In this document: one piece after another, positions 1-64,000 of the stretch
How the letters are laid out: each line of letters begins with the position of its first letter
How positions within the stretch are numbered: the first letter of the stretch is position 1
Assembly (NCBI RefSeq): GCF_004310335.1
Contig: NZ_SIRS01000003.1
Coordinates: 186,001 to 250,000 of the forward strand
Reading direction: 5' to 3'
Origin: Hyunsoonleella pacifica
GTDB lineage: Bacteria; Bacteroidota; Bacteroidia; Flavobacteriales; Flavobacteriaceae
DNA length: 64,000 nt
Notes under the pieces: model-generated
Told to the model about the DNA's origin: nothing
Databases searched by the model: none
Seen by the model: only the letters and a program-made list of their open reading frames with translations
Position numbers and translations under genes: made by a program

Positions 1-112
1 GAGTAGTTACAACTGTTGTAGCTGCAGTATTTACCGTTGCGCTAGTAGTTGCATTTGCTGTTCCAAAAACCATCATTCCTGTAATGGCAAGGATAGAAAA
101 TAATCTTTTCAT
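1..112 (-). CDS. N-terminus of an exported ExbB/TolQ-like protein (cut by window edge)
   Basis: A minus-strand reading frame starts at an ATG at 112 and runs off the left edge. The visible 37 residues begin MKRLFSILAITGMMVFGTAN and continue into a low-complexity Ala/Thr/Val stretch. The first 20 residues form a clear signal peptide. Flavobacterial MotA/TolQ/ExbB proton-channel proteins often start with a very similar leader followed by an Ala/Thr/Glu-rich segment, so that is the best guess, but no part of the channel domain is inside the window. Any other exported protein with this leader would fit equally well. Confidence 0.5.
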   Translation of the reverse strand, partial: MKRLFSILAITGMMVFGTANATTSATVNTAATTVVTT

Positions 113-188
113 GTTCTAAAATCTTAATTTTATTAGTTAAAGTGTTAAAGATATAAAAAATACAATTAAATATTAAATATAATTGAGC

Positions 189-275
189 AGAGAGGAAGGG
201 ATTCGAACCCTCGATACCCTTTTGAGGTATACACACTTTCCAGGCGTGCGCCTTCGACCACTCGGCCACCTCTCT
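189..275 (-). tRNA. tRNA-Ser (GGA anticodon)
   Basis: The minus strand reads as a class II tRNA of 87 nt. The acceptor arms AGAGAGG and CCTCTCT pair fully, the D arm has GGCCGAGTGGTCGAAGGC, the anticodon loop CTGGAAA carries GGA, a long variable arm (TATACC...GGGTAT) follows, and the T arm contains GGTTCGAATCC. The long variable arm and anticodon identify serine. CCA is not encoded. Confidence 0.95.
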
Positions 276-350
276 GTGGCTTAATCGTAATTTTTAAGGG
301 AGAGCAAATAACAAAAAAAAAACCAAACAGTAAAACCTTTCTGGTTAATT

Positions 351-1382
351 TTAGGCTATTTCTCCTCTAAGTGATGTTTCAAACTTATTTTTAAACAATT
401 CTGCAGATTCTAACTTGCCCAACAAGTACATTGTTTTAGCTATTGCAGACTCTGTAGTCATATCTTTTCCAGATATTACACCTATCTTCTTTAAATGGCT
501 ACTTGTTTCATATTGTCCCATATTAACTCCTCCACCAATACATTGTGTAACATTTATAATATGTATATTATTGGATACTGCATCCTTCAACGCATTAAGA
601 AACCATTCTTCTGTTGTACAGTTCCCAGATCCATAGGTTTCTAAAATTAATACTTTCAAATTAGGTATACTTAGTATATTGTTTAAATAGGATGATGTGA
701 TGCCTGGATATAATTTTAGTAACGTTATATTATTATCGAGTTTTTTATGAACTTTTAAATCGTTATTAAGTGTTGGTTTTAACAAGTAATCGTTTTTAAT
801 TTTTAAATGCACTCCAGATTCTGCTAAACAAGGATAGTTTAAGGAATTAAATGCTTGAAAATGTTCCGCATTCATTTTAGTAGTACGATTACCTCGATAA
901 AGCTTATATTCAAAATACAGACACACTTCTTTAATTATTGGTACATTGTTCTCTTGTAATGAAGCAATTTGAATTGAGGTAATTAAATTTTCTTTAGCAT
1001 CTGTTCTTAAATCTCCTATGGGTAATTGTGCTCCTGTAAAAATAACTGGTTTTGATAAGTTTTCTAACATGAAGCTAATTGCAGATGCTGTGTAGCTCAT
1101 TGTATCACTACCATGTAGCACTACAAAACCATCAAAAACAGCATAATTCACTTCAATAATTTCGGCAATCTGTACCCAATAGTCTGGATTCATATTACTA
1201 GAATCTATCGGATTCTTAAACGACATAGTTTCAATATCACAATCTAACAATTGTAATTCGGGAATTTGTTTTAAAAGATTATTAAAATTAAAGGCATGCA
1301 ACGTCCCTGTTTCGGCATCTTTAACCATCCCTATAGTACCACCTGTGTAGATTAATAATATATTAGGTTTTATATCACTCAT
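351..1382 (-). CDS. ansA: Type I L-asparaginase
   Basis: Hydrolyses L-asparagine to aspartate and ammonia in the cytoplasm. The 343-residue protein has the two asparaginase signatures: TGGTIGM at residues 13-19, with the nucleophilic threonine, and HGSDTM at 90-95, with the Thr/Asp of the catalytic triad. No signal peptide is seen, which fits the cytoplasmic type I enzyme. Length is normal for the family. The start overlaps the stop of the upstream tatD gene by 4 bp (ATGA arrangement), so the two are translationally coupled. Confidence 0.93.
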   Translation of the reverse strand: MSDIKPNILLIYTGGTIGMVKDAETGTLHAFNFNNLLKQIPELQLLDCDIETMSFKNPIDSSNMNPDYWVQIAEIIEVNYAVFDGFVVLHGSDTMSYTASAISFMLENLSKPVIFTGAQLPIGDLRTDAKENLITSIQIASLQENNVPIIKEVCLYFEYKLYRGNRTTKMNAEHFQAFNSLNYPCLAESGVHLKIKNDYLLKPTLNNDLKVHKKLDNNITLLKLYPGITSSYLNNILSIPNLKVLILETYGSGNCTTEEWFLNALKDAVSNNIHIINVTQCIGGGVNMGQYETSSHLKKIGVISGKDMTTESAIAKTMYLLGKLESAELFKNKFETSLRGEIA

Positions 1383-2146
1383 ATTTTAAAAACATCTTTT
1401 GAGTTTTGCGTGGTTATTTTGGCAATGTCATCTTTCGAAACTCTATATATTTCAGAAAGCTTTTCTAATACGTTGATAATATGTGCACTTTCATTACGTT
1501 TTCCTCTATATGGTACAGGGGATAAATAAGGTGCATCAGTTTCTAATACGATATGACTCAAATCTATTTGACTTAAAAACTGATCTATTTTACCATTCTT
1601 AAAAGTAACTACACCTCCAATTCCTAATTTCATATTAAAAGAGATAGCCTTGTGAGCTTGTTCTATTGTCCCAGTAAAACAATGAAAAATGCCAAACAAA
1701 TCATCATCCATTTCAGCCTCTAAAACCTCAAAAATTTCATCAAAAGCATCTCTACAATGAATTACAATAGGTAATTGGTACCGTTTAGCTAGCTTTATTT
1801 GATACTGAAATGCTTTTTTTTGAATATCTAAGGTTGATTTGTCCCAATACAAATCAATACCTATTTCTCCTACTGCATAAAACTGTCGCTTTAAAAATAA
1901 CGCTTCAACATGCTTTAACTCATCCATATAATTATCCTTTACATGTGTTGGATGTAATCCCATCATTAGAAAAACATGCTCGGGAAAATCTTTTTCTAGC
2001 TGTAACATAGCCTCTGTATACGTAGAATCTATAGCAGGGATAAAAAAACGAGACACCCCAAGTTGTAAAGCACGTTTAATTACACTATGTCTATCTTCAT
2101 CAAATGCTTCACTATAAAGATGTGTATGTGTATCTGTAATAATCAA
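1379..2146 (-). CDS. tatD: TatD family metal-dependent hydrolase
   Basis: A TIM-barrel metallohydrolase of 255 residues, the usual length. The metal-binding motif HTHL is at residues 7-10, followed by VGEIGID with a metal-ligand Glu, IVIHCRDAF, GIFHCFTG and the C-terminal LETDAPYL signature. Family members are Mg-dependent DNases or have general housekeeping hydrolase roles. The gene lies first in a two-gene operon with the asparaginase and is divergent from the protease gene at 2223. The exact substrate cannot be told from sequence. Confidence 0.9.
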   Translation of the reverse strand: MIITDTHTHLYSEAFDEDRHSVIKRALQLGVSRFFIPAIDSTYTEAMLQLEKDFPEHVFLMMGLHPTHVKDNYMDELKHVEALFLKRQFYAVGEIGIDLYWDKSTLDIQKKAFQYQIKLAKRYQLPIVIHCRDAFDEIFEVLEAEMDDDLFGIFHCFTGTIEQAHKAISFNMKLGIGGVVTFKNGKIDQFLSQIDLSHIVLETDAPYLSPVPYRGKRNESAHIINVLEKLSEIYRVSKDDIAKITTQNSKDVFKI

Positions 2147-2172
2147 TTCAGTAAAATGTTAAAAAAAATTAT

Positions 2173-2206
2173 TTGTAAAAGTAATTGTTTTTATAAATTA
2201 TATTTG
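2173..2206 (+). promoter_or_regulatory. Promoter of the retropepsin-like gene
   Basis: TATATTTG at 2199-2206 matches the Bacteroidota -7 consensus TAnnTTTG. A TTG at 2173-2175 lies 23 bp upstream, at the long end of the known spacing. The start codon at 2223 would then follow a leader of about 10 nt. Confidence 0.5.
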
Positions 2207-2222
2207 TCTAAAACCATGACTT

Positions 2223-2666
2223 ATGGACATCTCTCTTCAAAATTTTCTTTTAGACAAAGGATATACCAAAATAAAGCTAAAGTTTACAAAAACCAACCAT
2301 TTTGAAATTAAGGCTACTATTAATGGTATAAGAGGAAATTTTATTCTCGACACTGGTGCTTCAAGTTCTTGTGTTGGCTTTGAAGGTATTGAAACTTTTA
2401 AACTTAAAGTTAAAGATTCAAATATTCTAGCTGCTGGTGCTGGAGCCACCGATATGGAAACCAAAATGTCTAAAAAAAATAAAGTAAAAATTGGCAAATG
2501 GCATCACGATAAAGTAGTTTTGGTTTTATTCAATTTAGTTCATGTGAATACTGCCTTAACAAATCATAATTCAAAACCAGTTGATGGTATTATTGGTGCA
2601 GACATTTTGAAAAAAGGAAAAGCTGTAATTGATTATGAGAAAAAATATTTATATTTAAAATTGTAA
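2223..2666 (+). CDS. Retropepsin-like aspartic protease
   Basis: A 147-residue single-domain protein. The catalytic motif ILDTGAS is at residues 41-47 (active Asp43), and a second conserved segment DGIIGADIL at 121-129 is the hydrophobic-hydrophobic-Gly feature of the pepsin fold. Half-size enzymes of this kind act as homodimers, each chain giving one aspartate. No signal peptide or membrane segment is seen, so the protein is probably cytoplasmic. It is followed 50 bp later by an orphan response-regulator gene on the same strand, so both could share a transcript. Its substrate is unknown. Confidence 0.8.
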   Translation: MDISLQNFLLDKGYTKIKLKFTKTNHFEIKATINGIRGNFILDTGASSSCVGFEGIETFKLKVKDSNILAAGAGATDMETKMSKKNKVKIGKWHHDKVVLVLFNLVHVNTALTNHNSKPVDGIIGADILKKGKAVIDYEKKYLYLKL

Positions 2667-2677
2667 TTTTATAAAAT

Positions 2678-2686
2678 TACGTAGTT
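2678..2686 (+). promoter_or_regulatory. TACGTAGTT half-site upstream of the response regulator
   Basis: TACGTAGTT lies 31 bp before the regulator start. The same nine bases occur on the opposite strand in the palindrome at 3348-3365. This would be a half-site for autoregulation if the regulator binds those palindromes. It is inferred from motif sharing only. Confidence 0.35.
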
Positions 2687-2716
2687 AACTAATAGCAAAT
2701 TATATCCTAAGACTAA

Positions 2717-3346
2717 ATGCATACATCCATAGTAATAGCAGATGATCATCCGCTAATGCTCAGAGGCTTAACAGATTTTCTTACTTCCAAAGGTTATAAT
2801 ATTTTGGGAAGTGCTGAAGATGGTAAAAGTGCTTATAATCTTATTGTAAAACTTAAGCCAAAGATTGCTATTCTCGATATTAGAATGCCACTAAAAACTG
2901 GGTTAGAGATTGCTGAAGAAGTTCAAAAAAACGAGTTACCTACTAAAGTTATCTTAATTACATTTGATAAAGAAGAAGAACTATATGATAAGGCTTTAAA
3001 ATATGGCGTTTATGGCTATATTTTAAAAGAGTTTGCTATTGAAGAAATAGAAACTTGTATTGCTCATGTACAAAATAACCAAGCTTATTTCAGTGAAGAA
3101 ATTGCAGAGTACCTAAATCATAATCAAAATAACAAACCCGAGCAACTTGATTTACTTACAAAATCTGAGCTAAAAATTGTAAAATTAATATCTGAAAGCA
3201 AGACATCTCAAGAAATAGCTCAAGAACTATCTATATCACCAAGAACTGTAGATAAGCATAGAAGCAATATCGTATCAAAACTAGAACTAGATAACAAACC
3301 AACTTCATTATCTATTTGGGCTAATTTAAATAAGCCCTTTCTATAA
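2717..3346 (+). CDS. Orphan LuxR/NarL-type response regulator
   Basis: A 209-residue two-domain regulator. The receiver domain (about residues 3-120) has the acidic pair DD at 9-10, the phospho-acceptor Asp54 in AILDIRMP and Lys103 in the YGYILKEF segment. The LuxR-type helix-turn-helix spans about 145-205 (LTKSELKIVKLI, then SISPRTVDKHRSNI). No histidine kinase is encoded next to it. It is preceded by a retropepsin-like protease and followed directly by two tandem TACGTA palindromes that each front a putative small-RNA gene. This suggests, but does not prove, that it binds those sites. Confidence 0.93.
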   Translation: MHTSIVIADDHPLMLRGLTDFLTSKGYNILGSAEDGKSAYNLIVKLKPKIAILDIRMPLKTGLEIAEEVQKNELPTKVILITFDKEEELYDKALKYGVYGYILKEFAIEEIETCIAHVQNNQAYFSEEIAEYLNHNQNNKPEQLDLLTKSELKIVKLISESKTSQEIAQELSISPRTVDKHRSNIVSKLELDNKPTSLSIWANLNKPFL

Positions 3347-3347
3347 A

Positions 3348-3365
3348 ATACGTACAACTACGTAT
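3348..3365 (+). promoter_or_regulatory. TACGTA palindrome, copy A (putative regulator site)
   Basis: ATACGTACAACTACGTAT is an inverted repeat whose 7-bp arms also contain the self-palindrome TACGTA. It begins immediately after the regulator stop codon. A -7-like TACTTTTA starts exactly 40 bp after the start of the palindrome (3388-3395), so the centre of the site falls near -43, the place of a class II activator. There is no TTG at -33, as expected for an activator-dependent promoter. Confidence 0.6.
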
Positions 3366-3399
3366 TTTTTAATATTCAAATATAAATTACTTTTACAGG

Positions 3400-3467
3400 G
3401 CTATTAATTAGTTCTTAGGGAGAATTATTGAAAGTCCTAGATTGTAAAGTCTAGGGCTTTCGCATTT
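3400..3467 (+). ncRNA. Putative small RNA, copy A
   Basis: Predicted transcript of about 67 nt from the promoter at 3348-3395. It opens with GCTATTAAT, followed by a 6-bp hairpin (AGTTCT at 3410-3415 with AGAATT at 3421-3426, loop TAGGG). A 12-bp hairpin follows (GAAAGTCCTAGA at 3430-3441 with TCTAGGGCTTTC at 3450-3461, one G-U pair) and then GCATTTT, a modest terminator U tract. No open reading frame of note is present. Copy B at 3549 repeats this architecture. The exact ends are inferred. Confidence 0.55.
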
Positions 3468-3495
3468 TATAAGCATAGCTAGTATACCAGAAAAA

Positions 3496-3513
3496 ATACG
3501 TACAACTGCGTAT
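3496..3513 (+). promoter_or_regulatory. TACGTA palindrome, copy B (putative regulator site)
   Basis: ATACGTACAACTGCGTAT differs from copy A by one base. The -7-like box TACTTTTA at 3536-3543 again starts exactly 40 bp after the palindrome start. Conservation of both elements and of their spacing between copies, while the bases between them differ, points to selection on a regulated promoter. Confidence 0.6.
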
Positions 3514-3548
3514 TTTTTTTTAAAACTCTAACATATACTTTTACACAA

Positions 3549-3616
3549 GCTATTAATCAAATTCTTTTGAGAGAGAATTACCAAAACCTTGTGTTACAAT
3601 AGCACAAGGTTTTTTA
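3549..3616 (+). ncRNA. Putative small RNA, copy B
   Basis: Same plan as copy A. GCTATTAAT at 3549-3557 is followed by a 6-bp hairpin (AATTCT at 3560-3565 with AGAATT at 3574-3579, loop TTTGAGAG) and then by a terminator hairpin (AAAACCTTGTG and CACAAGGTTTT, 3583-3612) with a strong T-run. The 5' part resembles copy A in sequence, whereas the terminator stem is unrelated in sequence yet sits in the same place. That is what paired RNA structure under selection should look like. Confidence 0.58.
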
Positions 3617-3646
3617 AAAGAAACCCTTACTTAATTATTAATCCAT

Positions 3647-3748
3647 ATGAAAACTACAGAATCCATTTTGGACACCTCATTTGCAATTGGTCTTGCAATT
3701 TTAGTGGTTGCCACTATTATTATAAACCTACTAGTTATAATCTTTTAA
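3647..3748 (+). CDS. 33-residue single-span membrane micropeptide (candidate)
   Basis: ATG at 3647 opens 33 codons: a polar N-terminus (MKTTESILDTSF) followed by about 20 hydrophobic residues, then TAA. The pattern is that of a one-helix inner-membrane micropeptide. It follows the terminator of small-RNA copy B and precedes a hairpin pair and a bidirectional terminator. No -7 element of its own was found, so expression might depend on read-through. A chance reading frame is possible at this length, though the clean membrane-helix composition and the well-placed ATG favour a real gene. Confidence 0.4.
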   Translation: MKTTESILDTSFAIGLAILVVATIIINLLVIIF

Positions 3749-3753
3749 CTCAG

Positions 3754-3810
3754 TTTCATTTTAGTTAGTTGAAATGAAAAACCCCGAAACGTAATGTCTC
3801 GGGGTTTTTA
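3754..3810. terminator. Bidirectional terminator with an extra hairpin
   Basis: ACCCCGA (3781-3787) pairs with TCGGGGT (3799-3805), flanked by an A-run and a T-run, so it can end transcripts from both sides: the micro-ORF on the plus strand and atpC on the minus strand. Just before it TTTCATTT (3754-3761) and AAATGAAA (3772-3779) form a second inverted repeat. Confidence 0.8.
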
Positions 3811-3831
3811 TATTAAGTTTTAAGATACTTT

Positions 3832-4107
3832 TTAATCTGCTAAGACAATAATTTTGTTGTCTTTCATCTCAATGGTTCCAGAATTTATAGGTAACCAAAA
3901 TCCTTTATCAGACTTTGTGAATTTTGATTCTACTTCTTTGTCTAAAGTTATGCTTCCAGACACCTTAACATTACCTTCTTTAAGTAAAGATACAACTGGC
4001 GCGTGGTCTTTAAGCATTTCAAACTCACCATTCACACCAGGAACAGCAACAGCATCTACTTCTCCACTAAATAATGTCGCTTCAGGCGATACAATTTCTA
4101 AATACAT
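3832..4107 (-). CDS. atpC: ATP synthase F1 epsilon subunit
   Basis: A 91-residue protein with the epsilon N-terminal beta-sandwich: MYLEIVSPEATLFSGEVDAV, then VPGVNGEFEMLKDHAPVVSLL. It lacks the C-terminal helical hairpin found in the roughly 135-residue enterobacterial protein, and such short epsilon chains are normal in Bacteroidota. It lies 75 bp downstream of atpD on the same strand. The other ATP synthase genes are not nearby, which is the usual split arrangement of this phylum. Confidence 0.93.
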   Translation of the reverse strand: MYLEIVSPEATLFSGEVDAVAVPGVNGEFEMLKDHAPVVSLLKEGNVKVSGSITLDKEVESKFTKSDKGFWLPINSGTIEMKDNKIIVLAD

Positions 4108-4120
4108 AGTTTTTCAGTTT

Positions 4121-4178
4121 CAGCATTCAGTATTCAGTACAGATTAGCAATGCCAACTGCGACTGTAAACTGCTTACT
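4121..4178 (-). repeat. Degenerate CAGT-rich intergenic repeat
   Basis: The gap between atpD and atpC reads, on the minus strand, as repeated variants of CAGTTTACAGTCGCAGTTGG and TACTGAATACTGAATGCTGA. A related shorter piece (GTTAGCAGTCTCAGTATTCA) lies at 9631-9650 between yicC and gmk. Short CAGT/CTGAA degenerate repeats of this type occur in spacers of many Flavobacteriaceae genomes. Confidence 0.5.
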
Positions 4179-4182
4179 AATT

Positions 4183-5694
<1,512 letters not shown>

Positions 5695-5751
5695 TTATGT
5701 GTTTAATATTATGCGATTTAATTGAGCGAAATACGTTTTAATTTCGCGCTG

Positions 5752-5759
5752 CAAAGATA
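5752..5759 (-). promoter_or_regulatory. -7 element of the atpD-atpC promoter
   Basis: The minus strand reads TATCTTTG, a full match to TAnnTTTG, 60 bp before the atpD start. No TTG at a standard distance is seen. Confidence 0.5.
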
Positions 5760-5806
5760 TATTTTTTAATTTAAAATAAAAGTCGATTTCAAAGGTTTTT
5801 CCCAAT

Positions 5807-5839
5807 AAAAAAGCACCTCCAAAATGGAGGTGCTTTTTT
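5807..5839 (-). terminator. Terminator after rplY
   Basis: A near-perfect inverted repeat (AAGCACCTCCA with TGGAGGTGCTT) flanked by A and T runs lies 20 bp beyond the stop of the L25 gene. It separates the prs-rplY unit from atpD. Confidence 0.85.
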
Positions 5840-5859
5840 AGTTTACTTTACAAAAAAAA

Positions 5860-6504
5860 TTATTCTTGAGAAGCCTCTGCTGCTGGTGCTTCAGCTCCTT
5901 CAGCTGCAGCTTCTGCTCCTTCAGTTTCTTCTTCATCTTCGTCATCATCAAGAACAGCAGTTCTTGCAGTTTTAATCTGGCAAACTACCATATTATCTGA
6001 GTGTAAGAAAGAATACCCTTCTGTTGGTAAATCACCAACCGCCACTTTATCCCCAATTTTAAGAGGCGTAATATCTATCTCTATAAAATCTGGAAGATTA
6101 GCTGGTAATGCTTTTATACGTAGTTTTCTATTATTTCTTCTTAAAACACCACCATTTTTAACACCTCTTGAGTTACCAACAAGTTGTACTGGTATGTTTA
6201 ATGCAATTTCCTTGTCCTCGAATAACTGATAAAAATCTACGTGTAAAATTCTATCTGTTACAGGATGAAATTGAATATCTTGAAGTACTGCGTTAAGAGT
6301 AACTCCATTATCTAGGGCAATCACAACTGTATGCGCATTTGGCGTGTATACAAGTTTAGAGAAAGCCAATTCTGGTGCAGAGAAATGCACTGGCTTGTCC
6401 CCTCCGTATAATACGCAAGGTACCTGTCCAGCATTACGTAAGGCCTTTGTTGCTTTTTTGCCCACGCTTTCTCTTTGAGATCCATTGATTGTAATTGATT
6501 TCAT
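5860..6504 (-). CDS. rplY: 50S ribosomal protein L25 / general stress protein Ctc
   Basis: Binds 5S rRNA in the large subunit. The 214-residue protein has the L25 domain (about residues 3-92), with [25 protein letters not shown] near the start, and the TL5/Ctc C-terminal domain (about 100-185). It ends in a very acidic, Ala/Glu-rich tail (from about residue 186), which is common in Bacteroidota L25. It lies 27 bp downstream of prs on the same strand, so the two form an operon, the same pairing seen in many Gram-positive and Bacteroidota genomes. Confidence 0.94.
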
Positions 6505-6531
6505 TCTATTTATATATAATTAATTATTAAT

Positions 6532-7473
6532 TTACATTACAAATTTTGAACTGATAGAACGATTATGGTGTACTTTTTCCATAACTTCTGCAAATAAATC
6601 TGCACAGCTCAATACTCTAATTTTATCGTTTTCTTCTTTTAAAGGAATAGAATCTGTTGTTATTAATTCTTCTAGTTTAGATCCTGACAACCTTTCGTAA
6701 GCACTCCCAGATAATATAGGATGCGTACAAATAGCCCTAACACTTAAAGCCCCTCTTTCTATCATCAAATCTGCTGCTTTGGTTAACGTTCCAGCTGTAT
6801 CTACCATATCATCAACCAACACTACATTTTTTCCTGTAACATCGCCAATTAATTCCATATGGGATATCACATTGGCTTTGGCACGTTGCTTGTAACAAAT
6901 AACCACATCACTTTCTAATGCTTTAGAATATGCGTACGCTCTTTTAGAACCACCCATATCAGGAGAAGCAATAGTAAGGTTTGGTAAATTCAAACTCCTT
7001 AAATAAGGCAAAAATATAGTGGAGGCAAATAAGTGATCTACTGGCTTTTCAAAGAACCCTTGAATTTGGTCTGCATGCAAATCCATAGTTATAATTCTGG
7101 TAGCACCAGCAGATTCTAACATTTTAGCTACTAATTTTGCAGCAATTGGCACTCTAGGTTTATCTTTTCTATCTTGTCTTGCCCAACCAAAATATGGCAT
7201 TACAGCTGTAATATGTCTAGCTGATGCACGTTTTGCTGCATCAATCATCAACAACATTTCCATTAAATTTCTCGGGCTAGGATGTGTAGATCCTATAATA
7301 AAAATCCTAGTACCCCTAATAGATTCTTCATAAGACGGTTGAAATTCCCCATCACTATAAGTAGAGGTTATAACATTACCAAGCTCCGCTCCAAAAGCTT
7401 TGGCGATCTTCTCGCCCAACACTGTACTTTGCGTACAAGCAAAAATTTTTGCTTCAGTATTTACAACGGCCAT
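6532..7473 (-). CDS. prs: Ribose-phosphate pyrophosphokinase
   Basis: Makes PRPP from ribose 5-phosphate and ATP for nucleotide, His and Trp synthesis. The 313-residue protein has the N-terminal segment FACTQSTVLGEKIAKAFG, the catalytic loop YFGWARQDRKDKPR (residues 94-107), the divalent-cation region MDLHADQIQGFF (130-141) and the PRPP-binding motif VVLVDDMVDTAGT (217-229). The length is standard. Confidence 0.96.
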   Translation of the reverse strand: MAVVNTEAKIFACTQSTVLGEKIAKAFGAELGNVITSTYSDGEFQPSYEESIRGTRIFIIGSTHPSPRNLMEMLLMIDAAKRASARHITAVMPYFGWARQDRKDKPRVPIAAKLVAKMLESAGATRIITMDLHADQIQGFFEKPVDHLFASTIFLPYLRSLNLPNLTIASPDMGGSKRAYAYSKALESDVVICYKQRAKANVISHMELIGDVTGKNVVLVDDMVDTAGTLTKAADLMIERGALSVRAICTHPILSGSAYERLSGSKLEELITTDSIPLKEENDKIRVLSCADLFAEVMEKVHHNRSISSKFVM

Positions 7474-7526
7474 GGTTAACTAGTTGTTTTTTAGGATTTA
7501 AACTATTAGGTTTTTAAAACGAGGTG

Positions 7527-7534
7527 CAAATTTA
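7527..7534 (-). promoter_or_regulatory. -7 element of the prs-rplY promoter
   Basis: The minus strand reads TAAATTTG, matching TAnnTTTG, 54 bp before the prs start codon. Confidence 0.45.
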
Positions 7535-7578
7535 TACATTTATTTCAACCTAAAAAGTATATTGCATAGTATTTTTAA

Positions 7579-7607
7579 TTGAAATTCAATAAAAAAAATT
7601 ATTTTTG
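7579..7607 (+). promoter_or_regulatory. Promoter of tRNA-Leu
   Basis: TTG at 7579-7581 and TATTTTTG at 7600-7607 are separated by 18 bp. This is the best match in the window to the Bacteroidota -33/-7 consensus. The tRNA begins 13 bp after the -7 box. Confidence 0.75.
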
Positions 7608-7619
7608 CAGTCCGAAATT

Positions 7620-7701
7620 GCTCAAGTGGCGGAATTGGTAGACGCGCTGGATTCAAAATCCAGTTTCTTCGGAAGTGTGGGTTCGATTCCCACCTTGAGT
7701 A
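7620..7701 (+). tRNA. tRNA-Leu (CAA anticodon)
   Basis: Class II tRNA of about 82 nt. Acceptor GCTCAAG pairs with CTTGAGT (first pair G-U), D arm GGCGGAATTGGTAGACGC, anticodon stem CTGGA/TCCAG with loop TTCAAAA (anticodon CAA), a variable arm around TTTCTTCGGAAG, and T arm GGGTTCGATTCCC. A strong promoter and a following terminator mark it as a single-gene unit. Confidence 0.95.
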
Positions 7702-7708
7702 CTTAATT

Positions 7709-7749
7709 AAAACCGTAATACTTTTCCAAAAAAGTTGTTACGGTTTTTT
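7709..7749 (+). terminator. Terminator after tRNA-Leu
   Basis: AAAACCGTAA (7709-7718) pairs with TTACGGTTTT (7738-7747), followed by further Ts. Confidence 0.75.
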
Positions 7750-7793
7750 ATTTGTACTTTTCTCAATCAATAAAAGCATCAACCTCCAAACTA

Positions 7794-8702
7794 ATGAAAA
7801 CCAAAATCATTATTCTATATGTAACGTGTATCTTTTTTTCTTGTAAATCAGAGAAAAAACCACCTTTAAATAACACCAATTCTGAAACATGGATATCCCT
7901 TTTTAACGGAAAGGATTTATCAGGTTGGACGATAAAATTCACTGGAGAAGACTTAAACACCAACTATAACGAGACGTTTAAGGTTAAAGATAGCATGCTC
8001 AGAATCACCTACGATAGCTATGAGACATTTAACAATAAATTCGCCCACATATATTACAACACACCATTTTCATATTACAAACTAAAATTCGATTACAGAT
8101 TTGTTGGAGAGCAGATAGATGGTGGTGCGCACTGGAATGTCCGTAACAGCGGGGTTATGTTACACTCGCAATCGGCTAAAAGCAACACATACAACCAATA
8201 CTTCCCTGTATCAATAGAATTACAACTTTTAGGAGGTTTAGAAGACAAAAATAAACGTCCCACGGGTAACGTATGTACACCAGGTACGGTAGTTGTAATG
8301 GAAGACACCATTAATTACAAACACTGTATTAGGTCTAACTCTAAAACTTATTTTGGAGACCAATGGATACATGCTGAAGCCATTGTTCTTGGAGGGCAAT
8401 CCATGGCTTTTATAATAGAAAAAGATACCGTTCTAAATTTTAAATTACCACAAATAGGCCCAACAAAACCTAGTAAAGATTATGAAGGCGAGAACTGGGA
8501 GGCTTGGAACATAAATCAAGAAACATGGGGAAATAGAGCAGGACAAATTTTAACCGAAGGTTTCATTGCATTGCAAGCAGAAAGTCACCCCATAGATTTT
8601 AAAAATATAGAGCTACTAGATTTGTGTGGTTGTATGGATAAAAATGCAAAAAACTACAAATCATATTACGTTAAAAATGAACCCGAATCTTGCGAATACT
8701 AA
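7794..8702 (+). CDS. DUF1080 (3-keto-disaccharide hydrolase-type) lipoprotein
   Basis: A lipoprotein. The first credible start is the ATG at 7794, giving MKTKIIILYVTCIFFSC with a lipobox ending at Cys17. An earlier ATG at 7752 would add 14 residues in front of the signal peptide. The mature part has the DUF1080 pattern SLFNGKDLSGWTIKF near the start, and later DYRFVGEQ, HWNVRNSGVMLH and a C-terminal DFKNIELLDL strand. This concanavalin-like fold includes 3-keto-glycoside hydrolases. A Cys-rich tail (CGCMDKNAKNY...SCEY) follows and is less usual. Substrate unknown. Confidence 0.82.
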   Translation: MKTKIIILYVTCIFFSCKSEKKPPLNNTNSETWISLFNGKDLSGWTIKFTGEDLNTNYNETFKVKDSMLRITYDSYETFNNKFAHIYYNTPFSYYKLKFDYRFVGEQIDGGAHWNVRNSGVMLHSQSAKSNTYNQYFPVSIELQLLGGLEDKNKRPTGNVCTPGTVVVMEDTINYKHCIRSNSKTYFGDQWIHAEAIVLGGQSMAFIIEKDTVLNFKLPQIGPTKPSKDYEGENWEAWNINQETWGNRAGQILTEGFIALQAESHPIDFKNIELLDLCGCMDKNAKNYKSYYVKNEPESCEY

Positions 8703-8739
8703 AAGGGTGACCTATACATTTCTGTTGTCAAGTTTTAAT

Positions 8740-8747
8740 TACCTTTG
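8740..8747 (+). promoter_or_regulatory. -7 element of the yicC-gmk-nadD promoter
   Basis: TACCTTTG matches TAnnTTTG, 22 bp before the yicC start codon. Confidence 0.5.
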
Positions 8748-8768
8748 CATAACTAAAAGCATGCGTTT

Positions 8769-9626
8769 ATGATTTATTCAATGACAGGTTATGGAAAATC
8801 TGTTTTACAACTACCAACAAAAAAAATTACCATAGAGCTAAAATCTCTCAATAGTAAAAATTTAGATTTAAATGCTCGTATGCCATCCATATATAGAGAA
8901 AAGGAGCTGAGTATTAGAAAACTTTTAGCTGATAAACTAGTAAGGGGAAAAGTAGATTTTTCAATATTTGTTGAAACTACTGCAGAAGATACTTCTACTC
9001 AAATAAATACTCCTGTTGTTAAGCAATACATGTCTCAATTAAAAACTATAGCTGATGCAGAAGATGTAACCCTTTTAGAAATGGCTGTACGTTTTCCAGA
9101 CGCATTAAACACGGTAAGAGAAGAAATAGACGAAACTGAATGGAATGCAATCCAAGGCGGTATAAATGATGCTGTTGAAGCGTTAACTAGCCATAGGTTA
9201 AATGAAGGCAAAGTACTTGAAAAAGATTTTAATAATCGCGTTAAAAACATTGATACTATTCTTGAAAAAGTAATTGAAATGGACCCTGAACGTGTTGATG
9301 GTGTAAGAGAACGTCTTAAAAAAGGGGTTGAAGAACTCAAGGAAAAATACGATGAAAATCGTTTTGAACAAGAACTGGTATACTATATTGAAAAGTTTGA
9401 TATAACAGAAGAAAAAGTACGTTTAGAAAACCACCTCAATTACTTTATCGAGAGTATAAACTCCAAAGATTCTAACGGAAAAAAACTAGGGTTTATCAGC
9501 CAAGAAATGGGACGGGAAATAAACACCATTGGTTCCAAAAGTAATTATGCGCCAATGCAACAACTGGTGGTCCAGATGAAAGATGAACTAGAAAAAATTA
9601 AGGAACAGTTATTGAATGTACTCTAA
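8769..9626 (+). CDS. yicC: YicC family endoribonuclease
   Basis: A 285-residue protein that begins MIYSMTGYGKSV, the family hallmark, followed by ELKSLNSKNLDLNARMP. The C-terminal DUF1732 part has FISQEMGREINTIGSKSNY. Members of the family have been shown to have endoribonuclease activity. It heads the yicC-gmk-nadD run of genes, an arrangement conserved in Bacteroidota. Confidence 0.93.
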   Translation: MIYSMTGYGKSVLQLPTKKITIELKSLNSKNLDLNARMPSIYREKELSIRKLLADKLVRGKVDFSIFVETTAEDTSTQINTPVVKQYMSQLKTIADAEDVTLLEMAVRFPDALNTVREEIDETEWNAIQGGINDAVEALTSHRLNEGKVLEKDFNNRVKNIDTILEKVIEMDPERVDGVRERLKKGVEELKEKYDENRFEQELVYYIEKFDITEEKVRLENHLNYFIESINSKDSNGKKLGFISQEMGREINTIGSKSNYAPMQQLVVQMKDELEKIKEQLLNVL

Positions 9627-9662
9627 TTTAGTTAGCAGTCTCAGTATTCAATACGATTAAGT

Positions 9663-10247
9663 ATGATTAAAGATAAAAAACAAGGTAAACTTATTGTGTT
9701 TTCAGCACCTTCTGGTTCTGGAAAAACTACCATTGTGAGACATTTATTAGGTATTGAAGATTTAAATTTAGAATTTTCTATATCTGCCACTTCAAGAGAC
9801 AAACGTGGCACAGAAGAAGACGGGAAAGATTATTACTTCCTTTCAGCAAAAGCCTTCAAAACAAAAATTAAAAATGATGCGTTTTTAGAGTGGGAAGAAG
9901 TGTACCGGGATAATTTTTATGGTACATTAAAAACCGAAGTGGAGCGTATTTGGGACAAAGGAAAAAATGTAATTTTTGATATTGATGTTTCAGGTGGTTT
10001 ACGTATTAAAAGAAAATTTCCAGAAGAAACACTAGCTGTTTTTGTAAAACCCCCAAGTATCGACGAATTAAAAATCAGGCTTAAAAAACGAAAAACTGAA
10101 AGTGAGGATAAAATAAATATGCGAGTAGCTAAAGCTTCAGCTGAATTAGCTACAGCACCTCTATTTGACACTATTATAGTTAACGACAATTTAGAAAACG
10201 CCTTAGAGGAAGCCGAAGAAAAGGTTAGAAAATTCATAAATTCTTAA
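9663..10247 (+). CDS. gmk: Guanylate kinase
   Basis: Phosphorylates GMP to GDP. The 194-residue protein has the P-loop APSGSGKT at residues 15-22, the GMP-binding segment SISATSRDKRGTEEDGKDYYF and the conserved NFYGTLKTEV and VIFDIDVSGGLRIK motifs. Usual length. The gap from yicC holds a CAGT-rich repeat fragment. Confidence 0.96.
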   Translation: MIKDKKQGKLIVFSAPSGSGKTTIVRHLLGIEDLNLEFSISATSRDKRGTEEDGKDYYFLSAKAFKTKIKNDAFLEWEEVYRDNFYGTLKTEVERIWDKGKNVIFDIDVSGGLRIKRKFPEETLAVFVKPPSIDELKIRLKKRKTESEDKINMRVAKASAELATAPLFDTIIVNDNLENALEEAEEKVRKFINS

Positions 10248-10256
10248 GTATACCAA

Positions 10257-10835
10257 ATGAAAATTGGTTTATATTTTGGTTCTTTCAACCCCATTCATAT
10301 TGGGCATTTGGTTATTGCTAATCATATTGCAGAACACAGCGATTTAGACCAAGTTTGGTTTGTAGTAACACCACATAATCCTTTTAAAAAGAAAAGTTCC
10401 CTTTTAGACAATTACCAACGGTTAGAAATGGTATATCAAGCTACCAAAGATTATAAAAAATTAAAACCGAGTGATATTGAGTTTAATTTACCTCAGCCTA
10501 ATTATACAGTACATACTTTAGCCCATTTACAAGAAAAATATCCTAACAATACATTTGCTTTAATTATGGGCGAGGATAACTTAAAGAGTTTTCATAAATG
10601 GAAAAACTATGATGTTATTTTAGAAAACCATCATATTTATGTGTATCCTAGAATTTCAGAAAACACTATAGAAACCCAATTCCATAACAACTCCAAGATT
10701 CACTTTGTAGATGCGCCTATTATGCAATTATCTTCTACATTTATTAGACAGTCAATTAAAGAAGGTAAAAATGTGCAGCCTATGCTACCTCATTTGGTTT
10801 GGGAATATTTGGATGAAATGAATTTTTATAAATAA
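10257..10835 (+). CDS. nadD: Nicotinate-nucleotide adenylyltransferase
   Basis: Transfers AMP from ATP to nicotinate mononucleotide in NAD synthesis. The nucleotidyltransferase motif GSFNPIHIGH is at residues 8-17, and the C-terminal SSTFIRQSIKEG is the conserved SSTxIR element. The 192-residue length fits. It starts 9 bp after gmk and is thus in the same operon. Confidence 0.95.
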   Translation: MKIGLYFGSFNPIHIGHLVIANHIAEHSDLDQVWFVVTPHNPFKKKSSLLDNYQRLEMVYQATKDYKKLKPSDIEFNLPQPNYTVHTLAHLQEKYPNNTFALIMGEDNLKSFHKWKNYDVILENHHIYVYPRISENTIETQFHNNSKIHFVDAPIMQLSSTFIRQSIKEGKNVQPMLPHLVWEYLDEMNFYK

Positions 10836-10895
10836 CCAAAAAGCTTTAAAATAGAAATACGTTAGCAACCTATTTTTATCTAAATGCACTGAATT

Positions 10896-11792
10896 ATGAA
10901 AACAAGAAGACATTTTTTAAAAACTGCAGCTTTAACACCACTTTTATTAACTGCTAATAAACTTCTAGCATTCCCTAAAGAAAAGCCTACTATACAGAGA
11001 AACAGATTACAATACAGTGTAAATGCATACTCTTTTAATACAGAACTCCGCAGCGGAGAAATGTCTTTTTTTGATATGATGGAATTTTGTGCAGAACTAG
11101 GCATGGACGCAGTAGACTTAACAGGTTATTATTTTTCTTCTTACCCCGAAACACCATCAAACAAAGAATTATTTGCTCTAAAAAGAAAAGCATTAGATTT
11201 AGGCTTAGATATTGCTTGGACAGGTGTAAGAAATAACTTTGTTACGCCAAACATTTCTTCCCGAAACGCTGACAAAGCTCTTATAAAAGATTGGCTAGAA
11301 GTATCCTCAAAACTTGGAGCTACCATAATGCGGGTTTTTACTGGTAAAAATAAAAGCAAAGATTTCACAAAAAACGATATAAAAGAATGGCTAGTTAGTG
11401 ATTACAAAACATGTGCTAAATACGGAGAAGAGCATGGGGTAATAGTAGGATTACAAAATCATGATGAATTTTTATTTACTAGTGATGAAATCATCGATAT
11501 CATAAAACGAGTAAACTCTGATTGGTTTGGTTTGGTATTAGACTGTGGCAGTTTGCCATCTGAAGATCCTTATGAGGAAATGAAAAAACTGGCACCTTAT
11601 GCTAATTATTGGTTTGTAAAAGAACATGTAAAAACTAAGGATAGTACTAAAGTTCCTGCAGATTTAAAACGTATAGCTAAAATTATACAGGATTCTAACT
11701 TCCAAGGCTACGTTTCTTTTGAAAGCCTTCAAGAAGGTAATACAAAAGCAATACTTAAAGATATGTTTAGTACCTTTAAATCAGCACTCTAA
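10896..11792 (+). CDS. Tat-exported sugar phosphate isomerase/epimerase-like protein
   Basis: The N-terminus MKTRRHFLKTAALTPLLLTA contains the twin-arginine consensus (S/T)RRxFLK, so the protein is probably exported folded. The rest is an AP endonuclease family 2 / xylose isomerase-like TIM barrel: FFDMMEFCAELGMDAVDLTGYYF, IGLQNHDEF-type metal-binding strands, LVLDCGSLP and WFVKEHVKTKD. The barrel usually binds divalent metal through Glu, His and Asp, and such proteins often act on sugars or inositol derivatives. It lies 60 bp after nadD but has its own terminator downstream. Substrate unknown. Confidence 0.82.
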   Translation: MKTRRHFLKTAALTPLLLTANKLLAFPKEKPTIQRNRLQYSVNAYSFNTELRSGEMSFFDMMEFCAELGMDAVDLTGYYFSSYPETPSNKELFALKRKALDLGLDIAWTGVRNNFVTPNISSRNADKALIKDWLEVSSKLGATIMRVFTGKNKSKDFTKNDIKEWLVSDYKTCAKYGEEHGVIVGLQNHDEFLFTSDEIIDIIKRVNSDWFGLVLDCGSLPSEDPYEEMKKLAPYANYWFVKEHVKTKDSTKVPADLKRIAKIIQDSNFQGYVSFESLQEGNTKAILKDMFSTFKSAL

Positions 11793-11833
11793 ACTAAATA
11801 AGAGCATTATTCACACCTTTCTCATATAAAACA

Positions 11834-11861
11834 AAAACCCAGTTCGTAAAAACTGGGTTTT
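11834..11861. terminator. Bidirectional terminator
   Basis: AAAACCCAGTT (11834-11844) pairs with AACTGGGTTTT (11851-11861). It serves the plus-strand isomerase gene and the convergent LysM gene. Confidence 0.85.
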
Positions 11862-11890
11862 ATCATAACATAACTATTTATAGGTCTTCT

Positions 11891-12376
11891 TTAGTCTAAG
11901 GCAGGAATACGCAATACTTGTCCTGGGTAAATTTTATCAGGATCAGTAAGCATTGGCTTATTAGCTTCAAATATCTCTGGATATTTCATGGCATTTCCAT
12001 AGTAGGATTTTGCAATTTTGCCTAAAGTATCTCCACTAACTACAGTATAAAATTGTGATTCAGGCTCAATATGTTCCACTGTCATTTGGTCATCAACAAA
12101 TGCAATTCCATTTGAGTTTCCAACTACTAAAATTACTTTTTCTTTAGTTTCTTGATCATAAGCAGCACCACTTATTGTTGCAATTTCATCATCTATAAAT
12201 ACTACTAGGTTTTCCACTTGTAGCTGTAAATCATTTATGGTTTCTTCAAGTTTTTGTCCAGCCAATTGTTCTAATTTAAGCTCTTTTTCAGCAGCCTCTG
12301 CAGCTTCTTCCGCATCAGTCTTTCCTATTCCAAATACTTTTGCTCCTGCATTCTTAATGAATGAAAATAATCCCAT
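11891..12376 (-). CDS. lysM: BON and LysM domain protein (Kbp/YgaU-like)
   Basis: A 161-residue protein. Residues 1-45 are Ala/Glu-rich with no signal peptide. A BON domain (about 45-100) is followed by a LysM domain (about 110-159) with FYTVVSGDTLGKIAKSYYG and ending PGQVLRIPALD. This is the architecture of Escherichia coli Kbp (YgaU), a potassium-binding protein. The precise role here is inferred from architecture only. Confidence 0.85.
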   Translation of the reverse strand: MGLFSFIKNAGAKVFGIGKTDAEEAAEAAEKELKLEQLAGQKLEETINDLQLQVENLVVFIDDEIATISGAAYDQETKEKVILVVGNSNGIAFVDDQMTVEHIEPESQFYTVVSGDTLGKIAKSYYGNAMKYPEIFEANKPMLTDPDKIYPGQVLRIPALD

Positions 12377-12483
12377 CCTATATTTATTTTTAAGGGTTAA
12401 TATTTATTTAAGTAGTTTTTTAACTATACATTTTTTAGACACTAATTTAGCTTTAGCGTCACATTATTATTTAACTAAAAACA

Positions 12484-12518
12484 GAAACCGCCTAAAGCAA
12501 GTTGCCTTAAACGGTTTC
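12484..12518. terminator. Hairpin upstream of the LysM gene
   Basis: GAAACCG (12484-12490) and CGGTTTC (12512-12518) form a stem with a long partly paired interior. No strong T-run follows on either strand. It lies between the LysM gene and the lipoprotein gene at 12646, and would end the latter's transcript (minus strand). Confidence 0.4.
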
Positions 12519-12599
12519 TAAACTAAATAACCAACCAAAAATTTTAGTGAGACTCAAATTTGCATGGTTTGAAAAACCAATTGCAAAATTGTTTAGTTG

Positions 12600-12632
12600 A
12601 ACTAGTCCCGCCCCAAGGCGGGATCTCACTTC
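12600..12632. repeat. Small GC-rich palindromic spacer element
   Basis: CCCGCC and GGCGGG around a CCAA loop sit inside GAGATCCCG...CGGGACT when read on the minus strand. The same outer bases frame a palindrome at 19402-19421. The element stands out from the AT-rich surroundings and ends 14 bp before the stop of the gene at 12646, so it may also act as its terminator. Confidence 0.45.
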
Positions 12633-12645
12633 ATATATTTTCATA

Positions 12646-13593
12646 TTACACCCTTGAACTCTCTCTAGGGTTTTCTACTTTTTCTTTTTTAAACTTACGC
12701 CTCTTCTCTTTATTAGTAGTAGACTTATCTTTTGTACTACCAGACTTCAAGTACTGAATATATCCTCTACCTTGAAACTCATATATTGTTTCAGAAGATG
12801 GATGGAACAACTCTATGGTTCCGTCATCTATAACGGTCAATTCAAAGAATTCATTGTCAAAGAAATCATAATCTAATGTTAAAGTTTTTAGATTCAAATT
12901 ATTTGCAACATCTCCTATACCATAAACCCCCGTATAATCCCAAGTTAAATTAATTGGGTTAAATCCTAAATCATCTTGAGAGCTTCTAAATGTAGAATCG
13001 TTGCCTCCAGCTAAAAACTGTAAATAATTCTCGTTATCAAATTCATTTAACACACCCATTTCACTCGTATAGGTCTTTTCCCAAGCCTCATATTCTTGTA
13101 AGAAATAGTGAATATTATCATAGAACACAAAATCGTAATCAAAATTTCTACGCTGGTACCCCTCTAAAAAGTATGACGTATCAGTTTCAGGGTTATACAA
13201 TTCTATAGTATCTCCATCAACAACAAATACATCAAAGGTTACAAATCCATCAACATCATGGTTAACATCCAAAATCATTCTGTAAGCATCATAAGTTGCA
13301 ACATCTATCCCAAAACCATCACCACTACTTCCAATTCCTACTAAGTTATTGTTAGCATAAACAACCCCGTTAATAAATGAAATAGTAAATGCTTTTTGTA
13401 AAAAAGGAACTTCTCCAAAACCTAAAGTTTGATTTATATCTACATACCAAAGTTCGTGCGAATTCAATACTTGGTTTACGTTTATTACAGGTTCTTCAAC
13501 AAAGTCATCCACAACAACCTCTGTGTAACACGATGTAAAAAGAGTTAATACCAATACAAAGCCAAAAAGTAATTTTACAGTCCTCATAATCAT
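12646..13593 (-). CDS. Hypothetical lipoprotein
   Basis: I do not recognise the family with certainty. The N-terminus (MRTVKLLFGFVLVLTLFTSC from the second ATG at 13587) is a lipoprotein signal with lipobox LFTSC. ATG at 13593 would add only two residues. The mature protein is acidic and aromatic, with two similar stretches (VDGDTIELYNPETDTSYFLEGY near residues 125-145 and IDDGTIELFHPSSETIYEFQGR near 259-280) that look like an internal repeat of a beta-rich unit. The C-terminal 40 residues are strongly basic (KDKSTTNKEKRRKFKKEK). Probable surface or periplasmic lipoprotein. Confidence 0.7.
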   Translation of the reverse strand: MIMRTVKLLFGFVLVLTLFTSCYTEVVVDDFVEEPVINVNQVLNSHELWYVDINQTLGFGEVPFLQKAFTISFINGVVYANNNLVGIGSSGDGFGIDVATYDAYRMILDVNHDVDGFVTFDVFVVDGDTIELYNPETDTSYFLEGYQRRNFDYDFVFYDNIHYFLQEYEAWEKTYTSEMGVLNEFDNENYLQFLAGGNDSTFRSSQDDLGFNPINLTWDYTGVYGIGDVANNLNLKTLTLDYDFFDNEFFELTVIDDGTIELFHPSSETIYEFQGRGYIQYLKSGSTKDKSTTNKEKRRKFKKEKVENPRESSRV

Positions 13594-13683
13594 TCATTTT
13601 AAGATTTCTAATTATATGTTTTCAAACAGCGTGCCAAAAAACATATTGAAAATTTTCAACGTTTAGTTTTTCTTTATTTTACT

Positions 13684-13691
13684 TACTTTTG
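13684..13691 (+). promoter_or_regulatory. -7 element of the gpsA promoter
   Basis: TACTTTTG matches TAnnTTTG, 26 bp before the gpsA start. Confidence 0.5.
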
Positions 13692-13716
13692 AAGGATAAA
13701 TAATTTTTATGCTTAC

Positions 13717-14718
13717 ATGAGTAAATCTTTAAAATATGCAGTTTTTGGAGCAGGAAGTTGGGCTACAGCAATTGTTAAAATGCTTAGTGAAAACTTAGAT
13801 GACATTGGATGGTATATGCGAAGTGCATATACTAAAGAGCATTTATTAAGGGAACAGCATAACCCTAATTATTTAAGTTCTGTAGAATTTCACTTAGAAC
13901 AGCTAAAATTAAGTAACAACATTAATGAAATGGCAGATTGGGCTGATGTACTTATTTTTGTAATCCCCTCAGCCTTTATTCAAACAGAACTTGACAAGTT
14001 AACTATTGATATTTCGAGTAAAACTATTGTATCTGCAGTAAAAGGCATTGTTCCAGAAACAGGGTTATTAGTAGGCGAACATTTTAACGAACATTACAAT
14101 GTCCCTTTTGAAAATATAGCTATTATCGCTGGTCCCTGTCACGCCGAAGAAGTAGCACTAGAGCGTCTCTCTTACCTCACTATTTCTTGTTGGGATTCCA
14201 AAAAAGCACAACATATCGCCAACAGTTTATCAAGCGATTACATAAACACTAAAATAAGCGACGATGTTATAGGTATAGAATACGGAGTAATGTTAAAAAA
14301 CATTTATGCTATTGCCGCAGGTATAGCACACGGATTGGGGTATGGCGATAATTTTCAAAGCATTTTAATGAGTAATGCTATAAGAGAAATGAAACGCTAC
14401 ATTAAAAAAGTGCACAAAATGAAACGCAATATCAATAATTCTGCATACTTAGGTGATTTATTGGTTACAGGCTACTCTACATTTTCTAGAAACCGTATGT
14501 TTGGCAATATGATTGGTAAGGGTTATACCGTAAAATCTGCTCAAATGGAAATGAGCATGGTGGCAGAAGGGTTTTATGCCACAAAGAGTGCCTATTTTAT
14601 TAATGAAAAAAACGAAAAAAAAGCAGATACTCCTATTATTGACGCTGTTTATGCCATACTTTACGATAACAAAAACCCAAAAAAAGTATTTAAAAAATTA
14701 ACTGAAAAGTTAGATTAA
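13717..14718 (+). CDS. gpsA: NAD(P)-dependent glycerol-3-phosphate dehydrogenase
   Basis: Reduces dihydroxyacetone phosphate to sn-glycerol 3-phosphate for phospholipid synthesis. The Rossmann motif FGAGSWATA is at residues 10-18. The conserved AVKGI, IIAGPCHAEEVA, the catalytic-Lys region GVMLKNIYAIAAGIAHGLGYG and the GDLLVTGYSTFSRNRMFG segment are all present. The 333-residue length is normal. The gene is monocistronic and ends in a dispersed spacer repeat. Confidence 0.95.
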   Translation: MSKSLKYAVFGAGSWATAIVKMLSENLDDIGWYMRSAYTKEHLLREQHNPNYLSSVEFHLEQLKLSNNINEMADWADVLIFVIPSAFIQTELDKLTIDISSKTIVSAVKGIVPETGLLVGEHFNEHYNVPFENIAIIAGPCHAEEVALERLSYLTISCWDSKKAQHIANSLSSDYINTKISDDVIGIEYGVMLKNIYAIAAGIAHGLGYGDNFQSILMSNAIREMKRYIKKVHKMKRNINNSAYLGDLLVTGYSTFSRNRMFGNMIGKGYTVKSAQMEMSMVAEGFYATKSAYFINEKNEKKADTPIIDAVYAILYDNKNPKKVFKKLTEKLD

Positions 14719-14724
14719 TTTCTT

Positions 14725-14766
14725 TTGGGCGTTACCACGCTTTAGCGTGTGGTCGGGCCTGCCTAC
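14725..14766 (+). repeat. GGGCGTTACC dispersed element, copy 1 (hairpin)
   Basis: TTTTGGGCGTTACC starts 6 bp after the gpsA stop, followed by CACGCTTTAGCGTG, a tight hairpin, and GGTCGGGCC. The minus strand of 19456-19489 has the same opening TTTGGGCGTTACC just after another stop codon. Together these look like copies of a short mobile or selected 3'-end element. It may serve as a terminator. Confidence 0.55.
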
Positions 14767-14773
14767 CAACAAA

Positions 14774-15175
14774 TTACTTTACCAAAACGCCCTTAACATC
14801 CAGTAAAGGTATTGGCTGTAATGCGTTTATATTAATAGTATTTTTTCTAAAAACATACGTTTTATCAAACATAGTATTTCCTTCAAAAAAAGACACTTTA
14901 AAACTGTTATTCAGTTTAAATAGGGCTTCTTGCATTAGCTCAATTTTAGCATAACTCTTAGCAGGAAGTTTATCAATGCGTTTTCTAAAAACAGCTGTTT
15001 TCTTTGTTTCAGAATACCCTTCAGAAACAATAATTACCATCTCTAAATCAGTATCCTTTTCATTTATAATGTACACATTCCAATCTTGCGATTTATATAC
15101 TTCGTTATATTCGTTCACAACAGCAATATAAACACCATCCACTTTTGGAATTTCAATATCCTTTTTCAATCTCAA
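14774..15175 (-). CDS. Hypothetical cytosolic protein
   Basis: A 133-residue protein I cannot place in a named family. There is no signal peptide or membrane span. The sequence alternates beta-strand-like stretches (VYIAVVNEYNEVYKSQDWNVYIINEKD, then LEMVIIVSEGYS), which suggests a small beta sandwich. It is convergent with gpsA, with the dispersed repeat in between, and divergent from the exported protein at 15248. Confidence 0.7.
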   Translation of the reverse strand: MRLKKDIEIPKVDGVYIAVVNEYNEVYKSQDWNVYIINEKDTDLEMVIIVSEGYSETKKTAVFRKRIDKLPAKSYAKIELMQEALFKLNNSFKVSFFEGNTMFDKTYVFRKNTININALQPIPLLDVKGVLVK

Positions 15176-15247
15176 ATAATTTTATGATACAAAAATAATC
15201 TAATTCGTAAAGTTTATGTAATTTTCACAAAACTTGATGTATTACCT

Positions 15248-15976
15248 ATGCAAAAACAATCAACTATATCAATATGTACAGTTATTCTGTTTTTAAATTT
15301 TAGCATTTTTAGTCTAATAGCTCAAACCACAGATAACAAAGCCATAACAATAGCAAACAAAATAATAGACGCTATGGGTGGGCAAGACAATTATAACAAT
15401 ACTAAATTTATACAATGGGATTTTGCCAAACGTAAATTGTACTGGAATAAATGGACAGGAGATGTTCGCATTGAAAGCCCAAAAGATTCATTGATTATTT
15501 TAGTTAACATCAACACACTTAAAGGAAAAGCATACAAAAAAGGAAAGGCCGTAACAGACGACAAAAACCTAAAACAGCTTTTAAATAAAGGCAAAAACTG
15601 GTGGATTAACGACTCGTATTGGCTAGTAATGCCTTGGAAATTACAAGATCCAGGAGTAGCATTAAAGTTTCTTAAAACCAATACCTTAGAAAATGGTAAT
15701 GTAGCCGATGTGTTGCAGCTCACCTTCAATGCTGTTGGTGTAACCCCAGAAAACAAATACTACGTATATGTAGACCAAACAGATAACCTTATTAAACAAT
15801 GGGCCTTTTTTACAAAATTTAATGATAAAGAGCCTAGGTTTACCATGCCTTGGGATAACTACCAAAAAGCGGGGGACATCTTGTTATCCTTTAACAGAAG
15901 TAAATTCGGTCCAAAAAATGTTAAGGTAAAACAAGAGTTTAATGCAAAACTATTCACAGATTTAAATTATGAATAG
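15248..15976 (+). CDS. Exported protein, possibly LolA-like
   Basis: A 242-residue protein with a signal peptide (about residues 1-26, ending SLIAQ). The mature part starts NKAITIANKIIDAMGGQDNY and continues with beta strands and many Trp residues (LYWNKWTGDVRI, WWINDSYWLVMPW). The helix-then-beta pattern resembles periplasmic lipoprotein-sorting or DUF6503-type proteins, but I see no decisive motif. It overlaps the next gene by 8 bp, so the two are cotranslated. Confidence 0.7.
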   Translation: MQKQSTISICTVILFLNFSIFSLIAQTTDNKAITIANKIIDAMGGQDNYNNTKFIQWDFAKRKLYWNKWTGDVRIESPKDSLIILVNINTLKGKAYKKGKAVTDDKNLKQLLNKGKNWWINDSYWLVMPWKLQDPGVALKFLKTNTLENGNVADVLQLTFNAVGVTPENKYYVYVDQTDNLIKQWAFFTKFNDKEPRFTMPWDNYQKAGDILLSFNRSKFGPKNVKVKQEFNAKLFTDLNYE

Positions 15977-16412
15977 CGACATTAAAAAATATATTAAGCA
16001 AAGTGTACTGTGTTGGTTAGCCACAGCTTCAAAAGACAACATACCCAATGTATCTCCTAAAGAAGTGTTTACGCATTATGATAACAATATTATTATTGCA
16101 AATATAGCCTCGCCTCAATCTGCAAAAAATATCGAAGCCAACCATAATGTTTCTGTAAGCGTACTCGATGTACTGGTTCAAAAAGGATATCAAATAAAAG
16201 GTAAGGCAGAAATTATTAGAAAAGACCATTCTGAATTTGAGGCTCTGGCACAACCATTATTAACAATTACAGAAGGTAAGTTTCCATTTTCTTCAATATT
16301 TAAAATTTCAGTGGATAGTACAAAACCTATTATAGCTCCAAAATATATTTTGTACCCAGAGACTACAGAGAAAGAACAGATTGATAGTGCTAGAAGGGCT
16401 TATGGAATATAA
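15969..16412 (+). CDS. Pyridoxamine 5'-phosphate oxidase-like flavoprotein
   Basis: A 147-residue split-barrel protein. The opening KKYIKQSVLCWLATASKDNIPNVSPKEVF is the typical FMN-binding start of the PNPOx-like family, followed by IIIANIASPQSAKNIEANHNVSVSVLD. It is about half the size of a true PdxH oxidase and lacks its C-terminal dimerisation part, so vitamin B6 oxidation should not be assumed. The 8-bp overlap with the exported protein before it suggests coupled expression. Confidence 0.85.
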   Translation: MNSDIKKYIKQSVLCWLATASKDNIPNVSPKEVFTHYDNNIIIANIASPQSAKNIEANHNVSVSVLDVLVQKGYQIKGKAEIIRKDHSEFEALAQPLLTITEGKFPFSSIFKISVDSTKPIIAPKYILYPETTEKEQIDSARRAYGI

Positions 16413-16493
16413 TAATCTATCAAACACTCTTTTATCTATACCCTACATACTTTTTAGGCGGTAAACGATTAGAGTGTTTTAAGTTTAGTAAAG

Positions 16494-16790
16494 CTAGTCT
16501 TTAGTTCTAAAATAGATAACAACAAACTGAACAAGGCCTATAATCCAATACAAAGGAAACCTTAAATAGGTGTATAACAAATTAAATGCATCATCTCCAG
16601 AACTTGCATGTAATTTTATTTCTATAAACATTGATATCGACGGAAGCAGAAAACCAAAAAGAAAGAAAAATAAAATTGGAAAAATACAACTCTTAGAATT
16701 TGGGAATTTTTTAACTAAACGATTAGCTATAATTAGTAATAAAAAAATTACAATATCAAAATACCCAAAATAGATATGAAAGTCATCCAC
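16494..16790 (-). CDS. Small multi-span membrane protein
   Basis: A 98-residue hydrophobic protein of unknown function with about three membrane spans (residues near 10-26, 34-55 and 72-93). The only sensible start is a GTG at 16790, the base next to the pheS stop codon (TAA then GTG), and no in-frame ATG exists before residue 55. Zero spacing to pheS implies translational coupling on the pheS mRNA. Confidence 0.65.
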   Translation of the reverse strand: MDDFHIYFGYFDIVIFLLLIIANRLVKKFPNSKSCIFPILFFFLFGFLLPSISMFIEIKLHASSGDDAFNLLYTYLRFPLYWIIGLVQFVVIYFRTKD

Positions 16791-17810
16791 TTACAAAGCA
16801 CTCTTAAACTGCTCTAAGAAACGTACATCATTTTCACTTAATAAACGAATATCACTTATTTGATGTAGCAAAAGTGCAATACGATCTATACCCATACCAA
16901 AAGCAAAACCGGAGTATTCTTTAGAATCAATACCACAGTTTTCTAAAACATTTGGGTCTACCATACCACAACCCATAATTTCTAACCAACCTGTACCTTT
17001 AGTCATTTTGTAATCAGTTTCGGTTTCTAAACCCCAGTACACATCTACTTCTGCACTTGGCTCTGTAAATGGGAAGTAAGACGGACGTAAACGTATTTTA
17101 CTTTTCCCAAACATCTCGGTCGTAAAATGTTGTAACGTCTGTTTTAAATCAGCAAAACTTACATCTTTATCTATATACAAACCTTCTACCTGATGGAAAA
17201 AACAGTGCGAACGTGCCGAAATTGCTTCATTTCTATATACGCGTCCAGGAGAAATAGTTCTAATAGGAGGCTTATTGTTTTCCATGTAGCGCACTTGTAC
17301 CGAACTGGTATGCGTACGCAATAAAATATCTGGATTGGTTTGAATAAAAAACGTATCCTGCATATCGCGTGCTGGATGATGCTCTGGTAAGTTTAAGGCT
17401 GTAAAATTATGCCAATCATCCTCTATCTCTGGACCTTCGCTTACGTTAAATCCAATTCTAGAAAATATATCAATAATTTGATTTTTAACAATAGAAATAG
17501 GATGACGTGCACCAATCTCTATAGATTGCCCAGGGCGTGACAAATCGCCGTAAATACCTTTTACCTCTTCTTTACTTTCAAGTTCGGTTTTTAAAGTATT
17601 TACTTTTTCTTCAGCTGTTTTTTTAAGCTTATTAATGGTTTGACCAAATTCTTTCTTTTGGTCGTTAGCTACATTTTTAAATTCAGCAAAATATTGATTT
17701 AATAATCCTTTTTTGCCTAAGTATTTTATACGGAATGCTTCTACCTCTTCTTTAGTTTGCGCTTTAAACGCTTCGGCTTCAGCAATGAGTTCTTGAATCT
17801 TGTCTATCAT
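16791..17810 (-). CDS. pheS: Phenylalanyl-tRNA synthetase alpha subunit
   Basis: Charges tRNA-Phe together with PheT, which is not in this window. The 339-residue protein has an N-terminal coiled coil (about residues 1-85) that binds tRNA and a class II catalytic core: HPISIVKNQIIDIFSRIGF (motif 1 region), RTHTSSVQVR, PGRVYRNEAISARSHCFFHQVEGL (motif 2), and GFAFGMGIDRIALL (motif 3) near the C-terminus. Confidence 0.96.
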   Translation of the reverse strand: MIDKIQELIAEAEAFKAQTKEEVEAFRIKYLGKKGLLNQYFAEFKNVANDQKKEFGQTINKLKKTAEEKVNTLKTELESKEEVKGIYGDLSRPGQSIEIGARHPISIVKNQIIDIFSRIGFNVSEGPEIEDDWHNFTALNLPEHHPARDMQDTFFIQTNPDILLRTHTSSVQVRYMENNKPPIRTISPGRVYRNEAISARSHCFFHQVEGLYIDKDVSFADLKQTLQHFTTEMFGKSKIRLRPSYFPFTEPSAEVDVYWGLETETDYKMTKGTGWLEIMGCGMVDPNVLENCGIDSKEYSGFAFGMGIDRIALLLHQISDIRLLSENDVRFLEQFKSAL

Positions 17811-17829
17811 AATAGCATCAAAATGATGG

Positions 17830-17837
17830 CAAATTTA
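17830..17837 (-). promoter_or_regulatory. -7 element of the pheS promoter
   Basis: The minus strand reads TAAATTTG, matching TAnnTTTG, 20 bp before the pheS start. Confidence 0.5.
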
Positions 17838-17924
17838 ATCAAATTATTGGGATTAGCGTTGAGGGTGGAAGTATAGTTGAAGCTTCACTTAGAAAGTAAC
17901 TAATTTGATTCTACAAGGAACGTA

Positions 17925-18872
17925 TCATATTACAGGTTTATAAAATTTAGCTTTAATTTTATCAACTATGGTTTGCGCCAATTTTTGTTTGCTTTCTATA
18001 GTCCATCCCGCTACATGGGGAGATAATAGTACATTCTCTGCTGCTATTAAAAATTGAAATGCCTCTGGTATTGTTTTGGCAAATAAACTTTCAAACGATT
18101 TTTTTTCATACTCCAAAACATCAAGTCCTGCTCCTAAAATTTTTCTAGATTTAAGTGCAGACACTAAATCGACAGTAACAATACTTTTACCTCGGGCAGT
18201 ATTTAATAACCAAAATGGTTTTTTAAATTGATTGATAAATTGGGTATTTACCATGTTTAGCGTTAATGGTGTTTGTGGCGTGTGTAAACTTAGTACATCT
18301 ACTTTTTCTTGAAATTCTTGAAGTGATACCTGGGTAGCGTTTTCGTCTCCAACATTGGGTTTAATATCATAGCATAATACCTCAACATCAAATCCTCTAA
18401 GTTTTTTAGCAAAGGCTTTGCCCATATTACCATAACCTATTAACCCAACGGTTAAACCATCTAACTCAATACCACGGTTATCTTCACGTAACCATTTACC
18501 TTGTCGTACTTCTCTATCTGCTTTATTAAGTTTATTAAAGAGCGATAATAGCATCCCTAATGTATGCTCACCTACAGCATTTCGGTTTCCCTCAGGAGCA
18601 GAAATTAAGTAGACTCCTTTTTGCTCCGCATAATCACAATCAATATTTTCTAGCCCCGCTCCTACACGTCCTATAAACTTTAAGTTTTTAGCAGCATCTA
18701 AAAATTGTTTATCTATGGTAAATCTACTTCGGAGCACAATACCTTCATAATTAGCAATTTTTGCTTCAACCTCATCTTTAGATGATGTATAGTCCTCATG
18801 ATTTATATAACCTAAATCGTTAAGTTGATTAATTAACAATTCGTGATTTGTATCTAGGTGTAATATTTTCAT
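17925..18872 (-). CDS. D-2-hydroxyacid dehydrogenase (phosphoglycerate dehydrogenase-like)
   Basis: A 315-residue NAD-dependent enzyme of the D-isomer family. The Rossmann motif GLIGYGNMGKAFAKKL is at about residues 141-156. The catalytic Arg lies in LLNTARG, the Glu in GLDVLEYE and the His in SPHVAGWT. No ACT domain is present, so this is the short form without the serine-regulatory domain. It begins right at the stop of the cupin gene (TAA directly followed by ATG), so the two are made together. Substrate specificity is open; phosphoglycerate or a related 2-keto acid is possible. Confidence 0.88.
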   Translation of the reverse strand: MKILHLDTNHELLINQLNDLGYINHEDYTSSKDEVEAKIANYEGIVLRSRFTIDKQFLDAAKNLKFIGRVGAGLENIDCDYAEQKGVYLISAPEGNRNAVGEHTLGMLLSLFNKLNKADREVRQGKWLREDNRGIELDGLTVGLIGYGNMGKAFAKKLRGFDVEVLCYDIKPNVGDENATQVSLQEFQEKVDVLSLHTPQTPLTLNMVNTQFINQFKKPFWLLNTARGKSIVTVDLVSALKSRKILGAGLDVLEYEKKSFESLFAKTIPEAFQFLIAAENVLLSPHVAGWTIESKQKLAQTIVDKIKAKFYKPVI

Positions 18873-19238
18873 TTATATTTTAGGGTATTCCGTCTGTGTT
18901 ATTTCATGTTGTTCATTTCCTGTATGCGCTGTACTTAGTTTCTCGAATAATAACACATGAACCTCTTCATTATTCTTTGTGCAAGGGTTATGCTCTACGC
19001 CTTTGGGTACAACTATAATTTCGCCTTCATTAACCACCTCTGTTCTATCTCTAAATTGCATATACAATGTGCCCTTTATAACTTGAAATAGTTCGTCCTC
19101 ATCATCGTGACTATGCCATACAAATTCTCCTTTTAGTTTTGCTAAAATAACTTGCATATTGTCTACCGTAGTAATTTGATGTGGATGCCAGTTTTTACTG
19201 AACTTAGATAGCTTTTCCTTGATATTTATAGATTTCAT
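18873..19238 (-). CDS. Cupin domain protein
   Basis: A 121-residue single-cupin protein. The metal-binding motif WHSHDDEDELFQVIKGTLYMQF (about residues 40-61) gives the HxHx(3-4)E cupin 1 signature, and cupin 2 follows with PKGVEHNPCT. Such small cupins can be sugar or keto-acid isomerases or dioxygenases. The gene is fused end to end with the 2-hydroxyacid dehydrogenase gene, suggesting that both act on the same small acid. Confidence 0.85.
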   Translation of the reverse strand: MKSINIKEKLSKFSKNWHPHQITTVDNMQVILAKLKGEFVWHSHDDEDELFQVIKGTLYMQFRDRTEVVNEGEIIVVPKGVEHNPCTKNNEEVHVLLFEKLSTAHTGNEQHEITQTEYPKI

Positions 19239-19379
19239 GCTGTAAACTTACAAAGTTTTATGACTTGTATTGATGTTTTGATATGAAGTATAGCGATTTT
19301 TGACTTAAACATACGGAATCGCGTTAGGGATTGCAGCGGCATCCTTTTATGCGAAGCTTAAGAATTACTTATGTTACTT

Positions 19380-19489
19380 AAAAAAACCAAATAGGCTTAA
19401 ATGACGAGATCCCGAAACTAGTTCGGGACTGCTTCGCAGAAAAGATATAGCGGAAAGCGCGACCCCTTGTGGGTAACGCCCAAATTAAC
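19380..19489 (-). repeat. GGGCGTTACC dispersed element, copy 2
   Basis: Read on the minus strand, TTTGGGCGTTACC begins at the stop codon of the carbonic-anhydrase-like gene. It continues CACAAGGGGTCGCGCTTTCC and a GC-rich piece with TCCCGAACTA...TTCGGGA (palindrome, 19402-19421). It fills the spacer between that gene and the cupin gene and is clearly richer in GC than its flanks. The same opening occurs at 14728. Position 12600 shares the GAGATCCCG...CGGGACT frame. Confidence 0.55.
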
Positions 19490-20000
19490 TATTAAACCAA
19501 CTGGAATATTTTATGTAGGCCTCTGCAATGCGATTAATTTCGCCAGATATCAATTCCTCGCTTATATCTTTTATTTTTTTGGCAGGTACACCTCCATAAA
19601 TTGAACCTGACTTTACTATTGTATCTTTAGTAATCACAGCACCTGCTGCAATAATACAGTTAGACTCTACAACACATCCATCCATGATAATACTGCCCAT
19701 GCCAACCAAAACATTATCGTGAATGGTACAGCCATGCACCAAGGCATTATGCCCTATTGAAACATTATTGCCAATTGTTGTTGGCGCTGTTTTATAAGTA
19801 CCGTGGATAACTGCGCCATCTTGTACATTAACTTTATTTCCCATTTTTATGAAGTTAACATCGCCACGAACTACTGCGCTAAACCAAACACTACATTGGG
19901 TTCCCATGGTTACATCTCCAACTATGGTTGCGTTTTCGGCAACAAAACAATCGTCTGGTATTATAGGGGATTTTCCTCTTACTTTTTGGATGACTGGCAT
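19485..20000 (-). CDS. Gamma-carbonic anhydrase family protein (left-handed beta helix)
   Basis: A 171-residue hexapeptide-repeat protein. Residues about 12-140 carry repeated [I/V/L]-x-x-x-x-x units (FVAENATIVGDVTMGTQCSV), with metal-ligand histidines in VIHGTYK, IGHNALVHGCTIHDN. The C-terminal helix (EELISGEINRIAEAYIKYS) caps the trimer. The family includes CaiE/PaaY/YrdA proteins, several of which bind zinc, and carbonic anhydrase activity is not proven for most. Confidence 0.9.
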   Translation of the reverse strand: MPVIQKVRGKSPIIPDDCFVAENATIVGDVTMGTQCSVWFSAVVRGDVNFIKMGNKVNVQDGAVIHGTYKTAPTTIGNNVSIGHNALVHGCTIHDNVLVGMGSIIMDGCVVESNCIIAAGAVITKDTIVKSGSIYGGVPAKKIKDISEELISGEINRIAEAYIKYSSWFNS

Positions 20001-20047
20001 TTTAATATTAATTTTTTAGAATTATTTACTTTACTCTGGCTAATAGA

Positions 20048-20782
20048 TTATTTGAAAAAAGATAGCAAATCAGCCTTTTTGGATGCAGAAACCATAATTT
20101 CTTTTCCATTACTTAATATTACGCTACCACCTTTTCCCTTTTGGTATTTTACTACCTCATTTACATTTACCAAATAGGATTTATGCACACGGGCAAAACT
20201 AGAAGCCTTTAATGCATCTTCAAAATATTTTAAGGTTTTACTCACTATTTTTCTCTTGTCATTATTGAGGTAAATTTCGGTGTAATTATCATCTGCTTTA
20301 CAGTACAAGATATCTGCAGTGTTTAACACCTCAAAACCAGATTGTTGTGGTATAGTTATTTTACCATTTACGCTCTGAGTTTTTGGCACTAAAACTTCAT
20401 CTTGTAGTGCATTTTCTTTGGTTTTTATATCAGTAACATAATCTACCGCCTTTATCAATTCGTCTATAGATATTGGTTTCATTAGGTAATATGAAGCGTG
20501 TGCATTTAAGGCATCAATGGCATAATGGTCATAAGCAGTTACAAAAATAGTTTCAAAATTAACATCGCCAACTTTCTCCAATAAATCAAAAGCGTTACCA
20601 TAAGGCATTTCAACATCTAAAAACACCAGATCTAAATCGTTATTTCTTATAAGAATTAGAGCTTCATCAATATTAGCTGCCTCGCCTAATATTTCTACAT
20701 TAGGGCAGTATTTCTGTAAATAATTTTTTAGAATTTGCCTACTGGTTTCTTCGTCTTCTACTATGATTGATGTTAGTTTCAT
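20048..20782 (-). CDS. LytTR-type response regulator
   Basis: A 244-residue regulator. Receiver domain about residues 3-120 with phospho-acceptor Asp56 in DLVFLDVEMP, and LytTR DNA-binding domain about 140-240 (GFEVLNTADILYCKADDNYTEIY, KASSFARVHKSYLVNV). It is followed upstream, 80 bp away, by a LytS-type kinase gene on the same strand, the expected cognate partner. Confidence 0.94.
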   Translation of the reverse strand: MKLTSIIVEDEETSRQILKNYLQKYCPNVEILGEAANIDEALILIRNNDLDLVFLDVEMPYGNAFDLLEKVGDVNFETIFVTAYDHYAIDALNAHASYYLMKPISIDELIKAVDYVTDIKTKENALQDEVLVPKTQSVNGKITIPQQSGFEVLNTADILYCKADDNYTEIYLNNDKRKIVSKTLKYFEDALKASSFARVHKSYLVNVNEVVKYQKGKGGSVILSNGKEIMVSASKKADLLSFFK

Positions 20783-20861
20783 GCGACTATTTATTATTCG
20801 TTATCCGTATTATTTATTATTTACTCAAAACGTTTGAGAGTGAATTACATTATATAGACTT

Positions 20862-23021
20862 CTAATCTTTCTTTAAGGTTACCACAACTTTTGTTCCTGT
20901 GTCTTCTTCATCTTTAAAATCATCCACAAACACATCTACCTTATCTTTATACATATCGTTTAAAATAGCAACACGCTTTTTAATGTTCCCCATTCCTTTA
21001 GAGTTTTGCTTCTTCTGATTCTTGGTTTTAAGTGCCTTTGATTTTTTACGACCAATACCATCATCAGTAATCATAATTTGTATTTCGTCTTCTTTTTCCT
21101 GAGTAATAGCAATATTTAAATGCCCTTTGTCTTTTTTATAGCGCAACCCGTGCCACACTGCGTTTTCAATATATGGCTGTAAGAGCATTGGAGGAATTAC
21201 AAAATCTGCTACTTCTATTTTCTCATCTACATGAATTGTATAATCAAACTTATCTTGAAATCTAAAATGTTCTAATTGTGTGTACAATTGCAGTAATTCT
21301 ATTTCTTTTTCTAACGGAATAAAATCTTCTTCGCTATTTTCTAAAACTGCTCGCATTAGCTTGGAAAAGTCTGTTAAGTATTTATTTGCTGTGCGCTCAT
21401 CATTTGATGCAATAAAACTGTTTACCGAGTTTAACGCATTGAAAATGAAATGAGGATTCATTTGACTTCGTAATGATTTTAAAGCTAACAGATTATTTGC
21501 CAATCGTTGTTGCCGAATGTATTTAAACATTAAAACTGCTACGAGTAACGACAAAAACAACCCTCCTATTAATGAATAAATAATTATTTTTTGTTTTTTA
21601 GATTGCTCTGTTGTTAAAAGATATTTGCTTTCAGATAGTGCTCTATCACTTTCTAAACTAGTTATCCTATTTTGCTTAGCTGATAAGTCTTTGCGAAAAC
21701 GTGTTGCTTGAGATATTTCTTGTTCTTTTTTACGTACTATTTTATCTACTACATCTACATAATTTTGGTATGCTTCTAATGCTTTTGTGTAATCTCCTGT
21801 TGTTTTAAAAACCTCTGAAAGTTTTCTAGTAGCATCCTTTTGAACAATTAAATCTTCTTTTGTTTCTGCTTCTTCAATACTCTCCTTTAAATAACCAATA
21901 GCATTTCCAAAGTCGTTTTGTTGCGCATAGGCTTTTCCTATTTTATATTTTTGTTTTTGTGGCGTAAGCGGGCTTTCATTATCTAAAACTGAGTCTGTTT
22001 CTATATCTTTAATATCTTCTAAGGCTTGTTTACGTAATACAATTTCATCGGTAAAGTTGCGTACAGTATTTTGAAAATCTGCTACCTTAACCTTTTCTTC
22101 AATTGCTCTCTTTTTAGGTTGGCTATTTGCTAATTTCAACGACTTATCAAAATACACTTCTGCTTCCTCAACTTCTCCACTATTACTTAATGCTTCGGCT
22201 ATTTTAGAATTTAAATCTGTAACTTTTGGTGTAATTAAATGCCTTTTAGCTATACTTAGTCCTTTATTATAGGATGCAATAGAAGCATCAAATTCATTAA
22301 TACTTTTGTATGCATCCCCTAAGCCTTCATAAAGCGATACTAATTGATAATTTGATAATACATTTTCATCTATGTTTTTATACGTTTTAATACTTTCCTG
22401 ATAATTTTCGTTTAAACGATAGGCTTTTGCTAACTTTAAAAGCGTTTGGTTACTGGTTTTACTTTGAAGGCTTATTCTATAGTTTGAAACTGCTAAATCA
22501 TGCTGTTTCCAATACATGTAAATATCTCCGAGTACTTCATAAGCATCTCCATTTTGCTTTTTAGACACACTTGCTTCTAAAGCATCTCCAACAAATTGAA
22601 TACTTTTTTGAGCATCTTTTTTAAGATAAGTTTCAGCAGAATCTATATACCAATTAAAAGATACTCCTCTAGATTTTTTAGAACGTTTATTATTAAAAAC
22701 CTCTTTGTCACTTTGTCTTACCTCAACAAGAATACGTTCATTACTTTGTATGGTATAATATATGGTTTCAAAGTCTTTATGTTTAATTATAAGCTCATCT
22801 CCTTTTCTAACTTCAATCCTAAAATCTCCAAAAGTATCTGTAGTAGTGTATGCACCTCCATTTACCATAATATTTACATCTGGCACACCATCTCTTGTAT
22901 CTTGTTCTATTACAGAACCACGTACAGTAAATCTTGGCGAATTATTTAAAAGGTCTATTTGCGCTTTTGAAGTCAGTACAAAAAACAAAAGACTAAGACA
23001 TATTATGTATTTAATTTGCAT
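20862..23021 (-). CDS. LytS/YehU-type sensor histidine kinase with TPR sensor
   Basis: A 719-residue sensor. In order: signal peptide (1-20), a carboxypeptidase regulatory-like beta sandwich (about 31-95; GSVIEQDTRDGVPDVNIMVNG, TTDTFGDFRIEV), a string of tetratricopeptide repeats in the periplasm (about 130-430), a coiled coil, one membrane span (about 477-499), then the His_kinase (PF06580) core with the phosphorylated His524 in MNPHFIFNALN, and an ATPase domain ending with ITDDGIGRKKS. It partners the LytTR regulator. The N-terminal regulatory-like domain is unusual in kinases and is otherwise known from TonB-receptor plugs. Confidence 0.92.
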   Translation of the reverse strand: MQIKYIICLSLLFFVLTSKAQIDLLNNSPRFTVRGSVIEQDTRDGVPDVNIMVNGGAYTTTDTFGDFRIEVRKGDELIIKHKDFETIYYTIQSNERILVEVRQSDKEVFNNKRSKKSRGVSFNWYIDSAETYLKKDAQKSIQFVGDALEASVSKKQNGDAYEVLGDIYMYWKQHDLAVSNYRISLQSKTSNQTLLKLAKAYRLNENYQESIKTYKNIDENVLSNYQLVSLYEGLGDAYKSINEFDASIASYNKGLSIAKRHLITPKVTDLNSKIAEALSNSGEVEEAEVYFDKSLKLANSQPKKRAIEEKVKVADFQNTVRNFTDEIVLRKQALEDIKDIETDSVLDNESPLTPQKQKYKIGKAYAQQNDFGNAIGYLKESIEEAETKEDLIVQKDATRKLSEVFKTTGDYTKALEAYQNYVDVVDKIVRKKEQEISQATRFRKDLSAKQNRITSLESDRALSESKYLLTTEQSKKQKIIIYSLIGGLFLSLLVAVLMFKYIRQQRLANNLLALKSLRSQMNPHFIFNALNSVNSFIASNDERTANKYLTDFSKLMRAVLENSEEDFIPLEKEIELLQLYTQLEHFRFQDKFDYTIHVDEKIEVADFVIPPMLLQPYIENAVWHGLRYKKDKGHLNIAITQEKEDEIQIMITDDGIGRKKSKALKTKNQKKQNSKGMGNIKKRVAILNDMYKDKVDVFVDDFKDEEDTGTKVVVTLKKD

Positions 23022-23235
23022 CTCTCTATTTAGAATAGCTAAACTTACGCACTTTAGTTGTTATATTAAAATGGGATATCTCTAAAAACTTACTTATTAC
23101 TAGTAAAATATAATGCTTTACCCATTTCTATAATTCATTTACTCAATGAACTGTATGGTTTACTCATTCGCCTTTTTTTTAGAAATACTTTGGATTTAGT
23201 TTTATAGCATAAACCTCAAAAAACGAAAAAAGATC
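23022..23235. other. Divergent spacer between kinase and vWA gene
   Basis: A 214-bp AT-rich spacer between two divergent starts, so it must hold promoters for both. No full TAnnTTTG could be assigned on either strand (nearest is ATACTTTG at about 23189 on the plus strand, one base off in spacing). No hairpin or repeat is seen. Confidence 0.3.
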
Positions 23236-24390
23236 ATGAAAACATTATTTAAATATTTAACACTTGCTATAGTTATTTTAAGCTTTACTGCCTGTAATGC
23301 AAATAACAAAAAGCAAAATCTTGCGGTTCATACAATTGAAACACAACACCATGAGCCCAACAAACAATTTATAAAAGTCGCACTTTTATTAGATACAAGT
23401 AACAGTATGGATGGTTTGATAGACCAAGCTAAAGCCCAACTTTGGGAAATTGTAAACGAACTTTCTTATGCAAAATGTGGTAATGGCAAACCTAATTTAC
23501 AAATTGCATTATACGAGTATGGTAATGATAGATTGAATAGCGAAGAAGGACATATACGACAAGTGTTAGCCTTTAGTGACGATTTGGATGAAATTTCAAA
23601 AGAGCTATTCTCCTTAACTACTAATGGTGGTAATGAGTATTGCGGGCAAGTTATTCAAACCTCATTAAATCAATTAAACTGGGGTAAGAATCCTGATGAT
23701 TTAAAATTAATATTCATTGCAGGAAACGAACCTTTTACTCAAGGTAGCGTAAACTATAAAGATGCTTCTACAAATGCTAAAGAAAAAGATGTTACAGTTA
23801 ATACCATTTTTTGTGGGGATTATAATCAAGGTGTTTCTACATATTGGAAAGCTGGTGCAGATTTAACACAAGGCGATTATATGGCAATTAACCACAATAA
23901 AGCTACCGTACATATTGCTTCTCCCTATGATGATGAGATTCTTCAGCTTAATATTAAATTAAATAAAACTTACATCGCCTATGGGAGTAGAGGTAAAGAA
24001 AAGCAAATGATGCAAGCAAAACAAGACATGAACGCTAGTGGCTACAGTAAAGCCAATGCAGTAAGTAGAACAGTGAGTAAAAGTTCGCATTTATACAGAA
24101 ACTCTAAATGGGATTTGGTTGATGCCGTGGCTGATGACAACCTTGAAATTAATGATCTGGAAGAAGAAGCATTACCAGATGTACTTAAAAATAAAACGCC
24201 TGAAGAGATTAAAATCTATGTTTCTAAAATGAAGCAGGAACGAGAAACTGTTCAAAAACAAATTCAAGAATTGAATAAAAAACGTAAAGCTTTTATTGCA
24301 GAAAAACAGAAAGACACTGATAATGGTTTAGAAAATGCAATGACAAAAGCTATCAAAACTCAAGCTAAAAAGAAAAAGTATACGTGGTAA
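23236..24390 (+). CDS. von Willebrand factor A domain lipoprotein
   Basis: A 384-residue lipoprotein (lipobox FTAC, Cys20). The vWA domain spans about residues 45-235 and has the MIDAS metal-binding motif DTSNS at 53-57, a conserved Thr in the SLTTNGGNEYCGQV segment and an Asp in GDYNQGVS. The C-terminal third is highly charged and helical (coiled coil about 310-384, rich in Lys/Glu), probably a protein-interaction arm. It faces away from the LytS/LytTR pair, which may control it. Function unknown. Confidence 0.85.
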   Translation: MKTLFKYLTLAIVILSFTACNANNKKQNLAVHTIETQHHEPNKQFIKVALLLDTSNSMDGLIDQAKAQLWEIVNELSYAKCGNGKPNLQIALYEYGNDRLNSEEGHIRQVLAFSDDLDEISKELFSLTTNGGNEYCGQVIQTSLNQLNWGKNPDDLKLIFIAGNEPFTQGSVNYKDASTNAKEKDVTVNTIFCGDYNQGVSTYWKAGADLTQGDYMAINHNKATVHIASPYDDEILQLNIKLNKTYIAYGSRGKEKQMMQAKQDMNASGYSKANAVSRTVSKSSHLYRNSKWDLVDAVADDNLEINDLEEEALPDVLKNKTPEEIKIYVSKMKQERETVQKQIQELNKKRKAFIAEKQKDTDNGLENAMTKAIKTQAKKKKYTW

Positions 24391-24648
24391 TTTAGCTTAC
24401 AAAAACAATTCAATAAAACATAAGGGGTTGTTTATATCAATTGAATTCTATATAAGAAATGATATATAGCATGAATGAAAAAATTAACATATATGTGTTT
24501 GTAATTCCGACAGAACGAGGTACGAGCGACGAGAAATTACATAAATACAAGATTCCTCCTCATACTTTATTCTGAATTTTCAAGTCGAACTAAGGTTATA
24601 TTTGTACAAATAGCCCCTTGGTTATTTTAATAGATTAGGCAATAATAG
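24391..24648. repeat. Spacer with a GC-richer dispersed element
   Basis: Most of this 258-bp spacer is AT-rich without ORFs. At 24501-24570 there is a stretch reading GTAATTCCGACAGAACGAGG, then TACGAGCGACGAGAAATTAC and AAGATTCCTCCTCAT. Elements of the form ATTCCGAC...GATTCCTCC are known from many Flavobacteriaceae spacers. No hairpin with a T-run is evident for the vWA gene. Confidence 0.4.
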
Positions 24649-25125
24649 CTAGATATTACTTTTTTTAGTAACCCAAATATTAATTGTTTTACCTTCCAAT
24701 TTATTTCTGGAATCAGGTTTAATTAATTCAACTTCCACAATACTATTGGTGGCTATTTTGTAGTCTTTGTCCTCAATTAAATAACCATTTAAGTAAACTT
24801 GATTATCTTTATGAATCCCAAAAAACTCATTTAGTTCAGCCTGAGTTTTAAAAGCGGGTGTTTCCTTTAATGTGACAAAAACGATTCCACCTTCGCTCAA
24901 GTTGAAGAATTTATGTTCCTTTCTATTTGGTTTTAATTTCATAACACTCATTCCAGTAATCAACGCTTTTGAGACTTCGATAGTGCTTTCGTTTGCAATA
25001 ATATCTTTCTCTATAATAATTGTTGGAGAGTTGCTTTTTGCATATGGTAGTTTTACATAATCTTCTTGAGAATATGTGTTCAAAATAAAGAACATGAAGA
25101 TGGATATTGATAAAATCTTTTTCAT
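24649..25125 (-). CDS. Exported hypothetical protein
   Basis: A 158-residue protein with a signal peptide (residues 1-19, ending NTYSQ). The C-terminal half (VYLNGYLIEDKDYKIATNSIVEVELI, ending INIWVT) resembles the plug-domain pattern of TonB receptors, in which a named target, a self-reference and a final beta strand recur. No transport barrel follows. It lies 106 bp beyond the lipoprotein at 25232 on the same strand and may be part of the accessory cluster controlled by the AraC protein at 27310. Confidence 0.6.
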   Translation of the reverse strand: MKKILSISIFMFFILNTYSQEDYVKLPYAKSNSPTIIIEKDIIANESTIEVSKALITGMSVMKLKPNRKEHKFFNLSEGGIVFVTLKETPAFKTQAELNEFFGIHKDNQVYLNGYLIEDKDYKIATNSIVEVELIKPDSRNKLEGKTINIWVTKKSNI

Positions 25126-25231
25126 AATTGAGTTTTATATATGTTAAACAATGGTCCTTACCGTGGCAGTTATTTTTTAGCTGTATTTTTATTTTAAAAT
25201 GAAAACTTTTACAAAATTGATAAGAACAAAT

Positions 25232-25741
25232 CTAATAAGGTCTAAAAAAGGTGGCTTGATTTTTGTCTTTTATTAATAAACTGAATGATATAATCTTTGT
25301 CTGATCCTCATTTAATAAAAAGTATTGTAAAATTTCTTCTTTATCAAAATCTAACAAAACATATACACGATCTTTCAAAGAACTTATTTTATTAATTTTT
25401 AAATTATTTATATGTTCATACTTCTTATATGAATATATTACTGGCTTTTTAATTAGTTTAATCTTATTATTTGGAATCAACCAATTCCCTCTCACATTAG
25501 CATCAATTGGCTTTCTTATCTCTTCTACAAAATCTTTAGCTGCTTTCGTTCTTATATCTGTATTCATTGAATCTTTAAGTACTTCTATATATTTTGAAAC
25601 GACGTATTCAGGCATTACATTATCATCAAATAAATCAACAACAAACTGCTCAATAAATTTTTCTCTTGAGGAATCTTTACAGGAAATTATTAGTAAAATA
25701 TTTAGAAGAATTAACAGCAAGATTAAATAGAGGTTTTTCAT
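25232..25741 (-). CDS. Hypothetical lipoprotein
   Basis: A 169-residue lipoprotein with signal peptide and lipobox LLIISC (Cys21). The rest is helical and charged, with a middle part containing KDFVEEIRKPIDANVRGNWL and a C-terminal beta part (VYVLLDFDKEEILQYFLLNEDQTKIISFSLL). No known family recognised. It lies 16 bp after the large lipoprotein at 25758 in the same operon. Confidence 0.65.
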   Translation of the reverse strand: MKNLYLILLLILLNILLIISCKDSSREKFIEQFVVDLFDDNVMPEYVVSKYIEVLKDSMNTDIRTKAAKDFVEEIRKPIDANVRGNWLIPNNKIKLIKKPVIYSYKKYEHINNLKINKISSLKDRVYVLLDFDKEEILQYFLLNEDQTKIISFSLLIKDKNQATFFRPY

Positions 25742-25757
25742 TATCTTTATTATTTTT

Positions 25758-27233
25758 TTAACTTGAGCAGTCTCCCTTTCTATTTGGAGATTTTCCTTTT
25801 TTAGTTGTAATTGTTCTAGTTGGAGTGGATTCCATAGCTCTTATTTCTTGCCCCAACTGTCCAGGACTCCTTCCCTCAAAAAGTAAACTCCCCACAGTTG
25901 TTGAAGGTAATTTCATACCTCCTTTATTACCAACAGCTATTGCAAAATCTGTACACGCATAATCATTTGTGTTATATGTAGCAGGAAAATCTATTATATA
26001 ATTTACAATACTAGTTAACTGATCTTTTGATATATCTTGCGAAATACTAACATGATACAAATAATCATAATTAGTTTTAATGGCAGAATTATAGTCATCT
26101 CCAACCCCCGTTAGACCAACTTCACTATCAGGATAAAACCCAACTTGTCTAACAATTTCTCCTTGTTCTATACCTATAAAAGCGTGACCGACTTCATTTG
26201 GACCAACGATAGCATCTGAGTTCTCCCTTGGCTGTTGTACATAAACAATAAGTTTTGCTCCTTGATTTAAATCAAAACATTCTAGTTCCTTTTCAGGGTC
26301 AATTTTTGGTTGACCAGCATCCACAATTACAATATTCGCTTTCAAAAGTGCTTCTTCAAAAGACAAACCTGTATTTTCTCTAAAAATATCAATCAATGCT
26401 TTAGCTATATTAATAGATTCATTTGAAAAATTATTATCCTTTAAAAAAAGCTGAATTCCATTTCGTATTTCAAAATTAGCAATGAGGAAGTCTTGTTCTC
26501 CAATATTCAATCCGTTCATAAAGTCCCCAAAATCACCTGAAAAGCTAATTCCAGCAGATCCTACATTCCAGCCATTAACTCCGCTACTGTTTCCGCCTCC
26601 AAGAATAGGTGGTATCACAAAGTAGTTTATCATAGGGATATCTGGGTCGCTACCACTTATAATAATTGTGGCCAGATCACATAAAGCACAATCGGAGAAA
26701 GGACATTCGTTATCACATGCCAATTTGCTCGTTGCACCTACTTTTTTTGCCTTGCCGTTTTCTGGTAAAACATATTCGCTTTTTATAAACCCATTTTGAT
26801 ATGTATAGGCCTTTATAAAATTACCTTCCATATCTGTAATTAATACATCGCCATCATAAGCCTCGGTATCAGGACTCTTATCGGGCATCATACCAAATAC
26901 AACACTTTCTATGGCACCGTTGACCTCCAAGAGTAGTATACGACTGTATAGCTTACTGCGTACGGTAGTGGCAGGTATTACAGTAAGCAGTACATTGGTG
27001 TCAGTTAAGGGTTCATGTCTTATCTCGTCAGATATATTGGTAATGTATATACCTGTTTTATTACTTTTAGCTGATGTGTTTCTATTGGCTATTGTCTTAT
27101 TATTTAAATAACTTAATGCGTCATTAATTGATACCGTTTTAATATTAGAAGTATCTTGAATACTCTCTTCATTTGTTTGACAAGAAAAGAAGCATAAAAA
27201 AAGAACAAGGATTAAAAAAAAATTGTGTTTCAT
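25758..27233 (-). CDS. Large lipoprotein with a possible permuted papain-like domain
   Basis: A 491-residue lipoprotein (lipobox CFFSC, Cys18). Residues 30-165 form a beta-rich N-terminal region. A tight four-cysteine cluster (C173, C177, C182, C185; CDNECPFSDCALC) follows. A Gly/Ser-rich linker near 210-245 precedes the C-terminal part. There NEVGHAFIGIEQGEIVRQVGFYP, with His350, is followed by NDYACTDFAIAVGNKGG, with Cys427. His before Cys in this context resembles circularly permuted papain-like hydrolases (NlpC/P60-LRAT type). The tail is basic. It sits downstream of an AraC-type regulator and ahead of two small exported proteins. Enzyme activity is inferred only. Confidence 0.65.
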   Translation of the reverse strand: MKHNFFLILVLFLCFFSCQTNEESIQDTSNIKTVSINDALSYLNNKTIANRNTSAKSNKTGIYITNISDEIRHEPLTDTNVLLTVIPATTVRSKLYSRILLLEVNGAIESVVFGMMPDKSPDTEAYDGDVLITDMEGNFIKAYTYQNGFIKSEYVLPENGKAKKVGATSKLACDNECPFSDCALCDLATIIISGSDPDIPMINYFVIPPILGGGNSSGVNGWNVGSAGISFSGDFGDFMNGLNIGEQDFLIANFEIRNGIQLFLKDNNFSNESINIAKALIDIFRENTGLSFEEALLKANIVIVDAGQPKIDPEKELECFDLNQGAKLIVYVQQPRENSDAIVGPNEVGHAFIGIEQGEIVRQVGFYPDSEVGLTGVGDDYNSAIKTNYDYLYHVSISQDISKDQLTSIVNYIIDFPATYNTNDYACTDFAIAVGNKGGMKLPSTTVGSLLFEGRSPGQLGQEIRAMESTPTRTITTKKGKSPNRKGDCSS

Positions 27234-27309
27234 AACTAGATATAAATTTAATAATTATGAAGCAACATTAAGGCTTAACAACAAACAAAGAGTACAAAAT
27301 CTTTCAAAT

Positions 27310-28419
27310 TCAATAATTTTGTACTGATTTTTTGTATTCATTAGGCGTTTTACCTGTGTGCTTTTTAAATATGGAATAAAAACTAGTTTTGGTATTAAAA
27401 CCCGATTCTAGACCTAACGCTGTAATAGTATAATTTGAATACTCCTTATCCAGAAGTAGTTTTTTAGCATATTCTACTCGAAGTTCGTTAATGATAGTGC
27501 TATAGTTTTTGCCCGAATTTTGATTTATAATTTGAGATAAATAACTTTCACTAATATTTAATTCCTTTGATAAAAGCGAAAGGCTCATTTTTGAGTTAAG
27601 AAATAACCTTTTTGAAATAATTACATCGTAAATATCTTGATATTTGTCTTGATTGGTTTTTCTTTTTGCATTGCCATCATCATTATGCAAAACATGCCTT
27701 TCCCTAATTAGTAGGCGTTCTTTATAAATATTGCTCTGAAATATTGAAGCATAGGCTATCCAGTATATTAAAACGGATACACCTATCCATAATGGATAAA
27801 ATTTATAATAACCACTACCAAAGATATCTCCAAAAACGTTTAGAGATACAAACCAAAAACAACAAAGCAAAATACCTATGAATAAAAGTCTCTTTAGCCA
27901 ACCTATTTTGATGGGTACTTTTTGAGATTGATAGTTGAATTGTGATTTTTCATGGGAAAGCAAAATTTTAAATATTAAAACAATAATAGCAATAGTAAAA
28001 AACAACGAAACATATTCCACAATTAAATTAAATAACTTAATTACTGATATTGAGTCACTAAAATTATTTCTAATCAATACATATGTTAATGATAAGATAA
28101 ATGGTAAGAACAGGAATATAACTTCATCCTTCCTGATACTTTTATTTATATAAGCTCTAACAAAAAGATAGAAAAAAGGAAGTATTAAAAATTCAAAAGG
28201 TATAAATATTAATGAATTATCATCGTATTGACTTCTCAATATCAATCCTGTATCCAAAAACCAGTACTGTAAATTACTAAAACATAGCGAAAGCACTGTT
28301 AATGCCAAGAAACTATTGACTCTAGATTTTAATTTTGGGTTTAAGAATAACACTAAGCTGAATATTATTCCATGAACAACCCCAATTAATATTACGATAT
28401 TGTAAAAATTTAAATTCAA
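27310..28419 (-). CDS. Membrane-anchored AraC family transcription regulator
   Basis: A 369-residue protein. About seven membrane spans occupy residues 5-235, followed by a C-terminal AraC-type DNA-binding domain (about 265-369) with LSLLSKELNISESYLSQIIN as helix-turn-helix 1 and ALGLESGFNTKTSFYSIFKKHTGKTPNEYKK as helix-turn-helix 2. This architecture is typical of Bacteroidota, where the membrane part probably senses a signal. It is the first gene of the minus-strand cluster with the lipoprotein at 25758 and the two small exported proteins. Confidence 0.9.
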   Translation of the reverse strand: MNLNFYNIVILIGVVHGIIFSLVLFLNPKLKSRVNSFLALTVLSLCFSNLQYWFLDTGLILRSQYDDNSLIFIPFEFLILPFFYLFVRAYINKSIRKDEVIFLFLPFILSLTYVLIRNNFSDSISVIKLFNLIVEYVSLFFTIAIIVLIFKILLSHEKSQFNYQSQKVPIKIGWLKRLLFIGILLCCFWFVSLNVFGDIFGSGYYKFYPLWIGVSVLIYWIAYASIFQSNIYKERLLIRERHVLHNDDGNAKRKTNQDKYQDIYDVIISKRLFLNSKMSLSLLSKELNISESYLSQIINQNSGKNYSTIINELRVEYAKKLLLDKEYSNYTITALGLESGFNTKTSFYSIFKKHTGKTPNEYKKSVQNY

Positions 28420-28512
28420 CCTAGTTTTTGGAATAAAACTAAGAAATTCTAATTTATTTACAGAAAAATTTTACATGTATAATAATGCTACCCCTGAGGT
28501 ATAGAATATGGG

Positions 28513-29517
28513 TTAATTCACCGCAGGACAATTACAATCGTAACGTTCTCTTCTACAGCTAAAGTTATAACCTAAAGTAAGTTGATGAAACCCACCATTG
28601 GTAAACACAACAGAGTTGGATTGATACGTATATGTATAGGCAAACATAAATTGATTATAGTTTATGCCTAAAATTGGTGTAAACTGTTGTAACCTTTGGC
28701 TAGTTACATTACCAGAATTATTTAAAAATTCTGCTCCATCTAAACTTTGCCTGTATGATAAACCTCCCCATAGTGTACCAAATTCCATTTGTTTGTAGGC
28801 TTTGGCGTTAAAATCCACCATAGATTCTTGCGTACCATCTCTGTATTGAAACATTACAGAAGGCTCAAAACTCCACTCACTACCATACTTACCAAAAACA
28901 CCACCAACTGATAATAAATAACGTCTTAAGTTATTCGTAATTAAAATATCGTTATTAATTCCAGCGTTTTTAAGTACATTTTTTATAGTACCATGCGCAT
29001 AAAAATCTAAGTAGTGGTATGAAAACCCAAAATCTATATTAAAGTTGGTAGCACTTTGTACAACTCCTTGCACTATAGGATCTTGTCCGTCAAATGGAAA
29101 TGTAGTTTCATCCAATTGATATTGTATAAAACCAGCACTTAAACCAAACGACAACATATTTAAATCTACCTCACTTCTTGAAAACAATAAATGGTGCGCA
29201 TAGGTTAGATATGCACCTGTTTGTGAATGAAATCCATTTTTATCTGCATATAAAATACCTCCAATACCCGATGGAGAATCGCCTATACGTCCATTAACGC
29301 TTAATGTCATTAATCTCGGCGCATCTTCATGTCCAAACCATTGTTGCCTCCCTGTTAACCGTACCTTAGCACAATTCGCAGCGCCCGCCATGGATGGATG
29401 AATTAGGTAATAATTATCCGTTAAATAATCTGTATATATAGGAAGGCCCTCTTGGGCTTTGATATTTGGAATGCATAACACACCAACCAGTAGTAAAAAA
29501 ATATGCTTCAATTTCAT
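28513..29517 (-). CDS. PorP/SprF family type IX secretion membrane protein
   Basis: A 334-residue outer-membrane beta-barrel protein. The signal peptide (about residues 1-21, ending NIKAQ) is followed by the family start GLPIYTDYLTDNYYLIHPSMAGA and by regular amphipathic strands to the C-terminus, with a Cys-rich end (CRRERYDCNCPAVN). The family includes PorP and SprF, which work with SprA, PorK/L/M/N and SprB in gliding or secretion. Here the gene stands alone, with no sprB-like partner visible, so it is better called a paralogue than SprF itself. Confidence 0.88.
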   Translation of the reverse strand: MKLKHIFLLLVGVLCIPNIKAQEGLPIYTDYLTDNYYLIHPSMAGAANCAKVRLTGRQQWFGHEDAPRLMTLSVNGRIGDSPSGIGGILYADKNGFHSQTGAYLTYAHHLLFSRSEVDLNMLSFGLSAGFIQYQLDETTFPFDGQDPIVQGVVQSATNFNIDFGFSYHYLDFYAHGTIKNVLKNAGINNDILITNNLRRYLLSVGGVFGKYGSEWSFEPSVMFQYRDGTQESMVDFNAKAYKQMEFGTLWGGLSYRQSLDGAEFLNNSGNVTSQRLQQFTPILGINYNQFMFAYTYTYQSNSVVFTNGGFHQLTLGYNFSCRRERYDCNCPAVN

Positions 29518-29628
29518 AGGTTACAATCTAGGTAAACTGGTTTGTAGATAAACGTAGGCTTTCAAAAAAAATTACATGAAAAACGTTTAGTCTGAATCAA
29601 ATATATGCATATCTCAGTTTTCTTTTAG

Positions 29629-29636
29629 TATTTTTG
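29629..29636 (+). promoter_or_regulatory. -7 element of the NifU-type gene
   Basis: TATTTTTG matches TAnnTTTG, 17 bp before the start codon at 29653. Confidence 0.5.
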
Positions 29637-29652
29637 TAAAAAAATAGCTAAA

Positions 29653-30558
29653 ATGAGCAATTTCAAGGTTTCTGTGCAAGAAACATCAAACAATACCATA
29701 GTTAAATTTGAGGTAAACCAGTTTATAACAAAACATCAAAGTTTTGAATTTAATAATATTGACGAGGCGAAACCTTCTCCTATAGCACAACAATTATTTT
29801 ACCTTCCTTTTGTTAAAAAAGTATATATTTCTGGAAATTTTATAGCTGTAGAACGCTATGATATTGTAGAGTGGAACGATGTACAAGATGAAGTTGCACA
29901 GCAGATTGAAACCTACTTAAACGACGGGGGTTTAGTAATTACTGAGGAAGCTACTCCCAAAAAACAAACACCGATTACTGTTTATGCTGAAGCCACACCA
30001 AACCCTGCAGTAATGAAATTTGTTGCTAATAAAAAGATTGCAACCGCTATGTTTGAATTTACATCTATAGATGATGCTAAATTATCTCCCTTAGCTACAG
30101 AATTATTTCATTTTCCATTTATAAAAAGTGTATTTATTGAAGAAAATTATGTTTCTCTTACTAAATACGATAGAGCTGAATGGCAAGACATTACTGTTGA
30201 ATTAAGAGAATTCATTAGAAATTTTATAGCAGATGGCAAAGACATCGTACTTCCAGAAGCTGCTGAAAAAATGGAAAAATCAGCACCTCAACTAGACAAA
30301 AAATTTGAAGGATTGGATGACACCTCTAAAGAAATTGTGAACATTTTAGAAGAATATGTAAAACCTGCTGTGGCTAGTGATGGAGGTAATATTCAATTCA
30401 TTGGATATGATGCCGACGTTAAAAATGTAAGCGTGTTACTTCAGGGGGCCTGTAGCGGCTGTCCATCATCAACTTTCACTCTAAAAAATGGTATAGAAAA
30501 TATGCTTAAGCAAATGCTTCCAGGGAAAGTTGAGACTGTTGAAGCTATTAATGGCTAA
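29653..30558 (+). CDS. NifU-type iron-sulfur scaffold with two Nfu_N modules
   Basis: A 301-residue protein. Residues 1-98 and 108-200 are two tandem Nfu_N modules that share the pattern TPNPAVMKFVANK / SPLATELFHFPFIKSVFI (module 2) and IVKFEVNQ / SPIAQQLFYLPFVKKVYI (module 1). The C-terminal NifU domain (about 218-301) has the Fe-S ligands Cys267 and Cys270 in ACSGCPSS. Nfu proteins carry [4Fe-4S] clusters to apo-proteins. The doubled N-module is noteworthy, as many homologues have one. Confidence 0.9.
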   Translation: MSNFKVSVQETSNNTIVKFEVNQFITKHQSFEFNNIDEAKPSPIAQQLFYLPFVKKVYISGNFIAVERYDIVEWNDVQDEVAQQIETYLNDGGLVITEEATPKKQTPITVYAEATPNPAVMKFVANKKIATAMFEFTSIDDAKLSPLATELFHFPFIKSVFIEENYVSLTKYDRAEWQDITVELREFIRNFIADGKDIVLPEAAEKMEKSAPQLDKKFEGLDDTSKEIVNILEEYVKPAVASDGGNIQFIGYDADVKNVSVLLQGACSGCPSSTFTLKNGIENMLKQMLPGKVETVEAING

Positions 30559-30862
30559 ACCATTTTATCCTATCAAGATACACTTGGTATTTTAAAAATT
30601 CTTTACTCTGAAAAGTTTCAACTTTTCTCGAACAATTATTGGTTGGTTTTAAATAACATTTAAATCCATCTGAACGGTATTATTGCAATGCAAGTATTAT
30701 CACAAAATATGCTTTAAATTTTACAATTCATACATAGAAAAAAGTCTAGTTTTAAAATTATAATCTACACTGTCCAAAAATATTTATGATTAAATTTAGG
30801 TGTTTTTCTAAAAGATTAAAACCAAGTACTATCATAGAGCGGCTTCAATAAAACTATAGATT
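30559..30862. other. Spacer ahead of the hybrid two-component regulator
   Basis: A 304-bp AT-rich spacer without credible ORFs. It holds one perfect inverted repeat, GAAAAGTT-TC-AACTTTTC (30610-30627), without a T-run, so it may be an operator. No TAnnTTTG match with a good partner is evident near the regulator. Confidence 0.35.
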
Positions 30863-33800
30863 TTGAATATAATTACACCTTTTTTAAAAGAAAGCACAAC
30901 TCTAATTATAGAAAAAAAATACCCTAAAACTATTCTTGAAGAAGAGAAAGGTGTTATATACCAGTATATCCATTTGTTGATATTTTTTGTATGCTTGAGT
31001 CTTCATGCTCAAAATAAAGTGCAAAAATTTGATTTTATCAACGTAAATAATGGAGAATCAAAGGTTGCTGTTACTTCAATAATTCAAGATCATGCAGGTT
31101 TTATTTGGTTTGGGACAACGGGTGTAGGTATAAACCGTTTTGACGGTATCAACTACAAAAATTACAAGCACGCTTTAAACGACAGTACTTCTTTAAGTAA
31201 CAACAACGTATACTGCTCCTTTTTAGATAATAAAAATAGATTATGGTTTGGTACTGAGGAAGGCCTAAATCTTTACAATAGAGATTTAGACCAGTTTATT
31301 AGAATCCCATTAGTTAGCCAGGATACAACTCAACAAATACTATCAATTAGAAGTTTATCTGGAGATAATAATAACAATCTTTTTATAGGAACTTTTGGGT
31401 TCGGCTTATATAAACTAAATCTAGACACTTTAAACGTCCAAAAAATTACCACTTCAGTCAACAATCCTTTTTTAATCATTTATGCTTTGGCTTGTAACTC
31501 AGAAGGAAAGATTTTTGCAGGCTCTAATTCTGGACTATTAGAATTTGATGCTAAGAAAAGCCATCTAAGCCCCACTAAAGTAAACACTATAATAAGCACT
31601 ATTAATAACCCTATTTATTCACTACGAATTGACAACAATGATATATGGATTGGAACAGAATCTGATGGTTTAATTGTTTTAAAAGACAAAGGGAAAAGCT
31701 TAGAGGGATACAGAATTAACTATGCCGAAATCACTAAACAACGTATCTTTTCAATTGTTGAATTATTAGATGGTAGTTTTCTATGCGGCACCGAAAATGA
31801 TGGTTTGATACATGTTGATGATGAAGGTAACCTATTAAAACGCTATTTATACAATAAAGAAGACGAAAACAGCTTGTTATCTGATTCTGTTTGGTCTTTA
31901 TATAAAGATAAAGATAATAGAATATGGCTAGGATACTATAATAGCGGCGTAAGCATATACGATGAGTTTTACGATAAATTTTTAGACTTAAAAAGCGAAC
32001 GCAACAATAAAAATTCATTATCCAGTCCATCTGTTACCGGTTTATTAAAAGATTCTAAAGACAATCTTTGGGTTTGCATGGACGGTGGCGGAGTGGATAT
32101 TTATAATTTTAACACTCAAAAATTCACTCATATTAATTCATCTATTTCAAATTCCTACAAGGGTCTATCTAGCGATTATTTAGAATGTATGTTTTTAGAT
32201 AGTAAAGAAAATATTTGGTTAGGTAGCTGGAATGACGGGGTATATATGCTACCAAAAGGATCTAATACATTTATAAACTACAATAAAACAAATAGTAATC
32301 TTGCTTCCAATACAATTTTAAGTATTACTGAAGATACTGAAGGTACAATATGGATAGGCACCTTCTTTAAAGGCCTTCATACCTTTAATCCAAAATCCAA
32401 AAAAATAACACGCCATACAAGTAAGTCTTTTGAAGAAAGCACCCTAATAAAAGTAGATATTAGAAAGGTTTTGGCAGACTCTAGACACAACTTATGGGTA
32501 GGTACAACACAAGGACTATATAAAGTAGTAAAAGATTTAGATGGTGTTTTTCATGTTGTATCATTTAGAGATAAAATGTCTGAGAAGTATAATAATGAAA
32601 TTACAGCTAATCACATATTAACACTTTACGAAGCTACTGATAAACAAACTATTTGGATTGGAACCAGAGGCGCAGGACTATGTAAATTAGATATCACTAA
32701 AGAAATTTTTACTTGGTATAATAAAGATAACGGTCTGGATGGAGAAAATATCACAGGAATTATTGAAAGCAATGAAGGGAATTTATGGGTAAGTAGTAAC
32801 TCTGGTATATATCAACTTGATGCAAAAACACAAGAATTTAAGCACTACTCCCAAAATGATGGATTACTATCTAACGACTTTAATGTAAACGCCACTTTTA
32901 AAGACAAAAATGGCAACCTGTTTTTTGGCAACTATCAAGGTGTAGATTATTTTAATCCTAATTCAATAAATACCAATACTACAGAACCCTTAGTATATCT
33001 AACTAATTTTAAACTGTTTAACGACCCAGTAATTCCTAATACTAAAAATAGCCCTCTAAATAAAGTAATCTCAGAAACTGAAGAAATCACACTTACTCAT
33101 AAACAATCTGTTTTTACTATTGAATTTACGGCAATAAACTATACAAGACCAGAAAAAAATCAGTTTGCCTATTATCTTGAAGGATTAGAGAATTCATGGA
33201 ATTATGTAGGAAATACTAGAAATGCCACTTATACAAACTTAGATTATGGTACATATACCTTTAAATTAAAGGCTGCAAATAATGATGGTATTTGGAATGA
33301 AGTACCAAAAAATTTAAAAATAACTATTTTACCACCATGGTGGAGAACCAAGTGGGCATTATTCGCTTATGTACTTTTATTCTTAGGAGTTTTATACTAT
33401 TTAAATAGAATTACTCGTGAGCGCCTAAAGGAAAAACAACTAATTGCCTATGAGAGAGAGACAAGAAAACAAAAGGAAGCTTTAAATGAAAAAAAGTTTC
33501 AATTTTTTACCAATATTTCACACGAGTTTAGGACACCTCTAACGTTAATCATGAATCCGTTAGAAGATATATTAACAAGCAAGACGCAACAGATACCCGA
33601 ACTTGTAAGAACTAAACTTAACACAGTACATAAAAACACAAGTAGATTACACAGGCTTATTACAGAACTTTTAGACTTTAGAAAGTTAGAATTAAACAAA
33701 GTTCGTATTAGAGCCCATCAATTTAACCTAGTTGAATTTATTCAAGATATTATCAGTCATTTTAAAGAAGAGGCTATCTCAAAAAATATATCCTTATCTC

Positions 33801-35116
33801 TTGACACTACTTTTTTAAATATTCCTATTTGGGCAGATAAAAGCATGTTGGAGAAAATAGTATTCAATTTGCTATCCAATGCTGTGAAGGTTACACCAGA
33901 AGGGGGCACCATAAACATAGATGTAAACATTCTTAAAGAAGATATTGTTTTCCCTTTAATTAATCAAGAAAAGAAATATAAAGCTATTGAAATTAATATT
34001 TCTGATTCTGGACCTGGAATTGATAAAGATCAAGTTGATAAAATCTTTGAAAGGTTTTATCAGGCAGAAAATTTAAACAAGGCGTATTACGGTGGCACAG
34101 GTATTGGTTTAGAAGTAGTAAAAAACTTTGTACATCTACATAAAGGAAATATTGATGTTAAAAGTGATTCAAATAAAGGTACCACCTTTAAAATTCAGTT
34201 ACCCGAAGGACAGGTACACTTTAGTGAAAATGAGATAATAAGTGAAATTCCTGATATCAAAATAAAAGAAGAAACTTATGTAAAGGAAGAAGTGTATCTT
34301 CAATCAAAAAATCCTTCATCAATAGTTAAAACTATAGAAAACGAGCCTAAATCGCAACCTAACACCCTATTAATAGTTGAGGACAACCTAGAACTTCAAT
34401 CTTACCTTTCGCAAGAACTTAAGGGAGATTACATAATACATATTGCCAATAACGGTATTGAAGGTTTAGAAATAGCAAAGAAAGTACTACCAGACATTAT
34501 TATTACCGATGTAATAATGCCAGAAATGGATGGATTTGAGTTTTGTAAAAACATAAAAAGCGATATAAAAACCAGTCATATTCCTCTGCTTATGCTAACA
34601 GCAAAAGCTAGAATTGACAACCGAATGGAGGGAATTAAATTAGGTGCAGATGCCTACATGATAAAGCCATTTAATTTAAGACTTCTAAAACTTAGATTAT
34701 CGCAGCTTATAACCAGTAGAAAACTAATATTCAACAAATACTTTAGTGTAATTAGTGATTTGCCAGAAAATGTTAAAACAACATCTATTGACAAAGAGTT
34801 TATTGAAAAAGTACTTAATTACATAAACGAAAATATTAGCGATCCTAACTTAAGCGTAGAGGTACTTGCAAGTCAGCTAAACTTAAGTAAGAGTCAATTT
34901 TACCGAAAAATTAAAGCTTTAACCAATCAAACTGCAAACGAATTCTTAAGAAATATTAGGCTACAAAAAGCAAAACAAATACTAGAACTTGGCAGCGCTA
35001 CTGTAGGAGAGGTCTCTTATAAAGTTGGGTTTTCGTCGCATTCTTATTTTACAAAATGCTTTAAAAACTATTATGGTGTGCTTCCTACTAGTATAGAAAT
35101 TAACACCAAACAATAG
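30863..35116 (+). CDS. Hybrid two-component system regulator of the glycan locus
   Basis: A 1417-residue one-protein two-component system. In order: signal peptide (hydrophobic stretch ending LHAQ near residue 50), a periplasmic 14-blade two-component propeller sensor (about 55-755), Y_Y_Y domain (about 760-835), one membrane span (about 838-856), histidine kinase with phospho-acceptor His887 in ISHEFRTPL, ATPase domain with SDSGPGIDKD and GGTGIGLEVV, receiver with Asp1216 in IITDVIMPEMDG, and an AraC-type DNA-binding end (about 1310-1417). The first codon is TTG at 30863; no in-frame ATG lies upstream of the signal peptide. It probably senses an oligosaccharide and turns on the downstream locus. 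Confidence 0.93.
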   Translation: MNIITPFLKESTTLIIEKKYPKTILEEEKGVIYQYIHLLIFFVCLSLHAQNKVQKFDFINVNNGESKVAVTSIIQDHAGFIWFGTTGVGINRFDGINYKNYKHALNDSTSLSNNNVYCSFLDNKNRLWFGTEEGLNLYNRDLDQFIRIPLVSQDTTQQILSIRSLSGDNNNNLFIGTFGFGLYKLNLDTLNVQKITTSVNNPFLIIYALACNSEGKIFAGSNSGLLEFDAKKSHLSPTKVNTIISTINNPIYSLRIDNNDIWIGTESDGLIVLKDKGKSLEGYRINYAEITKQRIFSIVELLDGSFLCGTENDGLIHVDDEGNLLKRYLYNKEDENSLLSDSVWSLYKDKDNRIWLGYYNSGVSIYDEFYDKFLDLKSERNNKNSLSSPSVTGLLKDSKDNLWVCMDGGGVDIYNFNTQKFTHINSSISNSYKGLSSDYLECMFLDSKENIWLGSWNDGVYMLPKGSNTFINYNKTNSNLASNTILSITEDTEGTIWIGTFFKGLHTFNPKSKKITRHTSKSFEESTLIKVDIRKVLADSRHNLWVGTTQGLYKVVKDLDGVFHVVSFRDKMSEKYNNEITANHILTLYEATDKQTIWIGTRGAGLCKLDITKEIFTWYNKDNGLDGENITGIIESNEGNLWVSSNSGIYQLDAKTQEFKHYSQNDGLLSNDFNVNATFKDKNGNLFFGNYQGVDYFNPNSINTNTTEPLVYLTNFKLFNDPVIPNTKNSPLNKVISETEEITLTHKQSVFTIEFTAINYTRPEKNQFAYYLEGLENSWNYVGNTRNATYTNLDYGTYTFKLKAANNDGIWNEVPKNLKITILPPWWRTKWALFAYVLLFLGVLYYLNRITRERLKEKQLIAYERETRKQKEALNEKKFQFFTNISHEFRTPLTLIMNPLEDILTSKTQQIPELVRTKLNTVHKNTSRLHRLITELLDFRKLELNKVRIRAHQFNLVEFIQDIISHFKEEAISKNISLSLDTTFLNIPIWADKSMLEKIVFNLLSNAVKVTPEGGTINIDVNILKEDIVFPLINQEKKYKAIEINISDSGPGIDKDQVDKIFERFYQAENLNKAYYGGTGIGLEVVKNFVHLHKGNIDVKSDSNKGTTFKIQLPEGQVHFSENEIISEIPDIKIKEETYVKEEVYLQSKNPSSIVKTIENEPKSQPNTLLIVEDNLELQSYLSQELKGDYIIHIANNGIEGLEIAKKVLPDIIITDVIMPEMDGFEFCKNIKSDIKTSHIPLLMLTAKARIDNRMEGIKLGADAYMIKPFNLRLLKLRLSQLITSRKLIFNKYFSVISDLPENVKTTSIDKEFIEKVLNYINENISDPNLSVEVLASQLNLSKSQFYRKIKALTNQTANEFLRNIRLQKAKQILELGSATVGEVSYKVGFSSHSYFTKCFKNYYGVLPTSIEINTKQ

Positions 35117-35173
35117 TGCCATTTACCCAGGCTTTACACACATTACAACTTTTATTGCTCTAAATGTTCTAAT

Positions 35174-35186
35174 GAATGCTTAGCAT
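35174..35186. promoter_or_regulatory. Small inverted repeat near a -7 box
   Basis: AATGC-TTA-GCATT is an inverted repeat lying 27 bp before TAGTTTTG (35214-35221), a match to TAnnTTTG. Together they could form the promoter/operator of the GH3 gene at 35355 or of the micro-ORF at 35227. Confidence 0.35.
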
Positions 35187-35226
35187 TTACCAAACAAAAA
35201 TTAGTTACTTATATAGTTTTGTTTGT

Positions 35227-35325
35227 ATGGAATTTAAATATATCCGCAGAAAATCATTAATCGAAATTATTCTTATTCTCATAATTATAATTCTGATTTT
35301 ATTCTTTTTCACTTTCCTAATCTAA
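35227..35325 (+). CDS. 32-residue single-span membrane micropeptide (candidate)
   Basis: ATG at 35227 opens 32 codons: a basic N-terminus (MEFKYIRRK) followed by about 20 strongly hydrophobic Ile/Leu/Phe residues, then TAA. The charge pattern gives a clean inside-positive one-span membrane peptide. The -7-like TAGTTTTG ends 5 bp before the ATG, so it would be leaderless if that promoter is real. It lies 111 bp after the hybrid regulator and 30 bp before the GH3 gene. At this size a chance frame cannot be excluded. Confidence 0.4.
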   Translation: MEFKYIRRKSLIEIILILIIIILILFFFTFLI

Positions 35326-35354
35326 TATATCTAAACAAATAACTTAAATTAAAA

Positions 35355-37994
35355 ATGAAATTAATCTTGTCATGTAAAGCATACCTTATAATAATCATAG
35401 GAACTATGCTTTTATTTTCATGTAACTCAAAAAACCAAACATACGCTTACAAATTCCAGAACCATGAAGTAAATACAGAAGAAAGAGTAAAAGATCTTAT
35501 AGCACAAATGACACTAAAAGAAAAGGTCTCCCAAATGCGTTACGATGCTCCTGCTATCGAAAGACTTGGTATTCCAGAATACAACTGGTGGAATGAATGT
35601 TTACATGGTGTTGCAAGAGCTGGAGAGGCTACTGTATTTCCGCAAGGAATTGGTATGGGTGCTACTTGGAATGCTCCATTAATTTTTGAAATGGGAGAAG
35701 CTGTATCTGATGAAGCACGTGCAAAACACCACAAAGCAGTTTCAGAAGGGAAAAGAGGTATTTACCAAGGTTTAACATTTTGGACACCCAATATCAATAT
35801 TTTTAGAGATCCACGTTGGGGAAGAGGACAAGAAACTTATGGTGAGGACCCCTATCTTACCAGTCGTATTGGTGTTAATTACATAAAAGGACTTCAAGGA
35901 GATGACAATAACCACCTTAAAGTAGTAGCAACTGCAAAGCATTTCGCAGTCCATAGCGGACCAGAAAAGTCACGCCATGAAGATAATTATCATACATCAA
36001 ATAAAGATTTATATGAAACATATTTACCTGCTTTTGAGGCAGCAGTAAAAGAAGCTAAAGTGCACTCTGTAATGTGTGCTTATAACAGGTACAGAGATGA
36101 AGCTTGTTGTGGTAGTAATTTATTATTAAATAACATTTTAAGAAACGATTGGGGTTTTAACGGTTACGTAGTGTCAGACTGCTGGGCCATAAATGATTTT
36201 TGGGAACCAAATAAACATGGCTTAGTTGAAACACCAGAAGAAGCTGCAGCTCTCGCCGTTAGTCGCGGTACAGACTTAAACTGTGGTAGTGTTTACGACC
36301 CAAATTTAACCGAAGCTGTACTTAAGGAATTAGTTGATGAAAGTAAAGTAGATTTAGCATTATCACGTCTATTTACAGCACGCTTTAAATTAGGGATGTT
36401 TGATCCTGATGAGAAGGTAAAATGGTCTAAAATACCTTACAGCGTTGTAACAAGTAAAGCGCACTATCAGCTATCTGAAAAGGTAGCAAAAGAGTCTATG
36501 GTACTTTTAAAAAATGAAGGTAAAATATTACCCTTAGATGAATCCATCAAATCCATAGCAGTCATTGGACCTAATGCTAATTCAAAACAAGCATTATTAG
36601 GTAACTATCACGGCACACCAAAAAATCATATTACACCTTTAATCGCCATTCAAAAAAAGCTTCCAAATGCAAAGATTCATTATGCTTTGGGAAGTGATAT
36701 TGCTGTTGGTTGGCCTAAGCTTGATGCTATTCCTTCAGATGTACTTGAAAACAATGGCATCAAAGGCTTAAAAGGCGAATATTTTAAAAACATAGATTGG
36801 AAAGGTAAGCCAGAATTTACAAGAAACGATAAAAGTGTTGACTTTACCTGGGTATCTAAAAAACCTTTAGATAGTTTAAATAAAGCTATTTTTTCGGTAC
36901 GATGGACAGGGAAACTTATTCCTAAAGAAAGTGGTAGTTACCGTATTGGTTTGAGAGCTAGTAGTGGAGGGAAGATCTATTTCAACGATTCGCTTCGCTT
37001 TAAGTTTAGCGATGATCATGAACCTAAAACACGTTATTTTGATATAGATTTAATAAAAGGAAAACCGAATGATATTAAAATAGAATACTACAATTATCAT
37101 GCAGATCCTCAAGCACAATTAGTTTGGGCTAAAACAGATGCAGATTTAATAACACCTGCACTAGAAGCAGCAAAAAAATCAGAAGTAGTTGTATTATGTT
37201 TAGGACTTTCTCCGTCAATAGAAGGCGAAGAAATGCCTGTACTATTAGAAGGGTTTGATAAAGGAGATCGCTCAGAAATCACATTACCAAAAACCCAAAT
37301 AGAACTAATGAAGAGAATACATGCACTTGGCAAACCAACCATCTTAGTTTTAATGAATGGTAGTGCATTAGCCGTAAATTGGGCGGCAGATAATGTTCCC
37401 GCTATTTTAGAAGCATGGTATCCAGGAGAGTTTGGTGGAAACGCAATAGCTGATGTACTTTTTGGAGATTATAACCCTGCTGGACGATTACCAGTAACAT
37501 TTTATAAATCTACTAACGACTTACCTCCATTTAAAGATTATAGTATGGAAAATAGAACCTACAAATACTTTAATGGGGAACCGCTATTTCCATTCGGTCA
37601 TGGCTTGAGCTATACTAATTTTAAATACTCAGATTTAAATATTCAAAAAAACTCAACACCCAATGACCCAATAAAGATAAGTGTAAACGTAACAAATACA
37701 GGGAAAATGGCAGGCGATGAAGTAGTACAACTCTATTTATCTCATAAATTAACATCATCAAACCCACGAAGATCTTTAGTTGGTTTTAATCGACTTCATT
37801 TAACCCCAAACGAAACTAAAACAGTAACCTTTACTGTTACATCTAAACAGTACAGTATAATAGCATCAGATGGAACATATTCTCTGCCGTCAGAAGTATT
37901 GAGCTTTTGTGTTGGTGGAAAACAACCTGGTTTTAATGGAACCTCAGATGCAAAAACTACTAATACTTTAGAAAAAGAAATTACATTAAAGTAA
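35355..37994 (+). CDS. GH3 family exo-glycosidase lipoprotein with PA14 insert
   Basis: An 879-residue lipoprotein (lipobox LLFSC, Cys23). The GH3 N-terminal barrel (about 45-350) has LHGVARAG, QGIGMGATWNAPL, TFWTPNINIFRDPRWGRGQETYGEDPYL and VVATAKHFAVHSGPE. The nucleophile Asp275 is in VVSDCWAINDF. The second GH3 domain is split by a PA14 domain (about 470-600; GLKGEYFKN), and a fibronectin-III-like end lies about 780-860. A Cys right after the nucleophile is commoner in xylosidase-type than in glucosidase-type GH3 enzymes, so specificity is open. It is the first enzyme of the locus after the regulator. Confidence 0.92.
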   Translation: MKLILSCKAYLIIIIGTMLLFSCNSKNQTYAYKFQNHEVNTEERVKDLIAQMTLKEKVSQMRYDAPAIERLGIPEYNWWNECLHGVARAGEATVFPQGIGMGATWNAPLIFEMGEAVSDEARAKHHKAVSEGKRGIYQGLTFWTPNINIFRDPRWGRGQETYGEDPYLTSRIGVNYIKGLQGDDNNHLKVVATAKHFAVHSGPEKSRHEDNYHTSNKDLYETYLPAFEAAVKEAKVHSVMCAYNRYRDEACCGSNLLLNNILRNDWGFNGYVVSDCWAINDFWEPNKHGLVETPEEAAALAVSRGTDLNCGSVYDPNLTEAVLKELVDESKVDLALSRLFTARFKLGMFDPDEKVKWSKIPYSVVTSKAHYQLSEKVAKESMVLLKNEGKILPLDESIKSIAVIGPNANSKQALLGNYHGTPKNHITPLIAIQKKLPNAKIHYALGSDIAVGWPKLDAIPSDVLENNGIKGLKGEYFKNIDWKGKPEFTRNDKSVDFTWVSKKPLDSLNKAIFSVRWTGKLIPKESGSYRIGLRASSGGKIYFNDSLRFKFSDDHEPKTRYFDIDLIKGKPNDIKIEYYNYHADPQAQLVWAKTDADLITPALEAAKKSEVVVLCLGLSPSIEGEEMPVLLEGFDKGDRSEITLPKTQIELMKRIHALGKPTILVLMNGSALAVNWAADNVPAILEAWYPGEFGGNAIADVLFGDYNPAGRLPVTFYKSTNDLPPFKDYSMENRTYKYFNGEPLFPFGHGLSYTNFKYSDLNIQKNSTPNDPIKISVNVTNTGKMAGDEVVQLYLSHKLTSSNPRRSLVGFNRLHLTPNETKTVTFTVTSKQYSIIASDGTYSLPSEVLSFCVGGKQPGFNGTSDAKTTNTLEKEITLK

Positions 37995-38010
37995 TTAAGA
38001 TTAATAATAC

Positions 38011-38919
38011 ATGAAAAGAAAAATTAAACTAATAACATATACCGCATGTATACTTCTTACGACCTGTTTTTACGCATGCTCTAATTCAAATGAAGATATA
38101 GAAGTTACAAAAATTGAAAAAGAAGACCCTACAGATGATTCTGAAGATACTAACAACGGAGAAGATATAAATAATGCAGAATGGAATTTAATTTTTGAGG
38201 AGGAATTTGACACTAATTTAGACAAATGGAATATTTGGCTAGGTGGTGCATTTAACAATGAAATTCAACTATATAACCAAGAACAATTAAGTCTTCAAAA
38301 TGGCTTACTAACCATAAATGCAGAAAAAAGGGCAGTAACTGGAGATTCCAGTCCTTTTGATGCTACCCCTAAAGATTTTAATTATGTTTCTGGTAGAATA
38401 GAATCTAAAGAAAAGTTTGGTCCTTCTGATGCAGAAGGCGAAAAAGAATATAGAATTGTATCTCGTATAAAACTACCAAACGGCAATGGTATGTGGCCAG
38501 CATTTTGGACCTACACAGACCCTTGGCCTACAAAAGGTGAGATAGATATACTGGAAGCTCGTGGTAATCAAGTTACCAAGTTTCAATCCAATATATTCTA
38601 TGGAACTGAAACAGGTGTACCTCTAACTAACAATGATGACACCTCAAAATCTCATGAGCTAGGTGTTAATCTTACATCTAATTTTCATGTTTATGAACTT
38701 ATCTGGAAATCTAATGCTCTAGAAATTTTATTTGATGGACAACTTTTACACACTTACAATGCTGATTCAAAAAACTTTGTAGCAGAACTATTTGGTAACA
38801 AACATCAAATTGTATTAAACCTAGCTGTAGGTGGAGGATTCTTTGAAGGCGTAAACCCTGATAGTTTTATTAACTCCTCTACAATGCAAATTGACTGGAT
38901 AAAAGTTTACAAACGCTAA
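38011..38919 (+). CDS. GH16 family endo-beta-glucanase lipoprotein
   Basis: A 302-residue lipoprotein (lipobox CFYAC, Cys22) with an acidic linker (about 29-56). The catalytic motif EIDILE has Glu177 as nucleophile, Asp179 as helper and Glu182 as acid/base. The insertion between I and E (L) is the beta-bulge form found in laminarinases, lichenases and many GH16 enzymes. Further conserved are GMWPAFWTY and the C-terminal MQIDWIKVYK strand. It starts 16 bp after the GH3 gene, so the two are cotranscribed, and is likely surface exposed. Endo-cleavage of beta-1,3- or mixed-linked glucan is the most likely activity. Confidence 0.9.
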   Translation: MKRKIKLITYTACILLTTCFYACSNSNEDIEVTKIEKEDPTDDSEDTNNGEDINNAEWNLIFEEEFDTNLDKWNIWLGGAFNNEIQLYNQEQLSLQNGLLTINAEKRAVTGDSSPFDATPKDFNYVSGRIESKEKFGPSDAEGEKEYRIVSRIKLPNGNGMWPAFWTYTDPWPTKGEIDILEARGNQVTKFQSNIFYGTETGVPLTNNDDTSKSHELGVNLTSNFHVYELIWKSNALEILFDGQLLHTYNADSKNFVAELFGNKHQIVLNLAVGGGFFEGVNPDSFINSSTMQIDWIKVYKR

Positions 38920-39079
38920 CAATAACGCATAACACTAATAAAATCAACCTATTGCATAAAAAATACTAAATATTGCTTCAATTGTTTTAACCACAAAATG
39001 AGATTAAAACTAAATTTGATAGACAAGTATGTTTTTTCTCATAATAAAATTAACAAGACTAACTAAATTCAACTAAATT

Positions 39080-42000
39080 ATGACATTACATTGCTCAAAA
39101 AGACTACTCTTTGTAGTTGTTTTAATGTTCACAAACCTTATAATGGCTCAAACCATTACTGGTACTGTTTCAGACGGAGTTTCGCCTTTACCTGGAGCTA
39201 GTATCATAGAAAAGGGAACAAATAACGGTACCACGGCAGATTTTGACGGTAAGTTTTCTCTAAACCTAACATCCAAAAACCCAGTGATTTCAGTTAGTTT
39301 TCTAGGATATATCTCTAAAGAAATTACTGTAAACGAAAAAACCGTGATAACTATTAAGTTAGATGAAGACTTACAAGCATTAGACGAAGTTGTTGTTATA
39401 GGGTATGGTTCTCAGCAAAGATCTACTCTTACCACTTCTATATCATCTGTGAAGTCTGAAGAACTAAACGAAATTCCAGTAGCAGATATATCTCAAACAC
39501 TTCAAGGTAGAGCTGCTGGTGTTAGTATTTCAGCTGGAGGAGCTCCAGGTTCTAGAACCTTGGTTAGCATACGAGGTTTGAACACGTTTGGAGATGGAGA
39601 ACCTTTATATGTAGTAGATGGTGTTTTTACTAACAGTATTAATAATATTGATCCTGCTAGTATAGAAAAAATAGATGTATTAAAAGATGCAGCAGCGGCG
39701 GCTATTTATGGTTCTAGAGGATCTAATGGTGTAATAATTGTAACTACAAAGCAAGGTGTGGTAGGTAGAACATCATTTACGTTTAGTACATACACAGGCT
39801 TTCAACAGTCTAATCAAAGATACGATCTACTAAACACAGAACAGTATGTACAATATATAAAAGAAATAAATGCACAAGATGAAGGTGGAACATTAGTAAG
39901 TGTTATCAATAATAACCCTTTATTTGATGGTAATGGTATTGAGACCGATTGGCAAGATGCATTATTTAGAACCGCTGCTTTAACAAGTTATAACTTTGGA
40001 GCTAATGGTGGTACTGAAAAAGCAAAATATAACTTCTCATTCTCAGCATTTGATCAAGATGGTATATATATAGATACTAATTTTAAACGTTATACTTTTA
40101 ATGCTAATAGTGAAGCAAAAATAAATGATAACTTTAAAATTGGAGAAACATTTGCTTACGGTTACACAGAAACTATAGCACCACAAACAAGTGGTGGTCG
40201 TGTACCATTATATAATATTATTGCAGCTGCTCCATACATTCCTGTAAGAAATCCTGATGGTAGTTTTGCTGGTCCTAATGCGGGAGACGTTAATAACTCT
40301 AGAAACCAAGTTAGGGTACAAGAAACTGAGGATAACCTTAACAGAGCCACTTCTTTAATTGGAAGTTTATATGCTGAATTTAAACTACTAGAAGGTTTAA
40401 CCTTAAGGTCTCAATTTGGTTTAAATGCTAGATACGACTATCAAGATAATATCTCAAGAGCATTTGTAACTACAGGTCGATTTGGACAACAAAATACTGT
40501 TATTTCTAAGAGAAGAACCAACTCAATTTCTACAATTTTAACTAATACCCTAAATTACAGTAAATCATTTGGCAATCATTATTTTAATGCAACATTAGTT
40601 GCAGAACAGCAAAAAGATAAAACTGAAGTTTTAACAGGCGATTTGTCTACCGATGTTACCTCAGAAATTCCAGAGGTGCAAAACGGTATCTCAAATAGTT
40701 TCACTATACCTGTTAAACTAGTGTCTTATTTAGGACGTTTAAGTTATAACTACAAAGAAAAATATCTTATACAAGGGTCTATACGTAGAGATAAATCTTC
40801 CTTCTTTGCACCAGAAAACAGTGTAGGATGGTTTCCAGGAGCATCTATTGGATGGATAGCATCTAAAGAAAAATTTCTTGAAAATAGCGATGTAATTAAC
40901 AATCTAAAATTTAAAGCAAGTTACGGTATTACAGGAAATAATAGACTACCAAATTCAGGTTCTAGAGTAAACCAATTTCAACCATCTGTAGCCCCTAGCT
41001 TTAACTTCCCTATCGATGAGGCAAGACAAAACGGTTTTACTGTAGTTGGAGCCAACAATCGTGATTTAGTGTGGGAACAAGGTATAAATCAGAATTACGG
41101 ATTCGAATTGGGCTTATGGAACAATAAAGTAACATTTGCAGCAGATTACTTTAATAACAGAAGTGATGGTTTAATAGTTGGAGAAGCTCAAAGACCTTCA
41201 GCAGGTATTCCTGGAGACGGATTAACAGGTGTAGTATTACCTAAAAATGTTGGAGATGTTGAAGTAGAAGGCTTAGAATTAACTCTAGGCTATAATGATT
41301 ATGAAGGTGACTTTAAATGGAGTTTTTGGGGTAACGTATCACGATCAGAAAGTAACGTAATTACATTGGGGTCTGTGACTCAACAGTTAAGACAAGCCTC
41401 ATTCAACCCACCTTTTTCAGAACAGCTAAGTAGATTAGCCCCAGGAGAACCTATATTCCATTTTTATGGTTTAGAATTTGAAGGTGTGTATTCTGATGAA
41501 CAAGCTATAATTGATCACTTAGGAGCTGATAACTTAGACTCAAATTCTGGACAAGTATTCTTACCAAGACCAGGAGATGTGAGATATAGAGATGTTAATG
41601 GGGATGGTGATATTGATGAACAGGATAGATTCGTTATAGGAGATCCTAACCCAGATTTTACATTCGCTGCAAATATTAAAGCCAATTACAAAAATTTTGA
41701 TTTAAGCATGTTAATTACTGGCGTTTATGGTGTAGATGCTTTAAACGCAAATATATGGTTTCTACAAGGTCAAGAAAACGTAACCAACCATAGTGTAGAT
41801 GTTCTTAGGCGTTGGCAAAATCCAGGAGACATTACAGATATACCTCGATTTAGATTTGAAGGTAATAATCCTAATAATTTTATATCTACAAGATATTTAC
41901 AAGATGCTTCTTATGCTAGATTAAGAAATATAACATTAGGGTATAGTTTTCCTAGTGATTTATTGAATGATACTTTTAAAGGTGTTCTGTCAAAAGCACG

Positions 42001-42169
42001 TCTTTATCTACAGGGACAAAATTTAGTAACTCTAACAGAATACAGCGGATTAGATCCTGAGATAGCCCCATTTTATGGTGCAAATGGTCTTCTACAAGGT
42101 ACAAGTATAGACCGAGGTGAGGCACCAAGACCACAAACTTTTATAATAGGATTGCAATTAGAATTTTAA
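39080..42169 (+). CDS. susC: SusC/RagA family TonB-dependent receptor
   Basis: A 1029-residue outer-membrane importer. The signal peptide ends near residue 24 (LIMAQ). A carboxypeptidase regulatory-like domain follows (about 26-103; TVSDGVSPLPGASIIEKGTNNGT), then the TonB-box region and SusC plug signature LDEVVVIGYGSQ (about 104-115), the plug (about 116-230, with DVLKDAAAAAIYGSRGSNGVIIVTTK) and the C-terminal barrel. It transports oligosaccharides bound by the partner SusD, whose gene begins within 14 bp. Confidence 0.95.
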   Translation: MTLHCSKRLLFVVVLMFTNLIMAQTITGTVSDGVSPLPGASIIEKGTNNGTTADFDGKFSLNLTSKNPVISVSFLGYISKEITVNEKTVITIKLDEDLQALDEVVVIGYGSQQRSTLTTSISSVKSEELNEIPVADISQTLQGRAAGVSISAGGAPGSRTLVSIRGLNTFGDGEPLYVVDGVFTNSINNIDPASIEKIDVLKDAAAAAIYGSRGSNGVIIVTTKQGVVGRTSFTFSTYTGFQQSNQRYDLLNTEQYVQYIKEINAQDEGGTLVSVINNNPLFDGNGIETDWQDALFRTAALTSYNFGANGGTEKAKYNFSFSAFDQDGIYIDTNFKRYTFNANSEAKINDNFKIGETFAYGYTETIAPQTSGGRVPLYNIIAAAPYIPVRNPDGSFAGPNAGDVNNSRNQVRVQETEDNLNRATSLIGSLYAEFKLLEGLTLRSQFGLNARYDYQDNISRAFVTTGRFGQQNTVISKRRTNSISTILTNTLNYSKSFGNHYFNATLVAEQQKDKTEVLTGDLSTDVTSEIPEVQNGISNSFTIPVKLVSYLGRLSYNYKEKYLIQGSIRRDKSSFFAPENSVGWFPGASIGWIASKEKFLENSDVINNLKFKASYGITGNNRLPNSGSRVNQFQPSVAPSFNFPIDEARQNGFTVVGANNRDLVWEQGINQNYGFELGLWNNKVTFAADYFNNRSDGLIVGEAQRPSAGIPGDGLTGVVLPKNVGDVEVEGLELTLGYNDYEGDFKWSFWGNVSRSESNVITLGSVTQQLRQASFNPPFSEQLSRLAPGEPIFHFYGLEFEGVYSDEQAIIDHLGADNLDSNSGQVFLPRPGDVRYRDVNGDGDIDEQDRFVIGDPNPDFTFAANIKANYKNFDLSMLITGVYGVDALNANIWFLQGQENVTNHSVDVLRRWQNPGDITDIPRFRFEGNNPNNFISTRYLQDASYARLRNITLGYSFPSDLLNDTFKGVLSKARLYLQGQNLVTLTEYSGLDPEIAPFYGANGLLQGTSIDRGEAPRPQTFIIGLQLEF

Positions 42170-42182
42170 AAAAATGAGAGAT

Positions 42183-43682
42183 ATGAAAAAAACAGTTAAA
42201 CTTAACACCGTTATTGTTATAATAGCATCATTATTCATGTTGTCTTGTAACGATAATGTTGAAGTAAAAAACACAAATGAGTTGTCTCCTGATAGCTTCT
42301 TTGAATCACTTGCACAAATTGAGGCAGCAGCTAATGCCGCTTATGCTCAATTACAAAACTCAGGTCTATACCAAAGGTATGGATATATTTTACCAGACAC
42401 TTTTTCTGATGAATCTGAATCTGGTGGAGATCCAAATTTTATAACCTCATTCAATTTCTCAATGACGCCTTCTTTAGAGCAAACAACACGCTTCTGGAAT
42501 AACTGCTACAACGGCATAGGTGCATGTAATTTTGTACTTGAAGGAGAAGAAAACATGAGAGCGAGATTAGCCACATCTAATTTTACAGAAGCAGATGTAA
42601 AGGATGCAATTGGTCAAGCCCATTTTCTTAGAGGTTTGTATTATTTCTTTTTGGTAAAGCGTTATGGAGGTGTGCCATTATTGTTAAAATCGCAGCCTAC
42701 TATTACACCTCAACCTAGAAATACAGTAGATGAAGTATACGAAGCTATTATTGATGATTTTAAAATGGCTTCAGAACTTTTATTCCCTAAGGGTTCAACA
42801 GAAAATGGCAGAGCAACTAGTGGTGCTGCTCTTGGTATGCTAGGCAAAGTATATTTACACAGAGAAATGTATGACGAAGCTCAAACTACTTTTGCACAAA
42901 TAACAGATTACTCGCTTTTACCATTAGAAGACTATACTGATAACTTTAATGATTCAGGAGAATACAATGATGAATCTTTATTTGAAGTATCGTTTAATGG
43001 AGATGCTACAGAACAAGATTTATGGTCCCAAACAGGTATAGGCGTATCTGAGGTTACTTTTCATGCGCAAGAATATACAGGTTGGGGTAACCTTAACCCA
43101 TCAAATAAACTATTAGCTGAATTTGAAGATGACGACCCACGTCTTAATTTAACTATTCTTCAAAATGGTGTTACCTATGGACCAAACAACGATTTAATTT
43201 GGAATCAAGGTAATATTAGATGGTTTAAATTTTCACAACTTTATGATAATGCTCAAGTCGTACAAAATGGATCTACAAATGCCAGAATACTACGCTATGC
43301 AGATGTAGTGCTGATGCAAGCTGAAGTTGAACTAAGATTAGGAAATGATGCAGCAGCTTTAGAATTCTTAAATCAGATAAGAGAACGGGTAGAAATGCCA
43401 TTATACGGCACACCTGAAATGGATGCTGCTGGATATCCTGTTGATACACCATCAGGAATATTTAATGCCATAGTACACGAGCGTATGATAGAACTATGTG
43501 GTGAACAGGTAAGATTTGATGATCTGGTCAGGTGGAATTTAGATGCTCAAGAAATCACAACAAATGACTCTGGACAATCCAGAGGATACAACCCTAATGT
43601 ACATAGACTCATGCCTATACCACAGGTTGAAATAGATACAAATGATGGCATTGGGCCTGAGGACCAAAATCCAGGATATTAA
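42183..43682 (+). CDS. susD: SusD/RagB family glycan-binding lipoprotein
   Basis: A lipoprotein of about 499 residues (502 from an earlier ATG at 42174). The later start is preferred because MKKTVKLNTVIVIIASLFMLSC is a complete lipoprotein signal (Cys22). TPR-like helices with the SusD segments QAHFLRGLYYFFLVKRYGGVPLL and ATSGAALGMLGKVYLHREMYDEA are clear, and the C-terminal RERVEMPLYG...IVHERMIELCGEQVRFDDLVRW is the RagB/SusD signature. It forms the lid of the SusC transporter on the cell surface. Confidence 0.94.
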   Translation: MKKTVKLNTVIVIIASLFMLSCNDNVEVKNTNELSPDSFFESLAQIEAAANAAYAQLQNSGLYQRYGYILPDTFSDESESGGDPNFITSFNFSMTPSLEQTTRFWNNCYNGIGACNFVLEGEENMRARLATSNFTEADVKDAIGQAHFLRGLYYFFLVKRYGGVPLLLKSQPTITPQPRNTVDEVYEAIIDDFKMASELLFPKGSTENGRATSGAALGMLGKVYLHREMYDEAQTTFAQITDYSLLPLEDYTDNFNDSGEYNDESLFEVSFNGDATEQDLWSQTGIGVSEVTFHAQEYTGWGNLNPSNKLLAEFEDDDPRLNLTILQNGVTYGPNNDLIWNQGNIRWFKFSQLYDNAQVVQNGSTNARILRYADVVLMQAEVELRLGNDAAALEFLNQIRERVEMPLYGTPEMDAAGYPVDTPSGIFNAIVHERMIELCGEQVRFDDLVRWNLDAQEITTNDSGQSRGYNPNVHRLMPIPQVEIDTNDGIGPEDQNPGY

Positions 43683-43719
43683 CTTTAATAGATAATTAGT
43701 CAAATTTTGAGTTGTTTGT

Positions 43720-43773
43720 TATAGCCAGTAAGAAGTAATGTTTATAACTGTGCTTCTTACTGCTATACTTTTT
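43720..43773 (+). terminator. Intra-operon hairpin after susD
   Basis: TATAGCCAGTAAGAAG (43720-43735) pairs with CTTCTTACTGCTATA (43753-43767), one bulge only, followed by CTTTTT. It lies between susD and the next gene of the locus and can act as a terminator or attenuator that lowers expression of the downstream genes relative to susCD. Confidence 0.7.
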
Positions 43774-43799
43774 AATAAACTTTAAATTTAAACCTGATA

Positions 43800-46700
43800 A
43801 TGAAAAGAACCTTAATAGTATTATGTAGTATGGTGTGCACTGTTTTGTTGTCTTGTTTAGATGATGCAAAAACAAAGGCGCAACCAATCACATCATATAA
43901 TCAGGTTATTTTCAATGAGCTATTAAGTGATACTACTAATATTGCATTCGCAAATACACTTACCGAAAGTGATACCTTAAACTATTTTACTTACCCTTAT
44001 TTATATATGGGAGGAGGCGTTTCTGCTGGAGATATTAATAATGATGGACTTACAGATCTTTTCTTTACTGGAAATATGGTAGACAATAAACTGTATTTAA
44101 ATAAAGGTAATTTACAGTTTGAGGATATTACAGAGTCTGCAGGAATCTCAGGAGATAACAGATGGTACACAGGTACAACAATGGCAGATGTTAATAATGA
44201 TGGGTACCTAGATATTTATTGCTTAGTTGGAGGCCAATCTACACCAAAAGAGAACCAATTATACATAAATAATGGAGACAATACATTTTCTGAACATGCT
44301 AAAACATTTGGATTAAACGACGTTGGTAATAGTGTAGATGCATCCTTTTTTGACTACGACAACGATGGAGACCTTGATGTTTTTGTAGCAAATTACCCAA
44401 TTACACCATTTAATTACAATAGTTACAACTACAAAATGAGAATGGATAGGGTTACAGATGTAGAAACCGACAACCTTTATCGTAATGATGGCGGAAAATT
44501 CACTAAGGTAACTGATGAAGCTAATGTAAAAATGTACAGTTTATCACTTAGTGTTACAGTTTCAGATTTAAACAATGATGGATGGACAGACATATATGTA
44601 TCTAACGATTTTGGAAGCCCTGATTGTATGTACATTAACAATAAAGACGGTTCATTTTCAGATAAAATAAAAACATCAACAAATCATACTTCATTTTATG
44701 GAATGGGAGTAGATATTGCAGATTTCAATAATGATGGATTATTAGATATTCTTCAAATGGATATGGATGCCGAATCCAATAGGCGCTCTAAAGCAAATAT
44801 GGCTAGTATGAATCCTCAAATTTTTGATAACATCGAGAAAGTAGGCTTTCAATACCAATACATGCAAAACACACTGCAACTAGGCCTTGGCAACCAGGAA
44901 GATGAACTTCCTAAATATAGTGATATATCTAGACTTGCCGGGTTATCATCAACAGATTGGAGTTGGGCTCCCCTATTTGCAGACTTAGATAACGATGGAT
45001 GGAAAGATGTTTTTATATCTAACGGTACTCGAAGAGAAATTAATAACAAAGACTACTTTATAGGGCTTAAAGGACAGAAAAAGCAAAAAGATAGTCTACT
45101 GTCCAAGAGTTTAAATATTCCTTCTGAAAAAATTGATAACTATGTTTTTAAAAACAAAGGCGACTTAACCTTCGAAAAGGTTAATAAAGCTTGGGGGTTA
45201 CAAAAAGAAGGCTTTTCTAATGGCGCCATATATGTAGATTTAGATAATGATGGGGATCTAGAAATAGTTACCAACAACATAGATGATAAAGCTACAATTT
45301 TTGAGAATACAAGTTCAGAAACCAACAACTACTTAGTATTTAATTTTAAGGGACATTCTAAAAACACTTTCGGTTTAGGTGCAAGAGTAGATCTAGAATT
45401 AGACACTCATAACCAAACACAAGTTTTAACACTTAGCAGAGGCTTTCAATCTTCTGTAGCACCAGAATTACATTTTGGACTGGGGAAAACAAAATCTGTA
45501 AAACAAGCTAAAGTGACTTGGCCTGATGGTAAAATTCAAATTTTAAAAAATATTGATGTTAACAAGCATATAGCTATAAACTACCAAAATGCTAATACCA
45601 ACCAAGAAACAGCGTCAGCTAAAACAAACACACTTTTTGAAAATGTAACAGATACTTTAGTTGTTTACAAACACAAAGAAAACATTTACGATGATTTTAA
45701 ATATGAAATATTATTACCACATAAAACATCTCAATTTGGTCCGGGAATTGCTGTTGGCGACTTAAATGGAGATGGTTTAGACGATCTTTATGTTGGTGCT
45801 GCATCAAAATATCCAGGAGGTATGTTTTTTCAAAAACCAGATGGTTCTTTTAAACAGCAAAAAACTAAAGTACTCATACAAGACAGATTTCATGAAGATA
45901 TTGGAGCTTTAATTTTTGATGCCGATAACGATGGAGATAATGATCTTTATATTGTAAGCGGTGGTAATGAGTTTAAGTATAACTCTAAAATGTTAAAAGA
46001 CCGTCTTTATATAAATCAAGGTAATGGTAATTTTATAAAAAGTAAACTAGCGTTACCACAAATGCTTTCTAGTGGCAGTAGGGTAATTGCGGAAGATTAT
46101 GACAAAGATGGGGATCTCGATCTTTTTGTAGGAGGTAGATTAATACCAGCTAACTATCCCTATCCTGCCAACAGTTATCTATTAGAAAATGTAGGAAGAA
46201 AAGGCAGTCCAAAATTCAAAATAAACACTAAGGAATCTGATCATTTCTCAAAAATGGGGTTAGTTACAACAGCATTATGGTTGGATTATGATAAAGATGG
46301 CTGGAAAGATTTATTTGTTACTGGAGAATGGATGCCAATACGAGTATTTAAAAACAATAAAGGAAGCCTAGAAGAAACCACTACTAAATTAGGATTAGAC
46401 GATACAGTAGGATGGTGGTTTAGTTTATCCAATGGAGATTTTGATGGTGATGGCGACCAAGATCTAATTTGTGGCAATCTTGGTTTAAACTACAAATACA
46501 AAGCTAATACTGAAGAAACTTTTGATGTTTATTTGAATGATTTCGACGGTAATAACATCAACGATATAGTATTGAGTTACTACAATAATGGCAAAAAATA
46601 TCCTGTAAGAGGTAGAGAATGCTCATCGCAACAAATGCCAAATATCAAAAAGAAATATGAAAGCTATGATGTGTTTTCTACCGCCACCTTAACTGATATT

Positions 46701-47117
46701 TATGATCCAAAAAAACTTAAAAATGGTATTCATTATCAAGTAAAATCTTTTGCAAGTGTTTATTTAGAAAACACGGGTAACGGATTTAATCAGCATAAAC
46801 TACCTAACCCTGCACAGATAAGCCCTCTAAATCAAATATTAGTGGATGATTTTGATAAAGATGGGCATTTAGATGCCCTAGCTGCAGGAAATTTATATGC
46901 ATCTGAAGTAGAAACACCCAGAGCAGATGCGGGACATGGTGTATTTCTAAAAGGCAATGGCAAGGGTAATTTTAAGGCTGTACCATCAAAAAGCAGTGGT
47001 TTTTTCAGTAGTGGAGATGTAAAAGATATTGCTGAAATAAAAATAAAAAACGATACATATATCATATCAGCTAAAAATAATGACTTCTTGCAATTTACTA
47101 AGTTAAATAAAAGCTAG
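43800..47117 (+). CDS. FG-GAP/VCBS repeat lipoprotein with ASPIC/UnbV domain
   Basis: A 1105-residue lipoprotein (lipobox VLLSC, Cys20). It holds many beta-propeller units with calcium-binding DxNxDG loops (DINNDGLTDLFFTG, DVNNDGYLDIYC, DYDNDGDLDVFV, DLDNDGWKDVFIS, DLNGDGLDDLYVG). The ASPIC/UnbV domain lies about residues 510-600 (FGLGARVDLELDTHNQ, LHFGLGKTKS, VTWPDGKIQIL). Such CRTAC1-like proteins are often surface-exposed and bind ligands or protein partners. It follows susD after an attenuator-like hairpin and precedes the PKD lipoprotein by 49 bp. No catalytic role is evident. Confidence 0.88.
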   Translation: MKRTLIVLCSMVCTVLLSCLDDAKTKAQPITSYNQVIFNELLSDTTNIAFANTLTESDTLNYFTYPYLYMGGGVSAGDINNDGLTDLFFTGNMVDNKLYLNKGNLQFEDITESAGISGDNRWYTGTTMADVNNDGYLDIYCLVGGQSTPKENQLYINNGDNTFSEHAKTFGLNDVGNSVDASFFDYDNDGDLDVFVANYPITPFNYNSYNYKMRMDRVTDVETDNLYRNDGGKFTKVTDEANVKMYSLSLSVTVSDLNNDGWTDIYVSNDFGSPDCMYINNKDGSFSDKIKTSTNHTSFYGMGVDIADFNNDGLLDILQMDMDAESNRRSKANMASMNPQIFDNIEKVGFQYQYMQNTLQLGLGNQEDELPKYSDISRLAGLSSTDWSWAPLFADLDNDGWKDVFISNGTRREINNKDYFIGLKGQKKQKDSLLSKSLNIPSEKIDNYVFKNKGDLTFEKVNKAWGLQKEGFSNGAIYVDLDNDGDLEIVTNNIDDKATIFENTSSETNNYLVFNFKGHSKNTFGLGARVDLELDTHNQTQVLTLSRGFQSSVAPELHFGLGKTKSVKQAKVTWPDGKIQILKNIDVNKHIAINYQNANTNQETASAKTNTLFENVTDTLVVYKHKENIYDDFKYEILLPHKTSQFGPGIAVGDLNGDGLDDLYVGAASKYPGGMFFQKPDGSFKQQKTKVLIQDRFHEDIGALIFDADNDGDNDLYIVSGGNEFKYNSKMLKDRLYINQGNGNFIKSKLALPQMLSSGSRVIAEDYDKDGDLDLFVGGRLIPANYPYPANSYLLENVGRKGSPKFKINTKESDHFSKMGLVTTALWLDYDKDGWKDLFVTGEWMPIRVFKNNKGSLEETTTKLGLDDTVGWWFSLSNGDFDGDGDQDLICGNLGLNYKYKANTEETFDVYLNDFDGNNINDIVLSYYNNGKKYPVRGRECSSQQMPNIKKKYESYDVFSTATLTDIYDPKKLKNGIHYQVKSFASVYLENTGNGFNQHKLPNPAQISPLNQILVDDFDKDGHLDALAAGNLYASEVETPRADAGHGVFLKGNGKGNFKAVPSKSSGFFSSGDVKDIAEIKIKNDTYIISAKNNDFLQFTKLNKS

Positions 47118-47165
47118 TCAAGATCTAAATAATAACATATAATTAAAACCAAAACTAATCTAATA

Positions 47166-48791
47166 ATGAAAAATCTTCTAACACTTTTAATTTCTTTCGC
47201 CCTTGTTTTGGCTACTACTTCATGTGAGGACGAAAATGATTTCAATTATGTACTATTTGCTGATGAAGCACCTACAGAAGTTCAGGCTATAATAACTGTT
47301 GCTACTGACAACTCTGGGGTTGTGACTGTATCACCAACAGCTAAAGGGGTATCTTCCTTTAGAGTATTTTTCGGTGACCCAAGCAATAACCAAGCTTTAA
47401 TTGGCAGAAATAAAACTATAGAAAACGTTTATCCTGAAGGAGAGTATACTGTTAGAATAGTAGCTATATCTCCAAATGATAAAACTACAGAAACAACACA
47501 AAATATATTTGTTGAGCGCACAGCTATATTAAATATTGAGAGCGGGCTTCTGGTATCTGAAACAGCTAAAGAAGTGGAACTTACTCCTGTAGCAGATAAT
47601 GCAACACAATTTGTAATTAATTTTGGTGATGGCACCCAAGAAACTGTAAATGCTGGAGACAGTATAAGACATATTTATGCAGAAGGAGGCGATTTTCAAA
47701 TTAATATTGAAGCTAGTAATCCTGACACTGGAAAATCTAACCAAATTACAGAGTTTACATCAATACAAGTTGGTCCCTTAGATTTATTGTTAACGTTTGA
47801 TGACCCAATAACAGATTATACTTTTAATCCTTTTGGTGGTGTATCTACAGAAATAGTAGCAAACCCTAATCTGTCTGGAACAAATGAAGAAGAAAGTAAT
47901 GTTGCTGCCATAACCAATTCAGGTAATTCATTTGAAGGTTTTGTGTACGACTTACCAACACCAATAGATTTTAGCAGCAATAAAAAAACAATGTTCGTTA
48001 AGGTGTTTAACGATACAGGTAACACGATTCCTATCACATTACAATTTGTAAACGGTGTTAACGGAGAACGCGGAGTAGAGGTAGTTACTAACCATACAGG
48101 TTCTGGTTGGGAAACATTAGAATTTAATTTCTTTAACGCATCTAAAGTTTTTATTCCAAACGATCCTGAAAATTTTCAATCCATAACACCAACAGGACAA
48201 TACGGTACCATTGCATTTTTTATTGACGGCCCCGGTAGTACACAAGGAACATTCTTTTTAGATGATTTTGTACAAAGCCTTGGAGACGCTCCTGCAGGAC
48301 CACAATATGTATTTGATTTTGAAGATATTACATTAGAAGGCTCTTTCGACTTTGGTGCACCAATTCAAATTGTAGATAATCCATTCCCAAATGCTGTAAA
48401 TAGTTCCTCTAAAGTTCTAGAAATACAGAGAGGTCCGGGTTTATTCCAAGGTTCAGGTTTTGATATTCCTCTTTTAGATTTAACAACAGAAGATAAGATT
48501 ATTACAATAAAACTATATTCAGAAATACCTGCTTTACTTTCTGTAGATTTAAAAGTTTCTCCTACTGGAGCAAGGTCTGCCAACGTACAAGTTAATCATA
48601 CAGGTTCTGGTTGGGAAGAACTAACGTTTGATTACTCAAACGCTACAAAAGCTTTTGAACCAAATGATCCTGAGAATTTTGCACCGCTACCAGCCAACCA
48701 AGTTGGTGCATATACACAAATTGTGTTTATAGTTAATGGGCCCAACGAAGATACAGGTACATTTTATATGGACGATATTATTAAACCTTAA
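47166..48791 (+). CDS. PKD-domain lipoprotein with a duplicated C-terminal module (surface glycan binding)
   Basis: A 541-residue lipoprotein (lipobox TTSC, Cys20). Two PKD-like beta domains (about 36-120 and 122-205, the second with FVINFGDGTQETV) are followed by two copies of a beta-rich module (about 210-375 and 388-541). Each module has a start LLLTFDDP / YVFDFEDI, then NHTGSGWE, NDPENF and a final GTFFLDDF / GTFYMDDI. The internal duplication is plain by eye. This place in a SusCD operon is that of SusE/F-type surface glycan-binding proteins, so glycan binding is inferred. Confidence 0.85.
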   Translation: MKNLLTLLISFALVLATTSCEDENDFNYVLFADEAPTEVQAIITVATDNSGVVTVSPTAKGVSSFRVFFGDPSNNQALIGRNKTIENVYPEGEYTVRIVAISPNDKTTETTQNIFVERTAILNIESGLLVSETAKEVELTPVADNATQFVINFGDGTQETVNAGDSIRHIYAEGGDFQINIEASNPDTGKSNQITEFTSIQVGPLDLLLTFDDPITDYTFNPFGGVSTEIVANPNLSGTNEEESNVAAITNSGNSFEGFVYDLPTPIDFSSNKKTMFVKVFNDTGNTIPITLQFVNGVNGERGVEVVTNHTGSGWETLEFNFFNASKVFIPNDPENFQSITPTGQYGTIAFFIDGPGSTQGTFFLDDFVQSLGDAPAGPQYVFDFEDITLEGSFDFGAPIQIVDNPFPNAVNSSSKVLEIQRGPGLFQGSGFDIPLLDLTTEDKIITIKLYSEIPALLSVDLKVSPTGARSANVQVNHTGSGWEELTFDYSNATKAFEPNDPENFAPLPANQVGAYTQIVFIVNGPNEDTGTFYMDDIIKP

Positions 48792-48824
48792 GAAGGTATT
48801 AGATAAATAAAACAATTATTTAAT

Positions 48825-48868
48825 CCAAGCTTTATTAAGATGGTATTTCTTAATAAAGCTTGGGTTTT
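48825..48868 (+). terminator. Terminator of the SusCD operon
   Basis: TCCAAGCTTTATTAAGA pairs with TCTTAATAAAGCTTGG around TGGTATT, followed by GTTTTT. It is one of the strongest stems in the window. Confidence 0.9.
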
Positions 48869-49145
48869 TAAATGAATAACATTCTTCTTTTTAAACAAAA
48901 CTCTTTTCACTAGCACTAGTATTTCTAGTTAAATCTGTAGCTAGAAACAGTTAATTTAATTCGTCGACAAAAAAGAATCCATATTGTGTTAGAATAATGA
49001 TTGTAAAGACATCTTATTTACTTTTACTTAGATCACTCCAAATTCTAAATTGTGTCTATATAACGAAACAGCTTTTTATAGAACATACATCAAATTAAAA
49101 CTGTATAGTGGGCGTCTTTTTATGGTTTCATTTATAGATAATATT

Positions 49146-49181
49146 AAAAAGCTCAGGATAAAATTTCATCCTGAGCTTTTT
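49146..49181 (-). terminator. Terminator of the GH3 gene
   Basis: AAAAAGCTCAGGAT pairs with ATCCTGAGCTTTTT around AAAATTTC. It lies 39 bp beyond the minus-strand GH3 stop and is symmetrical in its A/T runs, so it may work in both directions. Confidence 0.88.
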
Positions 49182-49219
49182 AAACTATATAATTATGTAA
49201 TCTTTAAATATTAAATCTG

Positions 49220-51424
49220 TTATTTCTGTTTAACGTTTATGTTTATGGTCTTATCAATATTGTTTGAAGCATTACCTACATATATAATATAACCGCCTGT
49301 TTCAATACTCCAGTCTGAGGCAGACACATCATAATATGCCAAAGATGAAACAGGAACACTTATACTTACATTTTTAGATTTTCCTTTTTCAACAAAAACT
49401 TTTTTAAACCCTTTAAGCTCTTTTAATGCTCGCTTAACCTTAGAATTTTTCTTGCCAACATACACTTGAACCACCTCAGAACCGTCGATGTTGCCTGTAT
49501 TACTAACATTACAAGACACTAGAATAGTTTCATCAGAAGTGTTTTTTTTCTTGTTAACAGCAATATTAGAGATACTAAAATCAGAATAGGATAACCCATA
49601 TCCAAAAGCAAACTCTGGCTCTATCTTTTTAGTATCAAACCATCTATAGCCTACTAAAATATCCTCTTTGTAATATTGATTAACACCATCGCCAGGATAT
49701 GATAATTCTCCATAAAAATGAGCACCATTATCCTTTAATTGTTTGGGAAATGAAAATGGAAGTTTCCCTGAAGGGTTAATATCTCCACTTACTACGTCTG
49801 CAATAGCATGCCCAGCCATACTACCTAAATACCATGTTTGAATTAAACCGTCAACTTTAGACAGCCATGGTGTTGCTACAGCATTTCCTGTAACAAGTAG
49901 CATTCCTAAATTAGAGTTAACTGCCTTCAGCTCATTAATAAAACTTTCTTGATTATATGGAAGCTCATAAGACTGCCTATCATCACCTTCACAATCTTGT
50001 AAATGGCTTTTATTTAGTCCACCTACGTACAAAACAATATCTGCCTTTTTAGCTATTTCTATAGCTTGTATTCGTAATGAATCTTGATTCAATTTAGACG
50101 GGATTATATTATCATAAACAGATGGGCCTGTATGGTATCCCATAGCATGAATAATTTTAGCCTTTTTGTAGCGTTGTTTAAGCCCCTCAAGAGGAGAGAT
50201 TTCAAATTGAGGTTTTAATTCAGAAGAGCCTCCACCAGCAGTCATAGAGCGTGTTGCATTTTCTCCAATCACAGCTATAGTAATCCCTTCTTTATCTTCA
50301 ATAGGAAAGAAATTATTTTTATTTTTTAAAAGTACAATGCCTTCTTGAGCAACTTTTCTAGCAACATCATGGTGTTCTTTATTATTAATTCTACCAAAGC
50401 CTCTATTTGGTTTTAATGTAGTACGATACATTAATCTTAAAATACGTCTAACTTTATCATCAACCACTGCTTCATCTATATCTCCATTTTTTAAGGCTTT
50501 CAAAAACGGAGACGCTAAATAATAGTAGTCGTAATGATTTGCTGTTGTTGTTCCTAATCCATCTGTACCTGTTCCCATTTCCATATCTAATCCGTTAAGA
50601 GCGGCTTCCATCGTGTTATGCGTAGAACTCCAATCACTAATTACAACACCATCATACCCCCAATGATCTTTTAGAATGGTTTTAGTTAATAATTCGTGAT
50701 GTGTAGTATACTGTCCTCTAAATTTGTTATATGCACCCATAACAGCCCATACACCAGCTTCTTTTACAGCAGCTTTAAAGGCCGGTAAATAAATTTCATA
50801 TAAAGCTCTATCACTAGCTTCAACGTTAATTGTACTTCTCCAATGCTCTTGATTATTTAATGCAAAATGTTTCACACAAGCTGCTACATTATTTGCTTGT
50901 ACACCTTTAATATAGGGCACTACCATTTTTGAAGCTAAAAAAGGATCTTCTCCCATATACTCAAAATTCCTACCATTAAGTGGTGTTCTATATATATTAA
51001 CTCCTGGTCCCAGTAATACATCTTTTTCTCTATAAAGTGCTTCTTCTCCAATACTTCTTCCAAATTGAGCAGATAAATCTGGATTAAAACCTGCCGCTAA
51101 ACAAGTTAGTGCTGGAAATGCCGTAATAGAATCATTAGTCCAGCCAGCATAGTTCCATGAATCCCAGCCTATTTCTGCTCTAACGCCATGAGGACCATCG
51201 CTCATCCATACTTCCGGAATCCCAAGTCGTTCAACTCCTTTTGTACTAAATTTTGATTGTGCATGACACATTGCAACTTTTTCTTCTAAAGTTAGCAACT
51301 GTAAAATACTATCAATTTTTTTATTTATCTCTTTATCGTTATCAGATAAACGATCTTGAGCTAGTGAAAAATTGAATAATACGAATGAACATAAAAGTGT
51401 GAGGGTATAATACTTAATAGACAT
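49220..51424 (-). CDS. GH3 family beta-glucosidase
   Basis: A 734-residue exported enzyme (signal peptide about 1-22, ending SLAQ; no lipobox, so probably periplasmic or secreted). The GH3 barrel has WMSDGPHGVR (75-ish), GPGVNIYRTPLNGRNFEYMGEDPFL (139-164) and CVKHFALNNQEHWR. The nucleophile is Asp264 in VVISDWSSTHN, the Asp-Trp form common in beta-glucosidases. The GH3 C-terminal domain (about 355-580) and a fibronectin-III-like end (about 640-720) follow. It lies opposite to the SusCD operon and has its own promoter, with the locus terminators between. It would finish the breakdown of imported oligosaccharides. Confidence 0.92.
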   Translation of the reverse strand: MSIKYYTLTLLCSFVLFNFSLAQDRLSDNDKEINKKIDSILQLLTLEEKVAMCHAQSKFSTKGVERLGIPEVWMSDGPHGVRAEIGWDSWNYAGWTNDSITAFPALTCLAAGFNPDLSAQFGRSIGEEALYREKDVLLGPGVNIYRTPLNGRNFEYMGEDPFLASKMVVPYIKGVQANNVAACVKHFALNNQEHWRSTINVEASDRALYEIYLPAFKAAVKEAGVWAVMGAYNKFRGQYTTHHELLTKTILKDHWGYDGVVISDWSSTHNTMEAALNGLDMEMGTGTDGLGTTTANHYDYYYLASPFLKALKNGDIDEAVVDDKVRRILRLMYRTTLKPNRGFGRINNKEHHDVARKVAQEGIVLLKNKNNFFPIEDKEGITIAVIGENATRSMTAGGGSSELKPQFEISPLEGLKQRYKKAKIIHAMGYHTGPSVYDNIIPSKLNQDSLRIQAIEIAKKADIVLYVGGLNKSHLQDCEGDDRQSYELPYNQESFINELKAVNSNLGMLLVTGNAVATPWLSKVDGLIQTWYLGSMAGHAIADVVSGDINPSGKLPFSFPKQLKDNGAHFYGELSYPGDGVNQYYKEDILVGYRWFDTKKIEPEFAFGYGLSYSDFSISNIAVNKKKNTSDETILVSCNVSNTGNIDGSEVVQVYVGKKNSKVKRALKELKGFKKVFVEKGKSKNVSISVPVSSLAYYDVSASDWSIETGGYIIYVGNASNNIDKTININVKQK

Positions 51425-51633
51425 AAATGATTAATGTTTAATTTTTTTCTTTTTTATGAATGGGCATAAAATTACTTTAAGCTATTATGAGTACTTAGAA
51501 CTAATTAAGCAATTATTAGAATATTTAAGCCAACCAATCATTTAAGTTTTGTAACACTAGCCTACTCAATTAAATAAGTGACCTTATTATATACCCCGTG
51601 TCTTATAAAAAAACTATTTATTAACTTAAATCT

Positions 51634-51648
51634 AATATATATATATAT
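51634..51648. repeat. (TA)n run before dodecin
   Basis: A run of alternating A and T (AATATATATATATAT) lies directly before the dodecin start codon. Such short dinucleotide runs can vary in length by slippage, and this one sits where it could change the ribosome-binding region. Confidence 0.5.
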
Positions 51649-51649
51649 C

Positions 51650-51850
51650 ATGGCAATATTAAAAGTTATTGAAGTATTAGCAAACTCAGAAAAAAGTTGG
51701 GAAGATGCTACTAAAAAAGCAGTAGCACAGGCGTCAAAAAGCGTTAAAAATATTCGTTCTGTTTATGTTCAAGATCAAAGCGCAAGTGTTGATGGTGGGG
51801 AAATAACAGATTTTAGAGTAAACGTAAAAATTACTTTTGAAGTGAAGTAA
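51650..51850 (+). CDS. Dodecin (flavin-storage protein)
   Basis: A 66-residue protein. ATG at 51650 begins MAILKVIEVLANSEKSWEDA, the exact dodecin start; an upstream ATG at 51578 adds a hydrophobic, unrelated stretch and is rejected. The family motif SWEDATKKAVAQASK and the C-terminal VNVKITFEVK strand are present. Dodecins form dodecameric shells that hold flavins and protect the cell against light damage. The key residues of flavin binding were not checked individually. Confidence 0.9.
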   Translation: MAILKVIEVLANSEKSWEDATKKAVAQASKSVKNIRSVYVQDQSASVDGGEITDFRVNVKITFEVK

Positions 51851-51873
51851 CATAAAGCGGCACAAAATTTACC

Positions 51874-51901
51874 AGCGTTCATTATTTTGAACGCTTTTTT
51901 T
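51874..51901 (+). terminator. Terminator of dodecin
   Basis: AGCGTTCA (51874-51881) pairs with TGAACGCT (51888-51895), followed by a T-run. Confidence 0.8.
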
Positions 51902-51916
51902 ATGCCCTTTTTTAAC

Positions 51917-51924
51917 TAACTTTG
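51917..51924 (+). promoter_or_regulatory. -7 element of the DUF255 gene
   Basis: TAACTTTG matches TAnnTTTG just 5 bp before the start codon at 51929, which would make the transcript leaderless or nearly so. Confidence 0.4.
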
Positions 51925-51928
51925 AGTT

Positions 51929-54034
51929 ATGAAGTATACACTACTATTATTTCTGGTAATTCTTATGAATTGTAAAAGCCAAAATCAGGAATCCAAAAAT
52001 CAACATAAATACACAAATGCTTTAATAAATGAAACTAGTCCTTACTTACTACAGCATGCCCACAATCCAGTAGATTGGTACGCCTGGAATAATGAGACTT
52101 TAGAAAAAGCCAAAAAAGAAAACAAATTAATGCTAATTAGTGTTGGTTACTCATCTTGCCATTGGTGTCATGTTATGGAACATGAAAGCTTTGAGGACAG
52201 CTTGGTTGCTCAAGTAATGAATAAGGACTTTATAAATATAAAGGTAGATAGAGAGGAAAGACCAGATGTAGATCAAATTTACATGAATGCTGTTCAACTT
52301 ATGAAAGGTAGTGGTGGATGGCCCTTAAATGTAGTAGCGCTACCAGATGGAAGGCCTATTTGGGGAGATACCTACTTACCAAAAGAACAGTGGATAAGTG
52401 TTTTAAATCAAATTTCTAAACTCTACAGCGAGGAACCTAACAAGCTTATACAGCAAGCAGAGAACATTCAAAAAGGGATAAACTCTATATCAGTTGTAGA
52501 CGTAAATAACGATGCTCCTATTTTTGAAAAAACATTTATCTCTGAGGCTGTTGATAACTGGTCTAAACAATTTGACTACAAATTTGGTGGTACTAATCGA
52601 GAGCCTAAGTTTATGATGCCTAATAACTACCATTTTCTATTGCGTTATGCATACCAAACTGATGATAAAAAGCTTTTAGATTTTGTAAATCTTACACTTA
52701 AAAAAATTGCTTTTGGAGGTGTTTATGATCATGTTGGAGGTGGATTTTCGAGATATTCTACTGATGGTAGATGGCACGTACCTCATTTTGAAAAAATGCT
52801 GTACGATAATGCGCAATTAGTCAGTTTATATTCAGATGCATATTTACTAACTCATAATAATTTATATAAAGAAGTAGTTGAAGAAACACTAAATTTTTTA
52901 AAATCTGAAATGACAACCAGCGAAGGTGCTTTCTATTCTTCTTTTGATGCAGATAGTAAAACTCCTAAAGATGAATTAGAGGAAGGTGCTTTTTATGTAT
53001 GGCAAAAAGCAGAATTAAAAACAATACTAAAAGAAGACTTTCAATTATTTTCTGATTACTATAATATTAACAATTATGGATTATGGGAAAAAAGCAACTA
53101 TGTACTCATCAGAAAAGATGATAATATTAGCTTTTTGAAAAAACATGACATATCACAAGAACTACTTAATGAAAAAAAATCTATATGGAAATCTGCTCTT
53201 TCAAAAGCTAGGAATACAAGACCTAAACCAAGAATGGATGATAAAACCTTAACATCATGGAATGGCTTGATGCTCAAAGCTTATGTAGACGCCTATCGTG
53301 CATTGCAAAATAAAGCTTATTTAGATGCAGCAGAAAAGAATGCCGATTTTATAGTGTCTAAAGTGCTACGAAATGATGGTGGGTTAAATCACACCTACAA
53401 AGAAGGTAAGAGTAAAATTAACGGTTACCTTGATGATTATGCTACAGTAATTGATGCTTTTATAGCGCTTTATGAAGTTAGCTTAAATGATAAATGGTTA
53501 AAAATAGCAAACGATTTAGCAAATTATACATTCAAGCATTTTTATGAAGAGCGTAGTAAATTATTTTACTATACCTCAAACGAAGATGCTTCTTTAGTTT
53601 CTAGAAATATGGTATATCATGATAATGTTATTCCTAGTAGTAATTCCATGATGGCTAAAAACTTATTTAAGCTATCGCATTATTTTGACAACACATTATT
53701 TGCCTCATCAGCAATAACAATGTTAAACAATGTAAAACCAGAAATGTTGAAGTACCCCACTGCATATTCTAATTGGTTTGATTTGATGTTGAATTATACC
53801 AATCCGTTTTATGAAGTTGCCATTGCAGGACAACAAGCCAAAGAAAAGATTTCTGAATTAAATCAAAACTATATTCCCAACAAACTAATAGCTGGAAGCA
53901 CTTCTGAAAACAACATGCCTTTACTAAAACATAGGTATACTCCAAATAAGACACTTATTTATGTTTGTGTGAATAAAGCCTGCAAATTACCAGTAGATGA
54001 AGTAGATAAAGCCATTAATTTATTAAACAAATGA
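51929..54034 (+). CDS. DUF255 thioredoxin-fold lipoprotein (YyaL/SPATA20 type)
   Basis: A 701-residue lipoprotein (lipobox ILMNC, Cys15). The thioredoxin-like domain (about 30-190) has the redox motif CHWC, Cys77 and Cys80, in [16 protein letters not shown]. The long alpha-barrel part (about 215-640) resembles six-hairpin glycosidases (N-acyl-glucosamine 2-epimerase type fold; [32 protein letters not shown]). The human relative is spermatogenesis-associated protein 20. The reaction is unknown. A DUF1304 gene overlaps its end by 4 bp. Confidence 0.88.
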
Positions 54035-54384
54035 GTACAATAGCAATTATTTTTACCTCAATTGTTGCATTAGAACATCTTTACTTTTTAGTGCTAGAAA
54101 TGTTTTTATGGACAACCCCAAAAGGCATTAAAACCTTTGGTTTAAAATCTAAAAAATTTGCCGAAGACACCAAAGTATTAGCAGCAAATCAAGGATTGTA
54201 TAACGGATTTTTAGCTGCTGGATTGGTTTATTCTAGTATTACTAAAAATAAAGAAATAGCTGTATTATTTCTAATCTGTGTGACCATAGCAGGTATTTTT
54301 GGGTCTTATTCAACAAAGCAATTAAAGCTATTTTTAATACAAGCTGTTCCTGCTATAATAGCTCTTGTTTTTTGCTTTATTTAG
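54031..54384 (+). CDS. DUF1304 membrane protein
   Basis: A 117-residue protein with four membrane spans (about 5-23, 52-70, 74-92 and 96-115) and the family pattern [28 protein letters not shown]. Its ATG overlaps the stop of the DUF255 gene (ATGA), so both are cotranslated. Function unknown. Confidence 0.85.
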
Positions 54385-54460
54385 AATTAATTAATCATTT
54401 AATCACATAAAAACTAAGCAATAGTTTTTATTTTAGTAACTACTAAAAACTAAAAAAATT

Positions 54461-55276
54461 ATGGAAAACGTAGACAAGTATCTTGAAATGGCACAAGGTT
54501 TCATTGTAGAATATGGTGTTAAAATTATCGGCGCAATCGCTATATGGATTATCGGTTCGTGGATAATCAAAAAAATTAACAAAGGTGTTGCCAAAGTAAT
54601 GTCCAAAAAAAACTATGATGAAAGTTTACAAAAGTTCTTGCTTAACCTCATCGGTTGGATTTTAAAAATCCTTTTATTCCTTGCGATTTTATCTCAATTA
54701 GGTGTGGAAACCACATCCTTTGCTGCAATTTTAGCTGCTGCTGGTTTAGCTATAGGTATGGCTTTACAAGGATCTCTAGGAAATTTTGCTGGAGGTGTTT
54801 TAATTATGATATTTAAACCTATTAAAATTGGTGATTTAATAGAAGCCCAAGGAGAACTTGGTGTTGTAAAGGAAATTGAAATTTTTACAACTAAAATAGT
54901 ATCTCCTACGAACAAAGAAATTATTATTCCTAATGGTGCACTTTCCAACGGAAATATTACAAATTATTCTACAGAAGGCAAGTTAAGAGTAGATTTAACA
55001 ATAGGTGTAAGTTATGATGCCGATATAAAACAAACTAAAGATGTTTTAATGAAGGTATTAACAGATAATCCTCAAGTATTAAAAGATCCTGCACCTTCTG
55101 TAAATGTATCTGAACTTGCTGATAGCTCTGTAAACTTTGCGGTAAGACCTTATGCTACAGTTGCAGATTATTGGGATGTATATTTTGGTACTATTGAAAA
55201 ATGTAAATTAGCTCTTGATGCTGCTGGCATTGAAATTCCTTACCCACACAGTGTTGAAATACATAAAGATGCTTAA
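54461..55276 (+). CDS. mscS: Small-conductance mechanosensitive channel
   Basis: A 271-residue channel protein. Spans at about 20-38, 62-80 and 86-110, the third being the pore helix TM3 (AAILAAAGLAIGMALQGSLGNFAGGVLIMIFKP). The soluble beta domain begins GDLIEAQGELGVVKEIEIFTTKI, and the C-terminal alpha/beta end follows. It opens under membrane tension to release solutes in hypo-osmotic shock. Length and pore helix fit E. coli MscS. An inverted repeat (TAGTTTTTA...TAAAAACTA, about 54423-54453) lies just before the start. Confidence 0.93.
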   Translation: MENVDKYLEMAQGFIVEYGVKIIGAIAIWIIGSWIIKKINKGVAKVMSKKNYDESLQKFLLNLIGWILKILLFLAILSQLGVETTSFAAILAAAGLAIGMALQGSLGNFAGGVLIMIFKPIKIGDLIEAQGELGVVKEIEIFTTKIVSPTNKEIIIPNGALSNGNITNYSTEGKLRVDLTIGVSYDADIKQTKDVLMKVLTDNPQVLKDPAPSVNVSELADSSVNFAVRPYATVADYWDVYFGTIEKCKLALDAAGIEIPYPHSVEIHKDA

Positions 55277-55278
55277 AA

Positions 55279-55950
55279 TTAAGATTTAGGCTTAATAGCT
55301 ACAAAGTCTTTTAAATAATAAGGTTCAAAATAAGCGACATCTTCGGTGTCGCTTATTTTGTGCTTATCATAAGCTAAAGCTCCCATTTCATTAGCAGATG
55401 GTAACTTGTTTTCTATAAAAACAGCGTTTGGATACTCTATAATTTCTTTAGTTTTCTCCACACCACTACCAATAAAATATACGTTTCCTTGTTTTAGGAA
55501 TTCACTAAAAGAGCTTTCATCCAATATTTGGGCTTGGGTATCTCTTGTTTGATTGTATTTTGCATCAAAAATAGCAGAATACACCTCCATCCGTCGCGCG
55601 TCCAACATAGGTATAATCACACCTTCTTCGATAGAAACTTGCTGTGCTAAAACCTCTAATGTAGGCAAGGAAATTAATGGTTTATCTAGAGCAAAACACA
55701 ACCCCTTTGCAGCTGAAACACCAATACGCAAACCCGTATAAGAGCCAGGGCCTTTACTAACCGCAACAGCATCTATATCAGAACGCTTAACATTAGCTTC
55801 TTTTAAAACTTCATTGATAAAAACATGTAATTTTTCAGCATGGGAATAACCATTTCTAGCATCTTCTTTTAAAGCAATGGTTTGTCCATGCTTTGATAAT
55901 GCCACCGAACAGTTAGTAGTAGCTGTTTCTAAACTAAGTATTATAGACAT
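55279..55950 (-). CDS. tsaB: tRNA threonylcarbamoyladenosine synthesis protein TsaB
   Basis: Partner of TsaD, TsaE and TsaC in making the t6A modification of ANN-decoding tRNAs. The 223-residue protein starts SIILSLETATTNCSVALSK, the ASKHA-fold opening, followed by VSKGPGSYTGLRIGVSAAKGL and IPMLDARRMEVYSAIFD. It is last in the seven-gene efflux operon, one base shared with the TlpA-like gene, and only 2 bp from the end of the convergent mscS gene. A hairpin lies within its 3' end. Confidence 0.93.
   Translation of the reverse strand: MSIILSLETATTNCSVALSKHGQTIALKEDARNGYSHAEKLHVFINEVLKEANVKRSDIDAVAVSKGPGSYTGLRIGVSAAKGLCFALDKPLISLPTLEVLAQQVSIEEGVIIPMLDARRMEVYSAIFDAKYNQTRDTQAQILDESSFSEFLKQGNVYFIGSGVEKTKEIIEYPNAVFIENKLPSANEMGALAYDKHKISDTEDVAYFEPYYLKDFVAIKPKS
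55326..55360. terminator. Hairpin inside the tsaB coding end (mscS terminator candidate)
   Basis: CAAAATAAGCGACA and TGTCGCTTATTTTG are perfect 14-base arms around TCTTCGG, and the stem can extend by two pairs. It lies 50 bp past the mscS stop on the plus strand, within codons of tsaB that encode the segment ISDTEDVAYF. With only 2 bp between the genes, this is the only candidate for the terminator of mscS. Confidence 0.6.
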
Positions 55951-56444
55951 TAAGAGCTGTATTTTTCAATGATATCTTTTATAACTTCTGATGTTAATTC
56001 AAAGTCTTTTAAATCTGGCCAACCTTCCCAACGTACTATCCCATTAGGATCTATAAGTACACAATGTGGAATACCTTTTACCTTATATTTTTGTTCTAAG
56101 CGTTCTTTGGTATCTATGGCACTGTAATACTCCATCACAGGCGTTTTCATTGTTTCTACTTTAGCTTTGGTTTCATCACTTATACCAATAATCACTAAAT
56201 GCTCTTTGAATTCTTTTTGGTAGTTATTAAGCTTTGGAATTGCCTTTCTGCAAGGTCCACACCAAGTGGCCCAAAAATCTAAAAGGATAAATTTTCCCTT
56301 AGTGTCTGGAGCATCGGTAAGCCATTTCTCTACAACTAATTCGGGTGCCTTTTTATTAAGAAAAGACTTCGCCCAAATTTTCTTTTTTTGTGCGTTTACA
56401 ACAAAACAAGATAGGCACACAAAAACCAATACAATTTTTCTCAT
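55950..56444 (-). CDS. TlpA-like thiol-disulfide oxidoreductase
   Basis: A 164-residue exported thioredoxin-fold protein (signal peptide about 1-19). The redox motif is WCGPC, Cys62 and Cys65, in FWATWCGPCRKAIPKL. The cis-Pro segment is KGIPHCVLIDPNG, which has an extra Cys. It lies 22 bp after the TolC gene and touches tsaB. It may keep periplasmic thiols reduced; the link to efflux is unclear. Confidence 0.9.
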   Translation of the reverse strand: MRKIVLVFVCLSCFVVNAQKKKIWAKSFLNKKAPELVVEKWLTDAPDTKGKFILLDFWATWCGPCRKAIPKLNNYQKEFKEHLVIIGISDETKAKVETMKTPVMEYYSAIDTKERLEQKYKVKGIPHCVLIDPNGIVRWEGWPDLKDFELTSEVIKDIIEKYSS

Positions 56445-56466
56445 AATTAGAGTTTCACAGGATCTC

Positions 56467-57798
56467 CTAATTGGTAAGAGACTTTCCCATGTAAAAGTCT
56501 AAAACTTTTGTCTTAAAAACAAAATCATATTTAGCATTAATTAAGGCAGACTCCGCATTAATAAATCTTACCCTAGATTGCTCCAACTCAAAAGCATTCA
56601 TAACACCAATATTATAACGTTCTTGAGCATTTTGGAATGCCAACTCTTGCGACTTTAGAGATTTTTTAGCTGCGTTGTATGCCTTAAATGCTGCTTGGGC
56701 ATCTGTAAAAGCACGTTGGATGTTAGATTCTAAATCTAATTTTGCCTGCTCTAGGCCTAATTTTGCCTGTTCTTCTTGAATTCTAGATCTGGCAACTGCT
56801 GTTTTATTTTGAAATCTAGAAAATATAGGGATGCCTAAATTCAAGGTAAAAGCATGTGCTTTTTGGTTATTTAATTGAGAAATAAAATCTGCTTCGGTAT
56901 CCAATACGTTGGTAAAAAAAGCATTTGACCCAAAACCATAATTAAACGTCAATGATGGATAATATCCTGACTTTGAAATTTCTGTACCTAATTCAGCATT
57001 TTCAATTCGTTTTTCAGCTACTTTAATCTCATTTCTATTTTCAAAAGCATGATCTACAATTGGGGAAACATTATCGTATAATAAGGTTTCTGATGGGTTA
57101 TCTATTTCAATAATCTCAACGTCAAATCCGTTAAAAGGCAATTGTAACAATTGCGATAATGTAAGCAACGCTAAATTATAATTATTCTCAGCAATAGTTA
57201 AACTCTGTTCATCTGTACTTAAAGTTGCCTCGGCATCATAAATATTAACTTTTGGCTGCGTGCCTGCATCTACCAACTCTTTTACTTGTTCTACTTGCTT
57301 TTTTGAAAACTCATATTGCGCCTTAGCAGTTTCTAAACGTTCTTTATTAAATAAAACATTGAGGTATGAATTTACTACATTTAAAGAAATATCATCCTTA
57401 ATTCGGCTCAGTTCCAGTTTACTGGTTTCTAAATTTAATTCTGATTGTTTATATAAATTGGTCAATCTGAAACCATTAAATATAGTTTGATTTGCACTTA
57501 CTCCAATACTCGTGCTATTATCAGTTCTATCAACAAACTGTCCAGGAAACAGCTCCCTATTACCAATAGATAAATTATGCCTAATGTTACCTCCTAGAGA
57601 AGGTAAAAATTGTCCTTTAGCTTCAATAACATCTTGTTCGTTAAGAAGAATAGAATTTTCATTTTGAGATACTGTGATATTATTCTCTAAAGCATAATTA
57701 ACACATTCTAGAAGTGTCCATTTTTTTTGTTGAGAAAATACAGAGATTCCAACAAAACATATACTTAATATAATTGTATTTCTAATTAACTTTTTCAT
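56467..57798 (-). CDS. TolC family outer-membrane efflux protein
   Basis: A 443-residue protein with a signal peptide (about 1-22, ending SVFSQ) and the TolC start KKWTLLECVNYALENNITVSQNENSI. Two repeats of long coiled-coil helices (for instance LETSKLELSRIKDDISLNVVNSYLNVLF and LGLEQAKLDLESNIQRAFTDAQAAF) show the typical trimeric channel-tunnel pattern. It begins 2 bp past the adaptor stop and completes the tripartite efflux system. Confidence 0.92.
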   Translation of the reverse strand: MKKLIRNTIILSICFVGISVFSQQKKWTLLECVNYALENNITVSQNENSILLNEQDVIEAKGQFLPSLGGNIRHNLSIGNRELFPGQFVDRTDNSTSIGVSANQTIFNGFRLTNLYKQSELNLETSKLELSRIKDDISLNVVNSYLNVLFNKERLETAKAQYEFSKKQVEQVKELVDAGTQPKVNIYDAEATLSTDEQSLTIAENNYNLALLTLSQLLQLPFNGFDVEIIEIDNPSETLLYDNVSPIVDHAFENRNEIKVAEKRIENAELGTEISKSGYYPSLTFNYGFGSNAFFTNVLDTEADFISQLNNQKAHAFTLNLGIPIFSRFQNKTAVARSRIQEEQAKLGLEQAKLDLESNIQRAFTDAQAAFKAYNAAKKSLKSQELAFQNAQERYNIGVMNAFELEQSRVRFINAESALINAKYDFVFKTKVLDFYMGKSLTN

Positions 57799-57800
57799 TA

Positions 57801-58922
57801 TTAATTATCGTTTTCTTCATCTTCCTTATCATCAGAAGCTTTATTCCATACTTTAATTTTATCCCCTTCTTCTATACCATCTAAAATTTCAACATTAATA
57901 CCATCAGAAATTCCAATTTTCACATTTTTTCGTTTGAATTTTCCATTTTCATCCTGAATTTCTACATAAGGTTTATCACTAGATCTTTTGTATTGTAACA
58001 ATGCTTCTTTTATGGCGAGTATACTGTCTTTACCTTCTAAATCTATTTCTGCATTGGCACTATACCCTGCCCTGATATTTGAGATACTATCAAGCTTTAC
58101 ATTAGCTTTAATGGTAAATTGAACTGCTCCATTTTCCTCTATACCCTTTGGTGCTACAAAAGTTAATTTGGCTGGAAATTCCTTATCATTAATTGCACCA
58201 AGCACAACTTTTATATCCTTACCTTCTTCTAGTTTTCCAACCTCAGCCTCATCAACCTTTCCTTCAAAAATCATGTTACTCATATCTGCTACTGTTGCAA
58301 TGGTTGTACCCGCATTAAAGTTATTACTCTGAATAACTTGATCTCCTTCTCTTACAGGAATCTCTAAAATGGTTCCAGAAATTTGAGCTATGATATTGGT
58401 ATTGGCGGCACTACCACCAGATATAGAGCCACGTTTTATAATTTGATAATCGTTTTGTGCTTGTCTTAGGTTTTCTAATGCTTGCTTATAAGTTAACTCG
58501 CTATTTTCAAAAGTTTGAATGGAAATAACCCCTTTTTCAAATAACTTTTTATCTCTTTGAAATTGAGTTGTAGCATTGTCTGCTGATAGTTTTGAGGTAG
58601 CGATTCTACTTTTTGCATTAGCCAAACTTTGTTCGTTGGGCACTACCCTTATTTGGGCTATTAAATCTCCTTTTTTAACCTTATCTCCCTCTTCTACAAT
58701 AATCTTATCCACAATTCCTGTGATTTGAGGTTTTAACTCTATCTCTTCTTCTGGATTTAACTTACCTGTTGCTACAGCTTGTGAGCTAATAGTTGTATAA
58801 AATGGTTGAGCCACATCAAACTCCTCTATATCTTTTGAATTAGCATCCATAAAATACCTTAATACAAAGACTAAAGCGACGACCGCTAATAGAACTAAAA
58901 TAATTTTTACTGTTTTATTCAT
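57801..58922 (-). CDS. Efflux periplasmic adaptor (HlyD/MacA type)
   Basis: A 373-residue adaptor with one N-terminal membrane anchor (about 5-24), a lipoyl-like half (about 60-80; IVEEGDKVKKGDLIAQI) and a coiled-coil hairpin (about 92-160). The second lipoyl part is ISGTILEIPVREGDQVI, followed by the beta-barrel and membrane-proximal domain. An acidic tail (DDKEDEENDN) ends it. It links the MacB-type permeases with TolC. Confidence 0.92.
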   Translation of the reverse strand: MNKTVKIILVLLAVVALVFVLRYFMDANSKDIEEFDVAQPFYTTISSQAVATGKLNPEEEIELKPQITGIVDKIIVEEGDKVKKGDLIAQIRVVPNEQSLANAKSRIATSKLSADNATTQFQRDKKLFEKGVISIQTFENSELTYKQALENLRQAQNDYQIIKRGSISGGSAANTNIIAQISGTILEIPVREGDQVIQSNNFNAGTTIATVADMSNMIFEGKVDEAEVGKLEEGKDIKVVLGAINDKEFPAKLTFVAPKGIEENGAVQFTIKANVKLDSISNIRAGYSANAEIDLEGKDSILAIKEALLQYKRSSDKPYVEIQDENGKFKRKNVKIGISDGINVEILDGIEEGDKIKVWNKASDDKEDEENDN

Positions 58923-58934
58923 TTTTTTGATTGT

Positions 58935-60179
58935 TTATTCTTCTCTTAATGCTTCTATGGGTTTTACACTATTTGCTTTAAAGGCTGGTATTAAACCAAT
59001 TAACACGCCCAGAACTACTAAAATTATAAGTGCAAAGCCTACTACAGCAATGGAAACTGATGGATTAACTAAAGTAGCATCTGGCCCTTGACCCACTGTG
59101 GCATTTATTAGCATTAATGTTAGCCCTCCAAAGATAATCCCAATAACACTGGCTATTAAGCATAGTACTATTGCTTCGAGTATTACTTGACTCATTATTT
59201 CCAAGGGAGTAGCTCCTATGGCTCGTCTTAAACCTATTTCTTTTGTACGCTCCCTTACTGTGATTAACAAAATATTACCAATCGCAAATACACCTGCTAT
59301 TAATGTAGCTATACCCACAAACCATGTTAAAAATTGCATTCCGGTTAAAAACCCTGTAACTTTTCCAAATTCTTTCCCTGCGTTTGCACTCCCAAAAGCT
59401 CTTCGATCATCAGGATGAATATTATGCATATTCTTAAGCAACAGTTTACTATCTTTTTCTACTTGAACAATATTAAATTCTGGTTTTGCGGTTATTACCA
59501 TCCAACCAATTCTTCCTCCTTGATTAAAGATTTGCTGAAAAGTTGTAAATGGTATGTGCATATTAATGCGAGGCCCCATATTTATATTAGACACTTTAAA
59601 TACTCCTACCACCTTAAAGTTTATACCGTTTATTTCTATATATGCTCCAATTGCTTTTTCATCTTTTTTAAATAGCTGTTTGTATACATCTTCAGAAATA
59701 ACGGCTACTTTTCTTTTATTTAGCATGTCGTTTTCATTGATAAAACGGCCATGGATTAATTTTTTCTTTTCAACTTCATCTAAAAGTGGATAATCTCCGC
59801 CTATTTGAAAACTCCCAGATAAAAAACCTCTATTAACTTGGGAACCTCTTTGATTTCTAGGAACTACAAATTCTACTCCCGGAATATTCTCTTCTACCCT
59901 GTATGCATCTGTTAGTTTTAATTGCACTCTTCTTCCTTCCTGAAACCCTTTAAAAGGCTTGCTGGTACGTTGCCCCCAAATAAAAACAGTGTTCGTGGCA
60001 AAATCGCCAAACAACCTATTAAAGCTATTCTCCATCCCTTTGGCTGAACCCAATAATACTATTAACAAAAATATCCCAAAGCCAACACCAAAAATGGTAA
60101 CAAGCGTGCGTAGTTTATTCTTCCGAATACTATCGTACAACTCTTGCCATGTATCACCATCAAATAAAAACTTTATCAT
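58935..60179 (-). CDS. MacB-type ABC transporter permease (second copy)
   Basis: A 414-residue permease. An N-terminal membrane span (about 21-43) is followed by a periplasmic MacB_PCD domain (about 45-260), and three C-terminal spans (FtsX domain, about 285-405) with GNILLITVRERTKEIGLRRAIGATP and PIEALREE at the end. It lacks the fused ATPase of classic MacB and uses the separate ATPase at 61403. It is one base away from the paralogous permease before it. Confidence 0.92.
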   Translation of the reverse strand: MIKFLFDGDTWQELYDSIRKNKLRTLVTIFGVGFGIFLLIVLLGSAKGMENSFNRLFGDFATNTVFIWGQRTSKPFKGFQEGRRVQLKLTDAYRVEENIPGVEFVVPRNQRGSQVNRGFLSGSFQIGGDYPLLDEVEKKKLIHGRFINENDMLNKRKVAVISEDVYKQLFKKDEKAIGAYIEINGINFKVVGVFKVSNINMGPRINMHIPFTTFQQIFNQGGRIGWMVITAKPEFNIVQVEKDSKLLLKNMHNIHPDDRRAFGSANAGKEFGKVTGFLTGMQFLTWFVGIATLIAGVFAIGNILLITVRERTKEIGLRRAIGATPLEIMSQVILEAIVLCLIASVIGIIFGGLTLMLINATVGQGPDATLVNPSVSIAVVGFALIILVVLGVLIGLIPAFKANSVKPIEALREE

Positions 60180-60180
60180 T

Positions 60181-61410
60181 CTATTCGTTTCTTAATGCTA
60201 CTATTGGTTTTATTTTTGATGCCTTATTCGCAGGTAAATATCCTGCTAGTGCTCCTGAAATAATTAGTAAAATTGTTGCTCCTATTACAACTGATGTATC
60301 TACTCCTGGATTAGTAATAAAATAATCTTTTAAACCAGGGCCCATAATTTTTAAAACTGCTGCTCCTATTAATAGCCCAACATAGCCTGCTAAAGATGTT
60401 ATCAGGATAGATTCCAATAATATTATAGATACAATAGATCTTGGAGAAGCGCCTAAAGCTTTTCTAACACCAAGTTCTTTGGTGCGTTCTTTAACAATAA
60501 ACACCATTATATTACTTATTCCCATGATGCCTGCTATTAAAGTTCCTAGTCCAACAAACAATACTATAAAGTTTAACACAAACATCATCTGGCTCACGCC
60601 TTTGGTGCCTTCTGCAAAGTTTCTTACCCTAATAGCCCTTTGGTCATCTCTTGCTACATCAAACTTCTCTTTCAATTTTAAGGTTAGTGAATTACCAAAT
60701 GCAATGGCCTGATCGTAACTTAATTTTGGGTTATAGGTAAGATGAATAAAATCTATATAATCATTATTACCATAAACACGTTGTGCCGTTGTAATTGGTG
60801 TATAGATAACGTTTTCTTCACTGTCTCCTTCGTCATCAGAAAATATCCCTACAACTTTATACGGGATTCCGCTTAAGTTAATATACTTTCCTATAGCTTC
60901 TTGGTTTGCAAATAAATCTTCACTTATGGCCTCTCCAATAACTGCTACTTTAGTTCTATTCTCTAAATCGGAATTATTGATATATCGTCCTTTTTCAACA
61001 ATATTATTCTCAATGTACATGTGCTCTGGATGTACCGCTCTCACTTGATAAGAATTTTTTTCTCCTTTAAAAGACGCTTCTACATTTCTATTTACTTTAG
61101 ATGTGATAAACTCAACGTCGTCTCCAAACTCCTTAATTATATAGTCATAATCCTCATTTTTAAACCTTATTCTACGTCCAGATTGTAATCCTTTGTGAGC
61201 TTTACTGGTTCTACCTGGAAATACAACAATGGAATTTCGGGCATCGGTACCAAATAATTCAATAAATGTGTTTTCAAGACCATTGGCAATACCAAAAAGT
61301 ATGGTAAACAATAAAATAGCAAATGCAATAGTGAAACCTGAAAGCAAACTACGCGTTCTGTTTTTATTTATACTTTGAAATATTTCCCGCCAAAGGTCTA
61401 AATCAAACAT
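60181..61410 (-). CDS. MacB-type ABC transporter permease (first copy)
   Basis: A 409-residue paralogue of the next permease, with the same plan: span (about 20-42), MacB_PCD periplasmic domain (about 44-255), and FtsX-type spans at the end (ISNIMVFIVKERTKELGVRKALGASP, ending KIKPIVALRNE). The two copies are recognisably alike but diverged, so the transporter is probably a heterodimer. It overlaps the ATPase gene by 8 bp. Confidence 0.92.
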   Translation of the reverse strand: MFDLDLWREIFQSINKNRTRSLLSGFTIAFAILLFTILFGIANGLENTFIELFGTDARNSIVVFPGRTSKAHKGLQSGRRIRFKNEDYDYIIKEFGDDVEFITSKVNRNVEASFKGEKNSYQVRAVHPEHMYIENNIVEKGRYINNSDLENRTKVAVIGEAISEDLFANQEAIGKYINLSGIPYKVVGIFSDDEGDSEENVIYTPITTAQRVYGNNDYIDFIHLTYNPKLSYDQAIAFGNSLTLKLKEKFDVARDDQRAIRVRNFAEGTKGVSQMMFVLNFIVLFVGLGTLIAGIMGISNIMVFIVKERTKELGVRKALGASPRSIVSIILLESILITSLAGYVGLLIGAAVLKIMGPGLKDYFITNPGVDTSVVIGATILLIISGALAGYLPANKASKIKPIVALRNE

Positions 61411-62104
61411 ACTGATTGGCTCTTACTTGGGTTACTTTTTTATCCTCCATTATAACACCGTCGCGCAATCTTACAATACGCTTACACATATTTGCAATAT
61501 CCTCCTCATGGGTTACCATTAAAATGGTTTTTCCTTCATCATTAAGCTGTTGGATAAACTCCATAATTTCGTATGACGTTTTGGTATCTAATGCCCCTGT
61601 AGGCTCATCAGCAAGAAGTAACTTAGGGTTTGCGGCTAAGGCTCTGGCAATGGCTACACGTTGTTTTTGCCCGCCAGACAGTTCTTTAGGAAGATGGTGT
61701 GCCCAGTCTGCCAAACCCACTTTCTCTAAATGAAACATCCCCAGCTCTTGACGCTTTTTACGTTTTAAACCTTGATAATATAATGGCAATGCTACATTCT
61801 CTAGTGCATTTTTGTAGTTAATGAGGTTAAAGGACTGAAATATAAACCCTAGAAACTTATTCCTATACACTGCTGCTTTTTTTTCGGTAAGATTATCAAT
61901 TGGCAAACCATCTAGAATATATTCTCCAGAATCTGCAACATCCAACATTCCTATAATATTTAATAAGGTAGATTTTCCTGAACCTGAAGATCCCATAATA
62001 GCTACCATCTCACCTTCTTCTACAGATAAATCTATACCTTTTAAAACATGTAAACTGGAATCACCTATAGCATAGGACTTGTGTAATGCGTTTATTTTTA
62101 ACAT
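61403..62104 (-). CDS. ABC transporter ATPase (MacB/LolD type)
   Basis: A 233-residue ATPase. Walker A GSSGSGKST is at residues 38-46, the signature LSGGQ at 142-146, Walker B LLLADEPTGALD follows, and the H-loop is in MVTHEED. The GALD after the Walker B is typical of the LolD/MacB subfamily. It starts the seven-gene efflux operon. Confidence 0.94.
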   Translation of the reverse strand: MLKINALHKSYAIGDSSLHVLKGIDLSVEEGEMVAIMGSSGSGKSTLLNIIGMLDVADSGEYILDGLPIDNLTEKKAAVYRNKFLGFIFQSFNLINYKNALENVALPLYYQGLKRKKRQELGMFHLEKVGLADWAHHLPKELSGGQKQRVAIARALAANPKLLLADEPTGALDTKTSYEIMEFIQQLNDEGKTILMVTHEEDIANMCKRIVRLRDGVIMEDKKVTQVRANQYV

Positions 62105-62165
62105 TTTTTGATTGATTGAGAACGTTCAATTAGTCACTTTTAACCAATGCGCTTTGCAATAAGAC

Positions 62166-62186
62166 TAACATTACAAAGAAATGTTA
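62166..62186. promoter_or_regulatory. Inverted repeat upstream of the efflux operon
   Basis: TAACATT (62166-62172) and AATGTTA (62180-62186) are perfect 7-bp arms around a 7-bp spacer, 62 bp before the start of the ATPase gene. It is a candidate operator for a dimeric repressor. No regulator gene lies next to it. Confidence 0.45.
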
Positions 62187-62211
62187 CAAAAAATGTGTGA
62201 AAAAACTTTTA

Positions 62212-62430
62212 TTACTTTTTTAACTTATAGAACTTCCTGTAAATCAGGTAACCAACACCAGCAACCAATATATAAGGGATAGCCATTAAATACATAATAC
62301 CATTATTAATACCCTCAGCTGCAGTTTGCCCTTCCTCACTCTCTAATACTGCGCGACACATCGCACATTGCGCATTACTTTCTAAGAACAAGAAAAAGGA
62401 AACAAGCAATAAGACAACTTTAGACTTCAT
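62212..62430 (-). CDS. Small exported membrane protein with a CxxC motif
   Basis: A 72-residue protein with a signal peptide (about 1-21, ending SNAQ), then CAMC (Cys22 and Cys25), a polar stretch and a membrane span (about 45-63) with a basic end. Proteins of this type sit next to the cytochrome oxidase genes of Flavobacteriaceae and have no known role. The motif would face the periplasm and could carry a metal or a disulfide. Confidence 0.75.
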   Translation of the reverse strand: MKSKVVLLLVSFFLFLESNAQCAMCRAVLESEEGQTAAEGINNGIMYLMAIPYILVAGVGYLIYRKFYKLKK

Positions 62431-62443
62431 CTTTTTAAAAGCA

Positions 62444-62977
62444 TTAGGTATAGTAAGGAGAAATCATAATGTAAACCACCACACCAGTTATAGCTACATA
62501 CAGCCATAAAGGAAATGTAATTTTGGCTATTTTTTTATGCCGTTCTATATTATTGGTAATAGCCCTAACGTAAGTTATCAAAACAAAAGGTATAACTGCT
62601 ACAGACAATAAAATATGTGAGATCAAAATGAAATAATAGATATATGCAACTGCACCTTCGCCTCCAAATTTAGTAGAATCGCTAGTCATATGATAAGCTA
62701 CATACATTACTAAAAACAACACAGATAAAACGATAGCTAACTTCATTAAGCGCTCATGTAGTTTGATCTTTTTATTTTTAATTGCTATTAAGGCTGCTAT
62801 TAAAACCCCAGCAGTAACCGCATTGATAGCTGCATATATTGGCGGTAAAAATACAGGTAATGTCGCATCAATCTTAACACCAAACAAAACAGCTACTACA
62901 ACAGGAATAGCTATAGACAATACAACAATTAAGGTGTTATACTTTTTTTCATCGAGTAACTTTTCTGAATTATTCAT
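62444..62977 (-). CDS. DUF420 membrane protein
   Basis: A 177-residue protein with about five membrane spans (near 18-36, 42-64, 74-95, 112-135 and 150-172). A conserved His/Arg pair (KLHERLMKLAIVLS and HILLSVAVIPFVLITYVRA) is typical of the DUF420 family, which is linked to cytochrome oxidase assembly. It overlaps the SCO gene by 8 bp. Confidence 0.88.
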   Translation of the reverse strand: MNNSEKLLDEKKYNTLIVVLSIAIPVVVAVLFGVKIDATLPVFLPPIYAAINAVTAGVLIAALIAIKNKKIKLHERLMKLAIVLSVLFLVMYVAYHMTSDSTKFGGEGAVAYIYYFILISHILLSVAVIPFVLITYVRAITNNIERHKKIAKITFPLWLYVAITGVVVYIMISPYYT

Positions 62978-63722
62978 TTAGCAACTTTTTTATATCCTCT
63001 TTTAAAATACCAATTTGCTCTTTTTCTCCATTATCATCAACACCTTCCTCTTGGGAAGCAATACCTCTATAATAAATTATAGGATTTCCAAATGTATCTT
63101 TTCGCGAACGGATAAAGCCATTTTTATCTATCAACGCAAAGTTTCCAGAATGCTCAAAACCTCCTTCTACAGCACTGTTTTCGGCAGCATATATATAAAA
63201 CCCTGCGTTTGCCAACTCGTATATGGTTCCTTTATCCCCAGTCATCAAATGCCAGTTAGGGTTTGTAATACCATAGGTTACGGCATATTCATTTAAGACT
63301 TCAGGAGTATCGTATTCTGGATTTATGGTAAACGATGCTACACCAAAATTCTGTAAATCCTTAAACTCGTTTTGAATTTTAACCAAGTTATTATTCATTC
63401 TTGGACAAATGGTTGGGCAGGTTGTAAAAAAGAATTCTATAACATATACCTTTCCTTCATAATCCTTATTGGTAATTAACTTACCGTTTTGATTTGTAAA
63501 ACTAAATTCTGGTACTTTACGCTTTTGACCATTATTTTCAATAAATGCCAAATCAGAAGCAGTAGACGTTTTCACTTGTTCTCGTTTTTGATCGCTTCTG
63601 CTTTCGTTGCGCGACACGTCATTATTAGTTATCCTATCTACAATTCTTGGCACAAACCATATACCAAAAACAAGAATCACAAATGCTATACCTATGTAAG
63701 AGTAATTATTCTTTTGTTTCAT
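62970..63722 (-). CDS. SCO1/SenC family copper chaperone
   Basis: A 250-residue protein with an N-terminal membrane anchor (about 9-26) and a periplasmic thioredoxin-fold domain. The copper ligands are Cys102 and Cys106 in TTCPTICPRM, and His191 in GFEHSGNF. SCO proteins insert copper into the CuA centre of cytochrome c oxidase. The gene overlaps the partial gene before it by 17 bp and the DUF420 gene after it by 8 bp, so the cluster is tightly coupled. Confidence 0.92.
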   Translation of the reverse strand: MKQKNNYSYIGIAFVILVFGIWFVPRIVDRITNNDVSRNESRSDQKREQVKTSTASDLAFIENNGQKRKVPEFSFTNQNGKLITNKDYEGKVYVIEFFFTTCPTICPRMNNNLVKIQNEFKDLQNFGVASFTINPEYDTPEVLNEYAVTYGITNPNWHLMTGDKGTIYELANAGFYIYAAENSAVEGGFEHSGNFALIDKNGFIRSRKDTFGNPIIYYRGIASQEEGVDDNGEKEQIGILKEDIKKLLNE

Positions 63723-64000
63723 CTCTTCCTTTTAAATCCTCTGCTCTTCGTGTATCAGAATTAAATTCGCCTTTGCGTTTTTGCCTATATTCAGTAAACA
63801 AGATACGTAAGTCCTCACTCATTTTATTTTTAATGGTAGCCACCTCTATGCAGTTGTATGAATTAAGCCCATAGATAGGTTTATCTTTTTCTATTTCACG
63901 GTCTTCCCTATCATCAATACGCCCACGTTGGCTCAAATCTTTATCAATAATAAAAACATCATCTGTGGCGTAATTTGCATCTAAAGATTGGGTATATTTT
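63706..64000 (-). CDS. C-terminal part of a SCO-like protein (cut by window edge)
   Basis: The reading frame is open without interruption from the right window edge to the stop at 63706, so the TTG at 63936 is not the start. The visible 97 residues include DDVFIIDKDLSQRGRIDDRED, which resembles the C-terminal strand of SCO or thioredoxin-fold proteins (IDKxGxIRG), and then a long charged tail (SEDLRILFTEYRQKRKGEFN). Being directly before SCO, DUF420 and the CxxC protein, it is probably a further member of the oxidase assembly cluster. Which family it is remains uncertain. Confidence 0.6.
   Translation of the reverse strand, partial: KYTQSLDANYATDDVFIIDKDLSQRGRIDDREDREIEKDKPIYGLNSYNCIEVATIKNKMSEDLRILFTEYRQKRKGEFNSDTRRAEDLKGRDETKE

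Follow-up and report, generated by a model that had tools for sequence, protein, structure and literature searches.

In Pseudomonas, the duplicate sRNAs RsmY and RsmZ are controlled by the response regulator GacA through an upstream palindrome; they titrate RsmA/CsrA and are not encoded next to gacA. In Vibrio, LuxO is a sigma-54 activator and the Qrr sRNAs need Hfq. As a response regulator, LuxO activates several sibling sRNAs, which pair with and repress the mRNA of their regulator (PMC3262071). Within the Bacteroidota, FopS and GibS of Bacteroides thetaiotaomicron are paralogous sRNAs of 65-70 nt with a seed at the 5' end and pairing near start codons; FopS is known from 14 loci, with RbpB, and no tie to an adjacent regulator was described (PMC11697453). 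The Flavobacteriaceae are major marine polysaccharide degraders whose post-transcriptional control is almost unexplored, and Rfp18 was the only characterised conserved flavobacterial sRNA found in the literature searched. It is a trans-acting sRNA of Flavobacterium psychrophilum, conserved in Flavobacteriaceae, for which three or more stem-loops and targets among metalloproteases were described (PMC9723704).

The window, a stretch of 64,000 nucleotides from Hyunsoonleella pacifica, holds two tandem, diverged units 3' of a response regulator gene (hereafter, RR). Each unit runs from a TACGTA palindrome through a -7 box of the Bacteroidota type and a GCUAUUAAU tail to a small hairpin with a purine loop and a terminator.

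2717..3346, plus strand: RR, NarL/LuxR-type, 209 aa, without an adjoining kinase gene (Pfam Response_reg and GerE; Flavobacteriaceae orthologues)
3349..3364, plus strand: palindrome 1, TACGTACAACTACGTA, 16-bp core, presumed RR operator
3388..3395, plus strand: putative promoter -7 box of unit 1, TACTTTTA (TAnnTTTR), at fixed spacing from the palindrome
3399..3465, plus strand: putative sRNA of unit 1, type A loop UUAGGGA (covariance model R1, 72.1 bits; folding z -5.2)
3409..3427, plus strand: hairpin 1 of unit 1, AGG-rich loop (folding; helix 1 has 96% of cells paired)
3429..3462, plus strand: terminator hairpin of unit 1 (folding; 12 of 13 pairs changed on both sides across relatives)
3497..3512, plus strand: palindrome 2, TACGTACAACTGCGTA, 16-bp core, presumed RR operator
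3536..3543, plus strand: putative promoter -7 box of unit 2, TACTTTTA
3548..3618, plus strand: putative sRNA of unit 2, type B loop UUUUGAGAGA (covariance model R1, 62.3 bits; folding z -4.8)
3583..3613, plus strand: terminator hairpin of unit 2 (folding)
3647..3748, plus strand: small ORF for a 33-aa single-TM peptide, conserved alongside the RR (RR orthologues have comparable TM ORFs of 30-45 aa on their 3' side)

Judging from comparative sequence evidence alone, we are fairly confident that the units are RR-activated sibling sRNAs that act in trans and pair with the RR mRNA, most likely as negative feedback, and that their core is also driven by other LuxR-HTH regulators. The two genes would each yield an sRNA of about 65-70 nt. 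The active RR would bind the TACGTA-N4-TRCGTA palindrome just 5' of a weak Bacteroidota promoter, in a class-II-like position, and so turn the sRNAs on. Pairing would fall to two parts, the 5' tail (GCUAUUAAU), which does not vary, and, in hairpin 1, the purine loop (UUAGGGA or UUUUGAGAGA), with the variable second hairpin serving as the terminator. One target would be the RR's own mRNA, where tail and loop would pair with the leader and block translation. With no expression or binding data, it is by inference that the units are transcribed, that the RR binds, that pairing takes place in the cell, that its effect is negative and that there are further targets.

By analogy, the circuit is most likely a variant of the known Qrr-LuxO-like negative feedback, which fits better than GacA-RsmY/Z. 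It would share with Qrr-LuxO the set of RR-activated sibling sRNAs pairing with the mRNA of their own activator, but it differs in its NarL/LuxR-type RR, its Bacteroidota promoter and the lack of a detectable Hfq (PF17209 was not found in the H. pacifica genome), as well as in an unrelated RNA of 65-70 nt, tandem genes beside the regulator, and an RNA common to other regulators. The preliminary description had pointed to GacA with RsmY/Z, and the layout of duplicate sRNAs under one response regulator with an upstream palindrome indeed agrees. The mechanism does not carry over: CsrA (PF02599) was not found in the H. pacifica genome and was found in the controls, the units adjoin their regulator gene, and the Qrr-LuxO-like loop is the better fit. 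Nor do the RNA loops hold several GGA motifs as in CsrB-type sRNAs, with one AGGGA in type A and none in type B. Like FopS/GibS, the units form a paralogous Bacteroidota family of 65-70 nt sRNAs for which a seed at the 5' end and start-region pairing are proposed; unlike them, they have an adjacent regulator, and the RRM_1 partner protein (PF00076, found in the Bacteroides control) was not found in the H. pacifica genome. The failure to find CsrA, Hfq and RRM_1 makes titration of the RsmY/Z type unlikely.

Rfp18 is the nearest named flavobacterial sRNA, and the likeness is that of a conserved Flavobacteriaceae sRNA acting, here by proposal, in trans; its minimum of three stem-loops and its metalloprotease targets do not fit this RNA, but identity is not excluded. 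No earlier description of the RNA family was found in Rfam or the literature searched. At the gathering level, Rfam matched tRNAs only, with chance-level matches below it and no match to Qrr or another known sRNA model, and a known RNA family was rejected as the identity on that basis. Leaving Rfp18 open, the family is apparently undescribed.

The individual parts of the two units had largely been read correctly in the preliminary description. The palindromes were claimed to be near-identical, and their cores, TACGTACAACTACGTA and TACGTACAACTGCGTA, differ by one base. Across the 4.13 Mb genome, with at most one mismatch allowed, the palindrome was found at 3349-3364 and 3497-3512 only, and a reversed control pattern was found 0 times. 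For the box TACTTTTA, said to lie 40 bp from the palindrome start, the first bases are 3388 and 3536; this distance is right for the 18-bp palindrome and becomes 39 bp if counted from the start of the 16-bp core. The common opening GCTATTAAT, reported shortly 3' of the box, has its first base at 3400 in unit 1 and at 3549 in unit 2. The folds described for hairpin 1 and the terminator hairpin were reproduced, with the z values listed above and 0 of 200 shuffles equally stable. The terminator stems of the two copies are unrelated in sequence, and no ORF of at least 60 aa spans the units, both as claimed.

Units of this kind accompany the RR in many genomes. RR orthologues at E<=1e-30 were detected in 80 of 149 Flavobacteriaceae genomes (the weaker matches are possibly paralogues) and were also retrieved in 80 named loci; the closest, from H. 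ulvae, has 96% identity. The expectation in the preliminary description that homologous units stand beside RR orthologues was met in 28 of the 30 loci first fetched. A total of 240 units were found adjoining RR orthologues at about 110 loci. Two collections were drawn on and a number of loci came from both; the distinct unit sequences number 201. Nearly all orthologues above 60% identity have one to six tandem units downstream, in which a TACGYA-N4-TRCGTA palindrome and a TAnnTTTA box precede the RNA core GCTATTAATTAGTTCTTAGGGAGAATTA. Given this range of copy number, and further copies elsewhere in the genome, 'a pair' was too narrow a term. The distance from palindrome to box was 39 bp in 236 of the 240 units with a search window of 36-42, and the same spacing was recovered in 56 of 57 units by a wider-window scan. 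A covariance-model search with a check for hits beside the RR had also been suggested: model R1 matched 51 of 149 Flavobacteriaceae genomes, and in 46 of these 51 the match was directly 3' of the RR (counted by hand from the tables of RR orthologues and model matches). No R1 match was obtained outside Flavobacteriaceae in samples of 196 genomes of the order and 198 of the phylum. Phage-borne spread was rejected as a candidate, viral contigs having no exact match to the 27-base core pattern.

The RNA structure is supported by covariation. In 44 aligned units, the two-hairpin structure had 94% of cells paired versus 40-59% with a slid structure, and 15 of its 17 pairs were changed on both sides; the terminator stem is variable across relatives and its changes are compensatory. 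Two loop types occur, UUAGGGA (A) and UUUUGAGAGA (B), frequently one of each per locus. Among the 201 distinct units, the information content is about 1.9 bits at most palindrome-arm positions and near 2 bits at most box positions, drops to about 0.3 bit in the spacer, and is high again in the 5' tail. The earlier view that promoter architecture and RNA structure are what is conserved thus holds for the fixed spacing and the fold, but what is most conserved in the RNA across genomes is primary sequence, in its 5' tail and hairpin loop. Translation into conserved peptides, which would have refuted the sRNA interpretation, was not supported: no ORF is conserved, the longest one has a median of 11 codons, and a coding peptide inside the units was rejected.

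The complements of the conserved RNA parts were found in the leader of the RR mRNA, where the window has two elements.

2690..2696, plus strand: TAATAGC in the RR mRNA leader, complement of the sRNA 5' tail GCUAUUA (k-mer enrichment in leaders)
2706..2711, plus strand: CCTAAG in the RR mRNA leader, complement of CUUAGG in hairpin 1 of unit 1 (its position matches the TCCCT / TCTCTC element of other leaders)

An unbiased k-mer count over 93 distinct RR leaders ranked TAATAGC(A) first, with 55 of 93 leaders and 0.5 expected, and ACTCCCT, TCTCTCT and TCCCTAA were next among the top k-mers. They match the sRNA 5' tail and both hairpin-loop types (TCCCT/CTCTC) by exact complementarity, and they are located at about -25 to -32 and -10 to -17 relative to the RR start codon. 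TAATAGC was present in 49 of 79 RR leaders versus 4 of 433 control leaders from other genes of the same loci, and CTCTC-bearing leaders were associated with type B units (odds ratio 5.9). The RR loci are related by ancestry, so p-values overstate their independence. AATAGC was detected in 70 of 113 RR loci with sRNA and in 0 of 21 without, indicating that the sRNAs probably pair with and restrain the mRNA of their own activator; as complements of both RNA parts lie beside the RR start codon, near -30 and -13, the most likely effect is lower RR synthesis, i.e., negative feedback. Comparison of the genomes thus bears out conserved genes, spacing, fold, association and leader complementarity, and the whole looks like a family-wide feedback circuit in marine flavobacteria.

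Among the loci, either of the two leader elements can come first, the order being reversed in the distant L119, L123, L124 and L142, and each element therefore seems to be kept for itself. In most leaders the order is incompatible with one continuous duplex. By a simple duplex-energy calculation, 48 of 93 leaders beat dinucleotide shuffles at 5% or better and the window's leader reached 7%; its own second complement (2706..2711) is only 6 bp. Counts of the two-element pattern TAATAGC-N-TCCCT-N-ATG in 149 genomes were near background, so that no second target can be named from a search confined to patterns and fetched loci.

R1 also finds copies away from the RR. In about two dozen genera the RNA core, preceded by the palindrome TACTCAAATTGAGTA, adjoins a PAS-LuxR regulator of 256 aa. 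At PAS-LuxR loci with at least 60% identity, the palindrome is followed by the RNA start in 23 of 25, and the distance from palindrome end to RNA start is 34 nt in 21 of those 23, equal to that in the TACGTA units. At another locus (L157), a second RR of 221 aa with little Pfam signal, beside a TPR-type histidine kinase, has TTACGG-N4-CCGTAA before the same core, which is present twice in tandem; similar core copies adjoin relatives of this second RR at L170 and L174. A third copy in the H. pacifica genome (L156, contig C29:418413-418483, minus strand) has the palindrome ATACCcaatattaGGTAT about 39 bp from its box. No LuxR-type regulator was seen beside this copy, and a close PAS-LuxR homologue, sought in the same genome as its regulator, was not found. 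The comparison thus has one RNA wired to at least two other regulators besides the RR. That operators differ while the geometry and the RNA stay is the strongest argument for reading the palindromes as regulator sites. The link between RR and units, which the preliminary description inferred from adjacency, gains from this and from the fixed spacing. Several signals may accordingly run into one RNA output, with other LuxR-HTH regulators driving the same core via other palindromes. We find it reasonably likely, with somewhat more reserve than for the sRNA circuit itself, that this is a shared output module in which unrelated LuxR-HTH regulators use their own operators, the same promoter spacing and one core RNA, with feedback on the RR via two pairing sites and without Hfq, CsrA or an RRM protein.

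Other explanations differ in how much of this evidence they can accommodate. Positive feedback, with the sRNA activating or stabilising the RR mRNA, or else a leader that serves as a sponge for the sRNA, is the alternative we take most seriously, albeit as an unlikely one. Complementarity alone does not give the sign, and in some leaders the tail complement is near a possible transcription start, where pairing could protect the mRNA; the second element (-10 to -17), however, overlaps the initiation region, in which FopS pairing represses in Bacteroides (PMC11697453). It is improbable that the units, instead of being free sRNAs, act in cis on the small TM-peptide gene as its tandem-duplicated 5' leaders or attenuators. 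The TM ORF comes after the last unit in most loci, the last unit continues into the ORF without a clear terminator at L026 and L027, and in sRNA-less relatives the palindrome directly drives the ORF. Against these points stand the strong terminators of upstream units, the PAS-LuxR copies and the third copy of H. pacifica, which lack such an ORF and have a terminator before another or a convergent gene, and the match of tail and loop to RR leaders elsewhere.

The palindrome could instead serve the upstream gene, mainly as its intrinsic terminator, and be no operator, given that in many loci it begins 2-5 nt past the RR stop and is followed by a T run. This is very improbable, as the same palindrome stands 5' of every internal unit, the T run is often missing (TACGTATTGTTTG), the 39-bp spacing to the -7 box is maintained, and unrelated palindromes replace it at equal spacing beside other regulators. 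Hardly credible at all are protein sponges like RsmY/RsmZ, whose GGA-type loop would titrate a CsrA-like translational repressor: the layout of regulator-activated duplicate sRNAs and the AGGGA of type A loops would suit them, but type B loops are without GGA, binding motifs are few per RNA, a base-pairing target is conserved, and CsrA titration was itself rejected when CsrA was not found at the Pfam level in the H. pacifica genome with controls detected. The preferred reading remains that of RR-activated, trans-acting sRNAs. On this reading a conserved sRNA family is matched with a probable activator and a probable target, the pairing sites are spelled out, and the whole can be put to the test straight away. 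The same reading further suggests that several regulators meet in a single RNA, in a genome that yielded no Hfq, CsrA or RRM_1.

The surroundings of the RR vary among relatives. Immediately 5' of the RR in the window, at 2223-2666, is a small retropepsin-like aspartic protease gene, which also adjoins RR orthologues. The small TM-peptide gene is shared by the window with L114, L115, L118, L121 and other RR loci. At many sRNA-less RR loci, L114, L115 and L118 among them, the palindrome and box are directly 5' of this ORF. At the sRNA-less loci the RR start adjoins or overlaps an upstream frame resembling the C-terminus of a histidine kinase (judged by eye). Two loci, L160 (G040) and L162 (G121), retain the operator, the sRNA and the retropepsin-like neighbour and yielded no RR orthologue at the search threshold, a pattern that would fit loss of the RR there. 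In PAS-LuxR leaders the tail complement is absent; the leader of one PAS-LuxR gene (L195) has CTCCCTAAGAA, an 11-nt complement of the sRNA hairpin, and a few other PAS-LuxR genes have TCTCTC immediately before the start codon. In the alignment of units, CUCU in the 5' arm of the terminator is kept in many units beyond the need for pairing, and could pair with the GAGAG loop.
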